From an uncultured Candidatus Peregrinibacteria bacterium (GTDB lineage: Bacteria; Patescibacteriota; Gracilibacteria; Peribacterales; Peribacteraceae): a stretch of 64,000 nt of DNA. The notes beneath the pieces were generated by a model. The model saw only the letters and a program-made list of their open reading frames with translations. It was not told the DNA's origin and searched no databases. Where the stretch lies: the NCBI GenBank assembly GCA_903825315.1, contig CAIKAD010000005.1, forward strand, positions 124,001 to 188,000, read 5' to 3'. Below, piece after piece: positions 1-64,000 of this stretch; the first letter of the stretch is position 1; every line of letters starts with the position of its first letter. The position numbers and the translations under genes were made by a program.

Positions 1-319
1 CGCGTTCGAAAAGTCCGGGTACCGCGGCCTGTACCATGTGCTCCACGGCGTGTTGTCACCGATTGACGGGATGGGACCTGAACAGTTGCGACTGCGTGAA
101 CTGATCGAGCGCGCAAAAACTGGGAATATCGAAGAAGTGATCGTCGCGACCAACCCCGATGTGGAAGGCGAGGCGACCGCCACATACATCCGAACGCAGC
201 TGTCACAGTTTGTCCCCAAAATCACGCGCCTCGCGCATGGCCTGCCGATGGGAGCGGACATCGGATTTGCCGATCAAGTCACCCTGCGTGAGGCCATCGA
301 AGGCAGAAGGAGTCTCTGA
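1..319 (+). CDS. recR: Recombination protein RecR, C-terminal part (cut by window edge)
   Basis: RecR acts with RecF/RecO in loading RecA at single-strand gaps. Only the last roughly 105 residues are present; the reading frame enters at base 2. The Toprim stretch VIVATNPDVEGEATATYI and the following RLAHGLPMGADIGFADQVTL are characteristic of the RecR C-terminus. The usual GGDLEYAD-type segment reads GADIGFAD here, a mild divergence. The gene ends with TGA, which shows that UGA is a stop in this genome. The N-terminal helix-hairpin-helix and zinc finger lie outside the window. Confidence 0.93.
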   Translation, partial: AFEKSGYRGLYHVLHGVLSPIDGMGPEQLRLRELIERAKTGNIEEVIVATNPDVEGEATATYIRTQLSQFVPKITRLAHGLPMGADIGFADQVTLREAIEGRRSL

Positions 320-465
320 ACAGTCTGTATGGATAGAGCTTCTGCGCTACGTAAGGCCTACTACCTCCCCCGCAGGTATTGTCTTGTGTTCTTAATAAGA
401 TGTTAATCTCTCCACCATACTCTTTATAATGCGCCTCTCCCCTTCCTCGGCGCCACGTCTCGTTC

Positions 466-471
466 TATACT
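466..471 (+). promoter_or_regulatory. -10 element (TATACT) of the 481 gene
   Basis: TATACT lies nine bases before the ATG at 481, with only a weak -35 (TTCCTC) 17 bases upstream. A second TATAAT is at 425-430. Transcription would begin almost at the start codon. Confidence 0.4.
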
Positions 472-480
472 CCTGCCGCT

Positions 481-993
481 ATGCAAAGCTTTAAACACGC
501 AATCCGTCTGGCTCCCCTCCTCAGCCTCCTCGTCGCAACACCCGCCGCCGCGCAATGCCCGGTGTGCGCAGCAGGCGCCGTTGCGGGAGTGGGTTTGGCG
601 AGGATGCTCGGCGTGGACGACACGATCAGCGGTCTTTGGGTGGGCGGCATGATGGTGGCACTCGTCACGTGGACCATCAACTGGTTCAACAAAAAGAACA
701 TACGATTTAAGGGGCGCATCATCCTCACGACGCTCGTCTACTACATCGTCTTCCTCTTCGCACCGCTCTACCTCTGGACCAACCTCCTCACCGATCCCTA
801 CAACATGCTCTGGGGCATGAACAAGCTCCTGCTCGGCACCATCGTCGGTAGCATCGCATTCTTCGCCGCCAACCTTTGGTATCAGTCTATTAAGCGCAGA
901 AACGGGAACCACGCCTGGTTCCCCCTGCAGAAAGTCGTGTGGCCGATCGGCTCCCTCCTCATCCTCAGCGCCGCCTTCTTCTTCATCGTCTAA
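481..993 (+). CDS. CPR conserved membrane protein with an N-terminal CPVC motif
   Basis: This 170-residue protein begins with a signal peptide (hydrophobic core about residues 9-22, AAA then Q). The predicted mature N-terminus carries the CxxC motif CPVC. Four further hydrophobic segments follow (about residues 50-65, 80-98, 115-132 and 150-168). I recognise the sequence pattern as a protein conserved in CPR genomes, usually next to the gene that follows here; no function is established. The exposed CxxC might be redox active, which would suit the Cys-rich pilus proteins encoded downstream, but that is only inference. The next gene starts 11 bases after the stop, so they are probably one operon. 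Confidence 0.8.
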   Translation: MQSFKHAIRLAPLLSLLVATPAAAQCPVCAAGAVAGVGLARMLGVDDTISGLWVGGMMVALVTWTINWFNKKNIRFKGRIILTTLVYYIVFLFAPLYLWTNLLTDPYNMLWGMNKLLLGTIVGSIAFFAANLWYQSIKRRNGNHAWFPLQKVVWPIGSLLILSAAFFFIV

Positions 994-1004
994 CCCTCTT
1001 CCTT

Positions 1005-1556
1005 ATGGCCGATACCACCGCAACGCAGGACATTTCCGTCGATAAGCTCAACGAGTTCATCACGAAGATCGACAATATGAAGAAGCAGGAGAAGATGGAC
1101 CTCTCCTCCGACCAGGATTTGAGCATCGCCATCATGAACCTCGTTTCCATCGAGGAACACCTCTTCTTCTCCGGCGGCAAGACCGGCAACACCGATTACT
1201 TCGACCTCATCACCGAAGTCCGCGAAATGCGCAAGAATCTCCTCAAGAAGATCATCAAGGAGTACGAAGGTGAAGTGTGGTGTATCAGCAAACATCTGCT
1301 CGCCGCGTCGATGCGTCTGATGGAGGTAGGAACGAAGGCGCAGTCGATGGGCAAGAAAGATGAAGCCTACGATCTCTTCCGAAAGTCCTATGAGCTCTAC
1401 TCACTCTTCTGGGGACTGAATATGAAGATCATCGCGACGGGCGACGTGAAGAAGATCGATGATAACGCCATGAACAAGCACGACACGGAGAAGAGCGGCT
1501 TCATGGGCAAACTTGGCACACTGGTCAAGAAAGCCATTGACTGTTGTCTTGAATGA
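1005..1556 (+). CDS. CPR conserved hypothetical protein (183 aa), partner of the preceding gene
   Basis: A soluble, probably all-helical protein with no signal peptide or membrane segment. Its central part (VWCISKHLLAASMRLMEVG, about residues 88-106) is the most conserved-looking region, followed by a TPR-like helix pair (KDEAYDLFRKSYELYSLFWG). The ATG at 1005 gives the start MADTTATQD; a longer reading starting at 939 would overlap the upstream membrane protein and is not favoured. It is co-oriented with the CPVC membrane protein and probably co-transcribed. Function unknown. A second copy of its last ten codons lies at 1602-1634. Confidence 0.8.
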   Translation: MADTTATQDISVDKLNEFITKIDNMKKQEKMDLSSDQDLSIAIMNLVSIEEHLFFSGGKTGNTDYFDLITEVREMRKNLLKKIIKEYEGEVWCISKHLLAASMRLMEVGTKAQSMGKKDEAYDLFRKSYELYSLFWGLNMKIIATGDVKKIDDNAMNKHDTEKSGFMGKLGTLVKKAIDCCLE

Positions 1557-1577
1557 TGAGTGCGAAGCCACGGCGTA

Positions 1578-1593
1578 GTCCGCCGAGGCGGAC
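1578..1593 (+). repeat. Short hairpin repeat (GTCCGCC-GA-GGCGGAC)
   Basis: A perfect 7-bp stem with a 2-base loop, embedded in CACGGCGTA...GAAGCC. It resembles the short palindromic intergenic repeats of CPR genomes. Related words are at 15148-15172 (GTAGTCCGTCCCAGGCGGAC, inside a gene) and 37352-37379. It sits between the stop of the 1005 gene and a ghost copy of that gene's end. Confidence 0.7.
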
Positions 1594-1601
1594 GAAGCCG
1601 G

Positions 1602-1634
1602 GTGAAGAAGGCGATTGATTGTTGTCTTGAGTAG
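1602..1634 (+). pseudogene. Ghost copy of the last 10 codons of the 1005 gene
   Basis: These 33 bases translate as VKKAIDCCLE followed by a stop. That is exactly the C-terminus encoded at 1524-1556. The two DNA copies differ at six positions, all synonymous (including TGA versus TAG). This is the relic of a diverged homologue's 3' end rather than a recent tandem duplication. Confidence 0.75.
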
Positions 1635-1641
1635 ACGGACT

Positions 1642-3168
1642 TCAGTGCCGGAACGCCCGTATTCCCGTCGTCACCATCACCATCCCCAACTCCTCCGCCT
1701 TGGCGAAGACTTCGGCATCGCGGACAGAGCCTCCCGGTTGGATGATGGCGCTAATGCCGTGCTTCGCCGCCTCCTCCACGGAATCGGGGAACGGGAAGAA
1801 AGCATCGCTCGCCATCACTGCCCCTTTGGATTTTGCCCCGGCACGCTTGGCCGCAATCCATGTGGCATCGACACGGCTGGTCTGGCCAGAGCCGATGCCG
1901 ATGGTGATCTGATCTTTGACGAACACAATCGCATTCGACTTCGCGCTCTTCACCGCACGCCATGCAAAGAGAAGATCGCGCAGTTGTTCCTTGGTCGGCT
2001 GCTTTTTGGTGACGACGGTCAGATCCTTTTCGGTGACGACGCGTGAATCGCGCTCCTGCACGAGCATGCCGCCCATCACGGACCGGTAGAGGACCTGCCC
2101 CTTCATGCGCTCGCCGTTCTTCTGCTTGATCACGCGGATGTTCGGCTTCTGTTTGAGAAGCTCCAGCGCTTCCGGCTCATAATCCGGAGCCACAATCACC
2201 TCGGTGAAGATCTTCTGGTCGATCAACTTTTGAACAATGACCGCAGTGCATGTCCGGTTCAAAGCGATGATCACACCAAATGCCGACAAACGATCGGCAT
2301 CGTATGCGCGCTGGAACGCTTCGGTAATGTCCGCATGCGACGCAATGCCGGACGGCGTAGCATGTTTGACAAGCACGGCCGTGGGATCACTAAAATCATG
2401 AACCGCCGACCACGCACCGTCCGCATCGAGAATATTGAGATAGCTCAGTGGCTTGCCCTGGAGAAGAACGCCCCAAGAATCTTGGGTGATCTCGGCATGC
2501 TCCGTCTCGTAGAGCGCGTAATACTTTCCCCACTGATGCGGATTTTCGCCGTAGCGCAATGCCTTTCCGCCCGTGAGCATCACGCCCCGGTACGTTCCGT
2601 CCGAAAGATATTCGGCAATGCGCTCGTCATACGCCGCCGTGTGGAGAAACACTTTTGCAGCCAACTGGCGTCTCAACTCTTCGGACGTAGCACCGTTCGA
2701 TTCCAACTCGTCAAGCACACGATCGTAATCCGCAGGGTCACAAACGACCGTAACATCCTGATGATTCTTTGCCGCTTCACGGAGCATCGTTGGACCGCCG
2801 ATGTCGATCTGCTCGATGATTTCCTCGCGCGTCTTGGTGGGATCGCTAACCGTTTTCGCGAACGGATAAAGATTGACGATGACGAGATCAATGGGCTCGA
2901 TGCCCAGTTCCTTCGCCTGCTTCAGATGATCAGGGTTGTGACGTTCAAACAGTATCCCGCCTGCAATCATGGGATGGAGCGTTTTCACCCGCCCAGAAAA
3001 GCACTCCGGGAACTTCGTGACGTCGGAAACATCGGTGACCCCGACTCCCTTCTCGCGCAAAAATTTCGCCGTCCCTCCGGTGGAAATAATGTGAATATTG
3101 AGCTTCTGTAAGCGCTTCCCCAGTGCTTCGAGGCCTGTTTTATCCGACACGGAAAGGAGGGCGCGCAT
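1642..3168 (-). CDS. purH: Bifunctional AICAR formyltransferase / IMP cyclohydrolase
   Basis: PurH catalyses the last two steps of purine synthesis, AICAR to FAICAR to IMP. The 508-residue length is normal. The N-terminal MGS-like cyclohydrolase domain (about 1-190) has ISTGGTAKFL and SGRVKTLHP. The transformylase domain follows with RYGENPHQ and the catalytic Lys-His pair in KHATPSGIA; most PurH proteins read KHxNPCG here, so two residues beside the catalytic pair are changed. It ends with VMVTTGIRAFRH. It is transcribed alone; a possible -10 (TAAAAT) lies at 3187-3192 on the minus strand. A de novo purine gene is notable in a CPR genome, many of which are purine auxotrophs. Confidence 0.95.
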   Translation of the reverse strand: MRALLSVSDKTGLEALGKRLQKLNIHIISTGGTAKFLREKGVGVTDVSDVTKFPECFSGRVKTLHPMIAGGILFERHNPDHLKQAKELGIEPIDLVIVNLYPFAKTVSDPTKTREEIIEQIDIGGPTMLREAAKNHQDVTVVCDPADYDRVLDELESNGATSEELRRQLAAKVFLHTAAYDERIAEYLSDGTYRGVMLTGGKALRYGENPHQWGKYYALYETEHAEITQDSWGVLLQGKPLSYLNILDADGAWSAVHDFSDPTAVLVKHATPSGIASHADITEAFQRAYDADRLSAFGVIIALNRTCTAVIVQKLIDQKIFTEVIVAPDYEPEALELLKQKPNIRVIKQKNGERMKGQVLYRSVMGGMLVQERDSRVVTEKDLTVVTKKQPTKEQLRDLLFAWRAVKSAKSNAIVFVKDQITIGIGSGQTSRVDATWIAAKRAGAKSKGAVMASDAFFPFPDSVEEAAKHGISAIIQPGGSVRDAEVFAKAEELGMVMVTTGIRAFRH

Positions 3169-3230
3169 CGTGGTGAAGGCTGGAGGATTTTACACGAGTT
3201 CCGGTGCGGGCGGAAGGGTTAGAAAAAGGG

Positions 3231-3331
3231 GGAATATTGGACTATTCGAGTATTGGAATATTGCATGTGGAAGCCAAAAGAGTGAATGAGTGAGATCCCA
3301 ATATTCGAATAGTCCGATACTCCAATATTCC
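3231..3331. repeat. Long imperfect inverted repeat between purH and the response regulator
   Basis: The left arm (3231-3263) and right arm (3297-3331) are AT-rich words built from GGAATATTGGA and CTATTCGA. They are near-perfect reverse complements, separated by 33 bases. Each arm is itself partly repetitive (GGAATATTG at both ends). It lies in the divergent spacer and contrasts strongly with the GC-rich surroundings. Confidence 0.8.
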
Positions 3332-3367
3332 CCTCCAATGGACGATTTCCCCCACCAAATCCGTTCA

Positions 3368-3396
3368 TTGCGAAATTCAGACTTTTCTGCTACAAT
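3368..3396 (+). promoter_or_regulatory. Sigma70-type promoter of the response regulator / pil operon
   Basis: TTGCGA (3368-3373), a 17-base spacer, then TACAAT (3391-3396) preceded by TGC, an extended -10. The start codon is 25 bases downstream of the -10. Confidence 0.75.
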
Positions 3397-3421
3397 AAGA
3401 AGAAATCTAACACTCACACTC

Positions 3422-3799
3422 ATGGCTACCACAGCCCCATCCAACCGCATCCTCATCGTGGAAGACGAGCACCCGCTCGCCCACGCGCTGGAGCTCAAAC
3501 TTAAGCGCGAAGGGTTTGAACCCGTGGTCTGCCTGAACGGCCCCGAGGGGCTCAAGGAAGCACTCACCGGAAACTACTCGCTCATCCTCCTGGACATCAT
3601 CATGCCGGAGCTGGACGGCTTCGCGCTGCTGCAGGAGATGACGAAGAAAAAGGTGAAGACTCCTGTCCTGGTGCTCAGCAACCTGGGACTGGAAGAAGAC
3701 AGGCAGAAGGCAAAAGGGCTCGGCGTCATCGACTACTTCGTCAAAGCCAATACGCCCATTGCCAACATCGTCAAACGCGTGAAAGACGCACTGGCGTAA
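3422..3799 (+). CDS. Single-domain response regulator (CheY-like)
   Basis: A 125-residue stand-alone receiver domain. The acidic pair is E14-D15 (ILIVEDEH), the phospho-acceptor is D58 in LILLDIIMPELDG, the switch Ser follows in VLVLSNLG, and the conserved Lys is in DYFVKA. There is no output domain, so it must act by protein contact. The start MATTAPSN at 3422 is preferred over an upstream in-frame ATG because the promoter at 3368-3396 lies between them. pilB follows 22 bases after the stop, which suggests control of pilus assembly. The cognate kinase could be the histidine kinase at 21298. Confidence 0.92.
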   Translation: MATTAPSNRILIVEDEHPLAHALELKLKREGFEPVVCLNGPEGLKEALTGNYSLILLDIIMPELDGFALLQEMTKKKVKTPVLVLSNLGLEEDRQKAKGLGVIDYFVKANTPIANIVKRVKDALA

Positions 3800-3821
3800 T
3801 TGTGTAATTCCACGGGCTGGA

Positions 3822-5609
3822 ATGCCCGCTTCTCCATCTGCCTTACTTATGCCCCTGACGGACGCCGACCTCGGGAAAATTCTCGTCGAGCAGAGCTACG
3901 TGAGCGAGGAGGAACTCAAGTCCGCAACGGAGTTGGGGGCACAACGCTCCGTGCCGCTCAAGACGATCCTCAGCGATATGGGGCTCATTACAGAAGAGCT
4001 TTTTGAGAGCGCACTTGCAGAATACTACAAGCTCCCCTTCGCCGACCTCCAGCAGAGCCAGCCGACGCCGGCGCTCGTGGAACTCTTGCCGGAGGAAGTT
4101 GCGCGCACGTTCAGCTGCGTTGTCCTCAAGCAGGATGAAAACGGCGTGACCGTAGCCACATCAGACCCCAGCAATGCACAGCTGGAGGAGGCGGTACGGC
4201 TCAATCTGGGAAAAGAGAAGGCCATCCTCCCCAGCCAGCCCCAACCGGGAGGCAAACCTGGAACGGCACAGCCGCCCACACAGAAATTCATGGGACGAGT
4301 GCAATTGGTGTACGCGCCGCGCAAGGCAATCGAAGGTTTCTTCGTCCACTACCGTAAGCCGCTCGCCACCCGATTCCAGGCCATCATCACACGGCAGCGA
4401 AAGGTGGCGCCGGAAATCATTGTGGAAATCTTCAATGATGCCATTGAGCTGCGCGCATCCGACATCCACTTTGAACCACAGGAGCAGTATGTTCTCGTCC
4501 GCTTCCGCGTGGACGGCGTGATGCACGAGGCCGGCCGCATTCCGCGCGAGTACTACGAGGGCGTGGTCAACCGCATCAAGATTGAGGGAAACATGCAGAT
4601 CGACGAGCACTTTGCAGCGCAGGACGGCGCCATACGCTACCGCACGCCGCAGGGAAACCCCATGGACATCCGCGTCTCCATCGTCCCGATTGTTGACGGC
4701 GAAAAGATCGTTTGCCGTCTGCTGTCGGAATACGTCCGTACTCTTACGCTCGCCGATCTCGGGTTTAATGACACGTACCGCGAGGTTCTGGAGAAGGCAG
4801 CCCACAAGCCGTTTGGAATGATTCTCACCACGGGACCTACCGGCTCTGGTAAATCCACCACGCTCTACGCGCTCATGAAAATCCGGAACAAGCCGGACGT
4901 AAACATCTCCACTATCGAGGACCCAGTGGAATACAAGGTGCCGGGCATCAACCACATCCAGGTGAACGCGGATACAGGACTCACTTTTTCCACAGGACTC
5001 CGCGCCCTCGTCCGCCAGGACCCCAACATCATTCTCGTAGGGGAAATCCGTGACGGCGAGACAGCCTCCATCGCGGTCAACGCTGCACTCACCGGACACC
5101 TGCTCTTCTCCACACTGCACGCCAACGATGCAGGTACGGCCGTGCCCCGTCTTCTCGACATGGGCGTGGAACCATTCCTCCTCGCCTCCACGCTGGAAGT
5201 GGTTATCGGACAGCGACTTGTCCGACGTATCTGCCCGCAGTGCCGCTTCAGCTACTCCGTCCCCTACGCCGAAGCCCTCAAACTCTTCGCGGGGGCGGAA
5301 CACTACGTGCAGAAAGGCGAAACGCTTCGGCTCTACCGCGGCAAGGGATGCGATGCCTGCAACGACACGGGATACAAAGGCCGCATGGGGATCTACGAAC
5401 TCATGAATATCACCCCGGAAATCGAACAGCTCATCATTAAGCGCGCAACAAGCACGGACCTTAACCGCCAGGCGCAGAAGCAGGGCATGCGGTTCATGTT
5501 CGACGACGGCTTCGACAAAGTGCGGGGAGGGGTGACGACCATCGAGGAACTTCTCCGTGTAGCGGCGCCACCCGATCTTATCTTTACGAATGACAAACAA
5601 GACGACTGA
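3822..5609 (+). CDS. pilB: Type IV pilus assembly ATPase PilB (GspE family)
   Basis: A cytoplasmic hexameric ATPase that powers pilin polymerisation. The N-terminal GspE-N/MshEN domain spans about residues 15-160. The ATPase core has Walker A GPTGSGKST (about 338-346), the Asp box with IEDPVEYK, and Walker B ILVGEIRD. A tetracysteine zinc site is formed by CPQC and CDAC (about 478-520). The length of 595 residues is normal. The start at 3822 gives MPASPSALLMPLTDADLG; an ATG at 3849 (MPLTDADLG) fits the family's usual N-terminus as well. The 3' end overlaps pilC by 20 bases, so the two are translationally coupled. Confidence 0.95.
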   Translation: MPASPSALLMPLTDADLGKILVEQSYVSEEELKSATELGAQRSVPLKTILSDMGLITEELFESALAEYYKLPFADLQQSQPTPALVELLPEEVARTFSCVVLKQDENGVTVATSDPSNAQLEEAVRLNLGKEKAILPSQPQPGGKPGTAQPPTQKFMGRVQLVYAPRKAIEGFFVHYRKPLATRFQAIITRQRKVAPEIIVEIFNDAIELRASDIHFEPQEQYVLVRFRVDGVMHEAGRIPREYYEGVVNRIKIEGNMQIDEHFAAQDGAIRYRTPQGNPMDIRVSIVPIVDGEKIVCRLLSEYVRTLTLADLGFNDTYREVLEKAAHKPFGMILTTGPTGSGKSTTLYALMKIRNKPDVNISTIEDPVEYKVPGINHIQVNADTGLTFSTGLRALVRQDPNIILVGEIRDGETASIAVNAALTGHLLFSTLHANDAGTAVPRLLDMGVEPFLLASTLEVVIGQRLVRRICPQCRFSYSVPYAEALKLFAGAEHYVQKGETLRLYRGKGCDACNDTGYKGRMGIYELMNITPEIEQLIIKRATSTDLNRQAQKQGMRFMFDDGFDKVRGGVTTIEELLRVAAPPDLIFTNDKQDD

Positions 5610-7752
5610 TACCGGCGGTCTCCTTTCGTTCTTCCGCCGGCTCCTGCCGTGGGGAAGGCGGAAAGACATACCGGCAGCGGCTCCTCCCCCGAAAAAAACC
5701 AAGGCGCGAGTGGAGGATCTTATTCCCGCCACCCCATCACCCGCTCCTCACCGCACATCGCATAAATCGCAGCGGCGGCGCGCGCCTGCTACGGCAAAAA
5801 ATCCCCCCAAGGCCAAAGAAGCGCGACGCGACTTCTGGAACAACGTGCGTACCGCGCTCGCAGCCGAACGAAAGGAGAAAGGTGACGCCGTTCCTGCGAG
5901 CCACTGGGAACTAGAGAACGTCCTCGGCACGATTGATTTGGACGAACTTTTGGAAGACGCAGGCCTGCTCCTACCGGAACAAACGGAGACATTTGCCGCA
6001 GGAGAGGCACCTGCCGCACCCCCCGTTCTTCCTGCCGAAGCTACTCCTGCAGAAAACCAAGCCGGCCAGGCCGATGCTGTTACGGATGAACAACGTGCGG
6101 CGCTCTCCGATGTCGACGCCCTCCTCTCGTCCATCGATCTCGACGCACTCCTGCGAAGGGCGCGGCAACCGAAGACGGCTCAGCTGCTGCGGCAACCATC
6201 CTCCGCGTCTACACCTCCCTCTCCTGCCGCTCCAGATGCATCTTCGGTTCATACTCTTCTGGGTTCCGCGGCACCATCCGCTTCACCGTTCCTTCATACA
6301 AACACTAGGCTCGTGCGTAAGGAAGTCGTAGAGCCGCTGCCAGCGGCAACGGAATCAATGACCACTTCGTCCCCCGCGAACGGCGCCGAAGCGTCACTCT
6401 CCAAGAATGAGCTGCCTCCTCCCGCCTCCGCCCTGTTCCCCAACTCCACACCGCTCTCCCTCCAGCCAAACATGCCTCTGACGGAGGAAGAGAAGCGGAA
6501 ACAGGCAGAAGAGCTTCGACGGCAAAAGGAGGATGAAAATGCGCTCAAGGAGCAAACGGAGCTCCGCCGGAAGAAGGAGGAAGAGCAACGGAAGCGGGAA
6601 CTGCAAGCATCCGCTGCGGGTACGCCTGCTGCGGCTCCACGGAAGCGGGCAACCCTGTCTGCGCGCGACAATATGTTCGTCGGCGTCCTGAACAGCATCC
6701 GCCACTTTGGAATGGGGAAGCAGCGGTTTGAAATCATCCAGAACCTGGCAACCATGCTCACCGCGGGCCTGCCGCTGGTGGACTCGCTGCGGACACTGCA
6801 ACTGGAGACGAAGAACCGCCCGGGCCGCGCCCTCCTCAAGCGCATTACGGACCGCGTGGAAAGCGGCATCCCGCTCTGGCGCTCCATGCAGGAGGAGCAC
6901 TTCTTTTCACCGGATTCCCTGGCGCTGGTGCGCATCGGCGAGGAGGCAGGCAGCCTGGCAGAGAACATCGCTTACCTCTCCGTACAGCAGGAAAAAGACC
7001 AGGCACTCTCCGGCAAGGTAAAGATGGCCATGATTTATCCCGCCATTGTGATGGTCCTCATGTTCATCGTAGTCATCGGCATGGGAATGTTCGTATTGCC
7101 CAACCTCGTCGGTGTGCTCCGTTCGCTCAACGTCCCCCTCCCCATCGTCACACGGATCGTCATCGGATTTTCCGATACCTTCTCCCAGCACGGTACTATC
7201 ATCGTGCCCCTCAGCCTGGTTGCCATCGCTGTGCTGGCCATTTTGGTCAAGTACACCGCGCTCCAGGGACTTTTCCAGTGGTTGATCTTCCGCATCCCGG
7301 GCATCGGCGCACTGCTCTGGGAAGCTACCATCGCACGCTTCGGTGTCATCGTGGGCGGCCTCCTCCAGGCGGGCGTCCCGCTGGTGGACGCGTTGCGCTC
7401 GCTCGTAGAAGTGACCACCATCATCTCCTACCGCAAATTCTATCAGCGCCTCCTGGACCACATTTTGGTCGGCGACTCCTTTGCCAAGAGCTTCCTCATT
7501 ATTAAAGGAAGCGAAAAGCGCCTTCCGCTCTCGGTACAGCAGCTGGTGATGACGGGTGAGCGCACCGGCTCGCTCTCCAAGGTGATGCTCAAGATTGCAG
7601 AAATTTACGAGAGGAAAGCCAACGAAACAGCCCAAAAGCTGCCGGTAATCCTGGAACCGTTGCTCCTCCTCTTTATCGGCGCCCTCGTGGGAACCATCGC
7701 CTTTGCCATTATCGTGCCCATCTACAGCATTGTAGGAAATGTGAGCCGGTGA
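5590..7752 (+). CDS. pilC: Type IV pilus inner-membrane platform protein PilC with a long N-terminal extension
   Basis: PilC/GspF is the inner-membrane platform onto which PilB assembles pilins. The C-terminal half (about residues 365-720) holds two GspF domains, with membrane segments at about 477-500, 520-550 and 685-712. The motif ATMLTAGLPLVDSL starts the first domain and GGLLQAGVPLVDAL the second. The first 360 residues are not found in normal PilC (about 400 aa). They are low complexity, rich in Pro/Ala/Ser, and end in a charged Glu/Lys/Arg stretch (about 295-340), probably cytoplasmic. Two short related segments (TIDLDELLEDAG and SIDLDALLRRAR) suggest a repeated binding motif. Confidence 0.92.
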   Translation: MTNKTTDTGGLLSFFRRLLPWGRRKDIPAAAPPPKKTKARVEDLIPATPSPAPHRTSHKSQRRRAPATAKNPPKAKEARRDFWNNVRTALAAERKEKGDAVPASHWELENVLGTIDLDELLEDAGLLLPEQTETFAAGEAPAAPPVLPAEATPAENQAGQADAVTDEQRAALSDVDALLSSIDLDALLRRARQPKTAQLLRQPSSASTPPSPAAPDASSVHTLLGSAAPSASPFLHTNTRLVRKEVVEPLPAATESMTTSSPANGAEASLSKNELPPPASALFPNSTPLSLQPNMPLTEEEKRKQAEELRRQKEDENALKEQTELRRKKEEEQRKRELQASAAGTPAAAPRKRATLSARDNMFVGVLNSIRHFGMGKQRFEIIQNLATMLTAGLPLVDSLRTLQLETKNRPGRALLKRITDRVESGIPLWRSMQEEHFFSPDSLALVRIGEEAGSLAENIAYLSVQQEKDQALSGKVKMAMIYPAIVMVLMFIVVIGMGMFVLPNLVGVLRSLNVPLPIVTRIVIGFSDTFSQHGTIIVPLSLVAIAVLAILVKYTALQGLFQWLIFRIPGIGALLWEATIARFGVIVGGLLQAGVPLVDALRSLVEVTTIISYRKFYQRLLDHILVGDSFAKSFLIIKGSEKRLPLSVQQLVMTGERTGSLSKVMLKIAEIYERKANETAQKLPVILEPLLLLFIGALVGTIAFAIIVPIYSIVGNVSR

Positions 7753-7872
7753 GCGCTCACGGCAGCTTGAAAATCGCAGGGCAAGGCCGAATAACGATTA
7801 CTCCTTATTACGAGAGCTTGCGCAAGGCTTCTCTCAGGATTGTACAACCGCAGCCGTGTTACCATCCTCGTA

Positions 7873-10545
7873 ATGTCCACTCGGAGGATTATTGTCAGTT
7901 TCCTTGCGGTTATCGTTGCTGTTGTGTTCATCCAGCAGTTGACATACTGGATCGTCTACTCAGGTGTTTTATCAGGGCAACTTATTACTAGCAGCTCAGG
8001 TATTGTCGTGCCCCCCACCACTTCTTCGTCCGTCTGTACCTGTGATTCGATTCCTAATTTGTGCGAGGGAAAAGACAATTGTCCGGCTGGAACATATTGC
8101 AGGGTTTGGACCGGAAATCATCCTTGGTGCGATTTGGATCTAGATTGTCCGGCTTCACACTGCGATATGTGCCCCAGCGGCATCAGCGAAAGCACAACGT
8201 ATTGCCGGAGCCAATGTGGCTGCACCGAGCTGGGCAGCTCATCGTCCTTAGGTGGCTCCTCTTGCGAAGGATGTGTCGCCAGCTGCGTTTGCAGCTGCCG
8301 CAGTGGCAACGGTGCGGATGCCGAACTGTGTTATGACACCTGCATGGCAAGTGGCGGGACGGATGATAGTTGCCGCGCTGACTGTATTGCTGAGTGGTGC
8401 GGAGCTGGCAGCTCGGGCGGTGGGGATGGTGGACCAATTGGCGGAACAAGTAGTGGACCAATTGGCGGAACAAGTAGTACGCCTTCGAATGGGACTCCGG
8501 GTGCCCCGAGCAGCGGACCTTCCAGTGGACCGATTAGTGGCCCTTCCAGTGGACCGATTAGTGGCCCTTCCAGCGGGCCGGGAAGTTCGGGTGGAGGTTC
8601 TTCGGGTGGAGGTTCTTCGGGGGGAGGAAGTAGCGGCGGAGGTTCCTCTGGAGGGGGAAGTTCCGGTGGCGGATCATCGGGTGGCGGCTCTTCCGGGGGT
8701 AGTCTTTCTTCCGGCTCTTCGAAGTCTTCTTCAAAATCTTCCAGCTCTTCCAAATCTTCTTCCTCTTCAAAGTCTTCCGGCTCATCCACGTCCTCTTCCA
8801 GCTCTTCCAAATCCTCCAGCAATAATTCCTCGGACTCCTCCAAATCTTCCAGCTCTTCAAAGTCTTCCTCCTCCAGCTCAAAATCTTCCAGCTCTTCCAA
8901 GTCTTCCTCCTCCAGCTCAAAATCTTCCAGCTCTTCCAAGTCTTCCTCCTCCAGCAAAAAATCTTCTTCGTCCTCTTCCTGGGAAGTATGCAAGTCAGGG
9001 TACACCTGTAACCTAAAAGTCGTTAATGGTTCCTGTGAGGCTGTGTGGATCAATTGCCCAAGCGGCACACTGAAATGTTCCGGCACCTGCGGCAATGCTT
9101 CCTGCAATGGAAACTGCTGCTCCTGTGTGCCGGCTGGATCTTCTTCCTCCTCGAGCAAAACATCCTCCAGCTCTTCCACATCTTCGTCCAGCTCTTCTAA
9201 ATCTTCCTCCTCCAAGTCTTCTTCCTCTTCCCGATCATCCTCAAGTAGTAGGCGGTCGTCCTCGAGCAGTAAGTCCTCCTCCTGGCGCCCTGTCTTGGGC
9301 CGTTCTTCTTCCTCATCTGTTTCCCGTCCCTCCTCTCTCTCCTCACGCTACGCAACCACTTCGCTCTACTGCGGCAACGGGAAGGTGGAGTACCAGGAGC
9401 AGTGCGATAACGGGACGAAAAACGGAACACTCCACAACCTGTGCGCCAAAAACTGCACGCTCGCCCCCCACTGCGGCAACGGCATCGTGGAGCAGGGAGA
9501 ACTGTGCGATGAAGGAACGGAGAATGGTTCGACTGCGCTCACCACAGGTGGTACGTCGGATTCCCTGTGTTCGGAGACCTGCACACTTTCCAGTGCCCTC
9601 TGCGGGAATAGCAGAATCGATCCCAGGGAAACGTGTGACGACGGGAATACGGAAGATGGGGATGGTTGTTCTTCCACATGCGCTTTGGAGGCAACAACGG
9701 CTCCCTCGTGCGGAGACAGGATCGTTGAGATTGGCGAGCAGTGTGACGATGGGAACAGTGATGATGGGGATGGATGTTCGGCTACCTGCCGCTTTGAGGG
9801 AACGGTGATGGCCGGGTGCGGCAACAACATCATCGAGCCAAGCGAGGAATGTGATGAGGGAGCGGACAATGGCTCGCCCACATCTTCCTGCACGCTCTTC
9901 TGCAGGCTGGCGCACGTCTGCGGCAATGCCTATCTGGATTTTGGCGAGCAATGTGACGATGGGAACACGGAGGATGGCGACGGGTGCTCCGGTATCTGCA
10001 AGATTGAGCCGGATTCTTACCCGACATGCGGCAACTTCCAGCTGGATCCGGGAGAGACCTGTGACGACGGGAATACACGGAGCGGAGATGGGTGCTCCGG
10101 AGACTGCCACCTGGAGCTTGCCATGGCGTTCTGCGGGGACGGAATTCTGGAAATGGGCGAACAGTGCGATGACGGATCTCTCAACAGCGACGCTCTCCCC
10201 GACCACTGCCGCAGCAACTGCTTCCTGCCTTGGTGCGGGGACGCCATTCTTGATGCCGGAGAGCAGTGTGATCAGGGTCCTCAGAACGGAAAATCAGGCT
10301 CTTCCTGTGACCTCTACTGCCGCTCCCTCGCTTCACCGGCTGCGCAGGAGCCCACGGTCATTGCGCTTCCCTTTGGGGCATCCATCCTCAATCCTCCCCA
10401 GACTTCCCAGCCTTCCCCTCTCCTCACTACTCCCATCGCGCCGCCGCAGGGAAAAACCGGACCGGCGACGCTTGCCGTGATGGCAGCTGGAGCTGCTGCA
10501 GGTTTCGCTTGGGTTCGTCGTAAGAAGAAACGTGACTTGCCCTGA
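7873..10545 (+). CDS. Large secreted Cys-rich adhesin with Ser/Gly linker and nine DUF4215-type repeats
   Basis: About 890 residues. An N-terminal membrane segment or uncleaved signal (IIVSFLAVIVAVVFIQQLTYWIV) is followed by a Cys-rich region and then a long linker of GPSS, GGSS and SKSS units (about residues 190-500, interrupted by one Cys-rich island). Nine repeats of the form CGNGxxExGEQCDDGNTxxGDGCS (Myxococcus Cys-rich/DUF4215 family) follow. The protein ends with GKTG, a hydrophobic helix and RRKKKR, a sorting-signal-like tail. The start at 7873 is preferred because an extended -10 (TGTTACCAT, TACCAT at 7860-7865) ends seven bases before it; an ATG at 7840 is the alternative. Probably a surface or pilus-associated adhesin; its ligand is unknown. 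Confidence 0.85.
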   Translation: MSTRRIIVSFLAVIVAVVFIQQLTYWIVYSGVLSGQLITSSSGIVVPPTTSSSVCTCDSIPNLCEGKDNCPAGTYCRVWTGNHPWCDLDLDCPASHCDMCPSGISESTTYCRSQCGCTELGSSSSLGGSSCEGCVASCVCSCRSGNGADAELCYDTCMASGGTDDSCRADCIAEWCGAGSSGGGDGGPIGGTSSGPIGGTSSTPSNGTPGAPSSGPSSGPISGPSSGPISGPSSGPGSSGGGSSGGGSSGGGSSGGGSSGGGSSGGGSSGGGSSGGSLSSGSSKSSSKSSSSSKSSSSSKSSGSSTSSSSSSKSSSNNSSDSSKSSSSSKSSSSSSKSSSSSKSSSSSSKSSSSSKSSSSSKKSSSSSSWEVCKSGYTCNLKVVNGSCEAVWINCPSGTLKCSGTCGNASCNGNCCSCVPAGSSSSSSKTSSSSSTSSSSSSKSSSSKSSSSSRSSSSSRRSSSSSKSSSWRPVLGRSSSSSVSRPSSLSSRYATTSLYCGNGKVEYQEQCDNGTKNGTLHNLCAKNCTLAPHCGNGIVEQGELCDEGTENGSTALTTGGTSDSLCSETCTLSSALCGNSRIDPRETCDDGNTEDGDGCSSTCALEATTAPSCGDRIVEIGEQCDDGNSDDGDGCSATCRFEGTVMAGCGNNIIEPSEECDEGADNGSPTSSCTLFCRLAHVCGNAYLDFGEQCDDGNTEDGDGCSGICKIEPDSYPTCGNFQLDPGETCDDGNTRSGDGCSGDCHLELAMAFCGDGILEMGEQCDDGSLNSDALPDHCRSNCFLPWCGDAILDAGEQCDQGPQNGKSGSSCDLYCRSLASPAAQEPTVIALPFGASILNPPQTSQPSPLLTTPIAPPQGKTGPATLAVMAAGAAAGFAWVRRKKKRDLP

Positions 10546-10564
10546 GGAGCCTCAGCGACGAAGG

Positions 10565-10624
10565 GTGGCAGCTGGTGCTGCTGCTGGTTGGTCGTGGGTG
10601 AGGAGGAAGAAGAAACCACTGTGA
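10565..10624 (+). pseudogene. Ghost copy of the C-terminal anchor of the preceding adhesin
   Basis: Read from 10565 these bases encode VAAGAAAGWSWVRRKKKPL and a stop. This is a diverged copy of the adhesin's own end (AAGAAAGFAWVRRKKK...). It is out of frame with the intact gene and has no upstream part. A hairpin (CTGAGG-AG-CCTCAG, about 10543-10556) separates it from the intact stop codon. Confidence 0.7.
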
Positions 10625-10742
10625 GAAACGCGAGTGAGGGGAAGCGTCAAGGAGATCCGATGAGTGCGGCTTTGTCGTACCACACGCGGACGTTACGATG
10701 GCTTTGCCTTCCCTCCTCTCCATGCCGCGTCGTGCCCCCGCC

Positions 10743-12065
10743 ATGAACGTGAACAATACAGCCTGCCGTTCCGGGTTCTCTCTCATCGAAGTACTCATTG
10801 TCATCGGCATCCTCGCCATCCTCGCCGGCATCGGCATGCCCCTCTTCCGCAGTTACCTGGTCCGTAACGACCTGGACCGCGTGAAGGAGCAGGCGGTGCA
10901 GGGATTGGGCCGCGCAAAACTGCTCGCTCAGTCGGCGCGGGGAGACTCCGCATGGGGGTTCTTTGTGCCCGCAGGCATTCTCTATAAAGGAATAAGTTAC
11001 TCCACGCGCGATCCCTCCTTCGACGAGCTCTATCCCATGCCGTCCACCATCACGATTTCCGGGAGCCTTCTGGAAGTGTCCTACTCCAAGTTTGAGGGAA
11101 AACCGAGCGGTACGGGAACGATCATCCTCTCCGGCCTGGAGAACGAAAAACGCACCATCACGGTGACAGTAGCCGTGAGCGAGGAAAACGTGGCGACCAA
11201 TGTGGGGAACACCCTCTTCATCTGTCACAACCCCGGTGGCACCGACCAGCAACAACTCTCCGTAATGGAGAATGAATGGGCAACCCACCAGGCAGAGAAC
11301 GATCCGTATAACGACAACGAGGGGACCTGCCCGGCCGGAAGCGGGAGCAGCGTGCCTTCCACAGAATCTTCCAGCAGTATCTCCGGTCAGATCACCATCT
11401 GCCACAAGCCCGGTACCCATCTGCAACAGACGATGACCGTCCCCTCCACTGCGTGGCCTGCTCACCAGCAACACGGCGACACGATGGGAGTATGCAATCT
11501 GAATTCCCCGGGCGGCAGCATCTGCCCCTCTATCTTCGCGCTCGAGGATGACGGCACCATCATCCCCACCCGAGACATGTCCATGCATGCGAACGTCCTG
11601 GCATCGGAGATCACATTCGGAGCGGGCGGCCCTCCCATCCCCGTATACGTGCGATCTCAGATAGACGACGGAACATGGAAGAAGATGTTCGGTGGCACAG
11701 CGATTACAGCGGGGAGGACGGATACTGTATCCAATATCACCGCGGGCTCCGCGTTCGCCATGCGCCTCCAGGGAGAATACCGGCAAAGCGGATGGCTGGC
11801 GTTCCAATCCCAAACGGAAACGAATGACGGATCGGACCACACGCTGCTCCTCCGTGCAGGCGATTCTCTGCCGTCCTACATTCCGTACGCCGAGCAGCAG
11901 AGCCTGCGCGCCATCCTCGCTTCCTACCTCGATGCGAACGGTACATTGACCATTGAGCCGTGTTCCCTTGTTCTCCTCACCGAATTAAGCGCCATCACCT
12001 ATCCTCCGTCACTATCCCAGGACTTCCAGGACGCCGTTCTTCTCTTGCAGTTCACGGGCTCCTAG
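10743..12065 (+). CDS. Type IV prepilin-like protein with long Cys/His-rich C-terminal region
   Basis: The start at 10743 gives a short leader MNVNNTACRSG followed by FSLIEVLIVIGILAILAGIGMP, a classic class III prepilin signal with Glu at position 5 of the mature protein. A start at 10698 would lengthen the leader by 15 residues. The pilin-like domain (to about residue 170) is followed by two copies of a module with ICHxPG...H...C: a degenerate one (LFICHNPGG) and a complete one (ITICHKPGT...WPAHQQHGDTMGVC). A further domain of about 170 residues ends the protein. It is a paralogue of the 12418 gene over the pilin part. Likely a minor pilin. Confidence 0.85.
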   Translation: MNVNNTACRSGFSLIEVLIVIGILAILAGIGMPLFRSYLVRNDLDRVKEQAVQGLGRAKLLAQSARGDSAWGFFVPAGILYKGISYSTRDPSFDELYPMPSTITISGSLLEVSYSKFEGKPSGTGTIILSGLENEKRTITVTVAVSEENVATNVGNTLFICHNPGGTDQQQLSVMENEWATHQAENDPYNDNEGTCPAGSGSSVPSTESSSSISGQITICHKPGTHLQQTMTVPSTAWPAHQQHGDTMGVCNLNSPGGSICPSIFALEDDGTIIPTRDMSMHANVLASEITFGAGGPPIPVYVRSQIDDGTWKKMFGGTAITAGRTDTVSNITAGSAFAMRLQGEYRQSGWLAFQSQTETNDGSDHTLLLRAGDSLPSYIPYAEQQSLRAILASYLDANGTLTIEPCSLVLLTELSAITYPPSLSQDFQDAVLLLQFTGS

Positions 12066-12411
12066 AACAAAAGCCAACTTGCCACTCCTCATCCGTGCCA
12101 CCAAACGTTCGAGCATACTATGCAAGGAGTTCTCCCTACACTGCCCCCCTTGAGAAAGGGTTGAGTGAGGGCTGCAAAGCGTCACCGCAATCAGATTTGA
12201 TCTGATTCTTGGCTTCAGTCAACGGTGAACGGTTCACGCGCCGGATAATGCACAACAGAAATTATGTTGATAGCAATGGCACCAGAACCGATTATTTCCT
12301 CAATATTCATTACTATTTCCTTATCTTCTCTCCACCCGAAGGGGGAAGAGAGTAGAGTGAGGGGGTGTCAATGGAACCTTAAGCAAAAAATATACAATCG
12401 GATAAGATAGC
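12066..12411. repeat. Intergenic spacer with short hairpin repeats
   Basis: No gene is visible here. The spacer holds two copies of a degenerate word around TTGAG(A)...GGGTTGAGTGAGGG (about 12148-12170, and a related AGAGAGTAGAGTGAGGGGG at 12347-12365). It also has a perfect hairpin AATCAGA-TTTGA-TCTGATT (12189-12207) followed by CTT, which may terminate the upstream transcript. Confidence 0.55.
12393..12398 (+). promoter_or_regulatory. -10 element (TACAAT) of the 12418 prepilin gene
   Basis: TACAAT within AAAAAATATACAAT, 19 bases before the ATG. The -35 is weak (AATGGA at 12370-12375, 17-base spacer). Confidence 0.45.
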
Positions 12412-12417
12412 GTGGTG

Positions 12418-12996
12418 ATGTTGCGCTCTGCGGTTTCCCTCATTGAATTGTTGATTGTGATCGCCGTGATCGCATTACTCGCAGCAGTATCCCTCCCTGC
12501 CTACCGCGTGTACCAGATCCGCAACGACCTCAATCTGGCGGCGGAGCAGCTCACGCAGGGGCTGGGACGCGCAAAGCTCCTCTCACAATCCGGCCAGGGA
12601 GATTCCCGCTGGGGGTTTTACGTGCCCGAAGGAATTCTCTATCAGGGAGAGAGTTATGCCACGCGCAACAGCAATTTTGACGAATCGTACCCCATGCCCT
12701 CCACCATCCAACCCTCCGGGGAGCCGATGGATGTCTCCTTCTCGCGTCTAGAAGGAGTACCGAGTGCAACGGGGAGCATCATCCTTACGGGCATCGACGG
12801 CGAACGGCGGGAAATACTCATTCAGCTCTCCTCGCGCGGAGTCCCCGTGGTGATGCCCGACCCTATCACGTTCTGCCACAAGAACAGTCCCGGCAATTGC
12901 AATACAAAAACGGTTCCCCTCACCTCTTGGCCGGCCCACCAGGAACATGGTGATTTCCTCGGCCCCTGTGAGGGGCGGGAATACCTCTGCTACTGA
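12418..12996 (+). CDS. Type IV prepilin-like protein with CHK...HGD module
   Basis: About 192 residues. MLRSAVSLIELLIVIAVIAL is a very short prepilin leader in which the residue before the mature Val/Ser is Ala rather than the usual Gly. The middle (ARGNSNFDESYPMPSTI-like region) is clearly paralogous to the 10743 protein. The C-terminus carries one ITFCHKNSPG...WPAHQEHGDFLGPC module. ATG at 12418 is used here; a GTG at 12412 would add two residues. Likely a minor pilin of the same machine. Confidence 0.83.
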   Translation: MLRSAVSLIELLIVIAVIALLAAVSLPAYRVYQIRNDLNLAAEQLTQGLGRAKLLSQSGQGDSRWGFYVPEGILYQGESYATRNSNFDESYPMPSTIQPSGEPMDVSFSRLEGVPSATGSIILTGIDGERREILIQLSSRGVPVVMPDPITFCHKNSPGNCNTKTVPLTSWPAHQEHGDFLGPCEGREYLCY

Positions 12997-13019
12997 CTCT
13001 CTTCTTTTTCCCCGTCCGT

Positions 13020-14528
13020 ATGACAACCCCGCACCCTTCCGGATATGCATCAAAACAATTTACGCTGATAAAAAAGCGGATAGCCGCCCGGAAGGCTGGT
13101 GGGTTTCTCCTCGTGGAAGTGATGGTGGGTATCGCTCTCTTTGCACTCTTCCTCCTCTCCGCGGGACTCGTACTCCTCAACGGACAAGAATCCACAGAGG
13201 CGAGCGGGGACCGCGTGCGTGCGACGTTCCTCGCGGAACGCTCTTTGGAAGCAGCGCGGGACATCCGGGGTGGCGGAGGATTTGCGGCACTCACTGCGGG
13301 ACAGCATGGAGTAACTCTTAGTCCATCCGGCCAGTGGCAGTGGAGCGGCGTTCAGGCAACGGCTACCGGAAACTTCCTCACAAGCCTCACGATCCAGAAT
13401 GCGACACCGGACATCCGCCGCTTAATTGCGCGCAGCACCTGGAAGCACGGATTTGCCCGGTCCGGCGCCGTGCTCATCACCACCGAACTCGCCAACTGGC
13501 GCACGACGTGTGGCGTGGGGAACTGGGCCGCCATGCCGACAACGCCAGAAGGGAGTTACTCGCCCGGCGGCACCCCCCTGTTTTCCGCTGTCGCAGTAGC
13601 AGGCAGCACTGCCTTTATTGCTGCCGACACTTCGCCAGGCATCTACATCCTGGACATCACTACAACTGCCAGTCCCCGCCGCATCGGCGCGACTTTCTCT
13701 TTGGAGGGCGGCTACGTCGCACGTGCGGTCGCCGTAAAAGGGAAGAGGCTCTACGTCCTCACAACGGACCCTAATAAGGAAATCCAGCTCTTCAACATAT
13801 CCTCCCCCTCCTCGCCCAGTCGCCTCGCCACGTTCGACCTCGACGGCTCCGCCCTCGGCACATCCCTCTGGCTCGCCGGAGACATACTACTGGTGGGAGC
13901 GCAAAGCGATTCCACGCCCGAAGTCCACGCGCTCGATACCTCGAACAGCGGAACCATCGTCCCCTTCGACCCCGCTCTGGTAGGAAATATTACGGGAACC
14001 GTGAACGCCGTAGCCGTAACGGGAACTTCCGCCTACCTTGCAACCACGGACATAAACCAGGAACTCATTCTCGCCAATACGGCTGCTACCGGCCTCGACC
14101 CCATCCAGATCCAGAACCTGGGCAATAACCTCGCGGGCTTGTCTCTCGCCATCAGCGGTTCCGGCCTCCTTCTGGGACAGGCGAAGGGAAGCGCCAACCT
14201 CGAGTTCTTCAATATCCAGGGCGGCGGACTCTCTTCCTTCCCCACCTTTCCGCGCACCCAGACGGCCAGCGGAAGCGTGATGGGCGTGGCGATGGATACC
14301 ATCCCCGCCTACGGGTTCGTAGCCGCGGATTCGGGGAGGAAAGCCCTGCAGATCTTCAGTCTCCGGACCACCCCCCCCTCCGAAGTGGTCACCTACAACG
14401 CCACCGCGCCCGCCAAAGGGCGCGGCGTGTACTACGACGTCATCCGTGACCGCCTCTACCTCCTCACCACCGACAGCTTCCTCATCTTCCAGCCCGATCC
14501 CTCCACACCCTCGCGCCCCTGCTCATGA
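13020..14528 (+). CDS. Prepilin fused to an LVIVD-type beta-propeller
   Basis: 502 residues. A long basic leader ending KAGG precedes FLLVEVMVGIALFALFLLSAG (about residues 29-50), a PilV/GspI-like prepilin signal. After a short pilin neck (to about 165) the protein has repeated blades of the type AVAGSTAFIAAD...GIYILDI...ASPRRIG, VKGKRLYVLTTD...IQLFNI and VTGTSAYLATTD. This is the LVIVD repeat pattern of secreted beta-propellers. A propeller carried by a minor pilin could sit at the pilus tip. The stop overlaps the next start (ATGA). Confidence 0.85.
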   Translation: MTTPHPSGYASKQFTLIKKRIAARKAGGFLLVEVMVGIALFALFLLSAGLVLLNGQESTEASGDRVRATFLAERSLEAARDIRGGGGFAALTAGQHGVTLSPSGQWQWSGVQATATGNFLTSLTIQNATPDIRRLIARSTWKHGFARSGAVLITTELANWRTTCGVGNWAAMPTTPEGSYSPGGTPLFSAVAVAGSTAFIAADTSPGIYILDITTTASPRRIGATFSLEGGYVARAVAVKGKRLYVLTTDPNKEIQLFNISSPSSPSRLATFDLDGSALGTSLWLAGDILLVGAQSDSTPEVHALDTSNSGTIVPFDPALVGNITGTVNAVAVTGTSAYLATTDINQELILANTAATGLDPIQIQNLGNNLAGLSLAISGSGLLLGQAKGSANLEFFNIQGGGLSSFPTFPRTQTASGSVMGVAMDTIPAYGFVAADSGRKALQIFSLRTTPPSEVVTYNATAPAKGRGVYYDVIRDRLYLLTTDSFLIFQPDPSTPSRPCS

Positions 14529-15028
14529 GAAGATACGTCGCACACCCTTGGCAGCATTGTATTCACCCTCATCTAATGGGTGAAACTCTGGGATGGAAAG
14601 AGAAAATTTGGGGGGCAAAAATGTTGGGAGTGAAGGATGGTTTTGTCTTTCTCCTGGGGGTGCTCGCCGTAGGCACCATTGCCGCGGCAGCGGCTGCATC
14701 TCTCCTCCTCCTCGGAGGGGCTGCACAGCAAACCGCCCTGTCTATGGAAGAATCCGCCCAAGCAATGGAATACGCGCAATCATGCATCGAACATGGCCTC
14801 ATGGAGCTCCGCACGGATCAAGCCTACGCGGGAGATGAGAAGCTCTCGTGGGACCGGGGAACATGCACTCTCAAGCCCATCAAAGAACTACAGGAAGGAA
14901 ACCTTACCCTCTGCGCGGAAGGCCGTGTGAATCATGCAGTGCGCCGCGTACGCGTAGAGGTGCTCCGTCTCTTCCCTGACGTGCAAATCGGCAACTGGAC
15001 GAAGGACGCCTCCTGCCCTGCCCCGTAA
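14525..15028 (+). CDS. PilX-like minor pilin (small paralogue)
   Basis: 167 residues. DGFVFLLGVLAVGTIAAAAAASLLLLGGA (about 38-66) is a pilin-type N-terminal helix, followed by a short Cys-containing domain (CIEHGLMELR, GTCTLK, LTLCAEG). It is closely related to the N-terminal 160 residues of the next gene, so one arose from the other. The ATG at 14525 overlaps the upstream stop as ATGA; ATGs at 14576 and 14621 are alternatives. The stop overlaps the next gene as TAATG. Confidence 0.8.
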   Translation: MRRYVAHPWQHCIHPHLMGETLGWKEKIWGAKMLGVKDGFVFLLGVLAVGTIAAAAAASLLLLGGAAQQTALSMEESAQAMEYAQSCIEHGLMELRTDQAYAGDEKLSWDRGTCTLKPIKELQEGNLTLCAEGRVNHAVRRVRVEVLRLFPDVQIGNWTKDASCPAP

Positions 15029-18000
15029 TGTCTCTCCGCCATTCCCGCCCTGGCCCCACCCCCCTCGTCCGTGCACCGATGGACGGATCTCCGTCGTCTG
15101 TTCATCTATATGGACAGTACACAGCGGGTGTTAAGGAGAACCCGCTCTCCGTAGTCCGTCCCAGGCGGACAAAAGAGGGCTTCATCTTCCTCATCGGCGT
15201 CCTCGCAGTGGGTGTCATTGCAGCCGCAACGGCAGCCTCTCTTCTGCTCCTCGGCGGTGCTGCGGAACGCACCGCTTTCTCCGTGGAAGAATCCATGCAA
15301 GCCATGGAGTTTGCGCGGGCCTGCACGGAACGCGGCATACTTGCCCTGCGCAAGGATCTTTCTTACTCCCAGCGCCTGGCCTATACCTGGCCAACAGGAT
15401 CCTGCACGTTGCAGAAAGTGGATGGCAACGGCTACGAAAATCGCGTCCTTTGCGTAGAGGGGAGGGCAGGCTCGGTAGTCCGGCGCCTGCTCGTGCAGGT
15501 AGAACGCCTGTATCCACAGGTTTCCATTGCATCTACGAAAGAAATCGCGGAACCCTGCACCGAAGAGACTGCACCGCTCGACAATTTTTCTTCCTCCGCC
15601 TCCTCCACTCCTCCAACCCTTTCCTGCACCTGCGACAACGTGGTAGACGTGGGCACACCCGACGGGCAGATCTGCCCCAGCGAAGAAATTATTGCCACAT
15701 TCACCTGCAATGCCGACATATCCTCCTCGGCAGTAACCATCAACGGCGTCAGCGCAACCGTCATCGGCATGCAGGCTTCCGCACAATTCCCAGTAAGCTC
15801 AGGAGAAGGAACGTACAACTATGACATTCGGGTGAACGGCAGCATCAAAGGATACTGCGGGGCAACCGTCACCGCCTGCGCAGTCTGCGGCAACGGCATC
15901 CGCGAGGGTACGGAGGGGTGCGACGGCGCTGACAACCCCACACCCTTCCCCTGCACAGCCGAATGCAGGATCCCCAACTACTGCTGCAACGCAACTTCCG
16001 GATGCCAGGAAGATTACACCGGCACCTGCATTGGGTCGCCCGTCCTCGCCATGTGCGAGTCTACCTGCCCTTCCATCTGCAGCCTCTCCCCGAGCACGAC
16101 AACAGCACAGGTGGGCGCACCCGTAACACTGACACTCACCTGCAATAACTACGGTTATCCCGTTCCACTAGTAAGTGCGGAAGTGGGCGGCACGAATATG
16201 AACCTGACGCAGGGGGAAAATACCGCGACGCTCGATGTTACGTCGATCACTGCGGGCAGCATGACCTATACGGCGAATGCCACCGTGGACCCCTTACTTG
16301 GAACATACCCCGCTCTGTCCGCAAGAACGACTGTCACCTACATCCAATGCGGCAACGGCATCGTGGAAGCATCGGAACAGTGTGATGATGGAAACACGAC
16401 GGCCGACGACGGCTGCAACGCATCGTGCCAACTGGAATACTACTCTTGCTCCACTTCCACGGGCCTCTGCTCTATCGGACTCACCCCTTCCTCCTACAGC
16501 TTCACCGCAGCCACAAAGGCAACGGTCGCGGCCAACTGCGCCTCCACCTGTTACCGCTGCGGCGACGGAGTGCGACAGGGTTCTGAACAGTGTGATGATG
16601 GCAATACCAGCAACAACGATACCTGTCTCAATACCTGCCAAAACGCGTGGTGTGGCGACGGTTTTCAGCAGGGTACGGAACAATGCGACAATGGAACGAA
16701 TAATACAATGATATATGTCTGCCCCTACGGAGTGACGTCCTGCACCATGTGTAGCACGATGTGCACGCTACAGCAGGGAACAACCTCCTACTGCGGGGAC
16801 GGGTACATGGACTACCTACACGGAGAATTCTGTGATGATGGGAACACGAATGACGGGGACGGCTGCTCCTCCCACTGTCTGTTGGAGGGCTACACCTGCG
16901 GCTCCTGCGGCACCTACCACGAGGTCAGTTCGTGGATATTCAATTTTTCTGATGCCGCTTCCTGCGAAAACTACTGCCCGGAATGTGGAGATGGCGTAAA
17001 AGGCACCTATGAAGAATGTGATGACGGGAACACCACGAGCGGCGACGGGTGCTCGGGGACCTGCAGGACAGAAGCCTACTGCTGCGATAGCACCGCAAAA
17101 GTGTGCGGGGGCTCAATGATAGCTGTGGATGACTGCTCCTCCGGTCTGACCAATACCAACCAAGCCGACTGCAATACGGAGTGCGCCCTTTGTGGGAACG
17201 GCATCGTAGACGCCGGAGAGGAATGCGACGACGGGGACACGATCGACAACAACAGCTGCTCCAACAGTTGCCTGCTCCCCGTGTGCGGGGACGGCATCGT
17301 GAGCGGCTCCGAACAGTGTGACACGCGATGGGAAACCTATTACTGCAACGCAAACTGCACCACAGCCCTGTGCGGGGACGGCATCACCAACCACGTGAGA
17401 GGAGAACAGTGCGACGACGGGAACTTAGTGAGCAGCGACGGCTGTGATTCCCAGTGCCGGACCGAGGCGTTGTGCTGCAATGTCACCACGGGGGATTGCG
17501 ACGTCACGCTCTCTTCTTCATGCAACACCACGCCCTACCCCTTTACAAGCGCCGACAAAGCCAGCGTCCAGACAACCTGTAATGCCGCCTGCCCCCAGTG
17601 TGGAGACAGTAGCAAGGAAGGCTTCGAACAGTGCGATGATGGGAACACCACGAGCGGCGACGGGTGCTCTTCCACCTGTCAAACGGAAGTGTACTGCTGC
17701 GGTTCATGCAACGTCTCTCGCCCACCGGACCAGTGCTACTGGTATGACGCCACGCCCCAGGCCTGCAGCAACCTCTGCCCCCAGTGCGGCGACGGCCTCG
17801 TGAGCGGCTCGGAACAGTGTGATGATGGGAACATCACAAGCGGCGACGGGTGCTCGAGCGCATGCCAGACGGAAGTGTACTGCTGCGACAGGACCTCCGG
17901 TACGTGCAACACGCGCGTTCCCGCCTGGTCCTGCACCACAGGCGTGTACAACGCGAGCCAGGCGACATGCGTATCCTCATGCAGCAAATGCGGGGATAGC

Positions 18001-18693
18001 ATCGTGGACATTTCCTTTGGCGAGCAATGCGACGACGGGAACGCGGTGAACACTGACGGATGCACGAACGGCTGCATGCTCCCACGCTGCGGCGACAGTA
18101 TTGTCAATGGCACCGACACCTGTGATCCGGGCTGGGAAACTGCTGCCTGCGACAACGATTGCACCGCCGTCGCATGCGGCGATGGCCACCTGAACACGCT
18201 TGCCGGTGAACAGTGCGATGACGGAAACGCGGTAAATGGTGATGGGTGCTCTTCGTTGTGCAAAAACGAGGTGTACTGCTGCGATATCGGGAGTGGCCTC
18301 TGCCCCACACGCATGGCACAGGATTCCTGCACCACGGGGATCTTCAATGCTAACCAGACTACCTGCATCGCCGCCTGCAACATCACGGTTCATGCGGATT
18401 TCTGCCCCGGCAACCTCGTGTGTTACGGCCATCCCGGCCGCAATGATTCCACCTACTGTACCAATCCCCCACCCTCCACCCAGTGGGATCCCAACTGGGG
18501 TTGCCCCCTCTCCGTGTCCGATCCCGGCCCGCTTGGCGACGGCAACTACACACGCTGCATCGGGGCGTACAAGTGTGCATGCCAAATGGGAGGAGGCGAG
18601 CAGAATATTGCAGCCTTCCTCCAGTGCTTCCCGCAGGGGAGCCATGATACAACCCTGCTCAATTCCTGCCTCGCCTCTTCCTGCCAACCATGA
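15028..18693 (+). CDS. Giant minor pilin fused to 14 Cys-rich DUF4215-type repeats
   Basis: 1221 residues. After about 50 variable residues comes GFIFLIGVLAVGVIAAATAASLLLLG and a pilin neck paralogous to the preceding gene. The rest is Cys-rich: I count 14 units of CGDGxxxGxEQCDDGNTxSGDGCSxxC, interleaved with at least six copies of a second module that begins YCCD or YCCN and contributes five or six further Cys. An Ig-like insert lies near residues 360-430. Extracellular disulfide-bonded stalk or tip adhesin is the likely role. The Asp/Gly-rich loops could bind calcium. The dispersed word GTAGTCCGTCCCAGGCGGAC occurs within its 5' coding region. Confidence 0.85.
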   Translation: MSLRHSRPGPTPLVRAPMDGSPSSVHLYGQYTAGVKENPLSVVRPRRTKEGFIFLIGVLAVGVIAAATAASLLLLGGAAERTAFSVEESMQAMEFARACTERGILALRKDLSYSQRLAYTWPTGSCTLQKVDGNGYENRVLCVEGRAGSVVRRLLVQVERLYPQVSIASTKEIAEPCTEETAPLDNFSSSASSTPPTLSCTCDNVVDVGTPDGQICPSEEIIATFTCNADISSSAVTINGVSATVIGMQASAQFPVSSGEGTYNYDIRVNGSIKGYCGATVTACAVCGNGIREGTEGCDGADNPTPFPCTAECRIPNYCCNATSGCQEDYTGTCIGSPVLAMCESTCPSICSLSPSTTTAQVGAPVTLTLTCNNYGYPVPLVSAEVGGTNMNLTQGENTATLDVTSITAGSMTYTANATVDPLLGTYPALSARTTVTYIQCGNGIVEASEQCDDGNTTADDGCNASCQLEYYSCSTSTGLCSIGLTPSSYSFTAATKATVAANCASTCYRCGDGVRQGSEQCDDGNTSNNDTCLNTCQNAWCGDGFQQGTEQCDNGTNNTMIYVCPYGVTSCTMCSTMCTLQQGTTSYCGDGYMDYLHGEFCDDGNTNDGDGCSSHCLLEGYTCGSCGTYHEVSSWIFNFSDAASCENYCPECGDGVKGTYEECDDGNTTSGDGCSGTCRTEAYCCDSTAKVCGGSMIAVDDCSSGLTNTNQADCNTECALCGNGIVDAGEECDDGDTIDNNSCSNSCLLPVCGDGIVSGSEQCDTRWETYYCNANCTTALCGDGITNHVRGEQCDDGNLVSSDGCDSQCRTEALCCNVTTGDCDVTLSSSCNTTPYPFTSADKASVQTTCNAACPQCGDSSKEGFEQCDDGNTTSGDGCSSTCQTEVYCCGSCNVSRPPDQCYWYDATPQACSNLCPQCGDGLVSGSEQCDDGNITSGDGCSSACQTEVYCCDRTSGTCNTRVPAWSCTTGVYNASQATCVSSCSKCGDSIVDISFGEQCDDGNAVNTDGCTNGCMLPRCGDSIVNGTDTCDPGWETAACDNDCTAVACGDGHLNTLAGEQCDDGNAVNGDGCSSLCKNEVYCCDIGSGLCPTRMAQDSCTTGIFNANQTTCIAACNITVHADFCPGNLVCYGHPGRNDSTYCTNPPPSTQWDPNWGCPLSVSDPGPLGDGNYTRCIGAYKCACQMGGGEQNIAAFLQCFPQGSHDTTLLNSCLASSCQP

Positions 18694-19325
18694 CCGTGCG
18701 TTCTCCCTTTTGCCGCCCGGCTACAACGCTCGTGGAGATCCTCGTCTTTCTGGCGGTCTTCGCAGTGGTGACGGGGCTGGTCCTCCCGCTCCTCTACAGC
18801 GCAACGGAGAACCGGCTCCTTCAGCAGACGGCGTCACTCGTGGAGCATAACGGCATGGAAGCCCTGCAAGCCCTGAGTTACCGCGCGCAAGCCGGCGAAC
18901 GGATTTTGGCTCCTCCACCCGGAACGGTGGGCGCCATTGTTACCCTCCAGACCGGCTCCGGCGTTTCCAACCCCACCATCATCGGGGTCCTCAGCGGCTC
19001 CCTTGTCGTCATCCGCCGCGCAACCAAGCAGATCCTCACGTCTCCCCAGGTGGCAGTGGAGAACTTCCGCGTGCGCAATACGTCCGCTTCACCCTCCCAA
19101 CAAAGCTTCACGGTTTCCTTCAATGTATCGCGGACCCTCCGCCTCCAGTCTTCCCACGTCTATGAGCGCCCCTTCGAGGCGCTCTTCTCCCTTTCTCCCG
19201 ACGATGCACAGAAAGGAGACTGTGACTGCCCCGCGCCTTCCTGTACGGGAAACCGCTTCATCTGGTCTATCTGCGAGAATGGCCAATGCAGTTCCGCTTC
19301 CACGCAACTCGATTGCCAGGACTAA
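18690..19325 (+). CDS. Prepilin-like protein (PilW/GspJ type)
   Basis: 211 residues. The leader MTVRSPFCRPA precedes TTLVEILVFLAVFAVVTGLVLP; Ala replaces the usual Gly before the cleavage site. The body (ENRLLQQTASLVEHNG and later GSGVSNPTIIGVLSGSLVVI) is paralogous to the next gene. The C-terminus is Cys-rich (DCDCPAPSC and CENGQC). The start overlaps the preceding stop (ATGA), so it is translationally coupled. Confidence 0.85.
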   Translation: MTVRSPFCRPATTLVEILVFLAVFAVVTGLVLPLLYSATENRLLQQTASLVEHNGMEALQALSYRAQAGERILAPPPGTVGAIVTLQTGSGVSNPTIIGVLSGSLVVIRRATKQILTSPQVAVENFRVRNTSASPSQQSFTVSFNVSRTLRLQSSHVYERPFEALFSLSPDDAQKGDCDCPAPSCTGNRFIWSICENGQCSSASTQLDCQD

Positions 19326-19352
19326 CTTTCCTATCATGACCCCCGCCCTGCC

Positions 19353-21125
19353 ATGAACCACTTGCCTCGCTCAAATTCATGGCGAACCCCCTCCCGGCCA
19401 CCCAGAAGCATGAACACAGGTTGGTTCATGCCCTGCGACACATGCGCTCCCCGTGAGCATCTCCCTCCACATTCCCGCCACGGAGCCACGCTCGTGGAGC
19501 TTCTCATTTTTATCGCCGTCTTCTCCATCACGGCTTTCACCGTGCTTCCTCTTCTTTTTAGTGCGATGGAGAACCGCCTCCTGCAGCAGACAATGTCCAA
19601 GGTGGAACAGAACGGGACACTCGTGCTCCAAACCATCGGTTACAATCTTCGGACTTCGCAGGGAATCCTTTCCCCCCTCTCCATCTCTTCCCCCACTACG
19701 GCGCGTGTCGTATCCGTAGAAATGGGCTCCGGCTCCCTTGACCCCACGATCATCGGCATCCAGAGCGGGGCACTCATCCTCATCCACCGCGCCACCAGAC
19801 AGACCATCACCGCCTCAGATGTCACTATCGACAACTTCGTCATCCGCAATACCTCCGTTGCTCCGGGCCAACAGAGCTTTTTGGTGTCTTTCCGCATTTC
19901 TCGCGCCAATCCTCTCATGCAAAAGCCCGTCTACTCCCGCACCTTCCAGACCGTCTTTACGCTCCCGCCACGCGCGGGGGCGGCAGAATCGCCCTGCTCC
20001 TGCGCAGTCCCGTACTGCGACGCAGGGGGAACTGTCTATCACTGGGAAATCTGCCAAGGCGGCGGCTGCCAGCAGGCCTCTACCTCTCTCAACTGCGCCG
20101 ATCCCAGCGGGAACTGCTGCACCAACGGTACATGTGCGGCCGGCATTTTGGAGAGCGCCTGCGTGACAGGAGGAGGCTCCTTCCGTGGAGCAAACTCCTG
20201 CACGGTTTCCAACTGCGTCGCTTCCAACACCTCCTCCCCCAGCGTCTACTGCTGCGACTCCCTGTCGCACCAGTGCGCCACGAACGGCACCGCAGAGAGT
20301 TGTGCGTCGGGCATTTACGCCCTCAACCAGACAGACTGCAACGACTCCTGTACCGTCTGCGGTGATGGATACAAGGGTGCAGCGGAGGAATGCGACGACG
20401 GGAATACCACCGCTGGTGATGGCTGCTCCGCAGACTGCACCATAGAGACACCTTCTGTTGATACATGCGGCGACGGCGCCTGCAGCGAAACCGAAACGTG
20501 CGTGAGCTGCCCAGGTGATTGCGGTGACTGCCAGACCGTCCCCGTCATTGCCACATACTGCCCCGCCACAGCCAGCTGTATACACGAATCGCAGCAGTAC
20601 CTGGGCACGGGCACTGCTGATCAATGTTCGCAACTCATGTGTCCCCGCCCCTCTCCCGATCCAACCCCGGAAAATGATGTTTGGGACTGCAACTGGGCTT
20701 GTCCCCTGACCGGCGTGGGAGGGCCGTTTGGTGATGGCGACCTGAGCCGCTGTATTTATGCATACCGATGCGCCTGTTCCGTAGGCCAGAACCAGACGGG
20801 ATCATGGAACGTTGCAAGCTTCCTCAGCTGCTACGACACCTGTATTGGGCAGGGCTATGGGCCGGACACCTGCAACCAGTACTGCAGCCAATTCCCCTAC
20901 CAATACTGCGCCCCGGGCGGAAGCAGTGCCTCAAGTACGATGAGCTCTGTGTTCAGCCTCCCCGGAGGAAGCAGTTCCTCGAGTACGATGAGTTCTACGT
21001 TCAGTATCCCTAGCGGGAGCAGCTCCTCAAGCACGATGAGCTCTGTGTTCAGCCTCCCCGGAGGAAGCAGTTCCTCGAGTACGATGAGTTCTACTTTCAG
21101 TATCTCGAGCGTGCCAGCTCCGTAG
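19353..21125 (+). CDS. Prepilin fused to Cys-rich domains with a Ser-rich tandem-repeat tail
   Basis: 590 residues. A long leader ends HSRHG before ATLVELLIFIAVFSITAFTVLP (about 49-70). The pilin part is paralogous to the 18690 protein. A Cys-rich region follows with one YCCD module, one full DUF4215-type repeat (CGDGYKGAAEECDDGNTTAGDGC), one CGDGACSETETC unit, and a domain (DGDLSRCIYAYRCAC) also found at the end of the 15028 protein. The tail has four 16-residue units like GGSSSSSTMSSVFSLP. ATG 19410 is an alternative start. Probably a surface-exposed minor pilin. The downstream DNA keeps decayed Cys-rich coding sequence. Confidence 0.83.
   Translation: MNHLPRSNSWRTPSRPPRSMNTGWFMPCDTCAPREHLPPHSRHGATLVELLIFIAVFSITAFTVLPLLFSAMENRLLQQTMSKVEQNGTLVLQTIGYNLRTSQGILSPLSISSPTTARVVSVEMGSGSLDPTIIGIQSGALILIHRATRQTITASDVTIDNFVIRNTSVAPGQQSFLVSFRISRANPLMQKPVYSRTFQTVFTLPPRAGAAESPCSCAVPYCDAGGTVYHWEICQGGGCQQASTSLNCADPSGNCCTNGTCAAGILESACVTGGGSFRGANSCTVSNCVASNTSSPSVYCCDSLSHQCATNGTAESCASGIYALNQTDCNDSCTVCGDGYKGAAEECDDGNTTAGDGCSADCTIETPSVDTCGDGACSETETCVSCPGDCGDCQTVPVIATYCPATASCIHESQQYLGTGTADQCSQLMCPRPSPDPTPENDVWDCNWACPLTGVGGPFGDGDLSRCIYAYRCACSVGQNQTGSWNVASFLSCYDTCIGQGYGPDTCNQYCSQFPYQYCAPGGSSASSTMSSVFSLPGGSSSSSTMSSTFSIPSGSSSSSTMSSVFSLPGGSSSSSTMSSTFSISSVPAP
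20916..21107 (+). repeat. Four 48-bp tandem coding repeats in a 96-bp higher-order arrangement
   Basis: Units alternate between ...MSSVFSLP and ...MSSTFSIP types, so the true period at the DNA level is 96 bases. The first and third, and second and fourth, units are closest to each other. Confidence 0.85.
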
Positions 21126-21142
21126 GGAGATGAACTCCGCTC

Positions 21143-21220
21143 GTTTGTGGCAATGGCACCTGCGACGGCGGCGCAACCTGTATGACGTACTCATAGAACT
21201 GTGACGTGTGCGGACCTTGA
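21143..21220 (+). pseudogene. Decayed Cys-rich coding remnant
   Basis: Read from 21143 the sequence gives VCGNGTCDGGATCMTYS, an in-frame TAG, then NCDVCGP and TGA. It matches the module CGDGACSETETC...CPGDCGDC inside the preceding gene, but in a different frame from that gene's end. It is a relic of a longer or second Cys-rich protein. Confidence 0.6.
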
Positions 21221-21254
21221 AGCCTTTACACCCTCCAGGGGACAAAGAATTCCA

Positions 21255-21283
21255 TGGTCAAACAGAGGTTTTTTTGCTATAAT
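21255..21283 (+). promoter_or_regulatory. Sigma70-type promoter of the histidine kinase
   Basis: TGGTCA (21255-21260), 17-base spacer, TATAAT (21278-21283) preceded by TGC. The ATG follows 14 bases after the -10. Confidence 0.75.
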
Positions 21284-21297
21284 TACAGGAAAACACT

Positions 21298-23535
21298 ATG
21301 CCAGAATCCCACGATCCGCGGCTCTTGCCAGCAGCTGGCCAAGCCCTCCTGCGACAGCTCCCCAAACAGCGGAAATCTATCCGCAGGAAGATTCTGTGGC
21401 AGTCGCTCCTCCTTTCGGGATTCACGGTAATGGTGCTCTCGCTCCTTTCCGTGATCGTCGGCCGCTCCCTCATCCAGAACCGCGTCCTCGACCAGCTCTC
21501 CTCCACGCTCACCTCGCGGGAAAACCAGCTGTCGCAGGCAATCCTCTTCGACCGCGAGCGTACGGGGCTACTTGCCGTGCAACTCGAGCAACGCCGCGAT
21601 CTCACCACACTCCACCCCGGTTCTGCCGCCGTCGGCGACCTTTGGAAGCGCCTCCACGACGAAAATATCCCCGCGCTCGGCATCACGTACTTCAATGCAC
21701 AGGGCAATGTGATCGACCATATGGGCACAGATGCCCCGTTGCCTTCTTCACCCCCCCAGGGAACCACCCTGGTCCCGGAGCTCAACCGCCGCGGCATGTG
21801 GGAGGCAACGGATATCTTCACGCCGGTACACACTGCTGATGAGAAAGTTGCAGGTATCCTTGCCGTCCGCTACGACCCTACCGCGCTCCTCGACGCCCTT
21901 GCAGATAACGGATCGCTCGGAAAAACGCAGGATCTCCTGCTCGTCCATGAGCAGGATGGCAAGGTTTCCACCTTGTACCAGGGAAACCAGGCGGCACGGA
22001 CCTTTGCCAACGACACCCCGACGGGATCATTCACCATTCCGGATGCCGTACAGGGAAAGAGCGGTATCTTTACGGGAAAAGACGAGTGGGGCGAGGAAAT
22101 CCTCGCCGCCTATCGCACCGTTCCCTCGACGGGATGGAGCATGATCCTCAAGATGGACACCGATGAGGCGCTCGCCGGATGGGACCGCTTCGTGTACACC
22201 CTCCTCGCGCTCGACGGCGTCCTCCTGGCTCTCACCACCATCTTCGGCCTCATTCTCGCTCGTGAACTCAGCGCTCCCATCCTGGACCTTGCCGGCAAGC
22301 TCAAAGTCCTACAGCCGGGGAGCTGGGCCTTCCAGCGGTCGGTACGGACGGGGGACGAAGTGGAATTCCTCGACGTGGTAGCCGAAGAGCTCACCTCCCG
22401 CCTGCGCGTCGCCTACACCCACTTGGAAGACGAAGTGAAGGCGCGCACCGAAGACCTCCGCAAGCAGTTCCTCCTCGACCGCTCGATCCTGGAACACATC
22501 GAGTACGGCGTATTCGTGACGGACGCAAACGGTGCGATCCTGGACGTAAACCCCGCCGGCGCTCGCATGCTGCAGAAGACGCGTGAGGATCTCCTTGGGA
22601 AGCCTTCGGAACAGGAATTACGCTTCTTCCGCAGACAACTACCCCTCTCGGATGGTAGCCACCCGGTAACGCAGGCTCTCCAGAAAAAGGCGCGCATCCG
22701 CCTCTTCCACAGCGACCATCTCACAGTCCTCACCGGAAAGGACATGTCCCTCCCCATCACGCTCAACGCCACGCCGCTGTTGGAAGGAGAAAGCCTCTTC
22801 GGAGCACTTGTGATTTTGGAGGACGTGCGCGAGGAAAACCGGGTAGACGAGATGAAATCGGAATTCATCACGCTCGCATCGCACCAGTTGCGCACACCGC
22901 TCGCATCCATGCGCTGGTATCTGGAACTCATGGGAGAGGAGAAGGATCCCGTCCTCTCGGAAATGCAGCAGTCCTACCTGAAGGAGATTGAAGTAGGAAC
23001 CAAACGCATGATCAACCTCCTCGATGACCTCCTGCGCATCACGCGACTGGAGGGCGAGGAGATCCGCGCCGAAAAACGCGCCTGCGAACTCCGGAAGCTG
23101 TTGCAGGATGTGTACGACGAATGGAAGCCTCTTGCGGTGGAACACGGGATGGAATTCTCCGTCAATTTGCCGCCCGATCCGGCAACGGCATTCACCGATC
23201 CTGTGCTGCTGCACCTCGTATTGCAAAACCTCTTCACGAACGCCGTAAAGTACTCTCCCAAGGGCACCCATATCACCATGAGCATTATTCCGGATGGCGG
23301 CCAGGCGGTTACCATCACGGTGACAGACAACGGCATCGGCATCCCCGAGGACGAGCAGAAGCACATCTTCGAAAAATTCTTCCGCGCCAAAAATGTGAAA
23401 AAGATCGATGCCGACGGCTCGGGGTTGGGGTTGTATCTCACGCGCAGGATTGTGGAGAACCTCGGCGGCCACATCTCCTTTAAGAGCGCAGAAGGGAAAG
23501 GCACCACGTTCACGGTGGAACTGCCGGTGCAATGA
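21298..23535 (+). CDS. Membrane sensor histidine kinase (Cache-like sensor, HAMP, PAS, HisKA, HATPase)
   Basis: 745 residues. Transmembrane helices at about 38-60 and 300-323 enclose an extracytoplasmic sensor domain of about 240 residues with a dCache-like pattern. A HAMP-like linker and coiled coil follow, then a PAS domain (about 395-490: ILEHIEYGVFVTDANGAILDVNPAG). The phospho-acceptor His529 is in ASHQLRTPLASMRW. The ATPase has the N box NLFTNAVKYSP, the G1 box DNGIGIPEDE and G2 GSGLGLYLTRRIVE. It closes the pilus cluster and may signal to the single-domain regulator at 3422, though this pairing is not proven. No receiver domain is attached. Confidence 0.93.
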   Translation: MPESHDPRLLPAAGQALLRQLPKQRKSIRRKILWQSLLLSGFTVMVLSLLSVIVGRSLIQNRVLDQLSSTLTSRENQLSQAILFDRERTGLLAVQLEQRRDLTTLHPGSAAVGDLWKRLHDENIPALGITYFNAQGNVIDHMGTDAPLPSSPPQGTTLVPELNRRGMWEATDIFTPVHTADEKVAGILAVRYDPTALLDALADNGSLGKTQDLLLVHEQDGKVSTLYQGNQAARTFANDTPTGSFTIPDAVQGKSGIFTGKDEWGEEILAAYRTVPSTGWSMILKMDTDEALAGWDRFVYTLLALDGVLLALTTIFGLILARELSAPILDLAGKLKVLQPGSWAFQRSVRTGDEVEFLDVVAEELTSRLRVAYTHLEDEVKARTEDLRKQFLLDRSILEHIEYGVFVTDANGAILDVNPAGARMLQKTREDLLGKPSEQELRFFRRQLPLSDGSHPVTQALQKKARIRLFHSDHLTVLTGKDMSLPITLNATPLLEGESLFGALVILEDVREENRVDEMKSEFITLASHQLRTPLASMRWYLELMGEEKDPVLSEMQQSYLKEIEVGTKRMINLLDDLLRITRLEGEEIRAEKRACELRKLLQDVYDEWKPLAVEHGMEFSVNLPPDPATAFTDPVLLHLVLQNLFTNAVKYSPKGTHITMSIIPDGGQAVTITVTDNGIGIPEDEQKHIFEKFFRAKNVKKIDADGSGLGLYLTRRIVENLGGHISFKSAEGKGTTFTVELPVQ

Positions 23536-23548
23536 TGCGATGTATGAA

Positions 23549-23623
23549 TGGAGCCGCTTCGGGGATTTGAACCCCGGACCTGCTCATTACAAGTGAGCTG
23601 CTCTACCACTGAGCTAAAGCGGC
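23549..23623 (-). tRNA. tRNA-Thr (anticodon TGT)
   Basis: On the minus strand the acceptor GCCGCTT pairs with AAGCGGC. The D arm has AGCTCAGTGGTAGAGC. The anticodon stem GCTCA/TGAGC encloses CTTGTAA, anticodon TGT. The T arm is CCGGGGTTCAAATCCCCG. The 3' CCA is encoded (23549-23551). It is convergent with the histidine kinase, 13 bases away. Confidence 0.95.
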
Positions 23624-23729
23624 GCGGAGGAATTATGAATTAAGAATGAAGAATTATGAAGGAAATATCATTGGCATTCCTGATTCATAACTATTGATTC
23701 TTGATGCATGCAAGAAACAAGGATTCTCA

Positions 23730-23757
23730 TTGTCAAACCTCACTAAAAAGGGATAAT
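23730..23757 (+). promoter_or_regulatory. Promoter of the RNase P RNA gene
   Basis: TTGTCA (23730-23735), 16-base spacer, GATAAT (23752-23757). The predicted start (about 23763) matches the first base of helix P1. Confidence 0.75.
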
Positions 23758-23762
23758 GGAAG

Positions 23763-24205
23763 CACTGCTCCTTCGATGATCGCCCCGCACCCTTTCGGGT
23801 CTATTCCCCATTTTAAGGCACTTGAGACGCTGCCACATGGGCTCGGAAGGGTGCGGGGAGGAACGTCCGGGCACCACTGGAACGCCATGCGGGTAACGCC
23901 CGCCCGTGCGTCATATATCCAGTAAAGACGCATGAGGACCAGTGCCACAGAGACGAGCTCCGCTTCGGCGGAGTATGAAACGCCTCGGAGTACCGAGGAT
24001 CGTGCGCTCAGCAGCACGTGCGTGCGCATGATCGGCAAACTCATGGTGGTGCAAGGAGGATTTGGGTCATGGGAATCAGCGATGGTTCCGTCGCTCCCGT
24101 CACCCCTCCGCTCGAGGACGCCAGCAATGACGCCCCCAGAGAGATGATCATCCTCGGAAGAAGTTTTCTTCCGTAGACAGAACCCGGCGTATGAAGGGGC
24201 AGTAC
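23763..24205 (+). ncRNA. rnpB: RNase P RNA (bacterial type A)
   Basis: The catalytic RNA that matures tRNA 5' ends. P1 is formed by ACTGCTCCTTC at the 5' end and GAAGGGGCAGT at the 3' end. CCCCGCACCC pairs with GGGTGCGGGG just before the conserved core GAGGAACGTCCGGGC. The 3' conserved region ACAGAACCCGGCGTAT is present at about 24178-24192. The length of about 443 nt is slightly above average. The 5' core reads GAACGTCC where most bacteria have GAAAGTCC. It has its own promoter and terminator. No protein-coding gene is supported in this stretch. Confidence 0.93.
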
Positions 24206-24208
24206 AAA

Positions 24209-24229
24209 GACGCTCGCAAGGGCGTTTTT
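24209..24229 (+). terminator. Rho-independent terminator of rnpB
   Basis: GACGCTC-GCAA-GGGCGTT forms a 7-bp stem (with G-U pairs) running into TTTG, directly after the P1 3' strand. Confidence 0.7.
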
Positions 24230-24394
24230 GTTATTGCACACTAACTGCATGTAAATTTGCTTAGCACTTCGAATACACATTTCTCCATGCAAGCCGCCAA
24301 TTCTCCGTGAGAACAGCGCCCTTTCCCAGCCCTTTCCTGCTCACTCCGCAGAATTCCCCCGGAAATTCTGCGCCATAACGCCAATCTACGAACA

Positions 24395-24423
24395 TTGCTT
24401 CTTCGGCTCCCCTTTGCCACAAT
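24395..24423 (+). promoter_or_regulatory. Leaderless-type promoter of the sugar transferase gene
   Basis: TTGCTT (24395-24400), 17-base spacer, CACAAT (24418-24423) preceded by TGC. The ATG at 24431 is eight bases from the last -10 base, so the transcript should start at or next to the start codon. Confidence 0.65.
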
Positions 24424-24430
24424 CTTTCTC

Positions 24431-25825
24431 ATGAAGAAGTCCGAAGCGATGTTCGGCCTGGCCCGCATCCCATCGGACTTCCTTGCCGTATGCGCGGCGT
24501 TACTGCTTGCGTACCGCCTGCGCGAAGCGAACATCGACCTCATCCCCTTTCGGCAGTTCCTGGAGCCGTCGCGCACGCTTCCCACGCTGGAATACTTTGT
24601 CTCCAGCTTCGTGCTGCCGTGGACGATTCTCTTCGTCCTCATCGCCGCCGCCCTCGGACTGTATGCACTGCGCTCCACCATGAGCGCCTGGGCGGAGCTG
24701 GGACGCGTGGTTATTGCCACGTTCCTCTGGGTCGCCGTGGTCAACGCATGGTTCTTCCTGGTGCTGCACCAACTCTTCTTCTCGCGCATCCTGCTCTTCC
24801 ATGCCATCGCCTTCGTAATCCTCTTCTCCGCCATTGTCCGCGCTTCGCTTATTGTGCTCCAGCGCTCATTCCTCCGGAGTGGCATCGGCCGTATTCTCGT
24901 CGTTTCGCTGGGAGCCCAGCCTATTGCGGCGGCAGCCAAAGCGATTCTCACCGGCGACATCCACTACCATTACCTCGGCCATCTCGCGGACTGTGAAGCG
25001 CTCAAGCGGGTCATGCGCACCCAAGTGATCGACCTCGTCCTGCAGACGGATCCCGATCCAACGGCGACGGAGACCACCGGGTTGATTGATTTCTGCCGCA
25101 GCCACCACGTGGGCTACGCATTCCTCCCGCCCGTACTCGCAGACGTTCCGCACCAGCTCCAAGTGGAACGCCTCGGTGAGGTACCGCTCGTCCGCTTCCA
25201 ACCCACGCCGCTTGACGGTTGGGGACGCGTCGGCAAGCGCCTCTTCGACATCCTTGCAGGAACCATTCTGCTCATTACCCTTTCGCCGATCCTCCTCATC
25301 CTTGCGCTTGGCGTCCTTGTCACAAGCGGCTGGCCAATCTTGTACATCTCAACACGCGTTGGCGACCAGGGCCGCCGTATGATTTCCACCCTCAAATTCC
25401 GCACTATGGTCCGCAACGCCGATGCGCTCAAGAGTCAGCTCCTCGCGCAGAACAACCGCAGCGACGGCCCGCTCTTTAAAATGAAGGATGACCCGCGTGT
25501 CACGCGGTTTGGCAAATTCCTCCGCCGCTGGACACTGGACGAGCTCCCTCAACTCTTCAACGTGGTTTGGGGCAGCATGTCTCTCGTCGGCCCGCGCCCC
25601 CACTTGCCCATCGAAGTGCAGAAGTACTCCATGGAGCAGCGCCGCGTCTTTGCGGTCAAACCGGGAATGACCGGCTTCGCCCAAGTGTCCGGACGTTCCG
25701 ACCTCTCCTTTGACGAGGAAGCCCACCTCGATCTCCGCTACATCGAAGAATGGTCCGTCCTCCTCGATTTGTGGATCCTCTGGAGGACAATTTTTACGGT
25801 GCTCAGCGGGAAGGGGGCGGATTGA
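24431..25825 (+). CDS. Polyprenyl-phosphate sugar-1-phosphate transferase (WbaP/EpsL-like initiating transferase)
   Basis: Transfers a sugar phosphate from a nucleotide sugar to undecaprenyl phosphate, the first membrane step of surface polysaccharide synthesis. Four membrane helices (about residues 15-145), a nucleotide-binding-like middle domain, then the catalytic bacterial sugar transferase domain. This begins KRLFDILAGTILLITLSPIL, with LKFRTMV, WTLDELPQLFNVVWGSMS and VGPRP. 464 residues, normal for the family. The start MKKSEAMFG at 24431 is chosen because the promoter overlaps an in-frame upstream ATG (24395). The last 23 bases overlap the convergent GNAT gene. Confidence 0.9.
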   Translation: MKKSEAMFGLARIPSDFLAVCAALLLAYRLREANIDLIPFRQFLEPSRTLPTLEYFVSSFVLPWTILFVLIAAALGLYALRSTMSAWAELGRVVIATFLWVAVVNAWFFLVLHQLFFSRILLFHAIAFVILFSAIVRASLIVLQRSFLRSGIGRILVVSLGAQPIAAAAKAILTGDIHYHYLGHLADCEALKRVMRTQVIDLVLQTDPDPTATETTGLIDFCRSHHVGYAFLPPVLADVPHQLQVERLGEVPLVRFQPTPLDGWGRVGKRLFDILAGTILLITLSPILLILALGVLVTSGWPILYISTRVGDQGRRMISTLKFRTMVRNADALKSQLLAQNNRSDGPLFKMKDDPRVTRFGKFLRRWTLDELPQLFNVVWGSMSLVGPRPHLPIEVQKYSMEQRRVFAVKPGMTGFAQVSGRSDLSFDEEAHLDLRYIEEWSVLLDLWILWRTIFTVLSGKGAD

Positions 25826-26402
25826 AAGTGCGCTCGTACAATCCCCATACCGTCTGATCCTCGGGATATTCCACCTGTCCGATCCGCGAAAGTCCCATCG
25901 CTTTTGTGGAAAACTTCACAGAGCGCGTGTTAGCCACGGGTTGTTCCAGAATTTCCCCAAGGAGATAAGACACTTTGCGGCGCTGCGTTTCCGCAATGAA
26001 GGAACGGACAAGCGGAAGTGGAGCCGACGCAGCTTCCTCCTCTGGGAGACGAGCGATGTGTCGGAGATAGAGCGTTGACTGTGACCAATCCCCCGCAGAA
26101 CCATTGTCACTCCTCACACAGGATTCCCATCCGGGCTTGTGCGCTTCCCATGTGTCCAGGTCATATCCAAGTGCGTACCCCATCACCTTCCGCCCTTCCC
26201 GCGCTACGAACAGGATGTGACGCTGGGGATCATCCACCACTGCTGCCAGCTCCCCCTCAGCCACGGGATAGACCAAAAAGCCCCTGCTCGAAAGATCGCC
26301 TGCAGGATCGAGATGGGAATACAGATTGGCATTCTGCACAGCAAGAATGCCTGGAATATCATCATGCGTGGCCTGATGGATCTCCATACGAGTCTTGCTC
26401 AT
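25803..26402 (-). CDS. GNAT-family N-acetyltransferase
   Basis: 199 residues. The N-terminus MEIHQATHDDIPGILAVQNAN is a typical GNAT beta1-alpha1 start. ILFVAREGRKVMGYALGYDL corresponds to beta3-beta4. The region STLYLRHIARLPEEEAASAP...LVRSFIAETQRRKVSYLLGEI would hold the acetyl-CoA-binding segment, and NTRSVKFSTKAMGLSRIGQVEY the C-terminal part. Substrate unknown. TAAAAT ends six bases before the ATG, so the mRNA is probably leaderless. Confidence 0.8.
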   Translation of the reverse strand: MSKTRMEIHQATHDDIPGILAVQNANLYSHLDPAGDLSSRGFLVYPVAEGELAAVVDDPQRHILFVAREGRKVMGYALGYDLDTWEAHKPGWESCVRSDNGSAGDWSQSTLYLRHIARLPEEEAASAPLPLVRSFIAETQRRKVSYLLGEILEQPVANTRSVKFSTKAMGLSRIGQVEYPEDQTVWGLYERTFNPPPSR

Positions 26403-26408
26403 ACGATT

Positions 26409-26414
26409 ATTTTA
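26409..26414 (-). promoter_or_regulatory. -10 element (TAAAAT) of the GNAT gene, six bases before ATG
   Basis: On the minus strand TAAAAT is followed by AATCGT and then the ATG. The -35 is weak. Confidence 0.45.
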
Positions 26415-26440
26415 ACACATTATTCATTACTAGCCACACC

Positions 26441-28813
26441 CTAGAATAACTTCAGCTGCCCTTCTTCCTTATTCTTCTTCATAGGCTTTTTCTTTTTGGA
26501 AGATGATGATGCAACCGGACGGGTAGGCGACTCTTTCATCAATCCATTTTCCATTTTCAATTTTCCATGTTCAATTCCCGCCCCTTCTCCCTTTGTCGAG
26601 AAACAATTCAAATACTTTATCACCTCCTTCCCATACTCTTTACAGCGGAGCCGATCATCCAGAATCCGCACATCCGCGCCCTCCTTCTTGAACCGCGCGA
26701 AGGTGCGCAGGAGGCGGAAGAGGCGGTGTTTGAGACGCGGGAGAAAATAGTCCATAAAACCGCTCTTGTAGCGCGCGGCGCGGCGGCTGAGGACCGGATG
26801 GGACGCGTAATCGAACGGCAACGCGCTGATAACCAGGTGATCAACGGTCTCTGGCGGGAGTTCCAATCCTTCAAAGACCCATGGCGTAACGAGCCATAGT
26901 GTTGTTCCTTCTGCTGCAAGAAATTCCGCGCGCATGCGCCCCTGTCCGCCGCTCACGCCGAGACAGATGAGGGTGACATTGCGTTCTTCAAGCATTTCCG
27001 TGTATTTGACGTACATATTCTCGATCGTTCCCTTCCCCGGAATGAGCACAATGGTCTTCCCCTCCGGCGGATTCGCAAGAATTTCATGGACAGGCGTGAG
27101 GGGGAATGTGATCGGCATCTCGGGATCCTTCATGACCTTCTCTTCTACATGTGACGTTCCTGACTGCGGCAAAATCTCTTTGAGCTCCATCGCGCTCTGT
27201 GGCGGAATGAGGAGCGTTGTGGGAAAACGGGAATAGAGAAGGTCGCTGAGGAAATCCGACACATGCTCGGGAACGGACTGCAGTGTATGCGCGCCGTTCT
27301 GCCGCTGCTCGATCCAGGCGTACCGCCGCGCAAGATTCTCCGGATTGAGGATGTGCACTACACCATCGAGCTGGATGCGGACCGGCTCAGGGAGACCCCC
27401 ATCCTGTTCCAGGACTTCCTTGATCTGCGCCCGCAAACCTTTGGCTTCCGGAGCGGAAAGATCTGCAGCCGTGATGGCGCGCACATCCAGCCCCCCGCGG
27501 ACTTTTTCGATCCAAAGCTGGAGAAGATCCGTGACCCGCGTGAGCATGTCGTTCCGTTCGCTCCCTGCTCGCAACGCCGATACGTCTGCGTACCAGCCGT
27601 ACGCCTTCGTCGCCGTATCTTCCAGCATGGAAGCGTCGTCAATAATGATGTGGGATGGTTCCCGAAGAGCAGCGGCTGCCGGGTGCTCCTCGTCTTCCAA
27701 GAAACGCAGCAATTGCTGATGATCGATGAGGACAACGCCCGGCAAATCGTCGAACTGTTTTGTATATACATCGGACGCGTCCGTGCATGCCAGCGTCCCA
27801 CGCCACACCGATTCTTCGTTCCCGTGGATGGGAAGATCATTCCGCGTTACGGGTTCATACCATTCAATCTTGAGAAGAAGTGTCGCCTCATCCACGGTCA
27901 ACGCATCGGCCTGCCGTAATTTCTGCACCGCATTGGAATCCAGAAGATGGCTGGGCGGATAGAGAATGCGAACACCTTCATTAAAGGAGAGACGGCGAAC
28001 AGCCGCATCCAGATTCTTCACTGCTATCCAGTGACGGACTGACGTATCTTTCTGTGCCGCCTCGATTATTGCCTGGAGCTCAACCGGATCCAGCGGCTCC
28101 TCGCGCAGCCGAATATCGCCGATCTTCGGAGTGGGAAGCGCAGGCGTAGAGATACTCCGGCGCCTAAAGGCTGCTTCGGGCGGTTTCTGTAGCCAGGAAG
28201 GCAATGCCTTCTTCTTCGAAACGGGAATGGAATCAAAAAGCAACCGGTATCCGCTCGGTGCGCGCTTCATGATGTCCTGCGCCTTCTGGAGAAGATCGGG
28301 TGGAAGTTCCAGAAGCCGTCCCCACACGCGCGAGAGGAGCTCCAACGTGGCTTGCACGTCACCGAGTGCGCGGTGCTTAGGCTCATGATTCAATGTGAGG
28401 ACCGTGCTCAGGTATCCGAGTGAGTAGCTCTCGAGCTCCGGGAACACAAGCGATGCGAGCATCGAGGTGTCAATCCACGGGCGCTCCGAAAGATCCATCC
28501 CTTCGCCTTTCAGCATTCCCAGATCAAACGGCGTATTCTGACCCACAATAACTGCGTCCTCGGGAACGCGCGACAGCATCTCCTCGCGCTTCTCCACAAA
28601 CGCCGGCTGTCCGCGCACATCTTCCATGCGGATCCGCGTGATCACTTCCACCACCGGTGGAATCTCCTCTGCGGAAAAAAGCTGCTCGTACGTATCCGCT
28701 ATTTCCCCATTCTGGACCGTCACTGCTGCATATTCGATCACATGATGCACTCTCGGCACAAAACCTGTTGTTTCCGTATCCAGGACCACCAGTGGCAAAG
28801 GAGGAAGCTTCAC
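26441..28813 (-). CDS. DEDDh 3'-5' exonuclease fused to a degenerate DinG-like helicase
   Basis: 790 residues. The N-terminal exonuclease (about 1-170) has LVVLDTETTG, VGQNTPFDLGML and HRALGDVQATLELL, a complete DEDDh set as in PolC/epsilon-type nucleases. The remainder resembles DinG. However, no Walker A (GxGKT) is visible, the Walker B position reads IIIDDASML instead of DEAH, and the four iron-sulfur Cys are absent. The C-terminal helicase region (GQGRMRAEF, TPWVFEGLELP, LVISALPFDYASHPV) is retained. GTG start at 28813, with TAGGAT six bases upstream. Near the C-terminus HGKLKMENG is the translation of a dispersed repeat. The nuclease is probably active and the helicase probably not. Confidence 0.88.
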   Translation of the reverse strand: MKLPPLPLVVLDTETTGFVPRVHHVIEYAAVTVQNGEIADTYEQLFSAEEIPPVVEVITRIRMEDVRGQPAFVEKREEMLSRVPEDAVIVGQNTPFDLGMLKGEGMDLSERPWIDTSMLASLVFPELESYSLGYLSTVLTLNHEPKHRALGDVQATLELLSRVWGRLLELPPDLLQKAQDIMKRAPSGYRLLFDSIPVSKKKALPSWLQKPPEAAFRRRSISTPALPTPKIGDIRLREEPLDPVELQAIIEAAQKDTSVRHWIAVKNLDAAVRRLSFNEGVRILYPPSHLLDSNAVQKLRQADALTVDEATLLLKIEWYEPVTRNDLPIHGNEESVWRGTLACTDASDVYTKQFDDLPGVVLIDHQQLLRFLEDEEHPAAAALREPSHIIIDDASMLEDTATKAYGWYADVSALRAGSERNDMLTRVTDLLQLWIEKVRGGLDVRAITAADLSAPEAKGLRAQIKEVLEQDGGLPEPVRIQLDGVVHILNPENLARRYAWIEQRQNGAHTLQSVPEHVSDFLSDLLYSRFPTTLLIPPQSAMELKEILPQSGTSHVEEKVMKDPEMPITFPLTPVHEILANPPEGKTIVLIPGKGTIENMYVKYTEMLEERNVTLICLGVSGGQGRMRAEFLAAEGTTLWLVTPWVFEGLELPPETVDHLVISALPFDYASHPVLSRRAARYKSGFMDYFLPRLKHRLFRLLRTFARFKKEGADVRILDDRLRCKEYGKEVIKYLNCFSTKGEGAGIEHGKLKMENGLMKESPTRPVASSSSKKKKPMKKNKEEGQLKLF

Positions 28814-28819
28814 GGGACC

Positions 28820-28849
28820 ATCCTAGCGTCCTAGCTTGATGTTTCCCAA
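28820..28849 (-). promoter_or_regulatory. Promoter of the exonuclease/DinG-like gene
   Basis: On the minus strand TTGGGA, 18-base spacer, TAGGAT (28820-28825), then GGTCCC and the GTG start. Leaderless geometry. Confidence 0.5.
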
Positions 28850-28873
28850 TAGAGATTTTATAGTGGCGTGCTA

Positions 28874-28912
28874 TTTACGTTTTTCGACCCTTTCTCGTTT
28901 CTCGTTTTTCGA
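28874..28912. repeat. Left flanking repeat of the four-helix-bundle gene
   Basis: Contains TTTACGTTTTTCG (28874-28886) and CGTTTTTCGA (28903-28912). Both are reverse complements of CGAAAAACGAAAAACGTTAA at 29312-29331, which encodes the last codons and stop of the gene. Confidence 0.7.
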
Positions 28913-28914
28913 TT

Positions 28915-29331
28915 ATGGGATTCAGGACATTTGAGGAAATAGAGGCATGGCAGGAAGCAAGGAAACTTTTGCGAATGATTCGAATATTCTGCAGGAGAGC
29001 CCAAGCGAAGAAAGACTGGTGGTGGATCGACCAGATAAGCTCCGCGACGACATCCATTATGGCAAATATAGCCGAAGGCAATGACGCACAGACGAATCCC
29101 GAATTTATCCAATTTCTGGGTTATGCAAAAAGATCGGCTGCTGAGGTGAGATCACATTTGTATTATGGCCTTGATGAAGGATATGCGAACCAAAAAGAAT
29201 TTGATGAAGCATCAGAACTCACCAAGAAAATTACTGCACAGATAGCGCGCCTCATTCAATACCTTCGAAAGAAGGAATCGGCACTCCCGCGCTTCACGCC
29301 GATAAACTCATCGAAAAACGAAAAACGTTAA
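28915..29331 (+). CDS. Four-helix-bundle protein of the 23S rRNA intervening-sequence (S23/TIGR02436) family
   Basis: 138 residues. FRTFEEIEAWQEARKL at the N-terminus, the central SATTSIMANIAEGNDAQ and FIQFLGYAKRSAAEVRSHLYYGLDEGY are hallmarks of this family, related to Avd of diversity-generating retroelements. Family members are found inside 23S rRNA intervening sequences or as free-standing cassettes; the biochemical role is poorly defined. Here it stands alone, on the opposite strand from its neighbours. It is flanked by inverted CGAAAAACG words, the right one encoding the C-terminal SSKNEKR. This layout suggests a mobile cassette. Confidence 0.9.
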   Translation: MGFRTFEEIEAWQEARKLLRMIRIFCRRAQAKKDWWWIDQISSATTSIMANIAEGNDAQTNPEFIQFLGYAKRSAAEVRSHLYYGLDEGYANQKEFDEASELTKKITAQIARLIQYLRKKESALPRFTPINSSKNEKR

Positions 29332-29344
29332 CCCGAAAAAACAA

Positions 29345-30640
29345 TCACGCTTCCTCTTTCTCCTCCTTCTTTTTCTTCTTCGGCTTGGCGGGCTCTTCGG
29401 TCTTGTCCTCTTCCTTCTTCTCGGGAGCAGGCAGTTCCTTGGTCATGTCTTCCGCCGGGAGTGCGACCGGCGCTGCCGCTGACGAAGCAGCTTCACCTTC
29501 AGCCGGAGCAACTGCCTCCGCGCCCTCAGGAACCGGCTCGCCGCGCAGGGCCGCGAGCTTGGCCTTAAAGGCCGGAAGTTCCTCGTAGTTGTACATGTCC
29601 AGCTCGTAGTTGGAGAGTTCGGTGGCAAGGCGGATGTTCTGTCCTTTCTTGCCGATGGCCATCGGACGCTGCGCTTCTTCAACGAAGACCGCGGCACGCT
29701 TCTTGATGCGGCGCCCCTGCTCGTCCATGTGCTCATCTGCATTCACAATAATCACGGCAGAGATGGCAGCGGGCTGAAGGGAAAGGGAAATCAATTTGAT
29801 AGGATCATCAGACCACTCGATCATGTCCACGCGCTCGCCGTTGATCTCTTCCATTACGGCCTGGATGCGTACGCCCTTCTGGCCCACGCAGGCACCAATG
29901 GGATCTATGCGCGGATCGTTGCTCTTCACCGCGACCTTGCTGCGGAAGCCCGGGTCGCGCGCAATGCCTTTTACCTCCACATCGCCATTGCGGACCTCGG
30001 GAATTTCGAGCTCCAGGAGCTTCTTCACCAGGTTCCTGTGCGTGCGGGAAATACGGAGCTGCGGCCCCTTGCCGGTCATCTCCACTTTCTCCAGATAGAC
30101 GCGCAGCCGCTTGCCTGTGTAGTAATGTTCGCCGGGGATCTGCTCGCGCCACGGGAGACTGACGGTCATGCCCTCAATTTCCAGCGTCACCCAGTTGGGA
30201 TCCACCTTGGTAACCGTCGCCGTAAGCAGTTCGTCCTCACGGTCCTTGAACATCTGGTAGAGGCTCATCTTCTCGGCCTCCTGCAACTTCTGAAGAATCA
30301 CTTGCTTGGCGGCCTGCGTGGCGATGCGCCCGTACTCAAGCGGTGTCACATCGATGGCAATCTCATCGCCCGGTTCCACATCCGGCTTGATCTTGCGGGC
30401 ATCCTTAAAGGAAATTTCGATGTTCTCGTTCTCCACTTCGTCCACGACCTCTTTGATGAGGAGGATTGTCGGCATGTCCTTGCCTTCCTCCAAGTCCACG
30501 CGGATCTCCTGCTCCTTATTGCCAAAGTCCTTGCGGTACGCCGTGCCGATCGCCTGTTTGACCGCCTCAATCACCTGGTCAGGCGAGACGTTCTTTTCGG
30601 AGCAGATCTGATTAATGGCGGCGAGGAATGATGCGCGCAT
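29345..30640 (-). CDS. nusA: Transcription termination/antitermination factor NusA
   Basis: 431 residues. N-terminal RNAP-binding domain (about 1-130), S1 domain (ATVTKVDPNWVTLEIEG...), then two KH domains with DPGFRSKVAVKS, PIGACVGQKGVRIQAV and AIGKKGQNIRLATEL. The C-terminus is an acidic/basic low-complexity tail (Ala/Glu/Lys) instead of the AR repeats of enterobacterial NusA. NusA increases pausing and stimulates intrinsic termination. Its own leader contains a strong hairpin followed by five U, which fits autoregulation. No Shine-Dalgarno site is visible before the ATG. Confidence 0.95.
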   Translation of the reverse strand: MRASFLAAINQICSEKNVSPDQVIEAVKQAIGTAYRKDFGNKEQEIRVDLEEGKDMPTILLIKEVVDEVENENIEISFKDARKIKPDVEPGDEIAIDVTPLEYGRIATQAAKQVILQKLQEAEKMSLYQMFKDREDELLTATVTKVDPNWVTLEIEGMTVSLPWREQIPGEHYYTGKRLRVYLEKVEMTGKGPQLRISRTHRNLVKKLLELEIPEVRNGDVEVKGIARDPGFRSKVAVKSNDPRIDPIGACVGQKGVRIQAVMEEINGERVDMIEWSDDPIKLISLSLQPAAISAVIIVNADEHMDEQGRRIKKRAAVFVEEAQRPMAIGKKGQNIRLATELSNYELDMYNYEELPAFKAKLAALRGEPVPEGAEAVAPAEGEAASSAAAPVALPAEDMTKELPAPEKKEEDKTEEPAKPKKKKKEEKEEA

Positions 30641-30671
30641 GGAACAGGGGGGGAAAGTTCTAAAGGAGCTG

Positions 30672-30705
30672 AAAAAGCGACCATTCCGGATTAGCGGAAT
30701 AGTCG
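30672..30705 (-). terminator. Terminator-like hairpin in the nusA 5' leader
   Basis: On the minus strand CGACTATTCCG pairs over 11 bp with CGGAATGGTCG (loop CTAATC) and runs into CTTTTTC. It lies between the promoter and the nusA start and could act as an attenuator. GCTCCTT just after the U-run is complementary to AAGGAGC at the 5' end of the predicted transcript. Confidence 0.7.
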
Positions 30706-30721
30706 AAGATACAACTCGATG

Positions 30722-30761
30722 CTCCTTGCATTATACTCAGTTTTAACAGGTTTGCAAGGAG
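30722..30761 (-). promoter_or_regulatory. nusA promoter framed by an inverted repeat
   Basis: On the minus strand TTGCAA (30752-30757), 16-base spacer, TATAAT (30730-30735). The promoter is bracketed by CTCCTTGCA (30722-30730) and TGCAAGGAG (30753-30761), a perfect 9-bp inverted repeat that overlaps the -35 and the -10 and could be an operator. Confidence 0.7.
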
Positions 30762-30797
30762 ATCGACGAATGCATTCCCACCCCCAGCCCCCCTGCG

Positions 30798-30803
30798 TAT
30801 GAT
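30798..30803 (+). promoter_or_regulatory. -10 element (TATGAT) of a small candidate gene
   Basis: TTCCCA (30775-30780), 17-base spacer, TATGAT, then six bases to the ATG at 30810. The architecture matches the leaderless genes elsewhere in the window. Confidence 0.35.
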
Positions 30804-30809
30804 GCATGC

Positions 30810-31031
30810 ATGGACCATGCCGACACCAAGAGTGAACATCTTCTCGTGACAGAAAACGGAAAGACCAGCATTGTCCGCTGCTTCCCTCCGTCGCTCGTGC
30901 GGACTCTCCCCAAAACGTTGCGGGAAAGCCGGGGGATGAAGGAAGCGTCTTGCCGGCAAATCTTGCAGACCGGAAGAGAGAAAATGCGACGAGTGCTCGT
31001 GAGGATAGATTCACGTAAACACTCCCAATGA
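30810..31031 (+). CDS. Small hypothetical protein (73 aa), uncertain
   Basis: Occupies the otherwise empty spacer between nusA and the cytidylyltransferase gene, on the plus strand. The product is basic in its C-terminal half (TGREKMRRVLVRIDSRKHS) and has no recognisable domain. The only support is the promoter spaced exactly as in other leaderless genes here. It may be spurious. Confidence 0.35.
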   Translation: MDHADTKSEHLLVTENGKTSIVRCFPPSLVRTLPKTLRESRGMKEASCRQILQTGREKMRRVLVRIDSRKHSQ

Positions 31032-31099
31032 CACGGGCTCCTCATACCCGGATCCATAAATGTTGAAATTATTTACGTCGTTCCTCGGTCTGCCGCGCA

Positions 31100-31612
31100 T
31101 CACTTCTTCTCTTCCCGCAGCAGACTGCTCTTGTACATCTGGGGACGATACGGCTTGACTCGTTCCACTTCGATCCCCGCTTCGGCAAAATCCGCAATCT
31201 CCACGCCCGGCGGGAGTTTTTGGTCGTAGCCCAAGAGAAGAAGGTCCGGTTTGACGGTGAGAACAGGCAAAAAGTAATCGTCCACCTCACCCACATACAC
31301 ATGCGCTTCCGGAAACATCTCCTGCACCGCGCGCCGCCGCGCATCGGCAGGATGTTCCGGCAGGCGGCCCTTGAACCGTTTCACGTTCTCGTCCCGCGCC
31401 ACAACTACGTAGAGTTCACCTCTCTCATATCTCCCCTCCGGCACGGCGCGCTTGACGGCATCCCCTGCTCCAGATATTTCCCCATTTGCGATAGCAGAAG
31501 CGCGCTGCGATGAGCGACCCGATGATCCGAGCGCTCGCTGCAGGGCCTGAGCGATAAAGAACCGGTGTCCCGGATGGAGGCCGTCGAACGTTCCGAAGAC
31601 GAGGACGCGCAT
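31100..31612 (-). CDS. Cytidylyltransferase-like nucleotidyltransferase (TagD/RibL type)
   Basis: 170 residues. VLVFGTFDGLHPGHRFFI carries the HxGH nucleotide-binding signature. DLLLLGYDQKLPPG matches the second conserved block of the glycerol-3-phosphate cytidylyltransferase / archaeal FAD synthetase family, and YKSSLLRE the end. An insert of about 30 residues (SSGRSSQRASAIANGE...) separates strand 1 from the VVVARDENVKRFKG block. Substrate cannot be told from sequence. A weak -10 (TATCAT) lies ten bases before the ATG. Confidence 0.82.
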   Translation of the reverse strand: MRVLVFGTFDGLHPGHRFFIAQALQRALGSSGRSSQRASAIANGEISGAGDAVKRAVPEGRYERGELYVVVARDENVKRFKGRLPEHPADARRRAVQEMFPEAHVYVGEVDDYFLPVLTVKPDLLLLGYDQKLPPGVEIADFAEAGIEVERVKPYRPQMYKSSLLREEKK

Positions 31613-31619
31613 AGGAGTT

Positions 31620-31765
31620 GCGATGATAATGGAAGTATGGAGAGAATCGAAGAAGAAGTAGAGGAATCAAATGAAGCAGACGATGCGGAGGATTTCTCCG
31701 GATACACTCTCCCTACGGAAGACGCTGAAAATATCTTCTGCATCCTCTGCAGCTCCTGCATCCTT
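31620..31765. repeat. Phrase-like degenerate repeat region
   Basis: The spacer before the cytidylyltransferase gene consists of degenerate purine-rich words (GAAGAAGAAGTAGAGGAATC, GATGCGGAGGATTTC) and their complements (CTTCTGCATCCTCTGCAGC). It resembles the GAAACAGAGGAAACAGAGG block at 59440-59486. No gene is supported. Confidence 0.5.
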
Positions 31766-33806
31766 ATTTTACAAGATCAATCACATACACCCTCTTCTCA
31801 TCCATAACATAGAGGTGGCTCTCGTCCGGATCCACGTAGAAATCCTGCAGCTTGCCGATCTGCTCTCCTTCCAGAACGTACTGCTTGAGATAGGTGGATT
31901 CACCCGCTCCCCCGCCATCCGATGTCACGATAACGCGGCTCTTCACCGGATCGAGGAAGTAGAAATCGCGATCGGTGACTTTGAGGACCTTTGTGACGGT
32001 CTTGAGCGCGTCCGCCGGCGCGTGGCGGATGGAGAACGGCTTGGCCTCACCGCGCAGCAGCTTGACCATTCCCCCGCCCTCCTTGAGCACGTAGATGCTG
32101 CTGTCAATCGTCATATCGAGGGCGCCCGTCAGATCGCCGTTGACGTTGTACTGCACGCCCGGCCCGTAGCGGTTGTTGAGCCGCTCATACTTGTAGATGC
32201 CGTTGTCAGTTCCCAGGATGTAGAGGTAACGCTGGTATGTTTCTGCGTCCTTCCCCGCCGCCCAACCGGCCAGGTCATCGGTCTTCATGGAAACCGGCTG
32301 GTTCCCCTGGAGTTCCAGCACGCTGTTCCCCGTCGTAAGGAACACTTGCGTCTTGTAACGCGGGAAATTGGTACCGTCGAGGACAAGGCCGTCATCGGTG
32401 AGTGGCTTGGGATCGTCGACACCGTTGAGGAGTACGTGATACCACTGCTGCCGGTCAAAGACGACAAATTCGCCGTCCGCCTGGCCGATCATGCCCTGGG
32501 CAGAAACGCTGCTGCCCTTGGACGTGAGGTTAACGAGGACGCGCGGGGAAACGCGCAGCACATTATTAATCTCCTCCTGCTTGCTACGGATGCGGTCGAC
32601 CAGGTCGAGGGCCTCCACACGGAAGAGCCCGCTCTCGTTATCCATCACCTGCTTGGCCCAGGAATCTGCCCGCTGCAGGATCTGATTTGCGGAGTCCATA
32701 TCACCCGCAAGCCGCCGGTTATCCGCCGTCTTGATCTCCTCATTGATCCGCTGCACAAGCGTGGAAAGCTCTGCGCGCGTCTTGCTCCGCTGGCTTGATA
32801 CCGAAAGCTTGACGACGAGAATAATAATGAGAAACGCCGCAACCGCGCAGGCAAGGAGAAGAAGATGTGCCCGCTTCTTGCGCTCAGGATGCCGGAGATC
32901 CGCCATAAAATTCGCCACCTTCTCCCGGAGGGTTTGTGCACGGGCTGGCGTGCGGGAAAGGAGATGTGAAACGCCGGATGCTGTGGAGCGCGCTGCCTTT
33001 CCAAGGAGAGGCACTACCACTTCCTTCGTCTTGTTGAGGACAGGGCCTATGGGAATATTGGCGAATGCCGAGAGCCATCCACTGGCAGCGGATCGGCGCT
33101 TAGGAACGATGCGTGAACGGCGGCTGCCAGCCGACCGTATTGCTTCTTCGCCCTCCTCCGCACCATCCCCCGCGCGCTCGAATCGCGGCCGACCGGGCTG
33201 CCCCGCCGTGATAATGGCGAACGACGCCGTTTCCCCATCAGAATCCAGCGCCCGCAGGATGTCGCGCTGCACGTCTCCGCCCCGTGAAGCAGATTGTGCG
33301 AGCTGTGCCGGTGTAAAGGCGCGCAGCAACCGCTGCGTAGACGCGATCACCGTGTCCTTCACCTCCAGCGGACCGCTCGCAATATGCACAAACGCAGAGA
33401 GCGGCTTGCCGCGGGTGAACTCTGTGATCTGCGTGGTTGTGCCATGCCGCACCAAGTAGGCCTCACCGCGACCGGCGTGGGACACGTGCATCGTACCGTT
33501 AGGTTCGAGCACCGCCATAATGGCATGCACTTCATCCAACGCATGAGAGAGAAGCAGCCCCTTCATAAGGCCGTTCATTTCCTTCAGCGCGCCATCCAGC
33601 CGAGTCCACGATTCGCCATCCGTCTCCACGAGCGCATGCTGCACCACTCGTTCGCATTCAGCGAAGAACGTCTGTGCATGCCGGTCGTCCGCATAGACCT
33701 GCACAAGGAGAAGCACGTGCTCCCCGCTTTTCGTCACATAGGAACGTGACAGCAGCACGTCGCCGCCTTCCACCTTCGTGGCGCCTGTGTGGACCGTAAT
33801 GTCCAT
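31764..33806 (-). CDS. PP2C-like membrane protein with extracytoplasmic propeller-like domain
   Basis: 680 residues. The N-terminal 210 residues have a PP2C/SpoIIE-phosphatase-like arrangement (DVLLSRSYVTKSGEHVLLLV, AIMAVLEPNGTMHVSHAGRGEAYLVRHG). The metal-binding Asp motifs of true PP2C enzymes (e.g. DG, DN) are not clear, so activity is uncertain. A basic linker leads to one membrane helix (about 313-336: LLLLACAVAAFLIIILVVKL), then a coiled coil and a C-terminal region of repeated beta strands (YLYILGTDNGIYKYE, SSIYVLKEGGGMVKLLRG, DFYFLDPVKSRVIV, HLYVMDEKRVYVIDL) consistent with a propeller. This architecture recurs in CPR genomes. Role unknown. Confidence 0.75.
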   Translation of the reverse strand: MDITVHTGATKVEGGDVLLSRSYVTKSGEHVLLLVQVYADDRHAQTFFAECERVVQHALVETDGESWTRLDGALKEMNGLMKGLLLSHALDEVHAIMAVLEPNGTMHVSHAGRGEAYLVRHGTTTQITEFTRGKPLSAFVHIASGPLEVKDTVIASTQRLLRAFTPAQLAQSASRGGDVQRDILRALDSDGETASFAIITAGQPGRPRFERAGDGAEEGEEAIRSAGSRRSRIVPKRRSAASGWLSAFANIPIGPVLNKTKEVVVPLLGKAARSTASGVSHLLSRTPARAQTLREKVANFMADLRHPERKKRAHLLLLACAVAAFLIIILVVKLSVSSQRSKTRAELSTLVQRINEEIKTADNRRLAGDMDSANQILQRADSWAKQVMDNESGLFRVEALDLVDRIRSKQEEINNVLRVSPRVLVNLTSKGSSVSAQGMIGQADGEFVVFDRQQWYHVLLNGVDDPKPLTDDGLVLDGTNFPRYKTQVFLTTGNSVLELQGNQPVSMKTDDLAGWAAGKDAETYQRYLYILGTDNGIYKYERLNNRYGPGVQYNVNGDLTGALDMTIDSSIYVLKEGGGMVKLLRGEAKPFSIRHAPADALKTVTKVLKVTDRDFYFLDPVKSRVIVTSDGGGAGESTYLKQYVLEGEQIGKLQDFYVDPDESHLYVMDEKRVYVIDLVK

Positions 33807-34192
33807 CAGGAACTAAGGCTACAGGATGGAGGTTTTTGGATGCAAGGAGAGTTTTTGCTGGTAATTTCTGTTTTGTACAGATCCCCCTCCGCTATCAATG
33901 AATACATGATCCGATTCTCTACGAGAGATGGGGGCAACAATCCTGACTCTTCAATACCGGCGCTTCCCGGACTTTGTTCGCACTATGGGAACAGACCGAA
34001 CGCACCGCACTACATAAAATATTGTCTAATAATTTGTTTATTCTAAGCCAAAATCTAATACACTTTACATTCTTAGACTTGCATATCACCCCACAGGGGA
34101 GTACACTGGTGGCAGTTCGATACTTTTCAACCCTGCCATGAACCGACCGAACAGAGTACTGATCTCTGGTTCAGGGCTTACCAGACAAGAGA
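33807..34192. other. Divergent spacer before the RNase J gene
   Basis: No gene seen. It contains an AT-rich patch (about 34013-34070, e.g. AAAATATTGTCTAATAATTTG) that may hold promoters, a small hairpin CCCCACAGGGG (34091-34101), and TCTGGT-9 nt-ACCAGA (34165-34185) just ahead of the RNase J start. Confidence 0.4.
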
Positions 34193-36091
34193 ATGGAAAA
34201 AATGAATGAAACGACGCAACCGGCGCCACAAGTGCCGGGAGCTCTTCCCCTTGAGGGAACACCGCTGCCAAAGGCCCCGAACAAAATCGAGGGCTCCCAG
34301 GCACATCCTCAATCTCAGAGAGGGCCGCGGCCCCCCTTTAGAAACCGCAATCGCAACAACCGGCAGCAAGGCCAGCAAAAGACAGGTCATGCGCCGCAAG
34401 GACAACAGGCCGGCGACGGCCGCAAGATGCCGCTCCGGGTCTATCCCCTTGGCGGATTCGAGCAAGTTGGCCGCAACTGCTTCGTCGTGGAAGTGGATGG
34501 CGACATCTATCTCATCGACCTCGGCTTGGAATTTCCGGACGAGGACATGCTCGGCATCGACTATTTGATTCCGGACATCTCCCCTCTGCGCGGGCGCGAG
34601 AACAGGATCAAAGGAATCCTCTTTACCCACGCACACCTGGATCACATCGGCGCGGTGCAGCATCTGCTCCCCGCCCTCCACTTTCCGCCGCTCTTCGGCA
34701 CGCGCCTTACCATGGCGTTCGTCCGCAAGCGGCTGGATGAGGAGAAAATGACCTCCCAGGCGCGCATGAATGTAGTGGACTTCCGCAAGAAGATCCGCCT
34801 CGGCAAAGTGGAAGTGGAATTCCTCCGTGTAACCCACTCCATACCGGACTCCGCCGCCATCGCGGTGCACACGCCGTATGGCACCATCATCCACACAGGT
34901 GACTTCAAATTCGACCTCACCCCGATGAATGAGCCGCCTGCGGACTTTCACCGCCTTGCAGAACTCGGCGACAAGGGCGTACTTGCGGTCATCGCGGACT
35001 CCACCAACGCCACCAAGCCCGGAAATTCCAAGAGCGAGAAGGAGATTTCCGAAACGCTCCACGGCCTCATCCGCGACGCCAAAGGCCGTGTGATCATCTC
35101 CACCTTCAGCTCGCTCATCAACCGCATGCAGCAAATTATCGAGCATGCACGCACGTTCAACCGCAAGATCTTCATCTCCGGACGGAGCATGGAGACTAAC
35201 CTGGAAATTGCGCAACAGCTCGGCTACCTGCGCATCCCGCGCGGCATGATCCGCAAAGTGAGCCCCGCCATGGACAACCTCCCGGACAAGGAAGTGTTAA
35301 TCCTCACCACGGGCAGCCAAGGCGAAGAGATGGCCGGTCTCGCGCGCATAGGCCTCGGCACGCATCGCCACATCATCGTCAAGAAAGGCGACACTGTCAT
35401 CCTCAGTTCCAACCCGATCATCGGGAACGAACGCGCGGTGGCCAAGGTCGTCAACAACCTCCACATGCAGGGCGCCAATGTGATGACCAACCAGGAACTG
35501 GCGCTCCACACCACGGGACACGGCTACGCCAACGACATCCTCCTCATGCACCGCCTCGTGCGTGCCAAGCACATCATCCCCGAACACGGCGAAGCGCACA
35601 TGCGCGCCGCGCACGCGGACCTCGCACGCGACCTCGGCTATACCGAGAACCGCATCCATGCGCTCGCCAACGGCGAGATCCTGGAGTTTGATACCAAGGG
35701 CGATGCACGCAAGAGCAAGAGCAAACTCGTCTTCAAGGACGTGATCATCGACGGCCGGGGCAGCGCCGGCGAAGGCCAGCGCACGCTCGACGACCGCAAG
35801 GTGATGAGCTCCTCCGGCGTGATCATCGTGCTCTTCAAGGTCTACAACGAGTCTAAGAGGCTCGTCGGCGATCCGGACATCATCTCTCGCGGGCTCCTCT
35901 ATGGCTCCGAGCAACAGACCATCACCCGCGAGCTCACCCAGGCATCCCGCAAGGCGTACGAGGATGAGCTCAACCGCGGAGAAAAGGATCGCAAGGCCCT
36001 CAAGCGCGCGGTGACCGGCGCACTCTTCCGCTACTTTGATAGGAAGCTGGACCGGGAGCCGATGGTTATACCATTGATGGTGGAAGTCTGA
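34193..36091 (+). CDS. rnj: Ribonuclease J
   Basis: Metallo-beta-lactamase/beta-CASP endo- and 5'-3' exoribonuclease central to mRNA decay and rRNA maturation in bacteria without RNase E. 632 residues. The first 75 are Pro/Gln/Arg/Asn rich (RNRNNRQQGQQK), an unstructured RNA-binding-like extension. The core has the metal motif HAHLDHIGA, later HTGDFKFD, ADSTNA, FISGRSMETN (beta-CASP) and HTTGHGYANDI plus PEHGEAHMRAA. The ATG at 34193 is used; a second in-frame ATG is three codons on. A hairpin lies immediately upstream, so 5' UTR control is possible. Confidence 0.95.
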   Translation: MEKMNETTQPAPQVPGALPLEGTPLPKAPNKIEGSQAHPQSQRGPRPPFRNRNRNNRQQGQQKTGHAPQGQQAGDGRKMPLRVYPLGGFEQVGRNCFVVEVDGDIYLIDLGLEFPDEDMLGIDYLIPDISPLRGRENRIKGILFTHAHLDHIGAVQHLLPALHFPPLFGTRLTMAFVRKRLDEEKMTSQARMNVVDFRKKIRLGKVEVEFLRVTHSIPDSAAIAVHTPYGTIIHTGDFKFDLTPMNEPPADFHRLAELGDKGVLAVIADSTNATKPGNSKSEKEISETLHGLIRDAKGRVIISTFSSLINRMQQIIEHARTFNRKIFISGRSMETNLEIAQQLGYLRIPRGMIRKVSPAMDNLPDKEVLILTTGSQGEEMAGLARIGLGTHRHIIVKKGDTVILSSNPIIGNERAVAKVVNNLHMQGANVMTNQELALHTTGHGYANDILLMHRLVRAKHIIPEHGEAHMRAAHADLARDLGYTENRIHALANGEILEFDTKGDARKSKSKLVFKDVIIDGRGSAGEGQRTLDDRKVMSSSGVIIVLFKVYNESKRLVGDPDIISRGLLYGSEQQTITRELTQASRKAYEDELNRGEKDRKALKRAVTGALFRYFDRKLDREPMVIPLMVEV

Positions 36092-36113
36092 GAAGAATGA
36101 GGCATTTTGCATC

Positions 36114-36142
36114 AAGAATCAGGAGTAACACTCTTGATTCTT
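36114..36142 (+). terminator. Hairpin after RNase J gene, probable terminator
   Basis: AAGAATCAGGAG pairs over 12 bp (one G-U) with CTCTTGATTCTT, loop TAACA, followed by TATTCTTGATT. The words belong to the AATCAAGAATC dispersed repeat family. Confidence 0.55.
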
Positions 36143-36147
36143 TATTC

Positions 36148-36175
36148 TTGATTCAAGATTCTCTGCCATTATGAT
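36148..36175 (+). promoter_or_regulatory. Promoter of the HAD phosphatase gene
   Basis: TTGATT (36148-36153), 16-base spacer, TATGAT (36170-36175). The repeat-derived sequence supplies the -35. Confidence 0.5.
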
Positions 36176-36185
36176 CACAGAACTA

Positions 36186-36821
36186 ATGCAATACGAAGCC
36201 ATCCTCTTCGACCTCGACGGCACCCTCGTCAGCTCCACCGATCTCTGGGGGGAAGCATTGCGCAGCATGTTCGCTACTCTGGGCATAGAGCTTCCCGCTG
36301 AAACGTTTAAACAGCTGTATCGGGCGAACCTGAAACTCAAGGACTGGATCGCGCGATTCGGCGTTCAGGAAACCGATCTGGAACGTCTGCGCCCGCTCCG
36401 CGACGCGCATTATATCCGTCTACTGAAAGAACGGGTGGATTGGATAGACGGCGCTGAGGACCTCCTTGCATCATTAACCGAGACCCATCCTCTTGGTCTC
36501 GTGACGGGATCATGGATGAGTTACGTCAACGCTATCAATACTCGGCTACCACTCGTCGGATATTTCAAGACAATCATTACAGCAGAAAAGGTGGGTGATT
36601 TTATGAAGCCGCATCCGCACAGTCTCCTTCTTGCCGCGGACAGCCTCAGGGTCGATCCCAAGAAATGTATATACATCGGCGACCAGCTCTTCGATATCGA
36701 GGCGGCAAGGAACGCCGGCATGGCAAGCTGTTGCGTGCGCGGGTCCTACACGCCGAAAGAGGCGGCGGAAGAGGCGGACTTTACAGTGGAATCACTGGAA
36801 GAACTGAAAGAGATTGTATAG
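36186..36821 (+). CDS. HAD-superfamily phosphatase (phosphoglycolate phosphatase / beta-phosphoglucomutase-like)
   Basis: Motif I is ILFDLDGTLV with both Asp residues. Motif II is LVTGSW (Thr/Ser position). Motif III uses Lys in KVGDFMKPHP. Motif IV is YIGDQLFDIEAARNAGM. The helical cap between motif I and II is of the C1 type found in small-molecule phosphatases and phosphomutases. The start at 36186 (MQYEAILFD) is preferred because the -10 element overlaps the ATG at 36171. Substrate unknown. The stop codon is part of a 22-bp repeat shared with the tsaC 3' flank. Confidence 0.9.
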   Translation: MQYEAILFDLDGTLVSSTDLWGEALRSMFATLGIELPAETFKQLYRANLKLKDWIARFGVQETDLERLRPLRDAHYIRLLKERVDWIDGAEDLLASLTETHPLGLVTGSWMSYVNAINTRLPLVGYFKTIITAEKVGDFMKPHPHSLLLAADSLRVDPKKCIYIGDQLFDIEAARNAGMASCCVRGSYTPKEAAEEADFTVESLEELKEIV

Positions 36822-36836
36822 ACAATGTATATACGT
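36815..36836. repeat. 22-bp dispersed repeat, copy 1
   Basis: TGTATAGACAA + T + GTATATACGT, overlapping the HAD gene's stop. The second copy, inverted, is at 61633-61654. Confidence 0.75.
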
Positions 36837-36869
36837 ATCCGCAGTAATGTAGACGGCAACCGCAGCCAC

Positions 36870-37229
36870 TCAGATTGTCTCTTCACTATCCTGCTCCGGC
36901 GGCAGTTCCTCCAATAGCCTCTCAACAATCTTACGTTCTCTGCTGTGCCCGGGGAGAGCGTTGAGCGCTGTCTGCACTGCCCTGCGTGTCTGTCCCAAAA
37001 TCTCCCTGCGAGAATCCTCGGTAGCCTGACCGGGCGCCGTCGCGAGTTGTTCGAGATGACCAAGGGAGCAGGAAACAAGCGAGCGCGCCAGGACTTGCAC
37101 CCCTTCGAGACGCGTATCATCCCACTCCGGTCTTTCCGGATTCGCCAGCGCAGTAAGCTTCTCAATATGCCTGCAAATGGAAGGAGGAACTTCCGGTTCA
37201 GCAGAAGAGGCGGATAGGGATTTGGACAT
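36870..37229 (-). CDS. Hypothetical protein (119 aa)
   Basis: Helical and charged, with no membrane segment and no domain I recognise (ICRHIEKLTALANPE, ARSLVSCSLGHLEQLA, RRAVQTALNALPGHSRERKIVERLLEELP). The start at 37229 (MSKSLSASS) is chosen because TACCAT (37239-37244 on the minus strand) lies nine bases upstream; an ATG at 37265 would add 12 residues. It is an isolated gene, convergent with the HAD gene. Confidence 0.55.
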   Translation of the reverse strand: MSKSLSASSAEPEVPPSICRHIEKLTALANPERPEWDDTRLEGVQVLARSLVSCSLGHLEQLATAPGQATEDSRREILGQTRRAVQTALNALPGHSRERKIVERLLEELPPEQDSEETI

Positions 37230-37351
37230 AGGAGCGGAATGGTACGCGCTGTTGCGTAGGCGCACAAGAAACTGCTCTGTGGCTTACAGATCACACAACT
37301 TTCCCTTTCACTTTCCATCCTTCATACGGCGTCCGACCTTCGCAGAAGGCC

Positions 37352-37379
37352 GCCCACCGTAGCTTTAGCGAAGGTGGGC
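37352..37379. repeat. CPR-type palindromic repeat GCCCACC...GGTGGGC
   Basis: GCCCACC-GTAGCTTTAGCGAA-GGTGGGC forms a 7-bp stem. The internal GTAGCTTTAGCGAAGG is a word I associate with very common intergenic repeats of CPR genomes. Partial copies flank it (CGACCTTCGCAGAAGGC at 37334-37350, CTTCTGCTACGGTCGGCAGG at 37404-37423). The surrounding 37230-37429 spacer holds nothing else I can name. Confidence 0.65.
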
Positions 37380-37429
37380 AGCCCACCACTATCCTCTCAA
37401 TTCCTTCTGCTACGGTCGGCAGGCCAGCC

Positions 37430-38578
37430 TTACATTTTTACTTTTCCTCTGACTTTCCAATTTTCGTAAGGAGTCCACTTACATTTGGAATGCAGCCCCT
37501 CCGCATGAATCTCCCATTCTTCACCCGGTTTGATTTTGATAGTGGAATTGCCATCCTTCCCCAGCGAGAGAATTCTGTTGGGATTCTCGAAGCAGAGGCG
37601 ACGAATGTCATCGACCGTGAGAACTGCTTTTGCAGGTTTGGGCGACATTGGGTGAGGCCACTGTCCGGACAGGACTGTCAGCAGTAAAGGAAGCATCGTC
37701 TCCACGCCGGGGACACCGCCCGGCGCTTTAAGCGGTTCGCCGCTCTTCTCCTCCACGGTATGCGGGGCATGGTCCGTGGCGATGCAATCCACCGTTCCGT
37801 CCGCAATCCCTTTCCAGAGCGCGTCGCGGTCTTCGACGGAACGCAGGGGTGGGTTCATCTTTCCCATCGTACCGAGCGCCGGATAGTCCTCAACCGTGAG
37901 AAAGAGATGATGCGGCGTGACATCGCACGTAACGTTGATGCCGTCTTTCTTCGCCTTCCGAATGAGCGCAAGCGCGCGCTTGGTGGAAATGTGCGTGGGG
38001 TGCACGTGGGCGCCGGTTTTGCGCGATTGCTCGAGGAGAAACGATACTGCCTTCTCTTCGCTCTCCGGCGGGCGTCGCCTGGAATGCGCGCTTACATCCG
38101 CTTCCTTCATTAACCTGTCAGCCGCATTGGCATTGATCTCCGGATCCTCACAATGAGCTACCACCACAAGATGCTGCTCCTTGCAGAACCGAAGCACATC
38201 CCCCACAAGCGCAGGATCGATTTTTTGATTGCCCGTCGAATGATCCAAATACAGTTTGACGCCGCAGCAGGAGGCACGCAGATCTACCAGTTCGTTATTC
38301 GTGCACAAGCGGCGCAGTTCCTCCAAGTGTTCGGGAGCCGTAACGCCAAAGTAAAAGCGGATGTCGCAATCCTTGAACCGCTTGGCACGCTCCACCTTGT
38401 CGCGAAGTGCGTTTACCGTCACCGTCGGCGGGTCGGTGTTGGGCATGTCGCACACCGTCGTCACTCCGCCTGCAAGCGCCGCGCGCGTCTCTGTTTCCAT
38501 ATCCCCTTTTTGCGTGAGGCCCGGCTCGCGGAGGTGAACATGCATGTCGATGAGGCCGGGCAGGGAGATGGTGGGCAC
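37430..38578 (-). CDS. pyrC: Dihydroorotase
   Basis: Third step of de novo UMP synthesis, carbamoyl aspartate to dihydroorotate. About 382 residues. IDMHVHLREPG holds the first metal ligands, CGVKLYLDHSTG the region of the modified Lys, VVVAHCED and HPTHIST the His ligands, and CIATDHAPHTVEEK the catalytic Asp. It is class I-like but has almost no N-terminal beta domain. On the minus strand TATTCT (38585-38590, preceded by TGC) ends six bases before a GTG at 38578, taken here as the start; a TTG at 38584 would add two residues. pyrB is nearby on the same strand but separated by the plus-strand gene at 38662. Confidence 0.93.
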   Translation of the reverse strand: MPTISLPGLIDMHVHLREPGLTQKGDMETETRAALAGGVTTVCDMPNTDPPTVTVNALRDKVERAKRFKDCDIRFYFGVTAPEHLEELRRLCTNNELVDLRASCCGVKLYLDHSTGNQKIDPALVGDVLRFCKEQHLVVVAHCEDPEINANAADRLMKEADVSAHSRRRPPESEEKAVSFLLEQSRKTGAHVHPTHISTKRALALIRKAKKDGINVTCDVTPHHLFLTVEDYPALGTMGKMNPPLRSVEDRDALWKGIADGTVDCIATDHAPHTVEEKSGEPLKAPGGVPGVETMLPLLLTVLSGQWPHPMSPKPAKAVLTVDDIRRLCFENPNRILSLGKDGNSTIKIKPGEEWEIHAEGLHSKCKWTPYENWKVRGKVKM

Positions 38579-38584
38579 ACACAA

Positions 38585-38655
38585 AGAATAGCAGATGTAA
38601 CAGCCGGAGAACGCATATTGTCGGACATTGACTCATTCTCAAGAGTATTTATAAT
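38585..38655. promoter_or_regulatory. Divergent promoter pair between pyrC and the 38662 gene
   Basis: Plus strand: TTGACT (38628-38633), 16-base spacer, TATAAT (38650-38655), six bases to the ATG at 38662. Minus strand: extended -10 TGCTATTCT (TATTCT at 38585-38590), six bases to the GTG of pyrC. Confidence 0.65.
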
Positions 38656-38661
38656 CATCCT

Positions 38662-39339
38662 ATGGGCCTCCGGAACTTCTTCAATCTCATAAACAAAGCG
38701 GTACAACCGGCAATGCCGCAAAGCAGCTTCGAAGGCCTCACGGAGCTTGAGCTGGAAACGCACCTTGCCATTGCCCGGTACGGAGATTTTGAGCTCACCG
38801 ATGCTATCCGGCCTTCATACGACCTGCAGATCGTCCCTCGCGAAGGCTGGCGCCAAGACGTGCATAGTGATGGGATCCCCGTCCTCCTGGCCGCCTGCAC
38901 ACGGCAAAAACTCTTCGGCGTGTTCATGGAACTCGTGGGCACGATGGGACCCTATGTCGACACCGTCCTCGAAACCAGCCATATGACCTCCGACGGGGAA
39001 CACCGGGACCTGTACCGTGAGGGCATCGATCTCCCCGTGCTCCAGAGCCTGCTATGGGAGTACGAAGATTTGCTCATGAACGACGGATGGACCGGCATTG
39101 CCGTCTTGGAACCGGACGTCCGGCGGGAAATCCAGTTAAACGAGCATAAGTTGCTCGTCGCCTATGGCAACGATCTGTCGGCGGAAAAAGACGTCCTACG
39201 GAACGCGGGCATTGCGCAGAACCAACACATCAAATTCATCACGGAGAATGAGCACATCCATTCATCCTCGGAAACCTATCAACGACTGTGCAATGCATTG
39301 AGATGCCAACTCGGCCTGGACGACGATTACACGCCCTAA
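38662..39339 (+). CDS. Conserved-looking hypothetical protein (225 aa)
   Basis: A soluble protein with no recognised domain. It has alternating strands and helices (LLAACTRQKLFGVFMELVG, DLPVLQSLLWEYEDLLMNDGWTGIAVLEP, HKLLVAYGNDLSAEKDVLRNAG). Strong consensus promoter with leaderless spacing. It is placed between pyrC and pyrB on the opposite strand, which by itself does not link it to pyrimidine synthesis. Confidence 0.75.
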   Translation: MGLRNFFNLINKAVQPAMPQSSFEGLTELELETHLAIARYGDFELTDAIRPSYDLQIVPREGWRQDVHSDGIPVLLAACTRQKLFGVFMELVGTMGPYVDTVLETSHMTSDGEHRDLYREGIDLPVLQSLLWEYEDLLMNDGWTGIAVLEPDVRREIQLNEHKLLVAYGNDLSAEKDVLRNAGIAQNQHIKFITENEHIHSSSETYQRLCNALRCQLGLDDDYTP

Positions 39340-39359
39340 TTACAGAAATCGTTCCGCAC

Positions 39360-40277
39360 TCATCGTTCCAAAAGCATCTCCAAAATCGCCATTCTTGTCG
39401 GCACTCCGTTTCTCGCCTGGCGGAAGTACGCCGCATTCGGAAGCGCATCGACATCCGTTTCTATCTCTCCCACGCGCGGAAGCGGGTGCATGACGGTGAC
39501 ATCCTTGCCCTTGAGCTGATCCGCACGGAGGACATACACGTGCTTGAGGCGCTCGTACTCCGAGTGGTCCGTAAAGCGCTCCTTCTGAATGCGCGTCATG
39601 TATGCCACATCGCAGTCAAACGCTGCAGCGAAGTCCGATGTCTCCTCATATGGCAGCCCCTTCTCCTTGAGGAAGCTTGTAACCTTTTCCGGGATCTTAA
39701 GCTCCTGAGGCGAAACGTACGTAAAGTGGATGTCCTTGAAGAGCCCGAGGAGGTACGTAAGCGAGTGGACCGTGCGGCCGAACTTGAGATCGCCGACCAT
39801 CGCCACCTTAATACCGTCAACCTTCCCGCGTTCCTTGGAGATGGTATAGAGATCCAGAAGTGCTTGGGTGGGATGTTGGCCCGGACCGTCGCCGGCATTG
39901 ATGAAAGGGACTTTGGAAACGGAGGCGGCGCGGTCTGCCGAGCCCTGCTCCGGGTGCCGCATGGCGATGATATCCGCGTACTGGCTGACCATCATGATGG
40001 TGTCCTCGATGGTTTCCCCTTTATAGAGGGAACTAAACTGGAATCCGTCCGCCGTAATCACCTGGCCGCCCAGCCGCAGCATTGCCGTCTCAAAACTGAG
40101 ACGCGTGCGGGTAGAAGGCTCGTAGAAGAGCGCGGCAAGCACTTTGCCATGCAGCCGGTCATCCGCTTTCTTTTTTTCCAGCACCTTGTCCATATCAGCG
40201 GCGCGGGAGAGGATGGCGTCCGCATCTTTGCGTGTGAGTTGTTTGGTGGACGTGAGGTGCGTGAAAGGAAGCGGCAT
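39360..40277 (-). CDS. pyrB: Aspartate carbamoyltransferase catalytic subunit
   Basis: Joins carbamoyl phosphate and aspartate, the committed step of pyrimidine synthesis. About 305 residues. FYEPSTRTRLSFETAML contains the STRT carbamoyl phosphate site, GPGQHPTQALLDLYTI the HPTQ motif, VAMVGDLKFGRTVHSL the aspartate domain, and VMHPLPRVGEI the C-terminal HPLPR motif. TACGCT (40285-40290, minus strand) ends seven bases before the ATG at 40277; an ATG at 40283 would add two residues but sits one base from the -10. No pyrI is visible. Confidence 0.94.
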   Translation of the reverse strand: MPLPFTHLTSTKQLTRKDADAILSRAADMDKVLEKKKADDRLHGKVLAALFYEPSTRTRLSFETAMLRLGGQVITADGFQFSSLYKGETIEDTIMMVSQYADIIAMRHPEQGSADRAASVSKVPFINAGDGPGQHPTQALLDLYTISKERGKVDGIKVAMVGDLKFGRTVHSLTYLLGLFKDIHFTYVSPQELKIPEKVTSFLKEKGLPYEETSDFAAAFDCDVAYMTRIQKERFTDHSEYERLKHVYVLRADQLKGKDVTVMHPLPRVGEIETDVDALPNAAYFRQARNGVPTRMAILEMLLER

Positions 40278-40284
40278 AGCCATG

Positions 40285-40313
40285 AGCGTAGACGAAAGGA
40301 AATGGAGTGTCCA
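40285..40313 (-). promoter_or_regulatory. pyrB promoter
   Basis: On the minus strand TGGACA (40308-40313), 17-base spacer, TACGCT (40285-40290). Confidence 0.55.
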
Positions 40314-40366
40314 TGTTTCATTCCATCTGATCCCAAAGCCTCAAACTCGCACTCCTCCTCGCCTGT

Positions 40367-40394
40367 TTGACCGTACTGCAAGACTCCCTATACT
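40367..40394 (+). promoter_or_regulatory. Promoter of a candidate structured RNA
   Basis: TTGACC (40367-40372), 16-base spacer, TATACT (40389-40394). Strong consensus. No good coding frame starts downstream before 40622. Confidence 0.65.
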
Positions 40395-40400
40395 CCCGCT

Positions 40401-40587
40401 CTCCCATCGCATGGTGCCAGACATATCTCCTTGCCGCAGAGGGCAGGGCCAGTATGGATGGCCCGTATCTGTTCCGCATTCCGGTTCGCTACGGGCTTCC
40501 GGCGCACCTTCCCCAACGGTCAGCTCTGTCAGACAAGCACCCTCAGATGGGATCCCCCCCTGCCTCGGCGGGGGGGGCATTTTTTTC
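40401..40587 (+). ncRNA. Candidate small structured RNA, about 185 nt, unidentified
   Basis: Bounded by a strong promoter and an intrinsic terminator. TCCCATC at the 5' end pairs with GATGGGA near 40546-40552; GGTGC pairs with GCACC and GCAGAG with CTCTGT inside it, giving a long closed rod. GGGCCA-GTATGGA-TGGCCC is a perfect internal hairpin. A rod with an internal bubble is reminiscent of 6S RNA, but I cannot match a conserved motif of 6S, SRP RNA, tmRNA or a known riboswitch. It could also be the leader of the flippase gene. Confidence 0.45.
40554..40587 (+). terminator. Rho-independent terminator of the candidate RNA
   Basis: Seven C (40554-40560), loop TGCCTCGGC, then G8 and CATTTTTTT: a GC-only stem with a 7-T tail. 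It ends 35 bases before the flippase start. Confidence 0.8.
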
Positions 40588-40609
40588 TGCGCGTCGTTCA
40601 TCCCTCCTC

Positions 40610-40615
40610 TACAAT
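40610..40615 (+). promoter_or_regulatory. -10 element (TACAAT) of the flippase gene, six bases before ATG
   Basis: TACAAT then CCCCTC and the ATG at 40622. The -35 is weak (CTGCGC). Confidence 0.5.
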
Positions 40616-40621
40616 CCCCTC

Positions 40622-42160
40622 ATGTCCGAGACCGACCTCGAGATGATCACTGTGCCTCCCCAAAGCGAAGACGCCGCTCGCCAGGACGTCACATCAGACG
40701 GACGGGCCATCGCCTCCTCCACGCTGTGGCAGGTGGCAAGCCAGGTGCTGATGGCTGCGCTCTCCGTGGTGACCACTAAGTTCGTGGCGATGGGCCTGAG
40801 CCAGGAGCTAGCCGGCCAGTACAACACTGCATACGGCTACTTGCAGCTCTTCGGAATCCTCGCGGACTTCGGGCTCTACGCGGTGGCAGTCCGTGAGGTT
40901 AGTAAGGCAAAAAACCGCGAGCACGTCCTCGGCGCATTGATCGTCCTGCGCCTCATTATTCTCGCCTTCTCGCTCGGGAGCGCCGTGCTCATCGCCTGGC
41001 TTGTGCCGCACTGGCAGGGCACGCCCTTGCCGCTCGGCATTACCATTGCCGCGCTTGTCCCCACGCTTACGCTCGCTGCAGGAATCCTGCGCACTGCGTT
41101 CCAGGTGGAGCACCGGATGCACTACGTCTTCATCGCGGAGGTGGCACAGCGGATTATCACCGTCATTCTCATCGGCAGCATCGTCGTGAGCGGCATCCGC
41201 GCGTCGACGGACCCCAATATTTACCTGCTCTTCCTCGGCTTCGGGAGCATCGGTGCCCTGGAGCTCTTTCTCACCTCCGTCTTCTTCGCGCGCCGCATCG
41301 TCCCCATCCGCCCCCACTGGGATCCCGCGCTGCTTACACACCTCGCCAAGCAGGCGGCGCCCTATGGATTGGCCTACCTCTGTACCGCGCTCTACCGCCA
41401 GTTCGATGTGACGCTCATTTCCATGCTGCGTCCCACGGATTTCCAGCTGCAGAACGCGTACTACGGCTTCGTCCAACGGATGATGGACATGGCGTACCTC
41501 TTGCCCACGTTCCTCCTCAACTCCGCACTCCCCACACTCAGTACGCGCGCAGCGCGCGGGGAGGACACGCGCAGCATCTTAGGAAAGATCCTCTTCGCCA
41601 TCCTCCTCCTGGGTTCCACGGCGGCGCTCTTTGCCGCACTCTGGCCGCGCCCGCTCGTCGCACTCCTCACCACACAGGCATACCTCAGCACGGCAACCCA
41701 GCCGGGGTCGGATACCGTACTGCAGCTGCTCTCGCTCTCCATGTTCTTCAACGGCATCGTGGTCTACTCCTTCTACGTCCTCCTCACGCGCCACCGCTGG
41801 AAGCCGCTCGTCTTCACACTTGCGCTCGGTGTGGTTGTCTCGCTCGTCTCCAACGTACTGCTCATCCCGCGACTGGGATTTGTGGGCGCATCCGTCACCT
41901 CCATCGTCACCCACGCCTTCCTCGCCTGCCTGCTCCTCCCGCAGGCGATCCGCACCATGCCCATACGTTTCCCGATGAAAGAGATGACGCAGTGGGTCAC
42001 ATACAGCGTCGGTCTCGCCGCAGTCCTCTACCTCTTCCGCCCCTTCCTTACATCTTCCTTCCTTACACTAATCTTCGGCACCGCGACGGGGCTGTGGATG
42101 CTGGGCCTACTCTGGTCACTGGGATTGACGAAAGCTTTCCCGTCGATGTCACGAAAGTGA
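40622..42160 (+). CDS. Polysaccharide flippase (Wzx / MOP superfamily)
   Basis: 512 residues with 12-14 predicted membrane helices. ASSTLWQVASQVLMAALSVVTTKFVAMGLSQELAGQYNTAYGYLQLFGILADFGL is a typical first block of the polysaccharide transporter family. Presumably exports lipid-linked oligosaccharide made after the initiating transferase at 24431. The start at 40622 fits the leaderless promoter. The in-frame extension upstream to 40367 would run through the terminator and candidate RNA and is rejected. Confidence 0.9.
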   Translation: MSETDLEMITVPPQSEDAARQDVTSDGRAIASSTLWQVASQVLMAALSVVTTKFVAMGLSQELAGQYNTAYGYLQLFGILADFGLYAVAVREVSKAKNREHVLGALIVLRLIILAFSLGSAVLIAWLVPHWQGTPLPLGITIAALVPTLTLAAGILRTAFQVEHRMHYVFIAEVAQRIITVILIGSIVVSGIRASTDPNIYLLFLGFGSIGALELFLTSVFFARRIVPIRPHWDPALLTHLAKQAAPYGLAYLCTALYRQFDVTLISMLRPTDFQLQNAYYGFVQRMMDMAYLLPTFLLNSALPTLSTRAARGEDTRSILGKILFAILLLGSTAALFAALWPRPLVALLTTQAYLSTATQPGSDTVLQLLSLSMFFNGIVVYSFYVLLTRHRWKPLVFTLALGVVVSLVSNVLLIPRLGFVGASVTSIVTHAFLACLLLPQAIRTMPIRFPMKEMTQWVTYSVGLAAVLYLFRPFLTSSFLTLIFGTATGLWMLGLLWSLGLTKAFPSMSRK

Positions 42161-42272
42161 ACTGACAAAAGAAGCGATTCCACAGCAGGGAAGTGCCTGC
42201 CTTGAGCCGCCGAACGAGACAAGGGGATCGAAGGACGAGGGGCGGGAATCCTCAATACTTTCCCCTTTTTGC

Positions 42273-42300
42273 TTGCGAAAAACGTAAAGATAAGTAACAT
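42273..42300 (+). promoter_or_regulatory. Promoter of the BON-like gene
   Basis: TTGCGA (42273-42278), 16-base spacer, TAACAT (42295-42300), then six bases to the ATG. Confidence 0.55.
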
Positions 42301-42306
42301 TGCGTC

Positions 42307-42579
42307 ATGTTTAGAGAATATTGGCAAGATGCGGGAGAGCCGCTTCATCATCCGGATTCCACAGCCCTCGCTACGCAAGTAGAGACGCACATCCAGCAAA
42401 GAATCGGACGGGCAATCCGGGATCTGGCCGTGTTAGTCACTCACGATCCACTGCGGATTATCCTGCGTGGTGATGCCTCTACGTATTATCACAAGCAAAT
42501 GGCGCAAGAGGCCGTTAAAAGCGTGATGAAGCCTTGTGGAAGCGACTTTGCATTGGAGAACCACATAAACGTCGCGTAA
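42307..42579 (+). CDS. Small BON-like domain protein
   Basis: 90 residues. IGRAIRDLAVLVTHDPLRIILRGDASTYYHKQMAQEAV and the end ALENHINVA match the BON pattern (helix, strand, G-x-A/V, helix, V-x-N-x-I-x-V), best known from periplasmic and mechanosensitive-channel proteins. No signal peptide, so a cytoplasmic location is implied. The leaderless promoter supports the start. Partner and ligand unknown. Confidence 0.6.
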   Translation: MFREYWQDAGEPLHHPDSTALATQVETHIQQRIGRAIRDLAVLVTHDPLRIILRGDASTYYHKQMAQEAVKSVMKPCGSDFALENHINVA

Positions 42580-42598
42580 CACGCCCCGATTGCAGGAA

Positions 42599-42627
42599 TT
42601 GCGCCAAAACGCCATTTGTGCTACAAT
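42599..42627 (+). promoter_or_regulatory. Promoter of the FN3 surface protein gene
   Basis: TTGCGC (42599-42604), 17-base spacer, TACAAT (42622-42627) preceded by TGC. The ATG follows after eight bases. Confidence 0.7.
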
Positions 42628-42635
42628 AATGGGAA

Positions 42636-43844
42636 ATGCACATCCCCTCTCCCATCGCCAAAATTGCGGCGATTCTCGTGCTCCTCGCATGGCCGATGAG
42701 TGCATGGGCAGCCCCACCTCCGGGTGCAACCGGCGTAACAGCGGCAATGGAAAACGGCAATGTGCGCGTGCGATGGGATCCGGTGCGCGGACAGGATATT
42801 GCCCGCTACCGCATCTACTACAGCCACGAATCCATCCTGCAGAACGACGGCGCGTACGATGATTTCGATTCCACGCCGGGAGATACCACGGAGTTCCTCC
42901 TCACCAATCTCCCGCCGCTCACGCGCATCTACGTGGCGGTACTGGCGGTGAACGCGGCAGGAGAAGAGAGCGCATCATTTGGCAATGAAGCGATGCTCGA
43001 CCTTCCCTCTACCGCGGCGGATCAAACTCCTCCCGCCCCGCTCACATCCACACAGCAACCTGCGAGCTCCCTGCACCTCGTCTCGGCACAGGCGCTCTCG
43101 CCCACAACTGTCTCGCTCACGTTCTCCGAGCCGGTGACTGTGCGTCAGGAAGAAGCTGTCGGCGCCTTCCAGCTCACCGACGCCACCGGCGCAGCCACGG
43201 CTATCCGGCAGATCGCCGTGCTCGGGCCCAACGTGACGCTCGACACCGTCGCCCTCCAGGCGAATATGCCCTACACCGTCAAAGCCCTGCTCGTACGCGC
43301 GGCGCAGTCCCCGAATGGGTTCGCCGTCATCGTCGACAGCAACGCCAACGCAGCGTCCTTCACCTATAGCGGCTCCTCGCCCACCTCCCAACCCTCTCCC
43401 GCACAAGCTACGGATCCGCTCTCTGCCCCCACGAACATGCGAATGCGCATAGAACGGATGGAGGGAATGCACGCAGATGTCCTCCTTACCTTCGCAATGC
43501 CGGAAGGGGCCGTCGTGCCGGCGAGCTTTGAGGTGTTCCAGAGCATCAACGGAGGAAAGAGTTATGCCACGCCCCAGACCATCACCGGCACTGCGCGCTC
43601 CGTGCGCTTTACCAACGTCCCCCTTGGCGCATTTGCCGTCCTCCTCCGCGCCATCGCCGCGGACGGCCGCGCCTCCCCCACCGCCCCAGCCGCCATCACC
43701 ATCCAAACCTCCGGCACCTCCTCGCCCTCCCGCTCTACACCACTCGAAAAGACGGGTGCCGGCGTGGGCGCTGTGCTCGTCCTGTCCGGCGCGGTTGTGG
43801 GATGGAGGAAGATGAGAACGAAGGTCGCAGGCAATAATCGATAA
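42636..43844 (+). CDS. Secreted fibronectin type III / Ig-like surface protein with sorting-like tail
   Basis: 402 residues. Signal peptide (about 1-25, ending AWA). FN3 domain at about 28-118 (VRVRWDPVRGQDIARYRIYYS). An Ig-like domain at about 140-250 (LSPTTVSLTFSEPVTV) and a second FN3-like domain at about 275-365. The C-terminus is LEKTG, a hydrophobic helix (AGVGAVLVLSGAVVGW) and RKMRTK, like an LPxTG signal with the first motif degenerated. The adhesin at 7873 ends similarly. Likely a cell-surface binding protein. Confidence 0.83.
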   Translation: MHIPSPIAKIAAILVLLAWPMSAWAAPPPGATGVTAAMENGNVRVRWDPVRGQDIARYRIYYSHESILQNDGAYDDFDSTPGDTTEFLLTNLPPLTRIYVAVLAVNAAGEESASFGNEAMLDLPSTAADQTPPAPLTSTQQPASSLHLVSAQALSPTTVSLTFSEPVTVRQEEAVGAFQLTDATGAATAIRQIAVLGPNVTLDTVALQANMPYTVKALLVRAAQSPNGFAVIVDSNANAASFTYSGSSPTSQPSPAQATDPLSAPTNMRMRIERMEGMHADVLLTFAMPEGAVVPASFEVFQSINGGKSYATPQTITGTARSVRFTNVPLGAFAVLLRAIAADGRASPTAPAAITIQTSGTSSPSRSTPLEKTGAGVGAVLVLSGAVVGWRKMRTKVAGNNR

Positions 43845-44005
43845 GTCGTCGAAAAAGGAAAGAACTCCAAAATGACAGGGCATGCCTCCAGTCGCGTTGC
43901 ATATCTCGCGCTGTCTGTTCTTCATCTCCGGCATGATCTATACACGGATGGAAAAGGCCTCCGGGAAATAGCGGCGGAACCTATTCCTTCATCATATTTT
44001 AGGGA

Positions 44006-44011
44006 TACACT
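44006..44011 (+). promoter_or_regulatory. -10 element (TACACT) of the ComEC-like gene
   Basis: TACACT is ten bases before the ATG at 44022. Confidence 0.35.
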
Positions 44012-44021
44012 GGCACGCTTT

Positions 44022-44729
44022 ATGGCGAAACCTGTTCTTCGTTGGCTCTTCTTCGCGTTCGTCTTTGCAGCGGGCGTGGCAATGCTCACTTGGCGCGAAG
44101 CGTCGCTGCAGACACCGCGCTACCTGCGCACTATTTTCCTTCCCGCGCCTCAAGGTTCAGCCACACTGATGATCACCCCCGAAGGAAAGACGATGCTCAT
44201 CGGCGGAGGAAAGGATTTTTCGGTCTTCGAGGAGATGGGGCAAATCCTCCCCTTCTTCAACCGGACCATTGATCTTCTGGTTGTTCCCGACGCGCGGACT
44301 GTGAGCCTCACGACACTCACCGAACTTTCGGAGCGCTGTACGGTCCGCCGCACGCTGCTGCCGTCACCACTTCCTGATACGCTCACGATCCATCGGGATA
44401 TCCTGGACGCGCATCATGTCCCCGTAACGGACATGGAATGGAATTCGACAATAGACATCGGCGCAGGACTGACCCTCGCCATGATCAATCGTGGTAAGTC
44501 CAAGCCTGCCATCGTCACCATCAACGCGGAGAATGTGCGCCTCGACCTCCCCGGCTCTTCAGATGATCTGACGGGCGACTTCTCCGCCTCCATCCTCCGC
44601 GGAATTCTGCGGAAGGATGGCCTGCCCGAAACCGTCGTCATTCGCGATCCCAAGCAGGAGGCATGGCTCAAAAATGTGACGATTCGAAACCTGGCGACGG
44701 AGGGGCGTGTCACCCTCTCCTTGGAATGA
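44022..44729 (+). CDS. ComEC-C-like metallo-beta-lactamase-fold protein lacking the metal motif
   Basis: About 235 residues. One membrane helix (about 4-24: VLRWLFFAFVFAAGVAML) then GSATLMITPEGKTMLIGGGKDFSVFEEMGQILPFFNRTIDLLVVPD, which aligns with the start of the ComEC C-terminal domain. Where active members have HxHxDH after this block, the sequence is VPDARTVSLTT, so zinc binding and nuclease activity are probably lost. The start at 44022 is favoured over 43872 because a -10 element lies just upstream and the extra 50 residues have no features. Role unknown. Confidence 0.7.
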   Translation: MAKPVLRWLFFAFVFAAGVAMLTWREASLQTPRYLRTIFLPAPQGSATLMITPEGKTMLIGGGKDFSVFEEMGQILPFFNRTIDLLVVPDARTVSLTTLTELSERCTVRRTLLPSPLPDTLTIHRDILDAHHVPVTDMEWNSTIDIGAGLTLAMINRGKSKPAIVTINAENVRLDLPGSSDDLTGDFSASILRGILRKDGLPETVVIRDPKQEAWLKNVTIRNLATEGRVTLSLE

Positions 44730-44784
44730 TCTGGATGGTCGCGGATCCCCCATCCTTGACGTTCCTTTAGAACGGCTTTTCCGC

Positions 44785-44795
44785 TACACTATAAG
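44785..44795 (+). promoter_or_regulatory. -10 region (TACACT/TATAAG) of the nucleotidyltransferase gene
   Basis: TACACT (44785-44790) ends eight bases before the ATG; TATAAG (44790-44795) overlaps it. TTTAGA lies 18 bases before TATAAG. Confidence 0.45.
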
Positions 44796-44798
44796 CGA

Positions 44799-46097
44799 AT
44801 GCAGACCCTTCTCCTCGTCGCGGGCCGCTCCCGCCGTTTCTGGCCCCTCGCCGAAAAGAGCCTCGTCCCCCTCACAGGAAAGACGCTTCTGGCGCATCAG
44901 CTGGAGCACCTTAAGGCTGGCGGCTGCACAGACGTTGTCCTGGTGTGCGGGAAGCATAATAAGAAGGAGGTCAAGCGCCTCTTTCCGGAGCACCGGATAA
45001 TCGAACAGCAGGATCTGGAAAAGGGGATGCAGGGCGCGCTGCTCTCCGCGCTCCCCAAAATCAAAGGCCCGGTGATGGTGGTGGGCGGAAATGATGTGAT
45101 TGAACCGGGTGCCTATCGCGCCTTACTCAAGGCCGCTTCCCGGAAAGGCGTGGATGGCGCGCTCCTCGCACAAAAAGTGAAGCGCTACTTCCCTGGCGGA
45201 TATCTTTCTGTGAAGCGGGGAAAGATCACCAACATTGTCGAAAAGCCAGGCGAAGGCAACGAGCCAAGCAAGCTCGTGAACATCGTCGCCCATGTCCATC
45301 AGAATCCGTCAGCGTTACTCAAGCTCCTCAAGGAGGTCGGCAACGAGAATGATGACGGCTACGAGCGGGCGCTCGCTGTGCTCTTTAGAGAAAAGAACTA
45401 CGTGGCCGTTCCCTATGAAGGAACATGGCAAGCCGTTAAATATCCCTGGCACCTCCTCAGCCTGCTCCCCGCGTTCCTTGAAGAAATCGGAAAGCCACAC
45501 ATATCCCGCAAGGCTTCCGTCCACCCGACAGCCGTGGTGGAGGGCAGGGTAATTATTGAGGATGACGTCCGCCTCCTTCCGCATGCCGCAGTCATCGGTC
45601 CGTGCTACATCGGACGCGGCAGCATCATTGGAAACGGGGCGCTGGTGCGGGGATCGAGTATCGGCGAGCGGTGCGTAGTTGGATTTGGGACGGAGGTGAA
45701 GGGCAGCGTGCTCATGGACGATGTGTGGACACACATGACGTACATTGGCGACAGCGTCATCGGCAGCAACGTATCCTTTGGGGGTGGCTGCATGACCGGC
45801 AACTTCCGACTGGATGAGGGAGAGATTTCTTCGCAGGTGGGACATGACTCCATCGCTACGGGCCTCACGAAGTTCGGAGCGATCATCGGCCCTCATTGCC
45901 GCCTTGGCATCCAGGTTGGCACCAACCCCGGCATCAAAATCGGCAGCGGCAGTTTTGTGGCTGGGGGCACGCACCTCAAGGAAGACATTCCCGAGAAAAG
46001 CTTTGTGTCGATGAAGGACGGCAAGCTCTTTGTGCGGGAGAACCGCATAGACGTCGCTTTGCCCGAGCAGAGGAAGAAATATGTGCCCAAGAAATGA
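44799..46097 (+). CDS. Sugar-1-phosphate nucleotidyltransferase with left-handed beta-helix domain
   Basis: 432 residues. The N-terminal nucleotidyltransferase has LLLVAGRSRRFWPLAEKSLVPLTGKTLL, a variant of the GxGTRxxPLTxxxPK signature, and VMVVGGNDVIEPG. The C-terminal half is a hexapeptide-repeat beta-helix (VHPTAVVEGRVIIEDDVRLLPHAAVIGPCYIGRGSIIGNG...). The architecture matches archaeal-type bifunctional GlmU or glucose-1-phosphate thymidylyltransferase-like enzymes. Exact sugar and nucleotide cannot be called. It probably feeds the polysaccharide pathway with the transferase (24431) and flippase (40622). Confidence 0.87.
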   Translation: MQTLLLVAGRSRRFWPLAEKSLVPLTGKTLLAHQLEHLKAGGCTDVVLVCGKHNKKEVKRLFPEHRIIEQQDLEKGMQGALLSALPKIKGPVMVVGGNDVIEPGAYRALLKAASRKGVDGALLAQKVKRYFPGGYLSVKRGKITNIVEKPGEGNEPSKLVNIVAHVHQNPSALLKLLKEVGNENDDGYERALAVLFREKNYVAVPYEGTWQAVKYPWHLLSLLPAFLEEIGKPHISRKASVHPTAVVEGRVIIEDDVRLLPHAAVIGPCYIGRGSIIGNGALVRGSSIGERCVVGFGTEVKGSVLMDDVWTHMTYIGDSVIGSNVSFGGGCMTGNFRLDEGEISSQVGHDSIATGLTKFGAIIGPHCRLGIQVGTNPGIKIGSGSFVAGGTHLKEDIPEKSFVSMKDGKLFVRENRIDVALPEQRKKYVPKK

Positions 46098-46199
46098 CCA
46101 ATGACCAAGTATCAATGATCAAAACGAATAATCAATTATCAATGTTCAATTCTCAAAACGGTCTGGGCGACAAAGCGTTTTGATTATTGAGATTTTGTG
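46098..46199. repeat. CCAATGACCAA-type phrase repeat with palindrome
   Basis: Degenerate words (ATGACCAATGACCAAG, AATCAATTATCAATG) followed by CTCAAAACG-15 nt-CGTTTTG, a stem that may terminate the upstream gene. A related block is at 60055-60140. Confidence 0.6.
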
Positions 46200-46660
46200 A
46201 ATTGGTAATTCCTCACAGATAATAGACAAATGACAGAAATACTGTACACAAGAGTTATCCACATTCTCTGTGGATACATGTGTATATACGGAATACACGA
46301 CCTCCGGCTGTTCTCCACAGGGCATTTTCATTTTTCGCATCTGGAAGCCAAAACTCGTAACTTTGGGCTCTAGAGAGCCACACAGGTTTGTTGTCCACGA
46401 GTTTTCCACATCCCACCCACACCTCTTTTCCTCCCCCACTTTGTCACTTTTCCGCTTCCGTAAGCGATGTAAGGAATACTTACATGAAGATTTCCACAGT
46501 ATTAAGCCTATAAATGTGGATGAAAAGGAAGACCGTATGATGATGACTAATTCATTATATTTATTATTAATTTTTTATTTCGGCAGAAATACAGATGTGG
46601 AAAGCAACTTGCTGGTAGTTTTTGAAAAAGAAAAAAAGAGAAACGTTGAGAGAAAAATAG
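46200..46660. other. Probable chromosomal origin of replication (oriC)
   Basis: A gene-free, AT-rich stretch just upstream of dnaN with a cluster of DnaA-box-like 9-mers. TTATCCACA (46255-46263, perfect) and TGTGGATAC (46269-46277) face each other. Variants are TTCTCCACA (46311), TTGTCCACG (46391), TTTTCCACA (46402), ATTTCCACA (46490), TGTGGATGA (46515) and TGTGGAAAG (46596). The almost pure AT tract at 46547-46580 could be the unwinding element. dnaA itself is not in this window. Confidence 0.75.
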
Positions 46661-46704
46661 TGTATCTTTAATTCCCTCTCGCCCCTCACTCCCTCCCCGT
46701 TCGT

Positions 46705-47871
46705 ATGAAGTTCTCATGCGCCACCTCAGACCTCCTTCAGGCCTTGCAACTTGCCAGTCGCGCCATTGGGAGCCAACAAGCGCTTCCTATTCTGGGTAAT
46801 ATCCTCCTGGAAGCGGAGGGGAAAACATGTACGGTGAGCGCGACAGACCTAGAGCTGAGTATTATTACGCAATTTGATGCATCCATAGAAAATGAAGGTT
46901 CGATTACTATTCCCGCGAAGGCTATCCTCAACTTTGCTCAATATAATCAGGATGCAGAGGTTCTTCTTGAGACAAGCGAGGGAACACAATTGAAGTGTAA
47001 TTCCAAACACGCAAAGGCAGTGATTGCAGGTGAAGCAGCAAGTGAATATCCCACGATTACATCCGTAGACCGGCAGACAGCACTCACACTAGAAGCTGAA
47101 CCCCTCCTTCATGCACTTCACCTTATTACATTTGCCTCTGCAAAGACCACGCTTCGTCCTGTTCTTTCCGGTGTCCTTTTTCAATGGGAAAAGGAGGCAC
47201 TGACACTCGTTGCAACAGATAGTTACCGCCTTTCGGAATATAAGTTGCAGACAAAGGGTGCCGCTTCCGATATCTCCTGTATTATTCCTGCAAAAATCCT
47301 GGAAGAGCTCCGAGCCGTACTTGGAGCAAGCCTTCGTAAGTCGGACGGGAAAGAGGGGGGTGATGGGAAAGATGCAGGAGGGAAGATGAAGGTACCGGAA
47401 ATTTCCGTATACCTCAGTAAGCAGCAGATAGAGTTACATGCGGGCAATGTAACCCTTCTCTCTCGCCTCATTGACGGTAAATTCCCGGATTACCGGCAGA
47501 TCCTTCCCAAGGAAGCCAAGACCGAGGCGCTCTTTTCCACCCACGAGCTTTCGACTGCAGTAAAGCGCATGCACTACTTTGCCAAGGAGATGAATAACAA
47601 TGTCACATTCAGCATCGCGGACGGCCAGGCAAAACTCACCACGCCGCAGACGCAGGCAGGCAAGGATGAGGCGGCTCTCACCTGCGAAGTGAAGGGCGAG
47701 AGCAATAAAATTGCGCTCAGCTCAAGCTACCTGCTGGACTTCCTTGGACACATCAATGCAGACAATGTCCTCATGAAAGTAATTGATAGTCTCCATCCAG
47801 CAGTCTTCACCCTTCCGGACAACCCGCGCTATCTCCATCTCATCATGCCGCTGAGAATGCAGGAGGAGTGA
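46705..47871 (+). CDS. dnaN: DNA polymerase III sliding clamp (beta subunit)
   Basis: The processivity clamp. 388 residues, three clamp domains: MKFSCATSDLLQALQLASRAI..., LPILGNILLEAEG, LRPVLSGVLFQWEKEALTLVATDSYRLS and the C-terminal RYLHLIMPLRM (the usual end is MPMRL). An insert of about 20 Gly/Lys/Asp residues (SDGKEGGDGKDAGGK, about 212-230) lies between domains 2 and 3. It directly follows the presumed oriC, the common dnaA-dnaN location but without dnaA. Confidence 0.95.
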   Translation: MKFSCATSDLLQALQLASRAIGSQQALPILGNILLEAEGKTCTVSATDLELSIITQFDASIENEGSITIPAKAILNFAQYNQDAEVLLETSEGTQLKCNSKHAKAVIAGEAASEYPTITSVDRQTALTLEAEPLLHALHLITFASAKTTLRPVLSGVLFQWEKEALTLVATDSYRLSEYKLQTKGAASDISCIIPAKILEELRAVLGASLRKSDGKEGGDGKDAGGKMKVPEISVYLSKQQIELHAGNVTLLSRLIDGKFPDYRQILPKEAKTEALFSTHELSTAVKRMHYFAKEMNNNVTFSIADGQAKLTTPQTQAGKDEAALTCEVKGESNKIALSSSYLLDFLGHINADNVLMKVIDSLHPAVFTLPDNPRYLHLIMPLRMQEE

Positions 47872-47922
47872 GGAGGCTTAACAGGATGAATATTCCCTGA
47901 AAATCAGGTGAATAGTCATATA

Positions 47923-47951
47923 TTGACAAATTTTACTAATATAATTTATTA
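47923..47951 (+). promoter_or_regulatory. Promoter of the 47959 gene
   Basis: TTGACA (47923-47928), 17-base spacer, TTATTA (47946-47951), then seven bases to the ATG. Two overlapping TATAAT words also lie here. Confidence 0.5.
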
Positions 47952-47958
47952 TAATTTT

Positions 47959-48534
47959 ATGGAAAAGGAAATAGAACTGGACAATATTAGCAGGCAAATA
48001 GAGAGACTGAAGCGCCTCAAGCTGCTTTTACAAGATGTTCCTGACGCCACACGCAGTATAGATGGAGCGCTCTCGGAGGTTCGCCTGCAATTACAGGCAA
48101 CTCTTAACATAGCCTCAAGTGCACTGTCGGGGATTTTGGAACACTATCAGCAACTCTCTCTTGATGCGGTGTTTCACAGTCTTCCCTTTGAGCAATTTTC
48201 AGAAGAACATACAATATATGTTGATATAGGAGGCGGTTTCGATCATGAACATCAGCCCCCTCCTTTACACCGCAGCACCATTCTCGCCAGGGCATATCTT
48301 GCCAAGGCTTCTACGCTCAACCTGTCCATTCCCGGCGAAACACTGTTTAGCGCATGTGGAGTTCCCCAGGATCTCTTTGATCAAATGGCGGGTTATCTGC
48401 GCCAAACGGCCGACAGGCTATCGCGGGATTGTCATTCCTTTCTTTTGGACATTCAAGATGGAGCCGCGGGGGCACTTCCAACGTATCAACTCGTAGCAAA
48501 AACCTGGAGGCTTGCGTCACAATCTTCATCCTGA
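47959..48534 (+). CDS. Hypothetical protein (191 aa) with N-terminal coiled coil
   Basis: The N-terminus (EKEIELDNISRQIERLKRLKLLLQDV) is a heptad-like helix. The rest is helical with no recognised domain. The ATG at 47959 is supported by the promoter; a GTG at 47908 would extend it by 17 residues. It lies between dnaN and mfd, co-oriented. Lower GC than the neighbouring genes. Confidence 0.65.
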   Translation: MEKEIELDNISRQIERLKRLKLLLQDVPDATRSIDGALSEVRLQLQATLNIASSALSGILEHYQQLSLDAVFHSLPFEQFSEEHTIYVDIGGGFDHEHQPPPLHRSTILARAYLAKASTLNLSIPGETLFSACGVPQDLFDQMAGYLRQTADRLSRDCHSFLLDIQDGAAGALPTYQLVAKTWRLASQSSS

Positions 48535-48663
48535 ACAGGACGATTGCATGGGGGAAATGATATTGAGGAAGCGCCAAAGCACTTGCTTTTCGAGTCATTT
48601 CGTCGTATCCTATAGACAATATCGCCCGAAAACGGGAACAGGATTCTTTCGGTATCTGAATCC

Positions 48664-48689
48664 CCTTCACACAATTTTGCGTGTGAAGG
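48664..48689. terminator. Perfect hairpin upstream of mfd
   Basis: CCTTCACAC-AATTTTGC-GTGTGAAGG, a 9-bp stem with no T-run. It may end the upstream transcript or mark the mfd leader. Confidence 0.45.
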
Positions 48690-48718
48690 CCGTGTAGGGT
48701 GATCCATCGGCTCGACGC

Positions 48719-51700
48719 ATGAAACCTTCACTTTTACTCGGGGACAATACCCATCAGGAGCTTTCGGAGCTCCTGAGGGCGAAACATAGGCTGGTGATCT
48801 CCGGGGCATCCAACGAGACGGCAAAAGCGATGCTCCTGAGCCATCTTGTCTCATTCCATCCACAGCCCAGCCTGATTGTTACACAGAACCATGGCGGGGT
48901 GGATGCATTGCGGCACTGGCTACAGTTCTTCGATGTGCCCGCAGGGCGCTTGTATCCGGTGAAGGATGCCGACGGACATATTTTGTCGGAGCATCTCCAG
49001 ATCTTCCTGCAATATATGCAGTCGGAAGAAGGCGAAATGATGGCATATCTTTGTGATCGTGAGACGTGGGATATCCCCTTCCCCTCCTTCAGGGAACTTT
49101 CCCAGCGGAAAATCGTTCTCAAGGAAGGTGAGGATGTGCCGTTTACCAAGTTTGTGGAAGACCTGCTCGAGCGAGGGTATGCCCACGGCGAGGATCTCTA
49201 CCTCCATCCGGGCGAGTACCGGAGGATTGGGGACACGTTGGATATTTACCCAATCCAGTCCTCCCACCCCTATCGGGTGATGTTCGATTTTGACAAGGTG
49301 CTCAAGGTTTACGCAGTGGATAAAGATGATTTGTCGAAGACTGAGGCTGCAGGTCCCAAGCTGGACATCTTTCCAGCCACATTCCAGAGAACACAGCTCC
49401 TCGCAGATCAATTACCGGAGGGATCAACGCTCGTTCTTGATGATCAGGATGATATCCAGCCACCTCCCAATTCGTCCACGCTGAGCTTTACAGCATTCCC
49501 AGAATCCACAGCGAACCACGCGCACCTACGCTATCTCTCTGTCCTTAAATTCTACACGCTCACGGACTTTTTGAACGATGTGCGCGACAAGCTGACGCAG
49601 GAATGGACACTCCTCATCGTCACAAAGCGCGCGGAGGAACTGGCGAACATCCTTAAGGAAGAACATATCCCTGTTCTCGAACATGATCATCGTCCTGGCG
49701 CCATTACACTTATTCCTGCCGGCGAGAACGACCTGCTCCCCCATTCCCTCCAGAACCCGGACCTCAAGTGCGCGCTCCTTACGGATCGCGAAATTTTCAC
49801 ACTCAAGAAAGCGGGCAAGCAGCGCAGCGTTGCCAAGCTGGCCCTAGACTTCATCACGTCGCTGCAGCCGGGGGACTATGTGGTGCACATGGACCACGGC
49901 ATTGGGCACTTTGAGGGGATGACGCAGAAGACCATCGACGATGTGACGCGCGAGTATCTGGAGCTTACATATGCAGGAGGCGACAAACTTTTTATTCCGG
50001 TAGACCAGGCGGACAAGCTGAGTAAGTTCGTGCACGAGGAGGGTGAGGAACCGGTGCTGAACCGCTTGGGGACCGTGGAGTGGAAGCGCGTGACGGAGAA
50101 GATGCGGACAGAGACCAAGCAGATCGCCAAGGAGCTCCTGCAGCTCTATGCCAAGCGCGCACGCAGCAAGGGTCACGCGTTTGGCGAAGATTCCGCAAAC
50201 CAGAAGAAATTCGAACAAGCGTTTCCCTACGAAGAGACGCCGGGGCAGATGGCGGCCATTGCAGATATTAAGAAGGACATGGAGAGCGAGCATCCTATGG
50301 ACCGTCTGGTCTGTGGTGATGTGGGATTCGGCAAAACCGAAGTGGCCATGCGCGCGGCATTTAAGGCTGTGGCGGCTGGCAAACAAGTAGCCATCGTTGC
50401 GCCTATCACTATCCTTGCTGACCAGCACTACCATACGTTCCGCGAGCGTATGGCGGGATTCCCCGTTACCGTCGACATGCTCAGTCGCTTCCGCTCTGCT
50501 GCTGAGCAGAAGGACATATTGGAAAAGCTGCGGAAGGGGAAAGTGGATGTGATTATCGGTACGCACCGCCTACTCCAGGATGACGTGAAGTTTTTCAACC
50601 TGGGTCTTGTGATTATCGACGAGGAGCAGCGGTTTGGGGTCAAGCAGAAGGAGGTATTCAAGCAGATGCGTGCCAATGTGGACCTCCTTACGCTCACGGC
50701 TACGCCTATCCCCCGCACGCTCAATCTTGGTCTTCATAAACTGCGGGACATTTCCACTATTACCACTCCCCCACCCGGGCGGTTGCCGATCATCACCGAA
50801 GTGCGGAAGTATTCCGATGAGCTGGTCCGACAGTCGATTCTCGCGGAACTCAAGCGTAAGGGGCAGGCCTTTGTCCTCCACAACCGCGTGGAGACGATTG
50901 ATGCTTTTGCAGACAAGCTCCGTTCGATGATTCCCGAGGCGAAGTTCGTCGTGGGACACGGACAGCTTCCCCCCGACCAACTGGAAGAGCGGATCCTGGC
51001 GTTTAAGAAGGGCGAATGCGATGTCCTGGTGTCGTCCACAATCATCGAGAACGGTATCGACCTGCCGCGCGCCAACACGCTCATCGTCAACGAAGCCGAG
51101 CGGTTCGGCCTTGCCCAGCTCTACCAGCTCCGCGGGCGTGTCGGACGCAGTAAGCTCCAGGCTTACGCGTACTTCCTCTACCATACGCAGCGACTCAAGG
51201 ATGATGCCAAGAAGCGCCTCAAGGCGATCGTGGAGGCATGTGAACTCGGGTCGGGATTCCAGGTGGCCATGCGCGATCTTGAGATCCGCGGCGCGGGCGA
51301 AATCTTGGGCGCGAGCCAGTCTGGCACCATGCAGACGGTGGGCGTGAGCCATTATCTCCGGATGCTCAAGCAGGCCGTGGAGGAGATGCGCGCTGGCGCA
51401 AAGGAAGTGGAGGAGGTGGAGGAGCAGGTAGAGATCCAGCTGCCAGTTGAAGCCTTCATTCCATCCTTCTACATTACGGACGAGCAGGAGAAGATTTCCG
51501 TTTACCAGAAGTTGGCAGGCAGCGAGGAGGAGAATGTGCTCAAGGAGTTTGAGGCGGACCTCCGAGATGAGTACGGCGAGCCCCCCACGCAGGTCAAGCA
51601 CCTCTTTGCAGTCCTTCGGCTCAAGATGGCCGCGCGCGCGAGCGGAGTTGTGCGCATAAAGTCCGAGGATATTTCCAAGAACGAGCGGGACGTTGTCCTT

Positions 51701-51910
51701 ACGCTCAGCGCGCGTGTGACGGCGAAGGAGATCATGCAGCTTCTCCGTGAAAATGCGCAGTGGAAGATCAGCGGGGCCACACTACGGATTCCCGAGCGCG
51801 TCCTTTCCGGGCGTTCCGACGGACACTGGCTTGAAGAGCTGACGAAAGAAGTCGCATTGCTCAAGAAAGAGAGGAAGGCGAAGAAGGAGAAAGAGGAGGT
51901 GAAGGAGTAA
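48719..51910 (+). CDS. mfd: Transcription-repair coupling factor Mfd
   Basis: Removes RNA polymerase stalled at lesions and recruits UvrA. 1063 residues, slightly short. UvrB-like N-terminal module (EEGEMMAYLCDRETWDIPFPS, HPGEYRRIGDTLDIYPI), RNAP-interaction domain (QPGDYVVHMDHGIGHFEGM), translocase with Walker A CGDVGFGKTEVAMRAA, DEEQ box IIDEEQRFGVKQKE, TATPIPRTLNLGL, and motif VI QLRGRVGRS, then the TRCF C-terminal domain. Lys/Glu-rich last 15 residues. Confidence 0.96.
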   Translation: MKPSLLLGDNTHQELSELLRAKHRLVISGASNETAKAMLLSHLVSFHPQPSLIVTQNHGGVDALRHWLQFFDVPAGRLYPVKDADGHILSEHLQIFLQYMQSEEGEMMAYLCDRETWDIPFPSFRELSQRKIVLKEGEDVPFTKFVEDLLERGYAHGEDLYLHPGEYRRIGDTLDIYPIQSSHPYRVMFDFDKVLKVYAVDKDDLSKTEAAGPKLDIFPATFQRTQLLADQLPEGSTLVLDDQDDIQPPPNSSTLSFTAFPESTANHAHLRYLSVLKFYTLTDFLNDVRDKLTQEWTLLIVTKRAEELANILKEEHIPVLEHDHRPGAITLIPAGENDLLPHSLQNPDLKCALLTDREIFTLKKAGKQRSVAKLALDFITSLQPGDYVVHMDHGIGHFEGMTQKTIDDVTREYLELTYAGGDKLFIPVDQADKLSKFVHEEGEEPVLNRLGTVEWKRVTEKMRTETKQIAKELLQLYAKRARSKGHAFGEDSANQKKFEQAFPYEETPGQMAAIADIKKDMESEHPMDRLVCGDVGFGKTEVAMRAAFKAVAAGKQVAIVAPITILADQHYHTFRERMAGFPVTVDMLSRFRSAAEQKDILEKLRKGKVDVIIGTHRLLQDDVKFFNLGLVIIDEEQRFGVKQKEVFKQMRANVDLLTLTATPIPRTLNLGLHKLRDISTITTPPPGRLPIITEVRKYSDELVRQSILAELKRKGQAFVLHNRVETIDAFADKLRSMIPEAKFVVGHGQLPPDQLEERILAFKKGECDVLVSSTIIENGIDLPRANTLIVNEAERFGLAQLYQLRGRVGRSKLQAYAYFLYHTQRLKDDAKKRLKAIVEACELGSGFQVAMRDLEIRGAGEILGASQSGTMQTVGVSHYLRMLKQAVEEMRAGAKEVEEVEEQVEIQLPVEAFIPSFYITDEQEKISVYQKLAGSEEENVLKEFEADLRDEYGEPPTQVKHLFAVLRLKMAARASGVVRIKSEDISKNERDVVLTLSARVTAKEIMQLLRENAQWKISGATLRIPERVLSGRSDGHWLEELTKEVALLKKERKAKKEKEEVKE

Positions 51911-51977
51911 ATCCGCCCGCTTCCTTTATTCCCCCAGGATGTTTTTTGTGTGCAATTGGTCGGAAGCAGGGGGGGGG

Positions 51978-51999
51978 GGTTCTCTGGGTACAGAGAACC
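51978..51999 (+). terminator. Hairpin after mfd
   Basis: GGTTCTCTG-GGTA-CAGAGAACC, a perfect 9-bp stem, then TATTTCGC. It is preceded by a run of 11 G (51969-51979). Confidence 0.6.
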
Positions 52000-52084
52000 T
52001 ATTTCGCAGCTTTCGGGTGCCAAAAAATCATTATCATGAGCTATTCACGATACGGCGACTCTTTCGTCATCCATAGAGACCCTC

Positions 52085-52090
52085 CATTCT
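52085..52090 (+). promoter_or_regulatory. -10 element (CATTCT) of the nuclease gene, six bases before ATG
   Basis: TTCGTC, 16-base spacer, CATTCT, ATTCGC, ATG. The elements are weak but the spacing matches the leaderless pattern. Confidence 0.35.
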
Positions 52091-52096
52091 ATTCGC

Positions 52097-52588
52097 ATGC
52101 GTCGCTTCACCATCATTATTCTTCCTCTTATCCTCATAGCCTGTTCTTCACGGATAGGCGATGCGACCGTTGCGCGCGTTGTAGACGGGGACACGCTTGG
52201 CGTGACATTTGCAGACGGAAAGCAGGAGAAGGTCCGCATTGTGGGCATTGATACCCCGGAGACCGTGGACCCGCGGAAGCCCGTCCAGTGCTTTGGCAGG
52301 GAGGCGAGTGACTATATGAAGGTATTGGTGTCTGGAAAGACTGTCATTCTTGAGAAGAAGCCGGACGAGGACCGGGATAAGTATGGCCGCCTGCTCCGGT
52401 ATGTCATGCTGGATGGGCAGGACATTGGAGCGCAGATGATTGGAGAGGGCTATGCGTTCAGTTACAAAGTTTTCCCGCATCCCCGCTTGGCTCAGTATAA
52501 CCAGCTGGAGCGTCAGGCTCGTTCAGAGAGGCGTGGCCTCTGGGGAGACGCGTGTGAGTATGCATCAAAGAAATCTTCCTCGCGCTGA
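52097..52588 (+). CDS. Thermonuclease-family (SNase-like) lipoprotein
   Basis: 163 residues. The lipoprotein signal peptide ends in the lipobox LILIAC, so the mature protein starts at Cys16 and is membrane anchored outside. ARVVDGDTLGV, VRIVGIDTPETVDP (catalytic Arg and Glu region), CFGREASDYMKVLV and DEDRDKYGRLLRYVML (second catalytic Arg) are the staphylococcal nuclease signature in full. Likely degrades external DNA or RNA, a plausible nucleotide source for a CPR cell. Confidence 0.92.
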   Translation: MRRFTIIILPLILIACSSRIGDATVARVVDGDTLGVTFADGKQEKVRIVGIDTPETVDPRKPVQCFGREASDYMKVLVSGKTVILEKKPDEDRDKYGRLLRYVMLDGQDIGAQMIGEGYAFSYKVFPHPRLAQYNQLERQARSERRGLWGDACEYASKKSSSR

Positions 52589-52599
52589 TCATGCCGGCA

Positions 52600-53574
52600 T
52601 TATTCTTCCGAAAAATACTTCTTGCCGAGCTTGAGCGTGATGAACCCGACGATGATGAGACAGGCTCCCGCGGCAATGAGTGCCACAGGCCAGCCCAGGC
52701 TCTCCTGGAAGTATTCGGCGGTGAGCTTGAGAATGTTGATCATCAAAAACAGTGCGCCGAAGACCAGGAAGGAGCGCACGCGTGACCAGAGGCTGAGAAA
52801 GATGGCCCCGAGGGCAAGGCCCGGGGAAAGGGTTTCCCAGAAGAATGATTGGTCCGGCTCCCAGTGTCCTAGCAGGATGGCGGAGAGTAGGAAGGCGAAT
52901 ACACCCGTTCCCTGGAGAAAGCCCGCGAGTGTATAGCGGCCCATCTTTTGTAGCTCATGGCCGATGAGGATGTACGAGAGCCCTGCGATGAGCGTGCGGT
53001 AGAAGGAGAAATTCCACGGCTCGAAGAGCGGGTTTCCCTGTGTGAGCAGGGTGGTGAATGCGTAATAGAGCCACGTGGCGGCGAAGACGGTGAAGAGGAG
53101 GAAAAGGGAGGTGCGGAAGAGGAAGAAAGAGGAGAGGAAGGTGAGCGTAAGGACGCCGGCCACGACGACGTGCGTCATGGGCTCGTTAATGTCGTAGCCT
53201 GCTTCGCGGAAGGTGACGAAGAGGCCGAGCGGGAGCAGTAGGGCGGAGAGGAGAAAGAACGCCTCCGCCAACCGGCCGTATGTCTTATGTTGGAGGAAGG
53301 AAAGGCCGGCAGCGTACGCGGCGATGCCGGAGCCGAGGGTGGCGAGGATCTGCGCGAGCGAGCCGAGTCGTGCCCAGTTTTGCCATACGAGGACCGCCAC
53401 GCCCAGGAACACGATAGCCCCCCCTACCGCAGCGAGCATGTCCGAAAGTCGGAAGTGGAGCAGGTGGTGCTTTTTCCCTGTTCCCTTGTCGTAGGCATGC
53501 AGCACTTCCTGCCGCGAGAGGAGCTTCTTCTCCGCGAGGGCGGTAATGAGCTCCAGGAGCTTTTGCTTGTCCAT
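52600..53574 (-). CDS. Multi-pass membrane protein, DUF2157-like
   Basis: 324 residues. N-terminal cytoplasmic helix pair (MDKQKLLELITALAEKKLLSRQEVLHAYD) followed by about ten membrane helices. The pattern (LSDMLAAVGGAIVFLGVAVLVWQNWARLG) resembles DUF2157 proteins, whose function is unknown. Preceded by a 165-residue gene ending four bases upstream, probably one operon. Confidence 0.78.
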   Translation of the reverse strand: MDKQKLLELITALAEKKLLSRQEVLHAYDKGTGKKHHLLHFRLSDMLAAVGGAIVFLGVAVLVWQNWARLGSLAQILATLGSGIAAYAAGLSFLQHKTYGRLAEAFFLLSALLLPLGLFVTFREAGYDINEPMTHVVVAGVLTLTFLSSFFLFRTSLFLLFTVFAATWLYYAFTTLLTQGNPLFEPWNFSFYRTLIAGLSYILIGHELQKMGRYTLAGFLQGTGVFAFLLSAILLGHWEPDQSFFWETLSPGLALGAIFLSLWSRVRSFLVFGALFLMINILKLTAEYFQESLGWPVALIAAGACLIIVGFITLKLGKKYFSEE

Positions 53575-53578
53575 AGGG

Positions 53579-54076
53579 TTATGAGGGAAGAATCCAGCCT
53601 AAGAACTGGTATCCGCCGTAGTAGTACCGCCCTTCCGTTTTGAGGGGCAGACGCTTGCTCACACCGTGGCCGCGGATGTAGTACGAGCCGGGATAGTGCG
53701 ATCCACCGAAGAAAAGGAAGTCGCCTGACTGACCCTGCACCACCTCGAAGCCATCCGGAGAGATCTGGACCGGGTCGAGTTTGAGTTTCTGCGCTTCCTC
53801 GAAGGTGACTGCCCGGCTCGTATTGGTCGTGATGTCGTGCAAGTAGAGCGTGGGTTCGCTGCCGGTGTCACCGGGGGTGCGTGCCTTCTTCTTTGTCAGC
53901 TGTCCTTTTTCCACCGAATATTCCCAGTTGCTGGAGTAATCGCTGGTGGTGAGGTAGAGGAAGCCGTACTGCGGCTGCACCAACATTCCCGGGATGATGA
54001 TGCTTGCCGCCACCAGCAAAACCATAAGCACCGGGATGGCAATACCGATGAGGAGCGGCAGGTGCTTGCGCAGCAT
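53579..54076 (-). CDS. Hypothetical membrane-anchored protein (165 aa)
   Basis: One N-terminal membrane helix (about 8-31: LLIGIAIPVLMVLLVAASIIIPG) and an extracytoplasmic beta-rich domain (YGFLYLTTSDYSSNWEYSVEKG, TLYLHDITTNTSRAVTFEEAQKL, GDFLFFGGSHYPGSYYIRG). It is the first gene of a two-gene operon with the DUF2157-like gene. Function unknown. Confidence 0.75.
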   Translation of the reverse strand: MLRKHLPLLIGIAIPVLMVLLVAASIIIPGMLVQPQYGFLYLTTSDYSSNWEYSVEKGQLTKKKARTPGDTGSEPTLYLHDITTNTSRAVTFEEAQKLKLDPVQISPDGFEVVQGQSGDFLFFGGSHYPGSYYIRGHGVSKRLPLKTEGRYYYGGYQFLGWILPS

Positions 54077-54204
54077 GGTGCCAGCGTAAACCCCGCCTAC
54101 GGCCTTGGGAAGGGCGGCCCATGTGGGAAAAGATAGTCTTCCTGGGGCAAAAGGGAGCAGTGGGCAGGAAAGCCCTGGACGGTTACACTACATATGCCCC
54201 CTGT

Positions 54205-54290
54205 GCCGAGGTGGCGAAATGGCAGACGCGCCAGCCTTAGGAGCTGGTGGGAGCAATCCCTTAGAGGTTCGAGTCCTCTCCTCGGCACCA
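54205..54290 (+). tRNA. tRNA-Leu (anticodon TAG)
   Basis: Class II tRNA. Acceptor GCCGAGG / CCTCGGC, anticodon stem CCAGC/GCTGG around CTTAGGA (anticodon TAG), a long variable arm (TGGGAGCAATCCCT), T arm AGAGGTTCGAGTCCTCT, encoded CCA at 54288-54290. Confidence 0.96.
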
Positions 54291-54467
54291 CGTAAAAGCG
54301 TGAGCGCTCTACGTGGCAGAGAAGCGAGCAGAGATTTTAAGTGGGACGTGGCCGCTCAGCAGCTTTACGACCCTGCGCTGCATAGTCTTGCGACAGAGGG
54401 ACGAGAAAGGGTCCTCTCTCTGACCAACCATTGACAACTATTCTAATCAGCTGTCAGTATCCTATAG

Positions 54468-55643
54468 ATGAAGCAGGGCCAAATACTAACGGCTTTAGCA
54501 GTTATAGGTATGGTTGTTACTTCTTGTAGTTCAAGAGTCGTTTCCACAGAAACGCCAACTATCACATCGAATGCAGTGAGTAGCTCTCTCTCAAGTTCTT
54601 CAGTGCAGTCATCTTCTCCTGCAAAATCGAGTACTCCTCTGAGCACCCTGGAATTGTCGCTTTGGAAAAACGGTAAGGTGGATAGCATTGAGAGAATACA
54701 GGTGGATGGTCGTGCAGACTGGAAAGTTGCCATAGGGCCGGATGGGCAACGGTATGTCGCACTGTCCACGAAAGTCTTGCGGTTGAATGGATCAGGGAAA
54801 GAGCCAACAGTCATTTACAGCGACGATGCCTTGCGCCGTACAAGCGGTATCGTGCAAATCACCCCATCACTTAACAAGAAGCTGCTCTATATTCTTCAAT
54901 CGTATGCAGATCCGATGACTGAGGGGCTGGGAGAACAAGCTCTGGTTGAGCTCAATCTCGATACACTCGAAACTCGCATCATCGATCGTGCAGAACCCGG
55001 CATTTATACAAAAATCGATTTCATCGCGAATGTTCGCCGCGGAGATGTTCTCTATTGTCATTGTGGGGGCGAAGGAGGTGGTGCATGGGGCAAATATTAC
55101 TTGCTTGGTCCGGATGGCTCGCGTGAGGAGGTCGTTTCCTATGGTCCTGGCCCCAAAGGTGTCGGCACGTTTGAATATGTCGTTCCCCTTGGATATGTGC
55201 AGCAAGCAGACAGTATTCTCTTTGGAGAACGCATGAATAAAACTGCCTCTTCCCCCTTGTTTCTGTACAACATTCATCTGCGGGAACGCACACTTCTTCG
55301 CGGGGTACCTGCTGATTTCTATCCATGGGGTGATGGGGCTGTGCTGAGCTCTGATGGGACACGTCTTGCCCTTCTTACAGAGCAATCCCATCTTCTACTT
55401 TCGGTGCCATCCGGAGAAATCATCAGAAAGCGGATCCTGAAAGAGCCATTGCAAGTCTATATACAAGGCTTCATTTCCGACAACGACTTATGGGGCTACG
55501 GCCATCAAGGGTTCGTCACGCTGAATTTTGACGGCCCGTCGCCTCTCATCACCCCTTTTGCCCCACTCATTGAGGGGGGACTTGGTGGAGGTATTCCTGG
55601 CTCGGATGGCTCTGTTCTTATATTTCGCTTACTAGCAAACTGA
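54468..55643 (+). CDS. Hypothetical lipoprotein with propeller-like repeats
   Basis: 391 residues. Lipobox VVTSC, then a Ser-rich spacer (SSSLSSSSVQSSSPAKSS) that places the domain away from the membrane. The body has strand-rich segments (KVAIGPDGQRYVALSTKVLRLNG, KKLLYILQSYADPM, GDVLYCHCGGEGGGAWGKYYLLGPDGSREE, GAVLSSDGTRLALLTEQSHLL) that look like beta-propeller blades. Function unknown. TTGACA is present at 54431-54436. The word GTATCCTATAGA just before the ATG also occurs at 48605 upstream of mfd. Confidence 0.75.
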   Translation: MKQGQILTALAVIGMVVTSCSSRVVSTETPTITSNAVSSSLSSSSVQSSSPAKSSTPLSTLELSLWKNGKVDSIERIQVDGRADWKVAIGPDGQRYVALSTKVLRLNGSGKEPTVIYSDDALRRTSGIVQITPSLNKKLLYILQSYADPMTEGLGEQALVELNLDTLETRIIDRAEPGIYTKIDFIANVRRGDVLYCHCGGEGGGAWGKYYLLGPDGSREEVVSYGPGPKGVGTFEYVVPLGYVQQADSILFGERMNKTASSPLFLYNIHLRERTLLRGVPADFYPWGDGAVLSSDGTRLALLTEQSHLLLSVPSGEIIRKRILKEPLQVYIQGFISDNDLWGYGHQGFVTLNFDGPSPLITPFAPLIEGGLGGGIPGSDGSVLIFRLLAN

Positions 55644-55827
55644 TAATCCTCTAAGACGAAGATGCGAGATGAATTTGAATGAGCTAAGTTCTCACGTCGT
55701 CCAAAAACCGTGCACCAAAGTTGCAAGACAGATGAATACTGCTTCTCTGCTTCCTTACAATCATCATTTCAGTTACAGCTTCTCTACCTGCACACACTCC
55801 TAGAACGGTTCATCCATAAGAACGGGA
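55644..55827. other. Spacer with no supported gene
   Basis: Low-complexity-free sequence between the lipoprotein and the decayed minus-strand locus. Short frames exist but none has a promoter, domain or codon pattern that persuades me. Confidence 0.3.
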
Positions 55828-56209
55828 TCAAGGCTGCGGCTCGCTCTTCCTTGGAGTTTCATCTATTCTACGATGCAAATCATCGCGCGTCTCTTCTACT
55901 GCACGTGGTACGGGGTCTACCGGCATCGTCAAATTATCCAAGATTGTGAACTGTGTGTCCTTCACGCCCTTGGACCGCAATTGGGTCAGATCACAGCAGT
56001 CCAATTTTACTACCACAGTAAGCATTTATAATTCCCTCGGCTTCAATGACCAACAGATAAGTTGTTGGAACCCCCTCATCACCAAAGTTGATAACGCCTG
56101 CGTGATTGCCTATATCGAGAGATGGCATTACTTCGCATAGGACGATACGGGACTCTCGATCGCCCCGCTTGAACTTGACTGAAAATACGAATATTGTAGC
56201 TTTTGACAA
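55828..56209 (-). pseudogene. Possible frameshifted minus-strand gene
   Basis: Two minus-strand frames follow one another: FVFSVKFKRGDRESRIVLCE...GDEGVPTTYLLVIEAEGII, then, one frame over, VVVKLDCCDLTQLRSKG...FTILDNLTMPVDPVPRAV. They overlap near 56000 and together read like one 120-130-residue protein broken by a single indel. I do not recognise the family. VDPVPRAV recalls the end of retropepsin-like proteins, but the catalytic Asp-Thr-Gly is absent. Confidence 0.3.
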
Positions 56210-56262
56210 GCTGTCGGCACCCCGCTGATTGCGTCGGGTTGTTCAAGTGAGGAGGCATTGTC

Positions 56263-56583
56263 ATGGTCGAACGGTTCTTTGAAAAGCCGAGACGGGAAGT
56301 GGACACATTAGAAGAGGCTATCCACCACGACCTGCAGGCGCTGCTGGCCGAGGACTTTGCGGACTTCACCGACCTCGTAAAAGCTGTGCGCAAGCAGAGC
56401 AACCTGTGGCTTGGTGGCGGCTGGTTCTACGGTCCCCTGCGGCACAAGATGGTGCGCTATCTCTCCCAGGAGGACGGCTACGAGGTCATTCCCGAGGTCG
56501 CTGAGGTCATCCGCAAGTACGTGGTCGGCGAAGGCCTCGCCCTTTGGATCAAGCCCTTCGAGAAGGGGCAGAGGGCCGAGTAG
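56263..56583 (+). CDS. Hypothetical protein (106 aa) with a canonical Shine-Dalgarno site
   Basis: A compact soluble protein (EEAIHHDLQALLAEDFADFTDLVKAVRKQ, WLGGGWFYGPLRHKMVRYL, GEGLALWIKPFEKGQ) with no recognised domain. GAGGAGG lies seven bases before the ATG, the only convincing Shine-Dalgarno in the window, and a textbook terminator follows. Both features differ from the neighbours and suggest recent acquisition. TTGACA (56203-56208) could be its -35. Confidence 0.7.
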   Translation: MVERFFEKPRREVDTLEEAIHHDLQALLAEDFADFTDLVKAVRKQSNLWLGGGWFYGPLRHKMVRYLSQEDGYEVIPEVAEVIRKYVVGEGLALWIKPFEKGQRAE

Positions 56584-56612
56584 CCCCCATCCCGTCCGGC
56601 AAGAACAACTTA

Positions 56613-56638
56613 GGGGGCGTCACTACGACGCCCCCTCT
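56613..56638 (+). terminator. Rho-independent terminator after the 56263 gene
   Basis: GGGGGCGTC-ACTAC-GACGCCCCC (9 bp, perfect) then TCTTC. Confidence 0.8.
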
Positions 56639-56709
56639 TCATAGGATATGTACTTTTTGCATGAGCAGCACAACCGGATTGCCTTCCGATGGAGCGCCGG
56701 GGCGGACGA

Positions 56710-57612
56710 TCATTTCTTTTCATCCATTTCCTTTTCGATCTGCGCCTTCTCCTGCCTGAGCTGCAGGTCGATGTCCGATTTGCGCTGTGCGGCCGTATGC
56801 TCCGCGTCCGCTTTTTTCCGCTGTGCTTCTCCCTCGGCGGCTTTTTTGCGTGAGAGTTCCTCCGCTTCCGTCATCCCCCGTTCCTCGTTGGCTTTCCGTT
56901 CCGCTGCGATGGATTTCTTCCGCTCCTGCTGCAGTGCCGCCGCTTTGAGCTCTGCGGCGGCGGGTGAATTCCCCTGGAGCTCCGCCTGCTGGACTTGCCG
57001 CCGCCTCTCATCTGCAAGCTTTGCCTTAACCTGCATTTCATGCCTGTGGATATCCTCACGCTTCCCCCGCTCCTCTTGTCCGATGCTCTCGTGCTTGGAT
57101 GCAAGTTCCCGGTCCACCTCCTCCTTTGCCAGGCGCTCCTCTCGTACTGCCTGGTGCTTAGCTTCGGTCGCCCGACGCTCTGCATCGAGCAGGCGCTGCT
57201 CGCGTTCCTGTTTCCATTGCAGTTCCAGTTTTTCCTTCTCCGCTTTCTCCATAGCCGCATCGTGCAGGGAATCAAAATATTCTTTCCGTTTTTCGTCATA
57301 GGCTTCCTTCTTCTCTCTCTGCCCGGCCTCGTGCTCCGCTTCGGCTGCCTTCTTCAGCTTTTCCGCGGCAACGGCATCTTTCCGCTCCCTTTCTCCCTTC
57401 TTCCATTTCTCTTTCTCCGCGCGGCTCTGACGTTCCTGTTCCTCGGCTTCCCGGATACCTGCCTTTCCCCGCTCGGCAAAAGCTGCCAGCTCCCCATGTC
57501 GCTCTTCCCGTTTAGCCGCGCGCCTTGTTTCATCCTCCTGCACTCGCCTGAGGCTTTCTTCCTGGAACTTCAGAAGCTCCTTCTTGGGGTCCGGGGGCGA
57601 GGGGTTAGGCAT
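56710..57612 (-). CDS. Long charged helical protein (probable single alpha-helix or coiled coil)
   Basis: 300 residues composed mainly of Glu, Lys, Arg, Ala and Gln (EERHGELAAFAERGKAGIRE, KKAAEAEHEAGQREKKEAYD, KHQAVREERLAKEEVDREL). No signal peptide, membrane helix or globular domain. The i to i+4 charge pattern favours a stable single helix or extended coiled coil, perhaps a spacer or scaffold. Located 30 bases after aspS on the same strand and possibly read through from it, though no functional link is implied. Confidence 0.72.
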   Translation of the reverse strand: MPNPSPPDPKKELLKFQEESLRRVQEDETRRAAKREERHGELAAFAERGKAGIREAEEQERQSRAEKEKWKKGERERKDAVAAEKLKKAAEAEHEAGQREKKEAYDEKRKEYFDSLHDAAMEKAEKEKLELQWKQEREQRLLDAERRATEAKHQAVREERLAKEEVDRELASKHESIGQEERGKREDIHRHEMQVKAKLADERRRQVQQAELQGNSPAAAELKAAALQQERKKSIAAERKANEERGMTEAEELSRKKAAEGEAQRKKADAEHTAAQRKSDIDLQLRQEKAQIEKEMDEKK

Positions 57613-57642
57613 GATTCGACCCGATGATACTACGAGCTCACA

Positions 57643-59415
57643 TCATTTGACGATCTTGATGCCGAGCTCCTTGAGCTGCTTTTCCAGTACCGGCGACGGG
57701 GCTCCCATCATGGCGTCCTGGGCCTTGCCGTTCTTGGGGAAGGCGTAGATGTCGCGGATGGAGGGGCATTCCCAGAGCACCATCATGAGACGGTCGATGC
57801 CGGGGGCGATGCCGCCGTGGGGCGGTGCGCCGAACTGGAACGCGCGGATCATGCCGCCGAACCTCTTATCCACTTCCTCATGCGGGTACCCGGCGATTGC
57901 GAACGCCTTGTACATGATGTCCGGACGATGGTTGCGGATGGCACCCGAGCTGATCTCGAATCCGTTGCACACCAGGTCGTACTGGTAAGCGAGAATGTCC
58001 CGAGGGTCCTTGGATTCCAGTGCCTCCATCCCTCCCTGTGGCATGGAGAACGGGTTGTGGGAGAAGTCGATCTTGTTCTCCTCCTCGTTCCACTCGTACA
58101 TCGGGAAGTCCTTTACCCACACCCAGGCAGCCTTCTTGCCATCGGCGAGCTTGAGCTTTTTTGCTGCTTCGATGCGCACCTGCCCCAACACCTTGCAAGC
58201 TTCGAGCCACTTGTCCGCCGCAAAGAATACGGCGTCCCCGTTCTCCGCGCCTGTTTCCTTTATGATCGTCTTCGCCAGGTCTTCGCCGAGGAACTTGATA
58301 ATCGGCGACGAGAGTTCCCCGCCTTTTACGAGAATGTACGCCAGTCCTTTGGCGCCGTAGATCTTGGCGACTTCGGTAAGCTCGTCAATTTCCTTGCGCG
58401 TAAAGGCGCCGCCGCCCGGCACCCGGAGCGTTTCAACGACTCCGCCCTTCTGCACCGCGTCGGCGAAGACGGAAAAGCCGGAACCTTTCACGAGCTCCGT
58501 AATTTCCTTAAGCTCCAGTCCGTAGCGGATGTCCGGCTTGTCCGAACCGAAGCGCGTAAGCGCCTCTTTCCAGGTGAGTTGCGGAAAGGGCCGGGAAACC
58601 ACCTCCTTGTCGCTGAACGTTTCTGTCAATTCCACCATGAGCGGTTCGACAGTGCCGAAGATATCTTCCTGCGTCACAAAGCTCATCTCCAGATCCAGCT
58701 GGTAGAACTCGCCGGGGTGGCGGTCTGCGCGCGGATCCTCGTCGCGGAAGCACGGGGCGATCTGGAAGTAGCGGTCCAGTCCCGCCACCATCAGGAGCTG
58801 CTTGAACTGCTGTGGCGCCTGCGGCAACGCGTAGAACATTCCCGGGTGGATGCGGCTTGGTACCAGGTAATCGCGCGCGCCCTCCGGCGAGGAGTTGGCG
58901 AGGATGGGAGTCTGCACTTCGGTAAATCCCCTGCCGTGCATGTACGTGCGGATGTGCGCAATGAACGCGTCGCGCTTCTGCATCATTTCCTGCAGCGACG
59001 GTCGGCGGAGATCGAGGAAGCGGTACTGGAGACGCAGATCTTCATTCACCGCGCTGGCGGCGGTGTCCGGCTGGTCAATTTCGAACGGTGGCGTCTTGGA
59101 TTCGCTGAGGACGGTCACCTGGGAAACGAGCACTTCGATTTCGCCGGTGGGGTAGTCCTTCCGCTCTGCACCCGCGATGCGCTTGCTCACCGTTCCGTCG
59201 ATCTTCAAGACCCACTCGGAGCGGAACTTTTCGGCGATGGCGAAGGTATCCTTATTCTCAGGATTGAACACAACCTGCGTGAGGCCGTAGCGATCGCGGA
59301 GATCCACAAAGATCAGTCCTCCGTGGTCGCGGCGGCGGTGGACCCAGCCGCAGAGAGTAACTTTTTTACCTTCTTCGGAGAGGCGGAGTTCTCCGCATGT
59401 GTGAGAGCGCAACAT
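57643..59415 (-). CDS. aspS: Aspartyl-tRNA synthetase (bacterial type, probably non-discriminating)
   Basis: 590 residues. Anticodon-binding OB fold (GWVHRRRDHGGLIFVDLRDRYGL), class II core with motif 2 (FRDEDPRADRHPGEFYQLDLEMSF), a bacterial GAD insertion (about 290-420), and motif 3 (GGIAPGIDRLMMVL). The RRRDHGG sequence has His where tRNA-Asp-specific enzymes usually have Leu; this His is associated with non-discriminating AspRS, which also charges tRNA-Asn and depends on GatCAB. TATACT lies six bases before the ATG (leaderless). Confidence 0.95.
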   Translation of the reverse strand: MLRSHTCGELRLSEEGKKVTLCGWVHRRRDHGGLIFVDLRDRYGLTQVVFNPENKDTFAIAEKFRSEWVLKIDGTVSKRIAGAERKDYPTGEIEVLVSQVTVLSESKTPPFEIDQPDTAASAVNEDLRLQYRFLDLRRPSLQEMMQKRDAFIAHIRTYMHGRGFTEVQTPILANSSPEGARDYLVPSRIHPGMFYALPQAPQQFKQLLMVAGLDRYFQIAPCFRDEDPRADRHPGEFYQLDLEMSFVTQEDIFGTVEPLMVELTETFSDKEVVSRPFPQLTWKEALTRFGSDKPDIRYGLELKEITELVKGSGFSVFADAVQKGGVVETLRVPGGGAFTRKEIDELTEVAKIYGAKGLAYILVKGGELSSPIIKFLGEDLAKTIIKETGAENGDAVFFAADKWLEACKVLGQVRIEAAKKLKLADGKKAAWVWVKDFPMYEWNEEENKIDFSHNPFSMPQGGMEALESKDPRDILAYQYDLVCNGFEISSGAIRNHRPDIMYKAFAIAGYPHEEVDKRFGGMIRAFQFGAPPHGGIAPGIDRLMMVLWECPSIRDIYAFPKNGKAQDAMMGAPSPVLEKQLKELGIKIVK

Positions 59416-59421
59416 GACCAG

Positions 59422-59427
59422 AGTATA
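59422..59427 (-). promoter_or_regulatory. -10 element (TATACT) of aspS, six bases before ATG
   Basis: On the minus strand TATACT, CTGGTC, ATG. The -35 is weak. Confidence 0.5.
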
Positions 59428-59431
59428 GGGT

Positions 59432-59510
59432 CAATGTTGCAGAAGAAACAGAGGAAACAGAGGATGCAGAAGAATCAGAAGAATGGTAAACGCCCTGTCC
59501 GGCAGCAGTA
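59432..59510. repeat. Phrase-like repeat GAAACAGAGGAAACAGAGG
   Basis: Degenerate words (GCAGAAGAAACAGAGGAAAC, GATGCAGAAGAATCAGAAG) in the spacer between nrdR and aspS, similar to 31620-31765. Confidence 0.6.
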
Positions 59511-59550
59511 AGAAATTCATTCCTCTGGCACCTTTAAATCTTCTACATGT

Positions 59551-59997
59551 TCACTTAAACAGCTTCCCCAGCTCCTCTTTAAACTCTTCCACATCTTTGA
59601 ACTCCCGGTGCACGGAGGCGAAACGTATATACGCCACGTGATCTACCTTTCTCAGTTCGCGCATCACGTCCATGCCAACGGTGGAGGAGGCTACCTCCTT
59701 TTTATTGGCTGCCCATTTTTCTTCCAACTTGCCAAGAATCTTGTCGATCTGGTCCTGCGTGATGGGTCGCTTTGTGCAGGCGAGCCACACTCCCCTTTCA
59801 ATCTTGGATCGTGAATACGGCTCCCGGGTCCCGTCGCGCTTGACCACGATCAGGTTTGAGAGCTCCTGACGTTCAAACGTGGTGAACCGGTGGCCGCACT
59901 TGGGGCATTCGCGCCTGCGCCGCACCGCGCGCCCGTCCTCCGCGAGGCGGGAATCGACTACATTCGTATCCGGATCTTTACAGTGCGGGCAGTGCAT
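59551..59997 (-). CDS. nrdR: Transcriptional repressor NrdR
   Basis: 148 residues. N-terminal zinc ribbon MHCPHC...RRRRECPKCGHRFTTFE (two CxxC pairs) and an ATP-cone (VVKRDGTREPYSRSKIERGV, YIRFASVHREFKDVEEF). It senses (d)ATP and represses ribonucleotide reductase genes through NrdR boxes. No nrd genes are in the window. TATACT (60007-60012, minus strand) lies nine bases before the ATG. Confidence 0.95.
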   Translation of the reverse strand: MHCPHCKDPDTNVVDSRLAEDGRAVRRRRECPKCGHRFTTFERQELSNLIVVKRDGTREPYSRSKIERGVWLACTKRPITQDQIDKILGKLEEKWAANKKEVASSTVGMDVMRELRKVDHVAYIRFASVHREFKDVEEFKEELGKLFK

Positions 59998-60054
59998 AGG
60001 GAAGTGAGTATAGAGTGTCTCCTTGCCATTTGGATATCAATAGCTTCGACGAAC

Positions 60055-60140
60055 AAAATGACCAAATTCCAAGTGCTAATGGCCAATCGGATAGGTCGAG
60101 ATTTCGTCTTTGCTCATTGGAAAATTGATCATTGGCCATT
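60055..60140. repeat. ATTGGCCATT inverted phrase repeat upstream of the serA leader
   Basis: AATGGCCAAT (about 60078-60087) and ATTGGCCATT (about 60131-60140) are perfect reverse complements within degenerate CCAATGACC-type words. Confidence 0.55.
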
Positions 60141-60146
60141 CGTTCG

Positions 60147-60174
60147 TTGACTCTTTTTCATGTTCCTCTACTCT
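60147..60174 (+). promoter_or_regulatory. serA leader promoter
   Basis: TTGACT (60147-60152), 16-base spacer, TACTCT (60169-60174). The predicted transcript start coincides with the leader peptide's GTG at 60182. Confidence 0.65.
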
Positions 60175-60181
60175 TCGAAAA

Positions 60182-60253
60182 GTGACCTGCCAGCGTTCTT
60201 CCTCCTCGTGCTCCTGCTCCTCTTCCTCTCGGAAGGGGTGCGTTGGCGCGTAG
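60182..60253 (+). CDS. Ser/Cys-rich leader peptide of serA (23 codons)
   Basis: GTG start seven bases after the -10, no ribosome binding site, TAG stop at 60251-60253. The peptide has MTCQR, a run of four Ser, then Cys-Ser-Cys, a run of four Ser, and RKGCVGA: nine Ser and four Cys among 23 residues. Too short for routine gene finders. Placement before a terminator and the serine biosynthesis gene fits a leader peptide that senses charged tRNA-Ser (and perhaps tRNA-Cys). The overlapping longer frame starting at 60160 is Leu-rich and is considered a shadow. Confidence 0.65.
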   Translation: MTCQRSSSSCSCSSSSRKGCVGA

Positions 60254-60279
60254 AAAAGAAGAAACGCCGACCCGCGCCC
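60235..60279 (+). promoter_or_regulatory. Antiterminator hairpin of the serA leader
   Basis: GGGGUGC + GUUGGCG (60235-60248) pairs with CGCCGAC and, after a 2-base bulge, GCGCCCC (60264-60279): about 14 bp with G-U pairs. The loop contains the leader peptide stop. Its 3' strand overlaps the 5' strand of the terminator, so the two folds exclude each other. Confidence 0.6.
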
Positions 60280-60303
60280 CCTCCCAGAAGCGGGGTTCTT
60301 TTT
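60268..60303 (+). terminator. Attenuator terminator of serA
   Basis: GACCCGC (60268-60274) pairs with GCGGGGTT (60289-60296, one bulged G), followed by CTTTTTT (60297-60303). It is located 25 bases before the serA ATG. Confidence 0.65.
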
Positions 60304-60328
60304 TATCTCCTCATTTCCACCCTTCCCT

Positions 60329-61576
60329 ATGAAGTCCGCAGAGTATCAGGGCGATATCGGCCCAGACGGAAATTTATATCCGTTCAAAGTGGCTGTCCGT
60401 GACGGCGTGAATGCAGAGGCCGTTGCGATGCTGAGTCAAACCCCTCACATGGAAGTGACGGACCCCAACGATCCAACAGCGCAGGGTGCACTAATCCGCA
60501 GCAAGACCAAGTTCAAAACGCCCGAAGAATTCGCCGTCTTTCCCCATATGATGTACGTCGCCCGCGTAGGAGTGGGCGTGGACAATGTAAACATGAAGCT
60601 GGCTTCCGAGAATGGCGTCGCAACGGTGAACACGCCGGGGGCAAGCACGGCGGCGGTGGCGCAGCGTGTCGTGGCACTGATGCACGGTTGGGCATCGCGC
60701 ATTGTCCAAGGCACCCAGGCATTACGGAGTCATGAGTGGCCGAAGGGGGATAAGAATGTGGAGCCTATCGATCTCAGCGAGAAGACGCTGGGAATCATCG
60801 GGTATGGGCGTATTGGGCAGGAGGTGCGGCGGCGCGTAGAAGGGGCGGTGGGCAATGTTGTATTCACAGATACAAATACGGACATTGAGGGGAGAATTGC
60901 CTTAGATGCGCTTCTGGCTCACTCCGACATTATTTCTCTCAACGTGGCTGGCAATGACACGATTCTTACGGAGGAAAAGCTGAGGCTGCTCAAGCCCGGT
61001 GCGCTCATTATTAACACTGCGCGCGGCGGGGTGATTGACCACGCGGCACTCCTACGAAAGATGGATGAAGGCGCATCGGCGGCATTGGACGTGTTTCCCA
61101 CAGAGAAGCAGGAAATGTTTGAAGATCCGATTATCAGCGGCATCGTGGGGCATCCCAATTTCCTCGGGACACCGCACACTGCAGCATCCGATCCTGTTAC
61201 ACAGAAGAAGTTGGCCAAGGAAGCGGCAGCGCGCATGCGGGAATTTGCACGGGAGGGCATTATTAATCCTCTCAATATCCCCGGCCATTCACTCCCCAAC
61301 GTATCGATGGACGGGACGGAAGACGGAGGCATTGTGCCGGGTATACGAGGGGTCTTCTTGCATCGCAGCGTGCCAGGCGCTCTCAATGCGGTGACGGACT
61401 GTATCGCTAAAAGGGACATTAATATTCACGATCTTCTCAACCGAGAGGGCCCCGATGGGCTTGCCGCAACAGTGGTCCATCTGGATGAGCGGGATCCGCA
61501 GGCGGCCTTGGCGATACTGCAGTGCATCAACGAGAGGCTCCGGCCGCTTCGGACGCGGCTTCTCCTCTATGTCTGA
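60329..61576 (+). CDS. serA: D-3-phosphoglycerate dehydrogenase
   Basis: First step of serine synthesis, 3-phosphoglycerate to 3-phosphohydroxypyruvate. 415 residues. The Rossmann fold GIIGYGRIGQEV, catalytic Arg in NTARGGVIDH and catalytic His in GTPHTAAS identify the 2-hydroxyacid dehydrogenase family. VGVGVDNVNMKLASENGVATVNTPGAS is typical of PGDH, and the C-terminus (GVFLHRSVPGALNAVTDCIAKRDINIHDLL...) is an ACT domain, the usual serine-binding feedback site. Thus both enzyme activity (ACT) and transcription (leader) may respond to serine. Own terminator at 61590-61621. Confidence 0.93.
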   Translation: MKSAEYQGDIGPDGNLYPFKVAVRDGVNAEAVAMLSQTPHMEVTDPNDPTAQGALIRSKTKFKTPEEFAVFPHMMYVARVGVGVDNVNMKLASENGVATVNTPGASTAAVAQRVVALMHGWASRIVQGTQALRSHEWPKGDKNVEPIDLSEKTLGIIGYGRIGQEVRRRVEGAVGNVVFTDTNTDIEGRIALDALLAHSDIISLNVAGNDTILTEEKLRLLKPGALIINTARGGVIDHAALLRKMDEGASAALDVFPTEKQEMFEDPIISGIVGHPNFLGTPHTAASDPVTQKKLAKEAAARMREFAREGIINPLNIPGHSLPNVSMDGTEDGGIVPGIRGVFLHRSVPGALNAVTDCIAKRDINIHDLLNREGPDGLAATVVHLDERDPQAALAILQCINERLRPLRTRLLLYV

Positions 61577-61589
61577 ACTTTTCCGTCTG

Positions 61590-61621
61590 GGGCTGCCTGG
61601 AAAGCAAGGCAGCCCTTTTTG
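61590..61621 (+). terminator. Rho-independent terminator of serA
   Basis: GGGCTGCCT-8 nt-AGGCAGCCC (9 bp, perfect) followed by TTTTTT. Confidence 0.9.
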
Positions 61622-61632
61622 CGCAAACTGAA

Positions 61633-61654
61633 ACGTATATACGTTGTCTATACA
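61633..61654. repeat. 22-bp dispersed repeat, copy 2 (inverted)
   Basis: Reverse complement of TGTATAGACAA + C + GTATATACGT. It abuts the tsaC stop codon. One mismatch to the copy at 36815-36836, which overlaps another gene's stop in the same relative orientation. Confidence 0.75.
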
Positions 61655-62269
61655 TCAGACCTGCCCCTTCCTCTTCACTTTTCCCTGTTCCGTAAGGTCG
61701 ATTACCGTGGAAGGCGGCGTCTGAGGAATGGTCCCGGAATCAAGAATCAGATCCGGCTGGATCACCTGGTTCTTGAACTGCGCCACGATGTCTTGCACGC
61801 TGTACGGGTTTGGCTGGCCATGGAGATTTGCCGATGTTGTCGTGAGAGGTTTGCCGAAGGCAGACACCAGTTGTTGCGCGAGGGAGAGCGAAGATATGCG
61901 TAGTCCGATGGTTACTGGCAGGTTGGAAGTAGTAGGTTGTAGGGGTGTCGCATAAAGTCGTTGCGGAGCGTCTGCTTGTTGCGGAAGAATCAACGTCAGA
62001 GGGCCGGGCAGGTACTTCCGCGCGAGGCGCTCTGCCTCGTCGTTCCATTCCACATACTTCTTCGCCTCATCGATTGACGCGAAAAGGGCGCTCACGGGCG
62101 ACGTGAACGGCCGGTTCTTGAGAGCAAAGAGGTTGGCAACGGCGCCGAGGCTTGTTACATCGCAGGCAAAGCCGTAGCAGGTCTCGGTTGCGTGCGCGAT
62201 AATGCCGCCATCTCTGAGAGTGGAAAGCGCGCGTTCAATTCCTTTCCCATCGGCAGGGAGGATATCCAT
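61655..62269 (-). CDS. tsaC: Threonylcarbamoyl-AMP synthase (TsaC/Sua5/YrdC family)
   Basis: Makes threonylcarbamoyl-AMP for t6A37 of ANN-decoding tRNAs. 204 residues, single YrdC domain: GGIIAHATETCYGFACDVTS, ALKNRPFTSPVS (KxR substrate region), YLPGPLTLIL, GLRISS and LTTTSANLHGQPNPYS. An insert PLQPTTSNLP between strands is the translation of a dispersed repeat word. TAGAAT lies six bases before the ATG, with CTGACA 18 bases further upstream, a leaderless promoter. Confidence 0.9.
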   Translation of the reverse strand: MDILPADGKGIERALSTLRDGGIIAHATETCYGFACDVTSLGAVANLFALKNRPFTSPVSALFASIDEAKKYVEWNDEAERLARKYLPGPLTLILPQQADAPQRLYATPLQPTTSNLPVTIGLRISSLSLAQQLVSAFGKPLTTTSANLHGQPNPYSVQDIVAQFKNQVIQPDLILDSGTIPQTPPSTVIDLTEQGKVKRKGQV

Positions 62270-62275
62270 ACGCGC

Positions 62276-62305
62276 ATTCTATCGTTTAGGGGGGTGTTCT
62301 GTCAG
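62276..62305 (-). promoter_or_regulatory. tsaC promoter
   Basis: On the minus strand CTGACA (62300-62305), 18-base spacer, TAGAAT (62276-62281), then GCGCGT and the ATG. The -35 overlaps the last codons of dnaE. Confidence 0.55.
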
Positions 62306-64000
62306 GCCTGGGCTGCGTAGGCGGCAATAGCATCCTCGATTTTCTTCTCCAGGATCGTGGACATGGTCACCGTGAGGGGCAACGGCATGAGCTGCTCGCC
62401 GATTTTGAGCTGGATCTTCTCTTTGCCAGGAAAGGTCTCGAAGATCCTCTTAAGCTCTAAGAGCAGTTGGCGCGGAGCTTTTGCAGGGAGGGCGACGGTG
62501 TGGACGTGGATGCTTGTGGGAGAAGAATCCGATGAAACCGAAGAAGCCGAGGAATCCGAGGGTGGCTTCGGCTTACTTTTCTTCCCATCGGTTTCTTCGG
62601 TTCCCTTGGTTTCCTCGGTTTCTTTTCCTTTGATCCACCCCAAACGACCCAAGGGCCCGCTCATGCTCATGCCTCCAACAATCCACTTCCCCAGCGGCCC
62701 AAAATATTCATCCGATTCCTCTTCCTTTCCACTCACCTTTACCTGCTCCCCGGCGATCACGTTCCCCTCCTCATCGACCATCTCTACCGTCTCTTCCTCA
62801 TCTTCTGCGCGCTTGCGGAGCATAAAGCCCTGCTTTGCTTCTTCCTCGTCGAAGAAATTCTCCTCCTTGGCGCGTTTGATCATAGTGGAGAGAGAGGCCT
62901 TCTTGAGAGCATCGGCGCGCATCTGCAGCTGGCCCGCGCGCATGTCCAGCATACCGCCTACTACCAGCACTGTGTCCGACAAGCCGAAGAGGCCGGCCGC
63001 CTGTGTGTAGGTGCGCGGAAAGAGCGTCACTTCCATTTTTCCCGTGGGGTCTTCGAGCGTGAGGATGGCCATAGTCTCCCCTTTCTTGGTCATGATCTTC
63101 TTGAGGCCCTCCTCCAGTCCCGCAATCGTGATCTTCTTGCCTGTGTCCTTGGCCGTGAGGTTGGCGATGAGCTGCGCTTTCTTGCCGATGTACTTGCGCA
63201 GGCCTGCGAGGGGATGGCTGCTGACGTACATGCCGAGCGTCTCTTTTTCCCACTTCAGTTTTTCCGCCGCCGTTGCCTTGGGCGTCTCCGGGAACTTGAT
63301 CTTGGCTGCTTCCGAACCTGTGGAGAGGCTGCCGAAGAGATCAGCCTGCGCATGGCCCACATCCCCTGCCGCTTTGGAGTAATCCGAAATCATCTCGTAG
63401 TGCTCTGTGAGCAAGCGGCGGTCGGCGAGGCCGTCCAAGGCGCCGCTCTTGGCGAGAGCCTCGATGGTCTTCTTGTTCAGGATCTTACTGGGGATACGAC
63501 CTGCGAAGTCCTCAATGGACGTAAAGGGGCCAGATTGTTGCCGCAGGGCGATAATCTGCTGCACGGTGCTGTCCCCTATTCCTTTAATGGCACTGAGTCC
63601 GAAGCGGATGGAGCCCTTGGGAGCGCTGCCCTTCGTCAATTTCTTTCCCGGGGGAATTGCCGTGAAGTGACGCAGCGACTCGTTGATTTCCGGCGGGAGA
63701 ACAGCGATGCCCTGCTGCCGGCACTCCTCAATCTCGATCATCACGCGGTCGGTCCGCTGCGCATCGGAACTGAGGAGCGCCGCCATGAACTCCGTGGGGA
63801 AGTGGGCTTTGAGGTAAGCGGTCTGGTATGCGATGAGGGCGTAACCGGCAGCGTGGGACTTGTTGAAGCCGTATCCGGCGAACGGCGTGATAACGTCGTC
63901 AAAGATCTCCTCGGCGAGTTTTTTGGCGTAGCCTTTCTGCTGCGCGCCCGCGATGAACTTGTCGCGCTGAGCCTTCATTTCCTTCACGATCTTCTTTCCC
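62302..64000 (-). CDS. dnaE: DNA polymerase III alpha subunit, C-terminal part (cut by window edge)
   Basis: Replicative polymerase. The visible 565 residues cover the end of the fingers domain (PFAGYGFNKSHAAGYALIAYQTAYLKAHFPTEFMAALLSS, a DnaE hallmark), the tandem HhH region (RFGLSAIKGIGDSTVQQII, FAGRIPSKILNKKTIEALAKSGALDGL), the OB fold (ITIAGLEEGLKKIMTKKGETMAILTLEDPTGKMEVTLFPRTY) and a C-terminal domain. A low-complexity Glu/Thr/Lys/Ser insert (about 62510-62640) separates the OB fold from the last domain and derives from a phrase repeat. The catalytic PHP and palm domains lie beyond position 64000. Confidence 0.95.
   Translation of the reverse strand, partial: GKKIVKEMKAQRDKFIAGAQQKGYAKKLAEEIFDDVITPFAGYGFNKSHAAGYALIAYQTAYLKAHFPTEFMAALLSSDAQRTDRVMIEIEECRQQGIAVLPPEINESLRHFTAIPPGKKLTKGSAPKGSIRFGLSAIKGIGDSTVQQIIALRQQSGPFTSIEDFAGRIPSKILNKKTIEALAKSGALDGLADRRLLTEHYEMISDYSKAAGDVGHAQADLFGSLSTGSEAAKIKFPETPKATAAEKLKWEKETLGMYVSSHPLAGLRKYIGKKAQLIANLTAKDTGKKITIAGLEEGLKKIMTKKGETMAILTLEDPTGKMEVTLFPRTYTQAAGLFGLSDTVLVVGGMLDMRAGQLQMRADALKKASLSTMIKRAKEENFFDEEEAKQGFMLRKRAEDEEETVEMVDEEGNVIAGEQVKVSGKEEESDEYFGPLGKWIVGGMSMSGPLGRLGWIKGKETEETKGTEETDGKKSKPKPPSDSSASSVSSDSSPTSIHVHTVALPAKAPRQLLLELKRIFETFPGKEKIQLKIGEQLMPLPLTVTMSTILEKKIEDAIAAYAAQA

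Follow-up and report, generated by a model that had tools for sequence, protein, structure and literature searches.

Serine genes are regulated in cis by the serC leader RNA of alphaproteobacteria (Rfam) and by Ser T-boxes. The attenuators of trp, his, leu, ilv, thr and pheA are built around a short leader peptide rich in regulatory codons, a 1:2/2:3/3:4 strand anatomy and an intrinsic terminator before the gene, with termination as the default state when translation does not take place. In mycobacteria, leaderless polycysteine short ORFs have been described as working by translation attenuation (Canestrari et al., 2020, doi 10.1111/mmi.14498, as presented in PMC13236596 and PMC9031893), and the leader of ilvB1NC carries a uORF with regulatory codons together with a mutually exclusive terminator and antiterminator (PMC13236596). 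UCN serine codons have been found to report serine starvation via slow translation in Bacillus subtilis sinR (PMC3862929). Here we have analysed a locus from an uncultured member of the Peribacteraceae, lying in a stretch of 64,000 nucleotides (in the following, the window) on a contig that is part of a 1.29-Mb genome in 5 contigs (G000). Judged from sequence comparison, the region upstream of its serA quite probably forms a ribosome-mediated transcription attenuator with a leaderless Ser/Cys leader peptide (Table 1).

Table 1. Positions of the leader elements, of serA (both in window coordinates) and of the small-protein genes found behind related leaders (coordinates of the respective loci).
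Feature	Position	Strand	Remarks
Promoter TTGACT-16-TACTCT	60147..60174	+	boxes 60147-60152 and 60169-60174; 8/12 consensus bases
Leader-peptide gene GTG...TAG, VTCQRSSSSCSCSSSSRKGCVGA	60182..60253	+	23 codons: 9 Ser, 4 Cys
Predicted sensing codons 6-14 (Ser Ser Ser Ser Cys Ser Cys Ser Ser)	60197..60223	+	ribosome-mask folding
Hairpin 1:2, Ser/Cys-codon tract with purine-rich strand 2 and beyond	60193..60267	+	MFE folds
Strand 2, antiterminator 5' arm (AGGGGTGCGTTGGCGC)	60234..60249	+	overlaps end of leader frame
Strand 3, antiterminator 3' arm and terminator 5' arm (ACGCCGACCCGCGCCCCC)	60264..60281	+	
Intrinsic terminator, 3:4 stem then T6 (60299-60304)	60269..60304	+	arms ~60269-60277 / 60290-60297
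SerA-like D-3-phosphoglycerate dehydrogenase with C-terminal regulatory region	60329..61576	+	PF02826, PF00389
Fast-evolving small proteins (about 70-110 aa)	L058:1657-1914, L065:1089-1373, L053:1641-1925, L093:1258-1467, L085-L088 (L088:1179-1475), L063, L054	minus for L065, L093 and L088	

The promoter, the GTG 7 nt beyond the end of its -10 box and the 23-codon frame with its Ser and Cys codons are present just as the initial annotation had described them, and this spacing predicts a leaderless transcript that starts at or beside the start codon. The antiterminator stem and the terminator that it had placed before serA are found as well, and the two are mutually exclusive because strand 3 overlaps the terminator 5' arm. 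The antiterminator of the window reaches -26.4 kcal/mol, a value equalled in 3 of 300 dinucleotide shuffles, whereas the isolated terminator folds no better than shuffles (z=0.13); with its long loop and an alternative register at 60276-60296 (-8.3 kcal/mol), it belongs to the weaker ones of a family range that extends from -4.2 to -19.0 kcal/mol. Minimum-free-energy (MFE) folding, which had been suggested as a check, does give the whole leader an advantage over shuffles (z=-2.6), though this stems mainly from pairing of the Ser-codon tract with the downstream purines in hairpin 1:2, an element absent from the earlier description that has also been seen in MFE folds of most relatives. A recognisable Shine-Dalgarno sequence that could be masked is lacking before the serA ATG, and strict promoter and terminator scans of the window have returned nothing above their cut-offs at the leader. 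Taken by itself, the window leader is thus suggestive rather than convincing, as its Ser run could be a pyrimidine tract.

The surroundings of the leader show some further features. The repressor gene nrdR (59551-59997, with Zn-ribbon and ATP-cone) is divergent from serA, and the 331-bp intergenic region contains both promoters. Just 5' of the serA promoter, at 60105-60141, a stretch around TTGATCATTGGCCATTCG is repeated at C2:98551 and C2:176948 (86-88% identity); near 60078 there is a similar stretch in inverted orientation (AATGGCCAATC). The leader itself has been rejected as a repeat element, since a search of its own genome finds repeated copies for 60105-60141 only.

In the mechanism that we propose, RNA polymerase would start at or beside the GTG, and a ribosome would load on the 5'-terminal start codon. 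When charged tRNA-Ser (and/or tRNA-Cys) is short, this ribosome would stall with codons 6-14 in its A site and cover strand 1, leaving strand 2 free to pair with strand 3; the resulting antiterminator would block the terminator, and serA would be transcribed. With ample amino acids, the ribosome would reach the UAG and cover strand 2, the 3:4 terminator would form, and transcription would stop before serA. Without translation, hairpin 1:2 would keep strand 2 busy and the terminator would form, so that the default would be off. For this locus we thus infer that initiation is leaderless and that, in the cell, ribosomes stall, transcription ends prematurely and serA is induced.

Counterparts of this leader have been found in related genomes. 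SerA orthologs are patchy in the Peribacteraceae (12 of 74 genomes at E<=1e-40), and a counterpart leader stands upstream of serA in 8 of the 11 other ortholog genomes and before the more distant SerA of G025, so that the conserved short Ser-rich frame expected of homologous serA leaders has been recovered in nine other family genomes. Their order is a -10-like box, 6-8 nt, ATG or GTG and a frame of 18-26 codons (e.g., VNSAYVLSCSPVSSCCSLAGGTCA or MNSAYVLNCSPVSSWSSL; peptide pattern [MV]NxAY[VI]LxCSPxSS[CWS]...), followed by a G-rich strand at or just past the frame end and then a C-rich one; the terminator with its T-run lies 19-38 nt 5' of the serA ATG and is preceded by an alternative hairpin. 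An intrinsic terminator with a T-run follows every leader examined, and in each of the 28 Ser/Cys leaders a gap of 6-8 nt separates the best -10-like box from the start codon. The serA genes of G016 and G028 within the family, and of G039 and G051 outside it, do without this leader; in G089 the contig begins at serA, and the upstream region is absent. The G028 gene (L007), which has no attenuator, carries a clear leaderless promoter of its own, TTGACA-17-TACTAT-TGAACT-ATG.

The leader is close to confined to this lineage. Of 353 class genomes, 14 match a degenerate DNA pattern for the peptide, and every one of these belongs to the Peribacteraceae (reversed pattern: 0); among 84,980 species genomes the peptide pattern occurs on 13 contigs, essentially only of Peribacteria/Peregrinibacteria-type MAGs; the lone other match is in a MAG labelled Kiritimatiellales and has coordinates identical to those of G090. 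A covariance model (R1) adds 11 strong and 4 weaker leaders in the family. A second model (R2), built only from leaders of other genomes with the window left out, has matched 23 of 74 family genomes and 0 of 279 other class genomes at E<=1e-5. Besides the leader of the window, it finds 15 further leaders absent from its training set; the leader of G003, which belongs to the window's own genus (VHGILVRISSSSSWSCSPQRG), is found at E=0.0011. In total, candidate relatives of the leader, before serA or small proteins, are present in about a third of the family genomes. Scans of genome-contig and viral-contig collections with the SerA protein of the window have found no relative.

For the divergent peptide of the window, we consider the R2 match to be the decisive test of its putative membership in the leader set: the top match in the 64-kb window is 60182-60304, with exactly the predicted ends (E=0.0023; next match 2.4). 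Because a model trained elsewhere picks exactly this segment, the window leader is more than chance; as its score is modest, membership also relies on the location before serA and on the RNA anatomy, both of which it has in common with the other leaders.

The pairing of the strands has been followed across these leaders. Each of the 15 leaders tested has a 2:3 duplex that beats those with dinucleotide-shuffled upstream sequence (z -2.1 to -5.2). RNAalifold on MAFFT alignments has returned only hairpin 1:2 or a mixed structure; as the location of strands 2 and 3 differs between leaders, it misses the alternatives, and covariation has therefore been assessed from cognate versus permuted duplexes, using one leader per genus from 17 genera and 5000 permutations. 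Cognate partners reach a mean of -20.8 kcal/mol for 2:3 (permuted -16.0) and of -10.7 kcal/mol for 3:4 (permuted -7.3), and in either case 0 of 5000 permutations is as good. The stem cores co-vary across three strands, CCCTCG being matched by CGAGGG twice, CCCCCG by CGGGGG twice and ACCCGC by GCGGGT twice. The predicted antiterminator and terminator pairings thus covary across 17 genera.

The putative leader frame is under purifying selection, and in its own frame only: pN/pS of its first codons amounts to 0.29-0.40 in frame versus 1.3-1.8 in the other two frames. Since codons 2, 5-7, 9 and 11-14 are fixed in the pattern through which 5 of 14 leaders had been recovered, pN/pS has been recomputed for leaders found via serA alone (0.29) and via the model alone (0.40). 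Codons 13-16 encode Ser or Cys at 101 of 112 positions in the 28 leaders, and TCN accounts for 134 of the 138 Ser codons at positions 6-17, which gives UCN and UGY as sensing codons. Part of this choice may lie in the RNA, as the C/U-rich strand 1 must pair with the G-rich strand 2, and pairing alone favours UCC and UGC codons.

The effect of a stalled ribosome has been modelled by refolding the RNA with its 5' part masked up to a point 13 nt beyond where the A-site codon begins, i.e., by equilibrium and not kinetic folding. Over the 28 leaders, the probability of strand 3 sequestration in the antiterminator peaks (0.80) with codons 13-14 in the A site, and that of the terminator is lowest at codons 13-15 and back to 0.68-0.86 from about codon 17 to the stop. 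In the window, pairing of strands 3 and 4 falls to 0.00-0.09 at codons 6-13, is 0.45 at codon 14 and reaches 0.70-0.85 from codon 16 to the stop, so that the antitermination zone comprises codons 6-14 and coincides exactly with the Ser/Cys run; the terminator probability is 0.83-0.90 with a ribosome at the stop codon (footprints 10-16 nt) and 0.85 without any ribosome. The claimed switch, from antiterminator with a ribosome stalled on the sensed codons to terminator with a ribosome at the stop codon, has thus been reproduced in this model. Shuffling from nucleotide 52 (past codon 17) to the terminator abolishes it: the terminator probability at codons 13-14 is 0.22 in the real and 0.72 in the shuffled sequences (27 leaders). 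G003 has been excluded from this control and its part of the 28-leader profile is meaningless, because the automatic terminator choice took a wrong hairpin there. In four near-identical leaders with very strong terminators (G080-G083), the terminator persists at equilibrium despite a ribosome on the Ser codons. These four would switch only if 2:3 pairing that precedes the synthesis of strand 4 counts, the kinetic route by which attenuation is generally taken to proceed.

The sensed residue would be Ser and/or Cys, with serine as the best guess. That the main signal of the same attenuator is cysteine, or cysteine together with serine as its precursor, is unlikely on balance but has several points in its favour. 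Cys is frequent at codons 9 (23/28), 15 (18/28) and 16 (13/28), and Cys or Trp adjoins the Ser positions of maximal effect; the window leader has four single Cys codons, some relatives have Cys pairs, and a Cys-Cys-Cys run occurs only in G007 (codons 13-15) and G094. The window genome contains the cysteine consumer SufS, and in mycobacteria cysteine sensing by leaderless poly-Cys uORFs has been proven (Canestrari 2020, as cited in PMC9031893). Yet the codons at the antiterminator peak, 13 and 14, are Ser in 24 and 26 of the 28 leaders and Cys in one each, G086 and G088 make do with one Cys codon at position 9, and the recognisable downstream enzyme is SerA, not a Cys enzyme. Of the serine-specific sensing that the initial annotation had assumed, the dominance of Ser at the decisive codons has held up; the specificity has not, as Ser and Cys are not separated.

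Outside the Ser/Cys codons, relatives keep N2, Y5, L7 and P11, which is more than simple codon sensing requires. This conservation could speak for a nascent-chain arrest peptide of the TnaC/ErmL kind, for which a small molecule or the state of the ribosome, and not Ser/Cys charging, would be the signal: N2, Y5, [VI]6, L7, C9 and P11 are retained across genera with synonymous variation (e.g., Ser3 as TCT, TCA or AGT), and most downstream genes are not amino-acid enzymes. We regard such a peptide as distinctly improbable, since the antitermination zone follows the Ser/Cys codons instead of keeping a fixed distance to an arrest motif, and since the window leader has none of these six residues yet is Ser/Cys-rich with the same architecture, as are those of G003 and G007. 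Moreover, the N-terminal conservation is partly accounted for by RNA structure, as many folds pair the 5' part of the leader with downstream sequence.

A structured leader with terminator and antiterminator might likewise be a metabolite-binding riboswitch or a tRNA-binding T-box without a translated leader, which we hold to be very improbable: in an Rfam 15 scan of the leader no family, T-box, serC leader and riboswitches included, has reached its gathering score, and the matches, mostly to eukaryotic snoRNA and miRNA models, all lie far below the cut-offs; most of the variation in the RNA falls on third codon positions of the frame, and there is no large conserved unpaired core besides the coding part. 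Least credible of all is a chance pyrimidine tract beside an ordinary hairpin, or the frame 60160-60402 (80 aa, TM-like) as the real gene, for although the tract reads as Ser in one frame and Leu in another and the window alone fails the strict scans, blind detection, covariation, codon-level selection and syntenic relatives stand against it. The 80-aa frame extends 74 nt into serA, has no Pfam match, and its counterpart in relatives is not under selection.

Sequence comparison has thus brought out a conserved frame, a conserved promoter spacing, covarying alternative helices, and Ser/Cys codons aligned with the antitermination zone. The leader is very probably a conserved and functional ribosome-mediated attenuator, and the initial annotation holds in its essentials.

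Which gene such an attenuator serves is less uniform. SerA of the window is SerA-like by its Pfam domains, and its best PDB match is the D-3-phosphoglycerate dehydrogenase 3k5p (E=1.6e-34, residues 56-412); the best NCBIfam, PGDH, scores 172 bits against a cut-off of 454. In the window genome SHMT is present, no SerB has been found above cut-off, and SerC of the usual Aminotran_5 family has not been found, the sole Aminotran_5 protein being SufS. As SerB and SerC are not recognisable, a complete phosphorylated serine pathway is not evident, and the role in serine biosynthesis that had been assigned to serA is uncertain. The assumption of an attenuator controlling serA also needs to be widened: of the genomes with this leader, 10 have it before serA and 17 before genes for small uncharacterised proteins, which means that it is not a dedicated serA device.

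These small proteins have 62-194 residues and fall into several unrelated or barely related groups. Neither Pfam nor NCBIfam gives a match for the five that have been tested. In genus g28, the same slot, flanked by a flippase-like and a beta-propeller-like gene (named by eye), holds either leader and serA or leader and small protein. The fast-evolving members can be loosely divided in two: some share 'G.R[FY]..', others 'FW.YA' together with 'DLRH' at the C-terminus. Structure models are of low confidence (mean pLDDT 68 and 60); a beta-beta-beta-alpha model has a weak match to the Pur-alpha fold (E=0.07), which is no more than a hint.

Because the device controls SerA or fast-evolving small proteins family-wide, we read it as a Ser/Cys-starvation switch of Peribacteria. 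The leader set would mark a group of small proteins as probably induced by Ser/Cys shortage. Going further, one may tentatively consider a portable CPR-specific starvation module, in which a leaderless Ser/Cys attenuator has been joined to phosphoglycerate dehydrogenase or to unrelated small proteins, the latter being starvation effectors, and in which the N-terminal peptide may add nascent-chain arrest. If so, the small proteins would be amino-acid-starvation effectors of presumably host-dependent bacteria.

The same layout with leucine-rich frames has been seen at L094:1501-1617 (G012; LNLQLSLLLSLLLTAEGRLRA) and L095:1501-1630 on the minus strand (G070; MNSARLLLGLLLLPLIAGRRLAA). Both show the 2:3/3:4 switch in silico and precede other small genes (124 and 195 aa), and no clear promoter box has been found for either leader. 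These two may represent leucine counterparts of the device, or else a different reading frame of the same tract.

For uncultured bacteria, about 28 such leaders provide a testable regulatory logic, i.e., which amino acids are monitored, and they imply a coupling of transcription and translation from a leaderless start. Being self-contained in ~125 nt, the device lends itself to reporter fusions in laboratory strains and to work in vitro.

With the trp, his, leu, ilv, thr and pheA attenuators, the Peribacteria leader shares the codon-rich short peptide, the three alternative pairings, the intrinsic terminator before the gene and the predicted default termination without translation. Unlike these classical systems, it is predicted to have a leaderless start with no Shine-Dalgarno sequence, would sense Ser/Cys, resides in a CPR host and often stands before small genes and not before the operon of the sensed amino acid. 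The mycobacterial poly-Cys ORFs, as far as the cited accounts describe them, are similar in being leaderless short ORFs with a run of sensed codons, Cys codons and cis control of a downstream gene; they differ from the leader described here in its predicted intrinsic terminator and antiterminator, its mainly Ser codons and its different phylum. A contiguous Cys run as in the mycobacterial leader is absent from the window, where Ser dominates, and instead of the translation-level control of mycobacteria a terminator with T-run follows the leader. The ilvB1NC leader (PMC13236596) resembles it in its regulatory uORF, in its mutually exclusive terminator and antiterminator and in a similar ribosome-footprint model, but responds to branched-chain amino acids, is leadered and belongs to Actinobacteria. 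The B. subtilis sinR sensor has the UCN serine codons in common but acts within a coding gene and at the protein level, with neither leader peptide nor terminator (PMC3862929). Unlike the serC leader RNA and the Ser T-boxes, the Peribacteria leader is without an Rfam match. The open-access papers searched contain no report of ribosome-mediated or leader-peptide attenuation in Patescibacteria/CPR, nor of a transcription attenuator with a serine leader, and none has been described there for sensed Ser/Cys. Ribosome-mediated attenuation as such is a known kind of control, of which the leaderless Ser/Cys version in CPR bacteria appears to be new.
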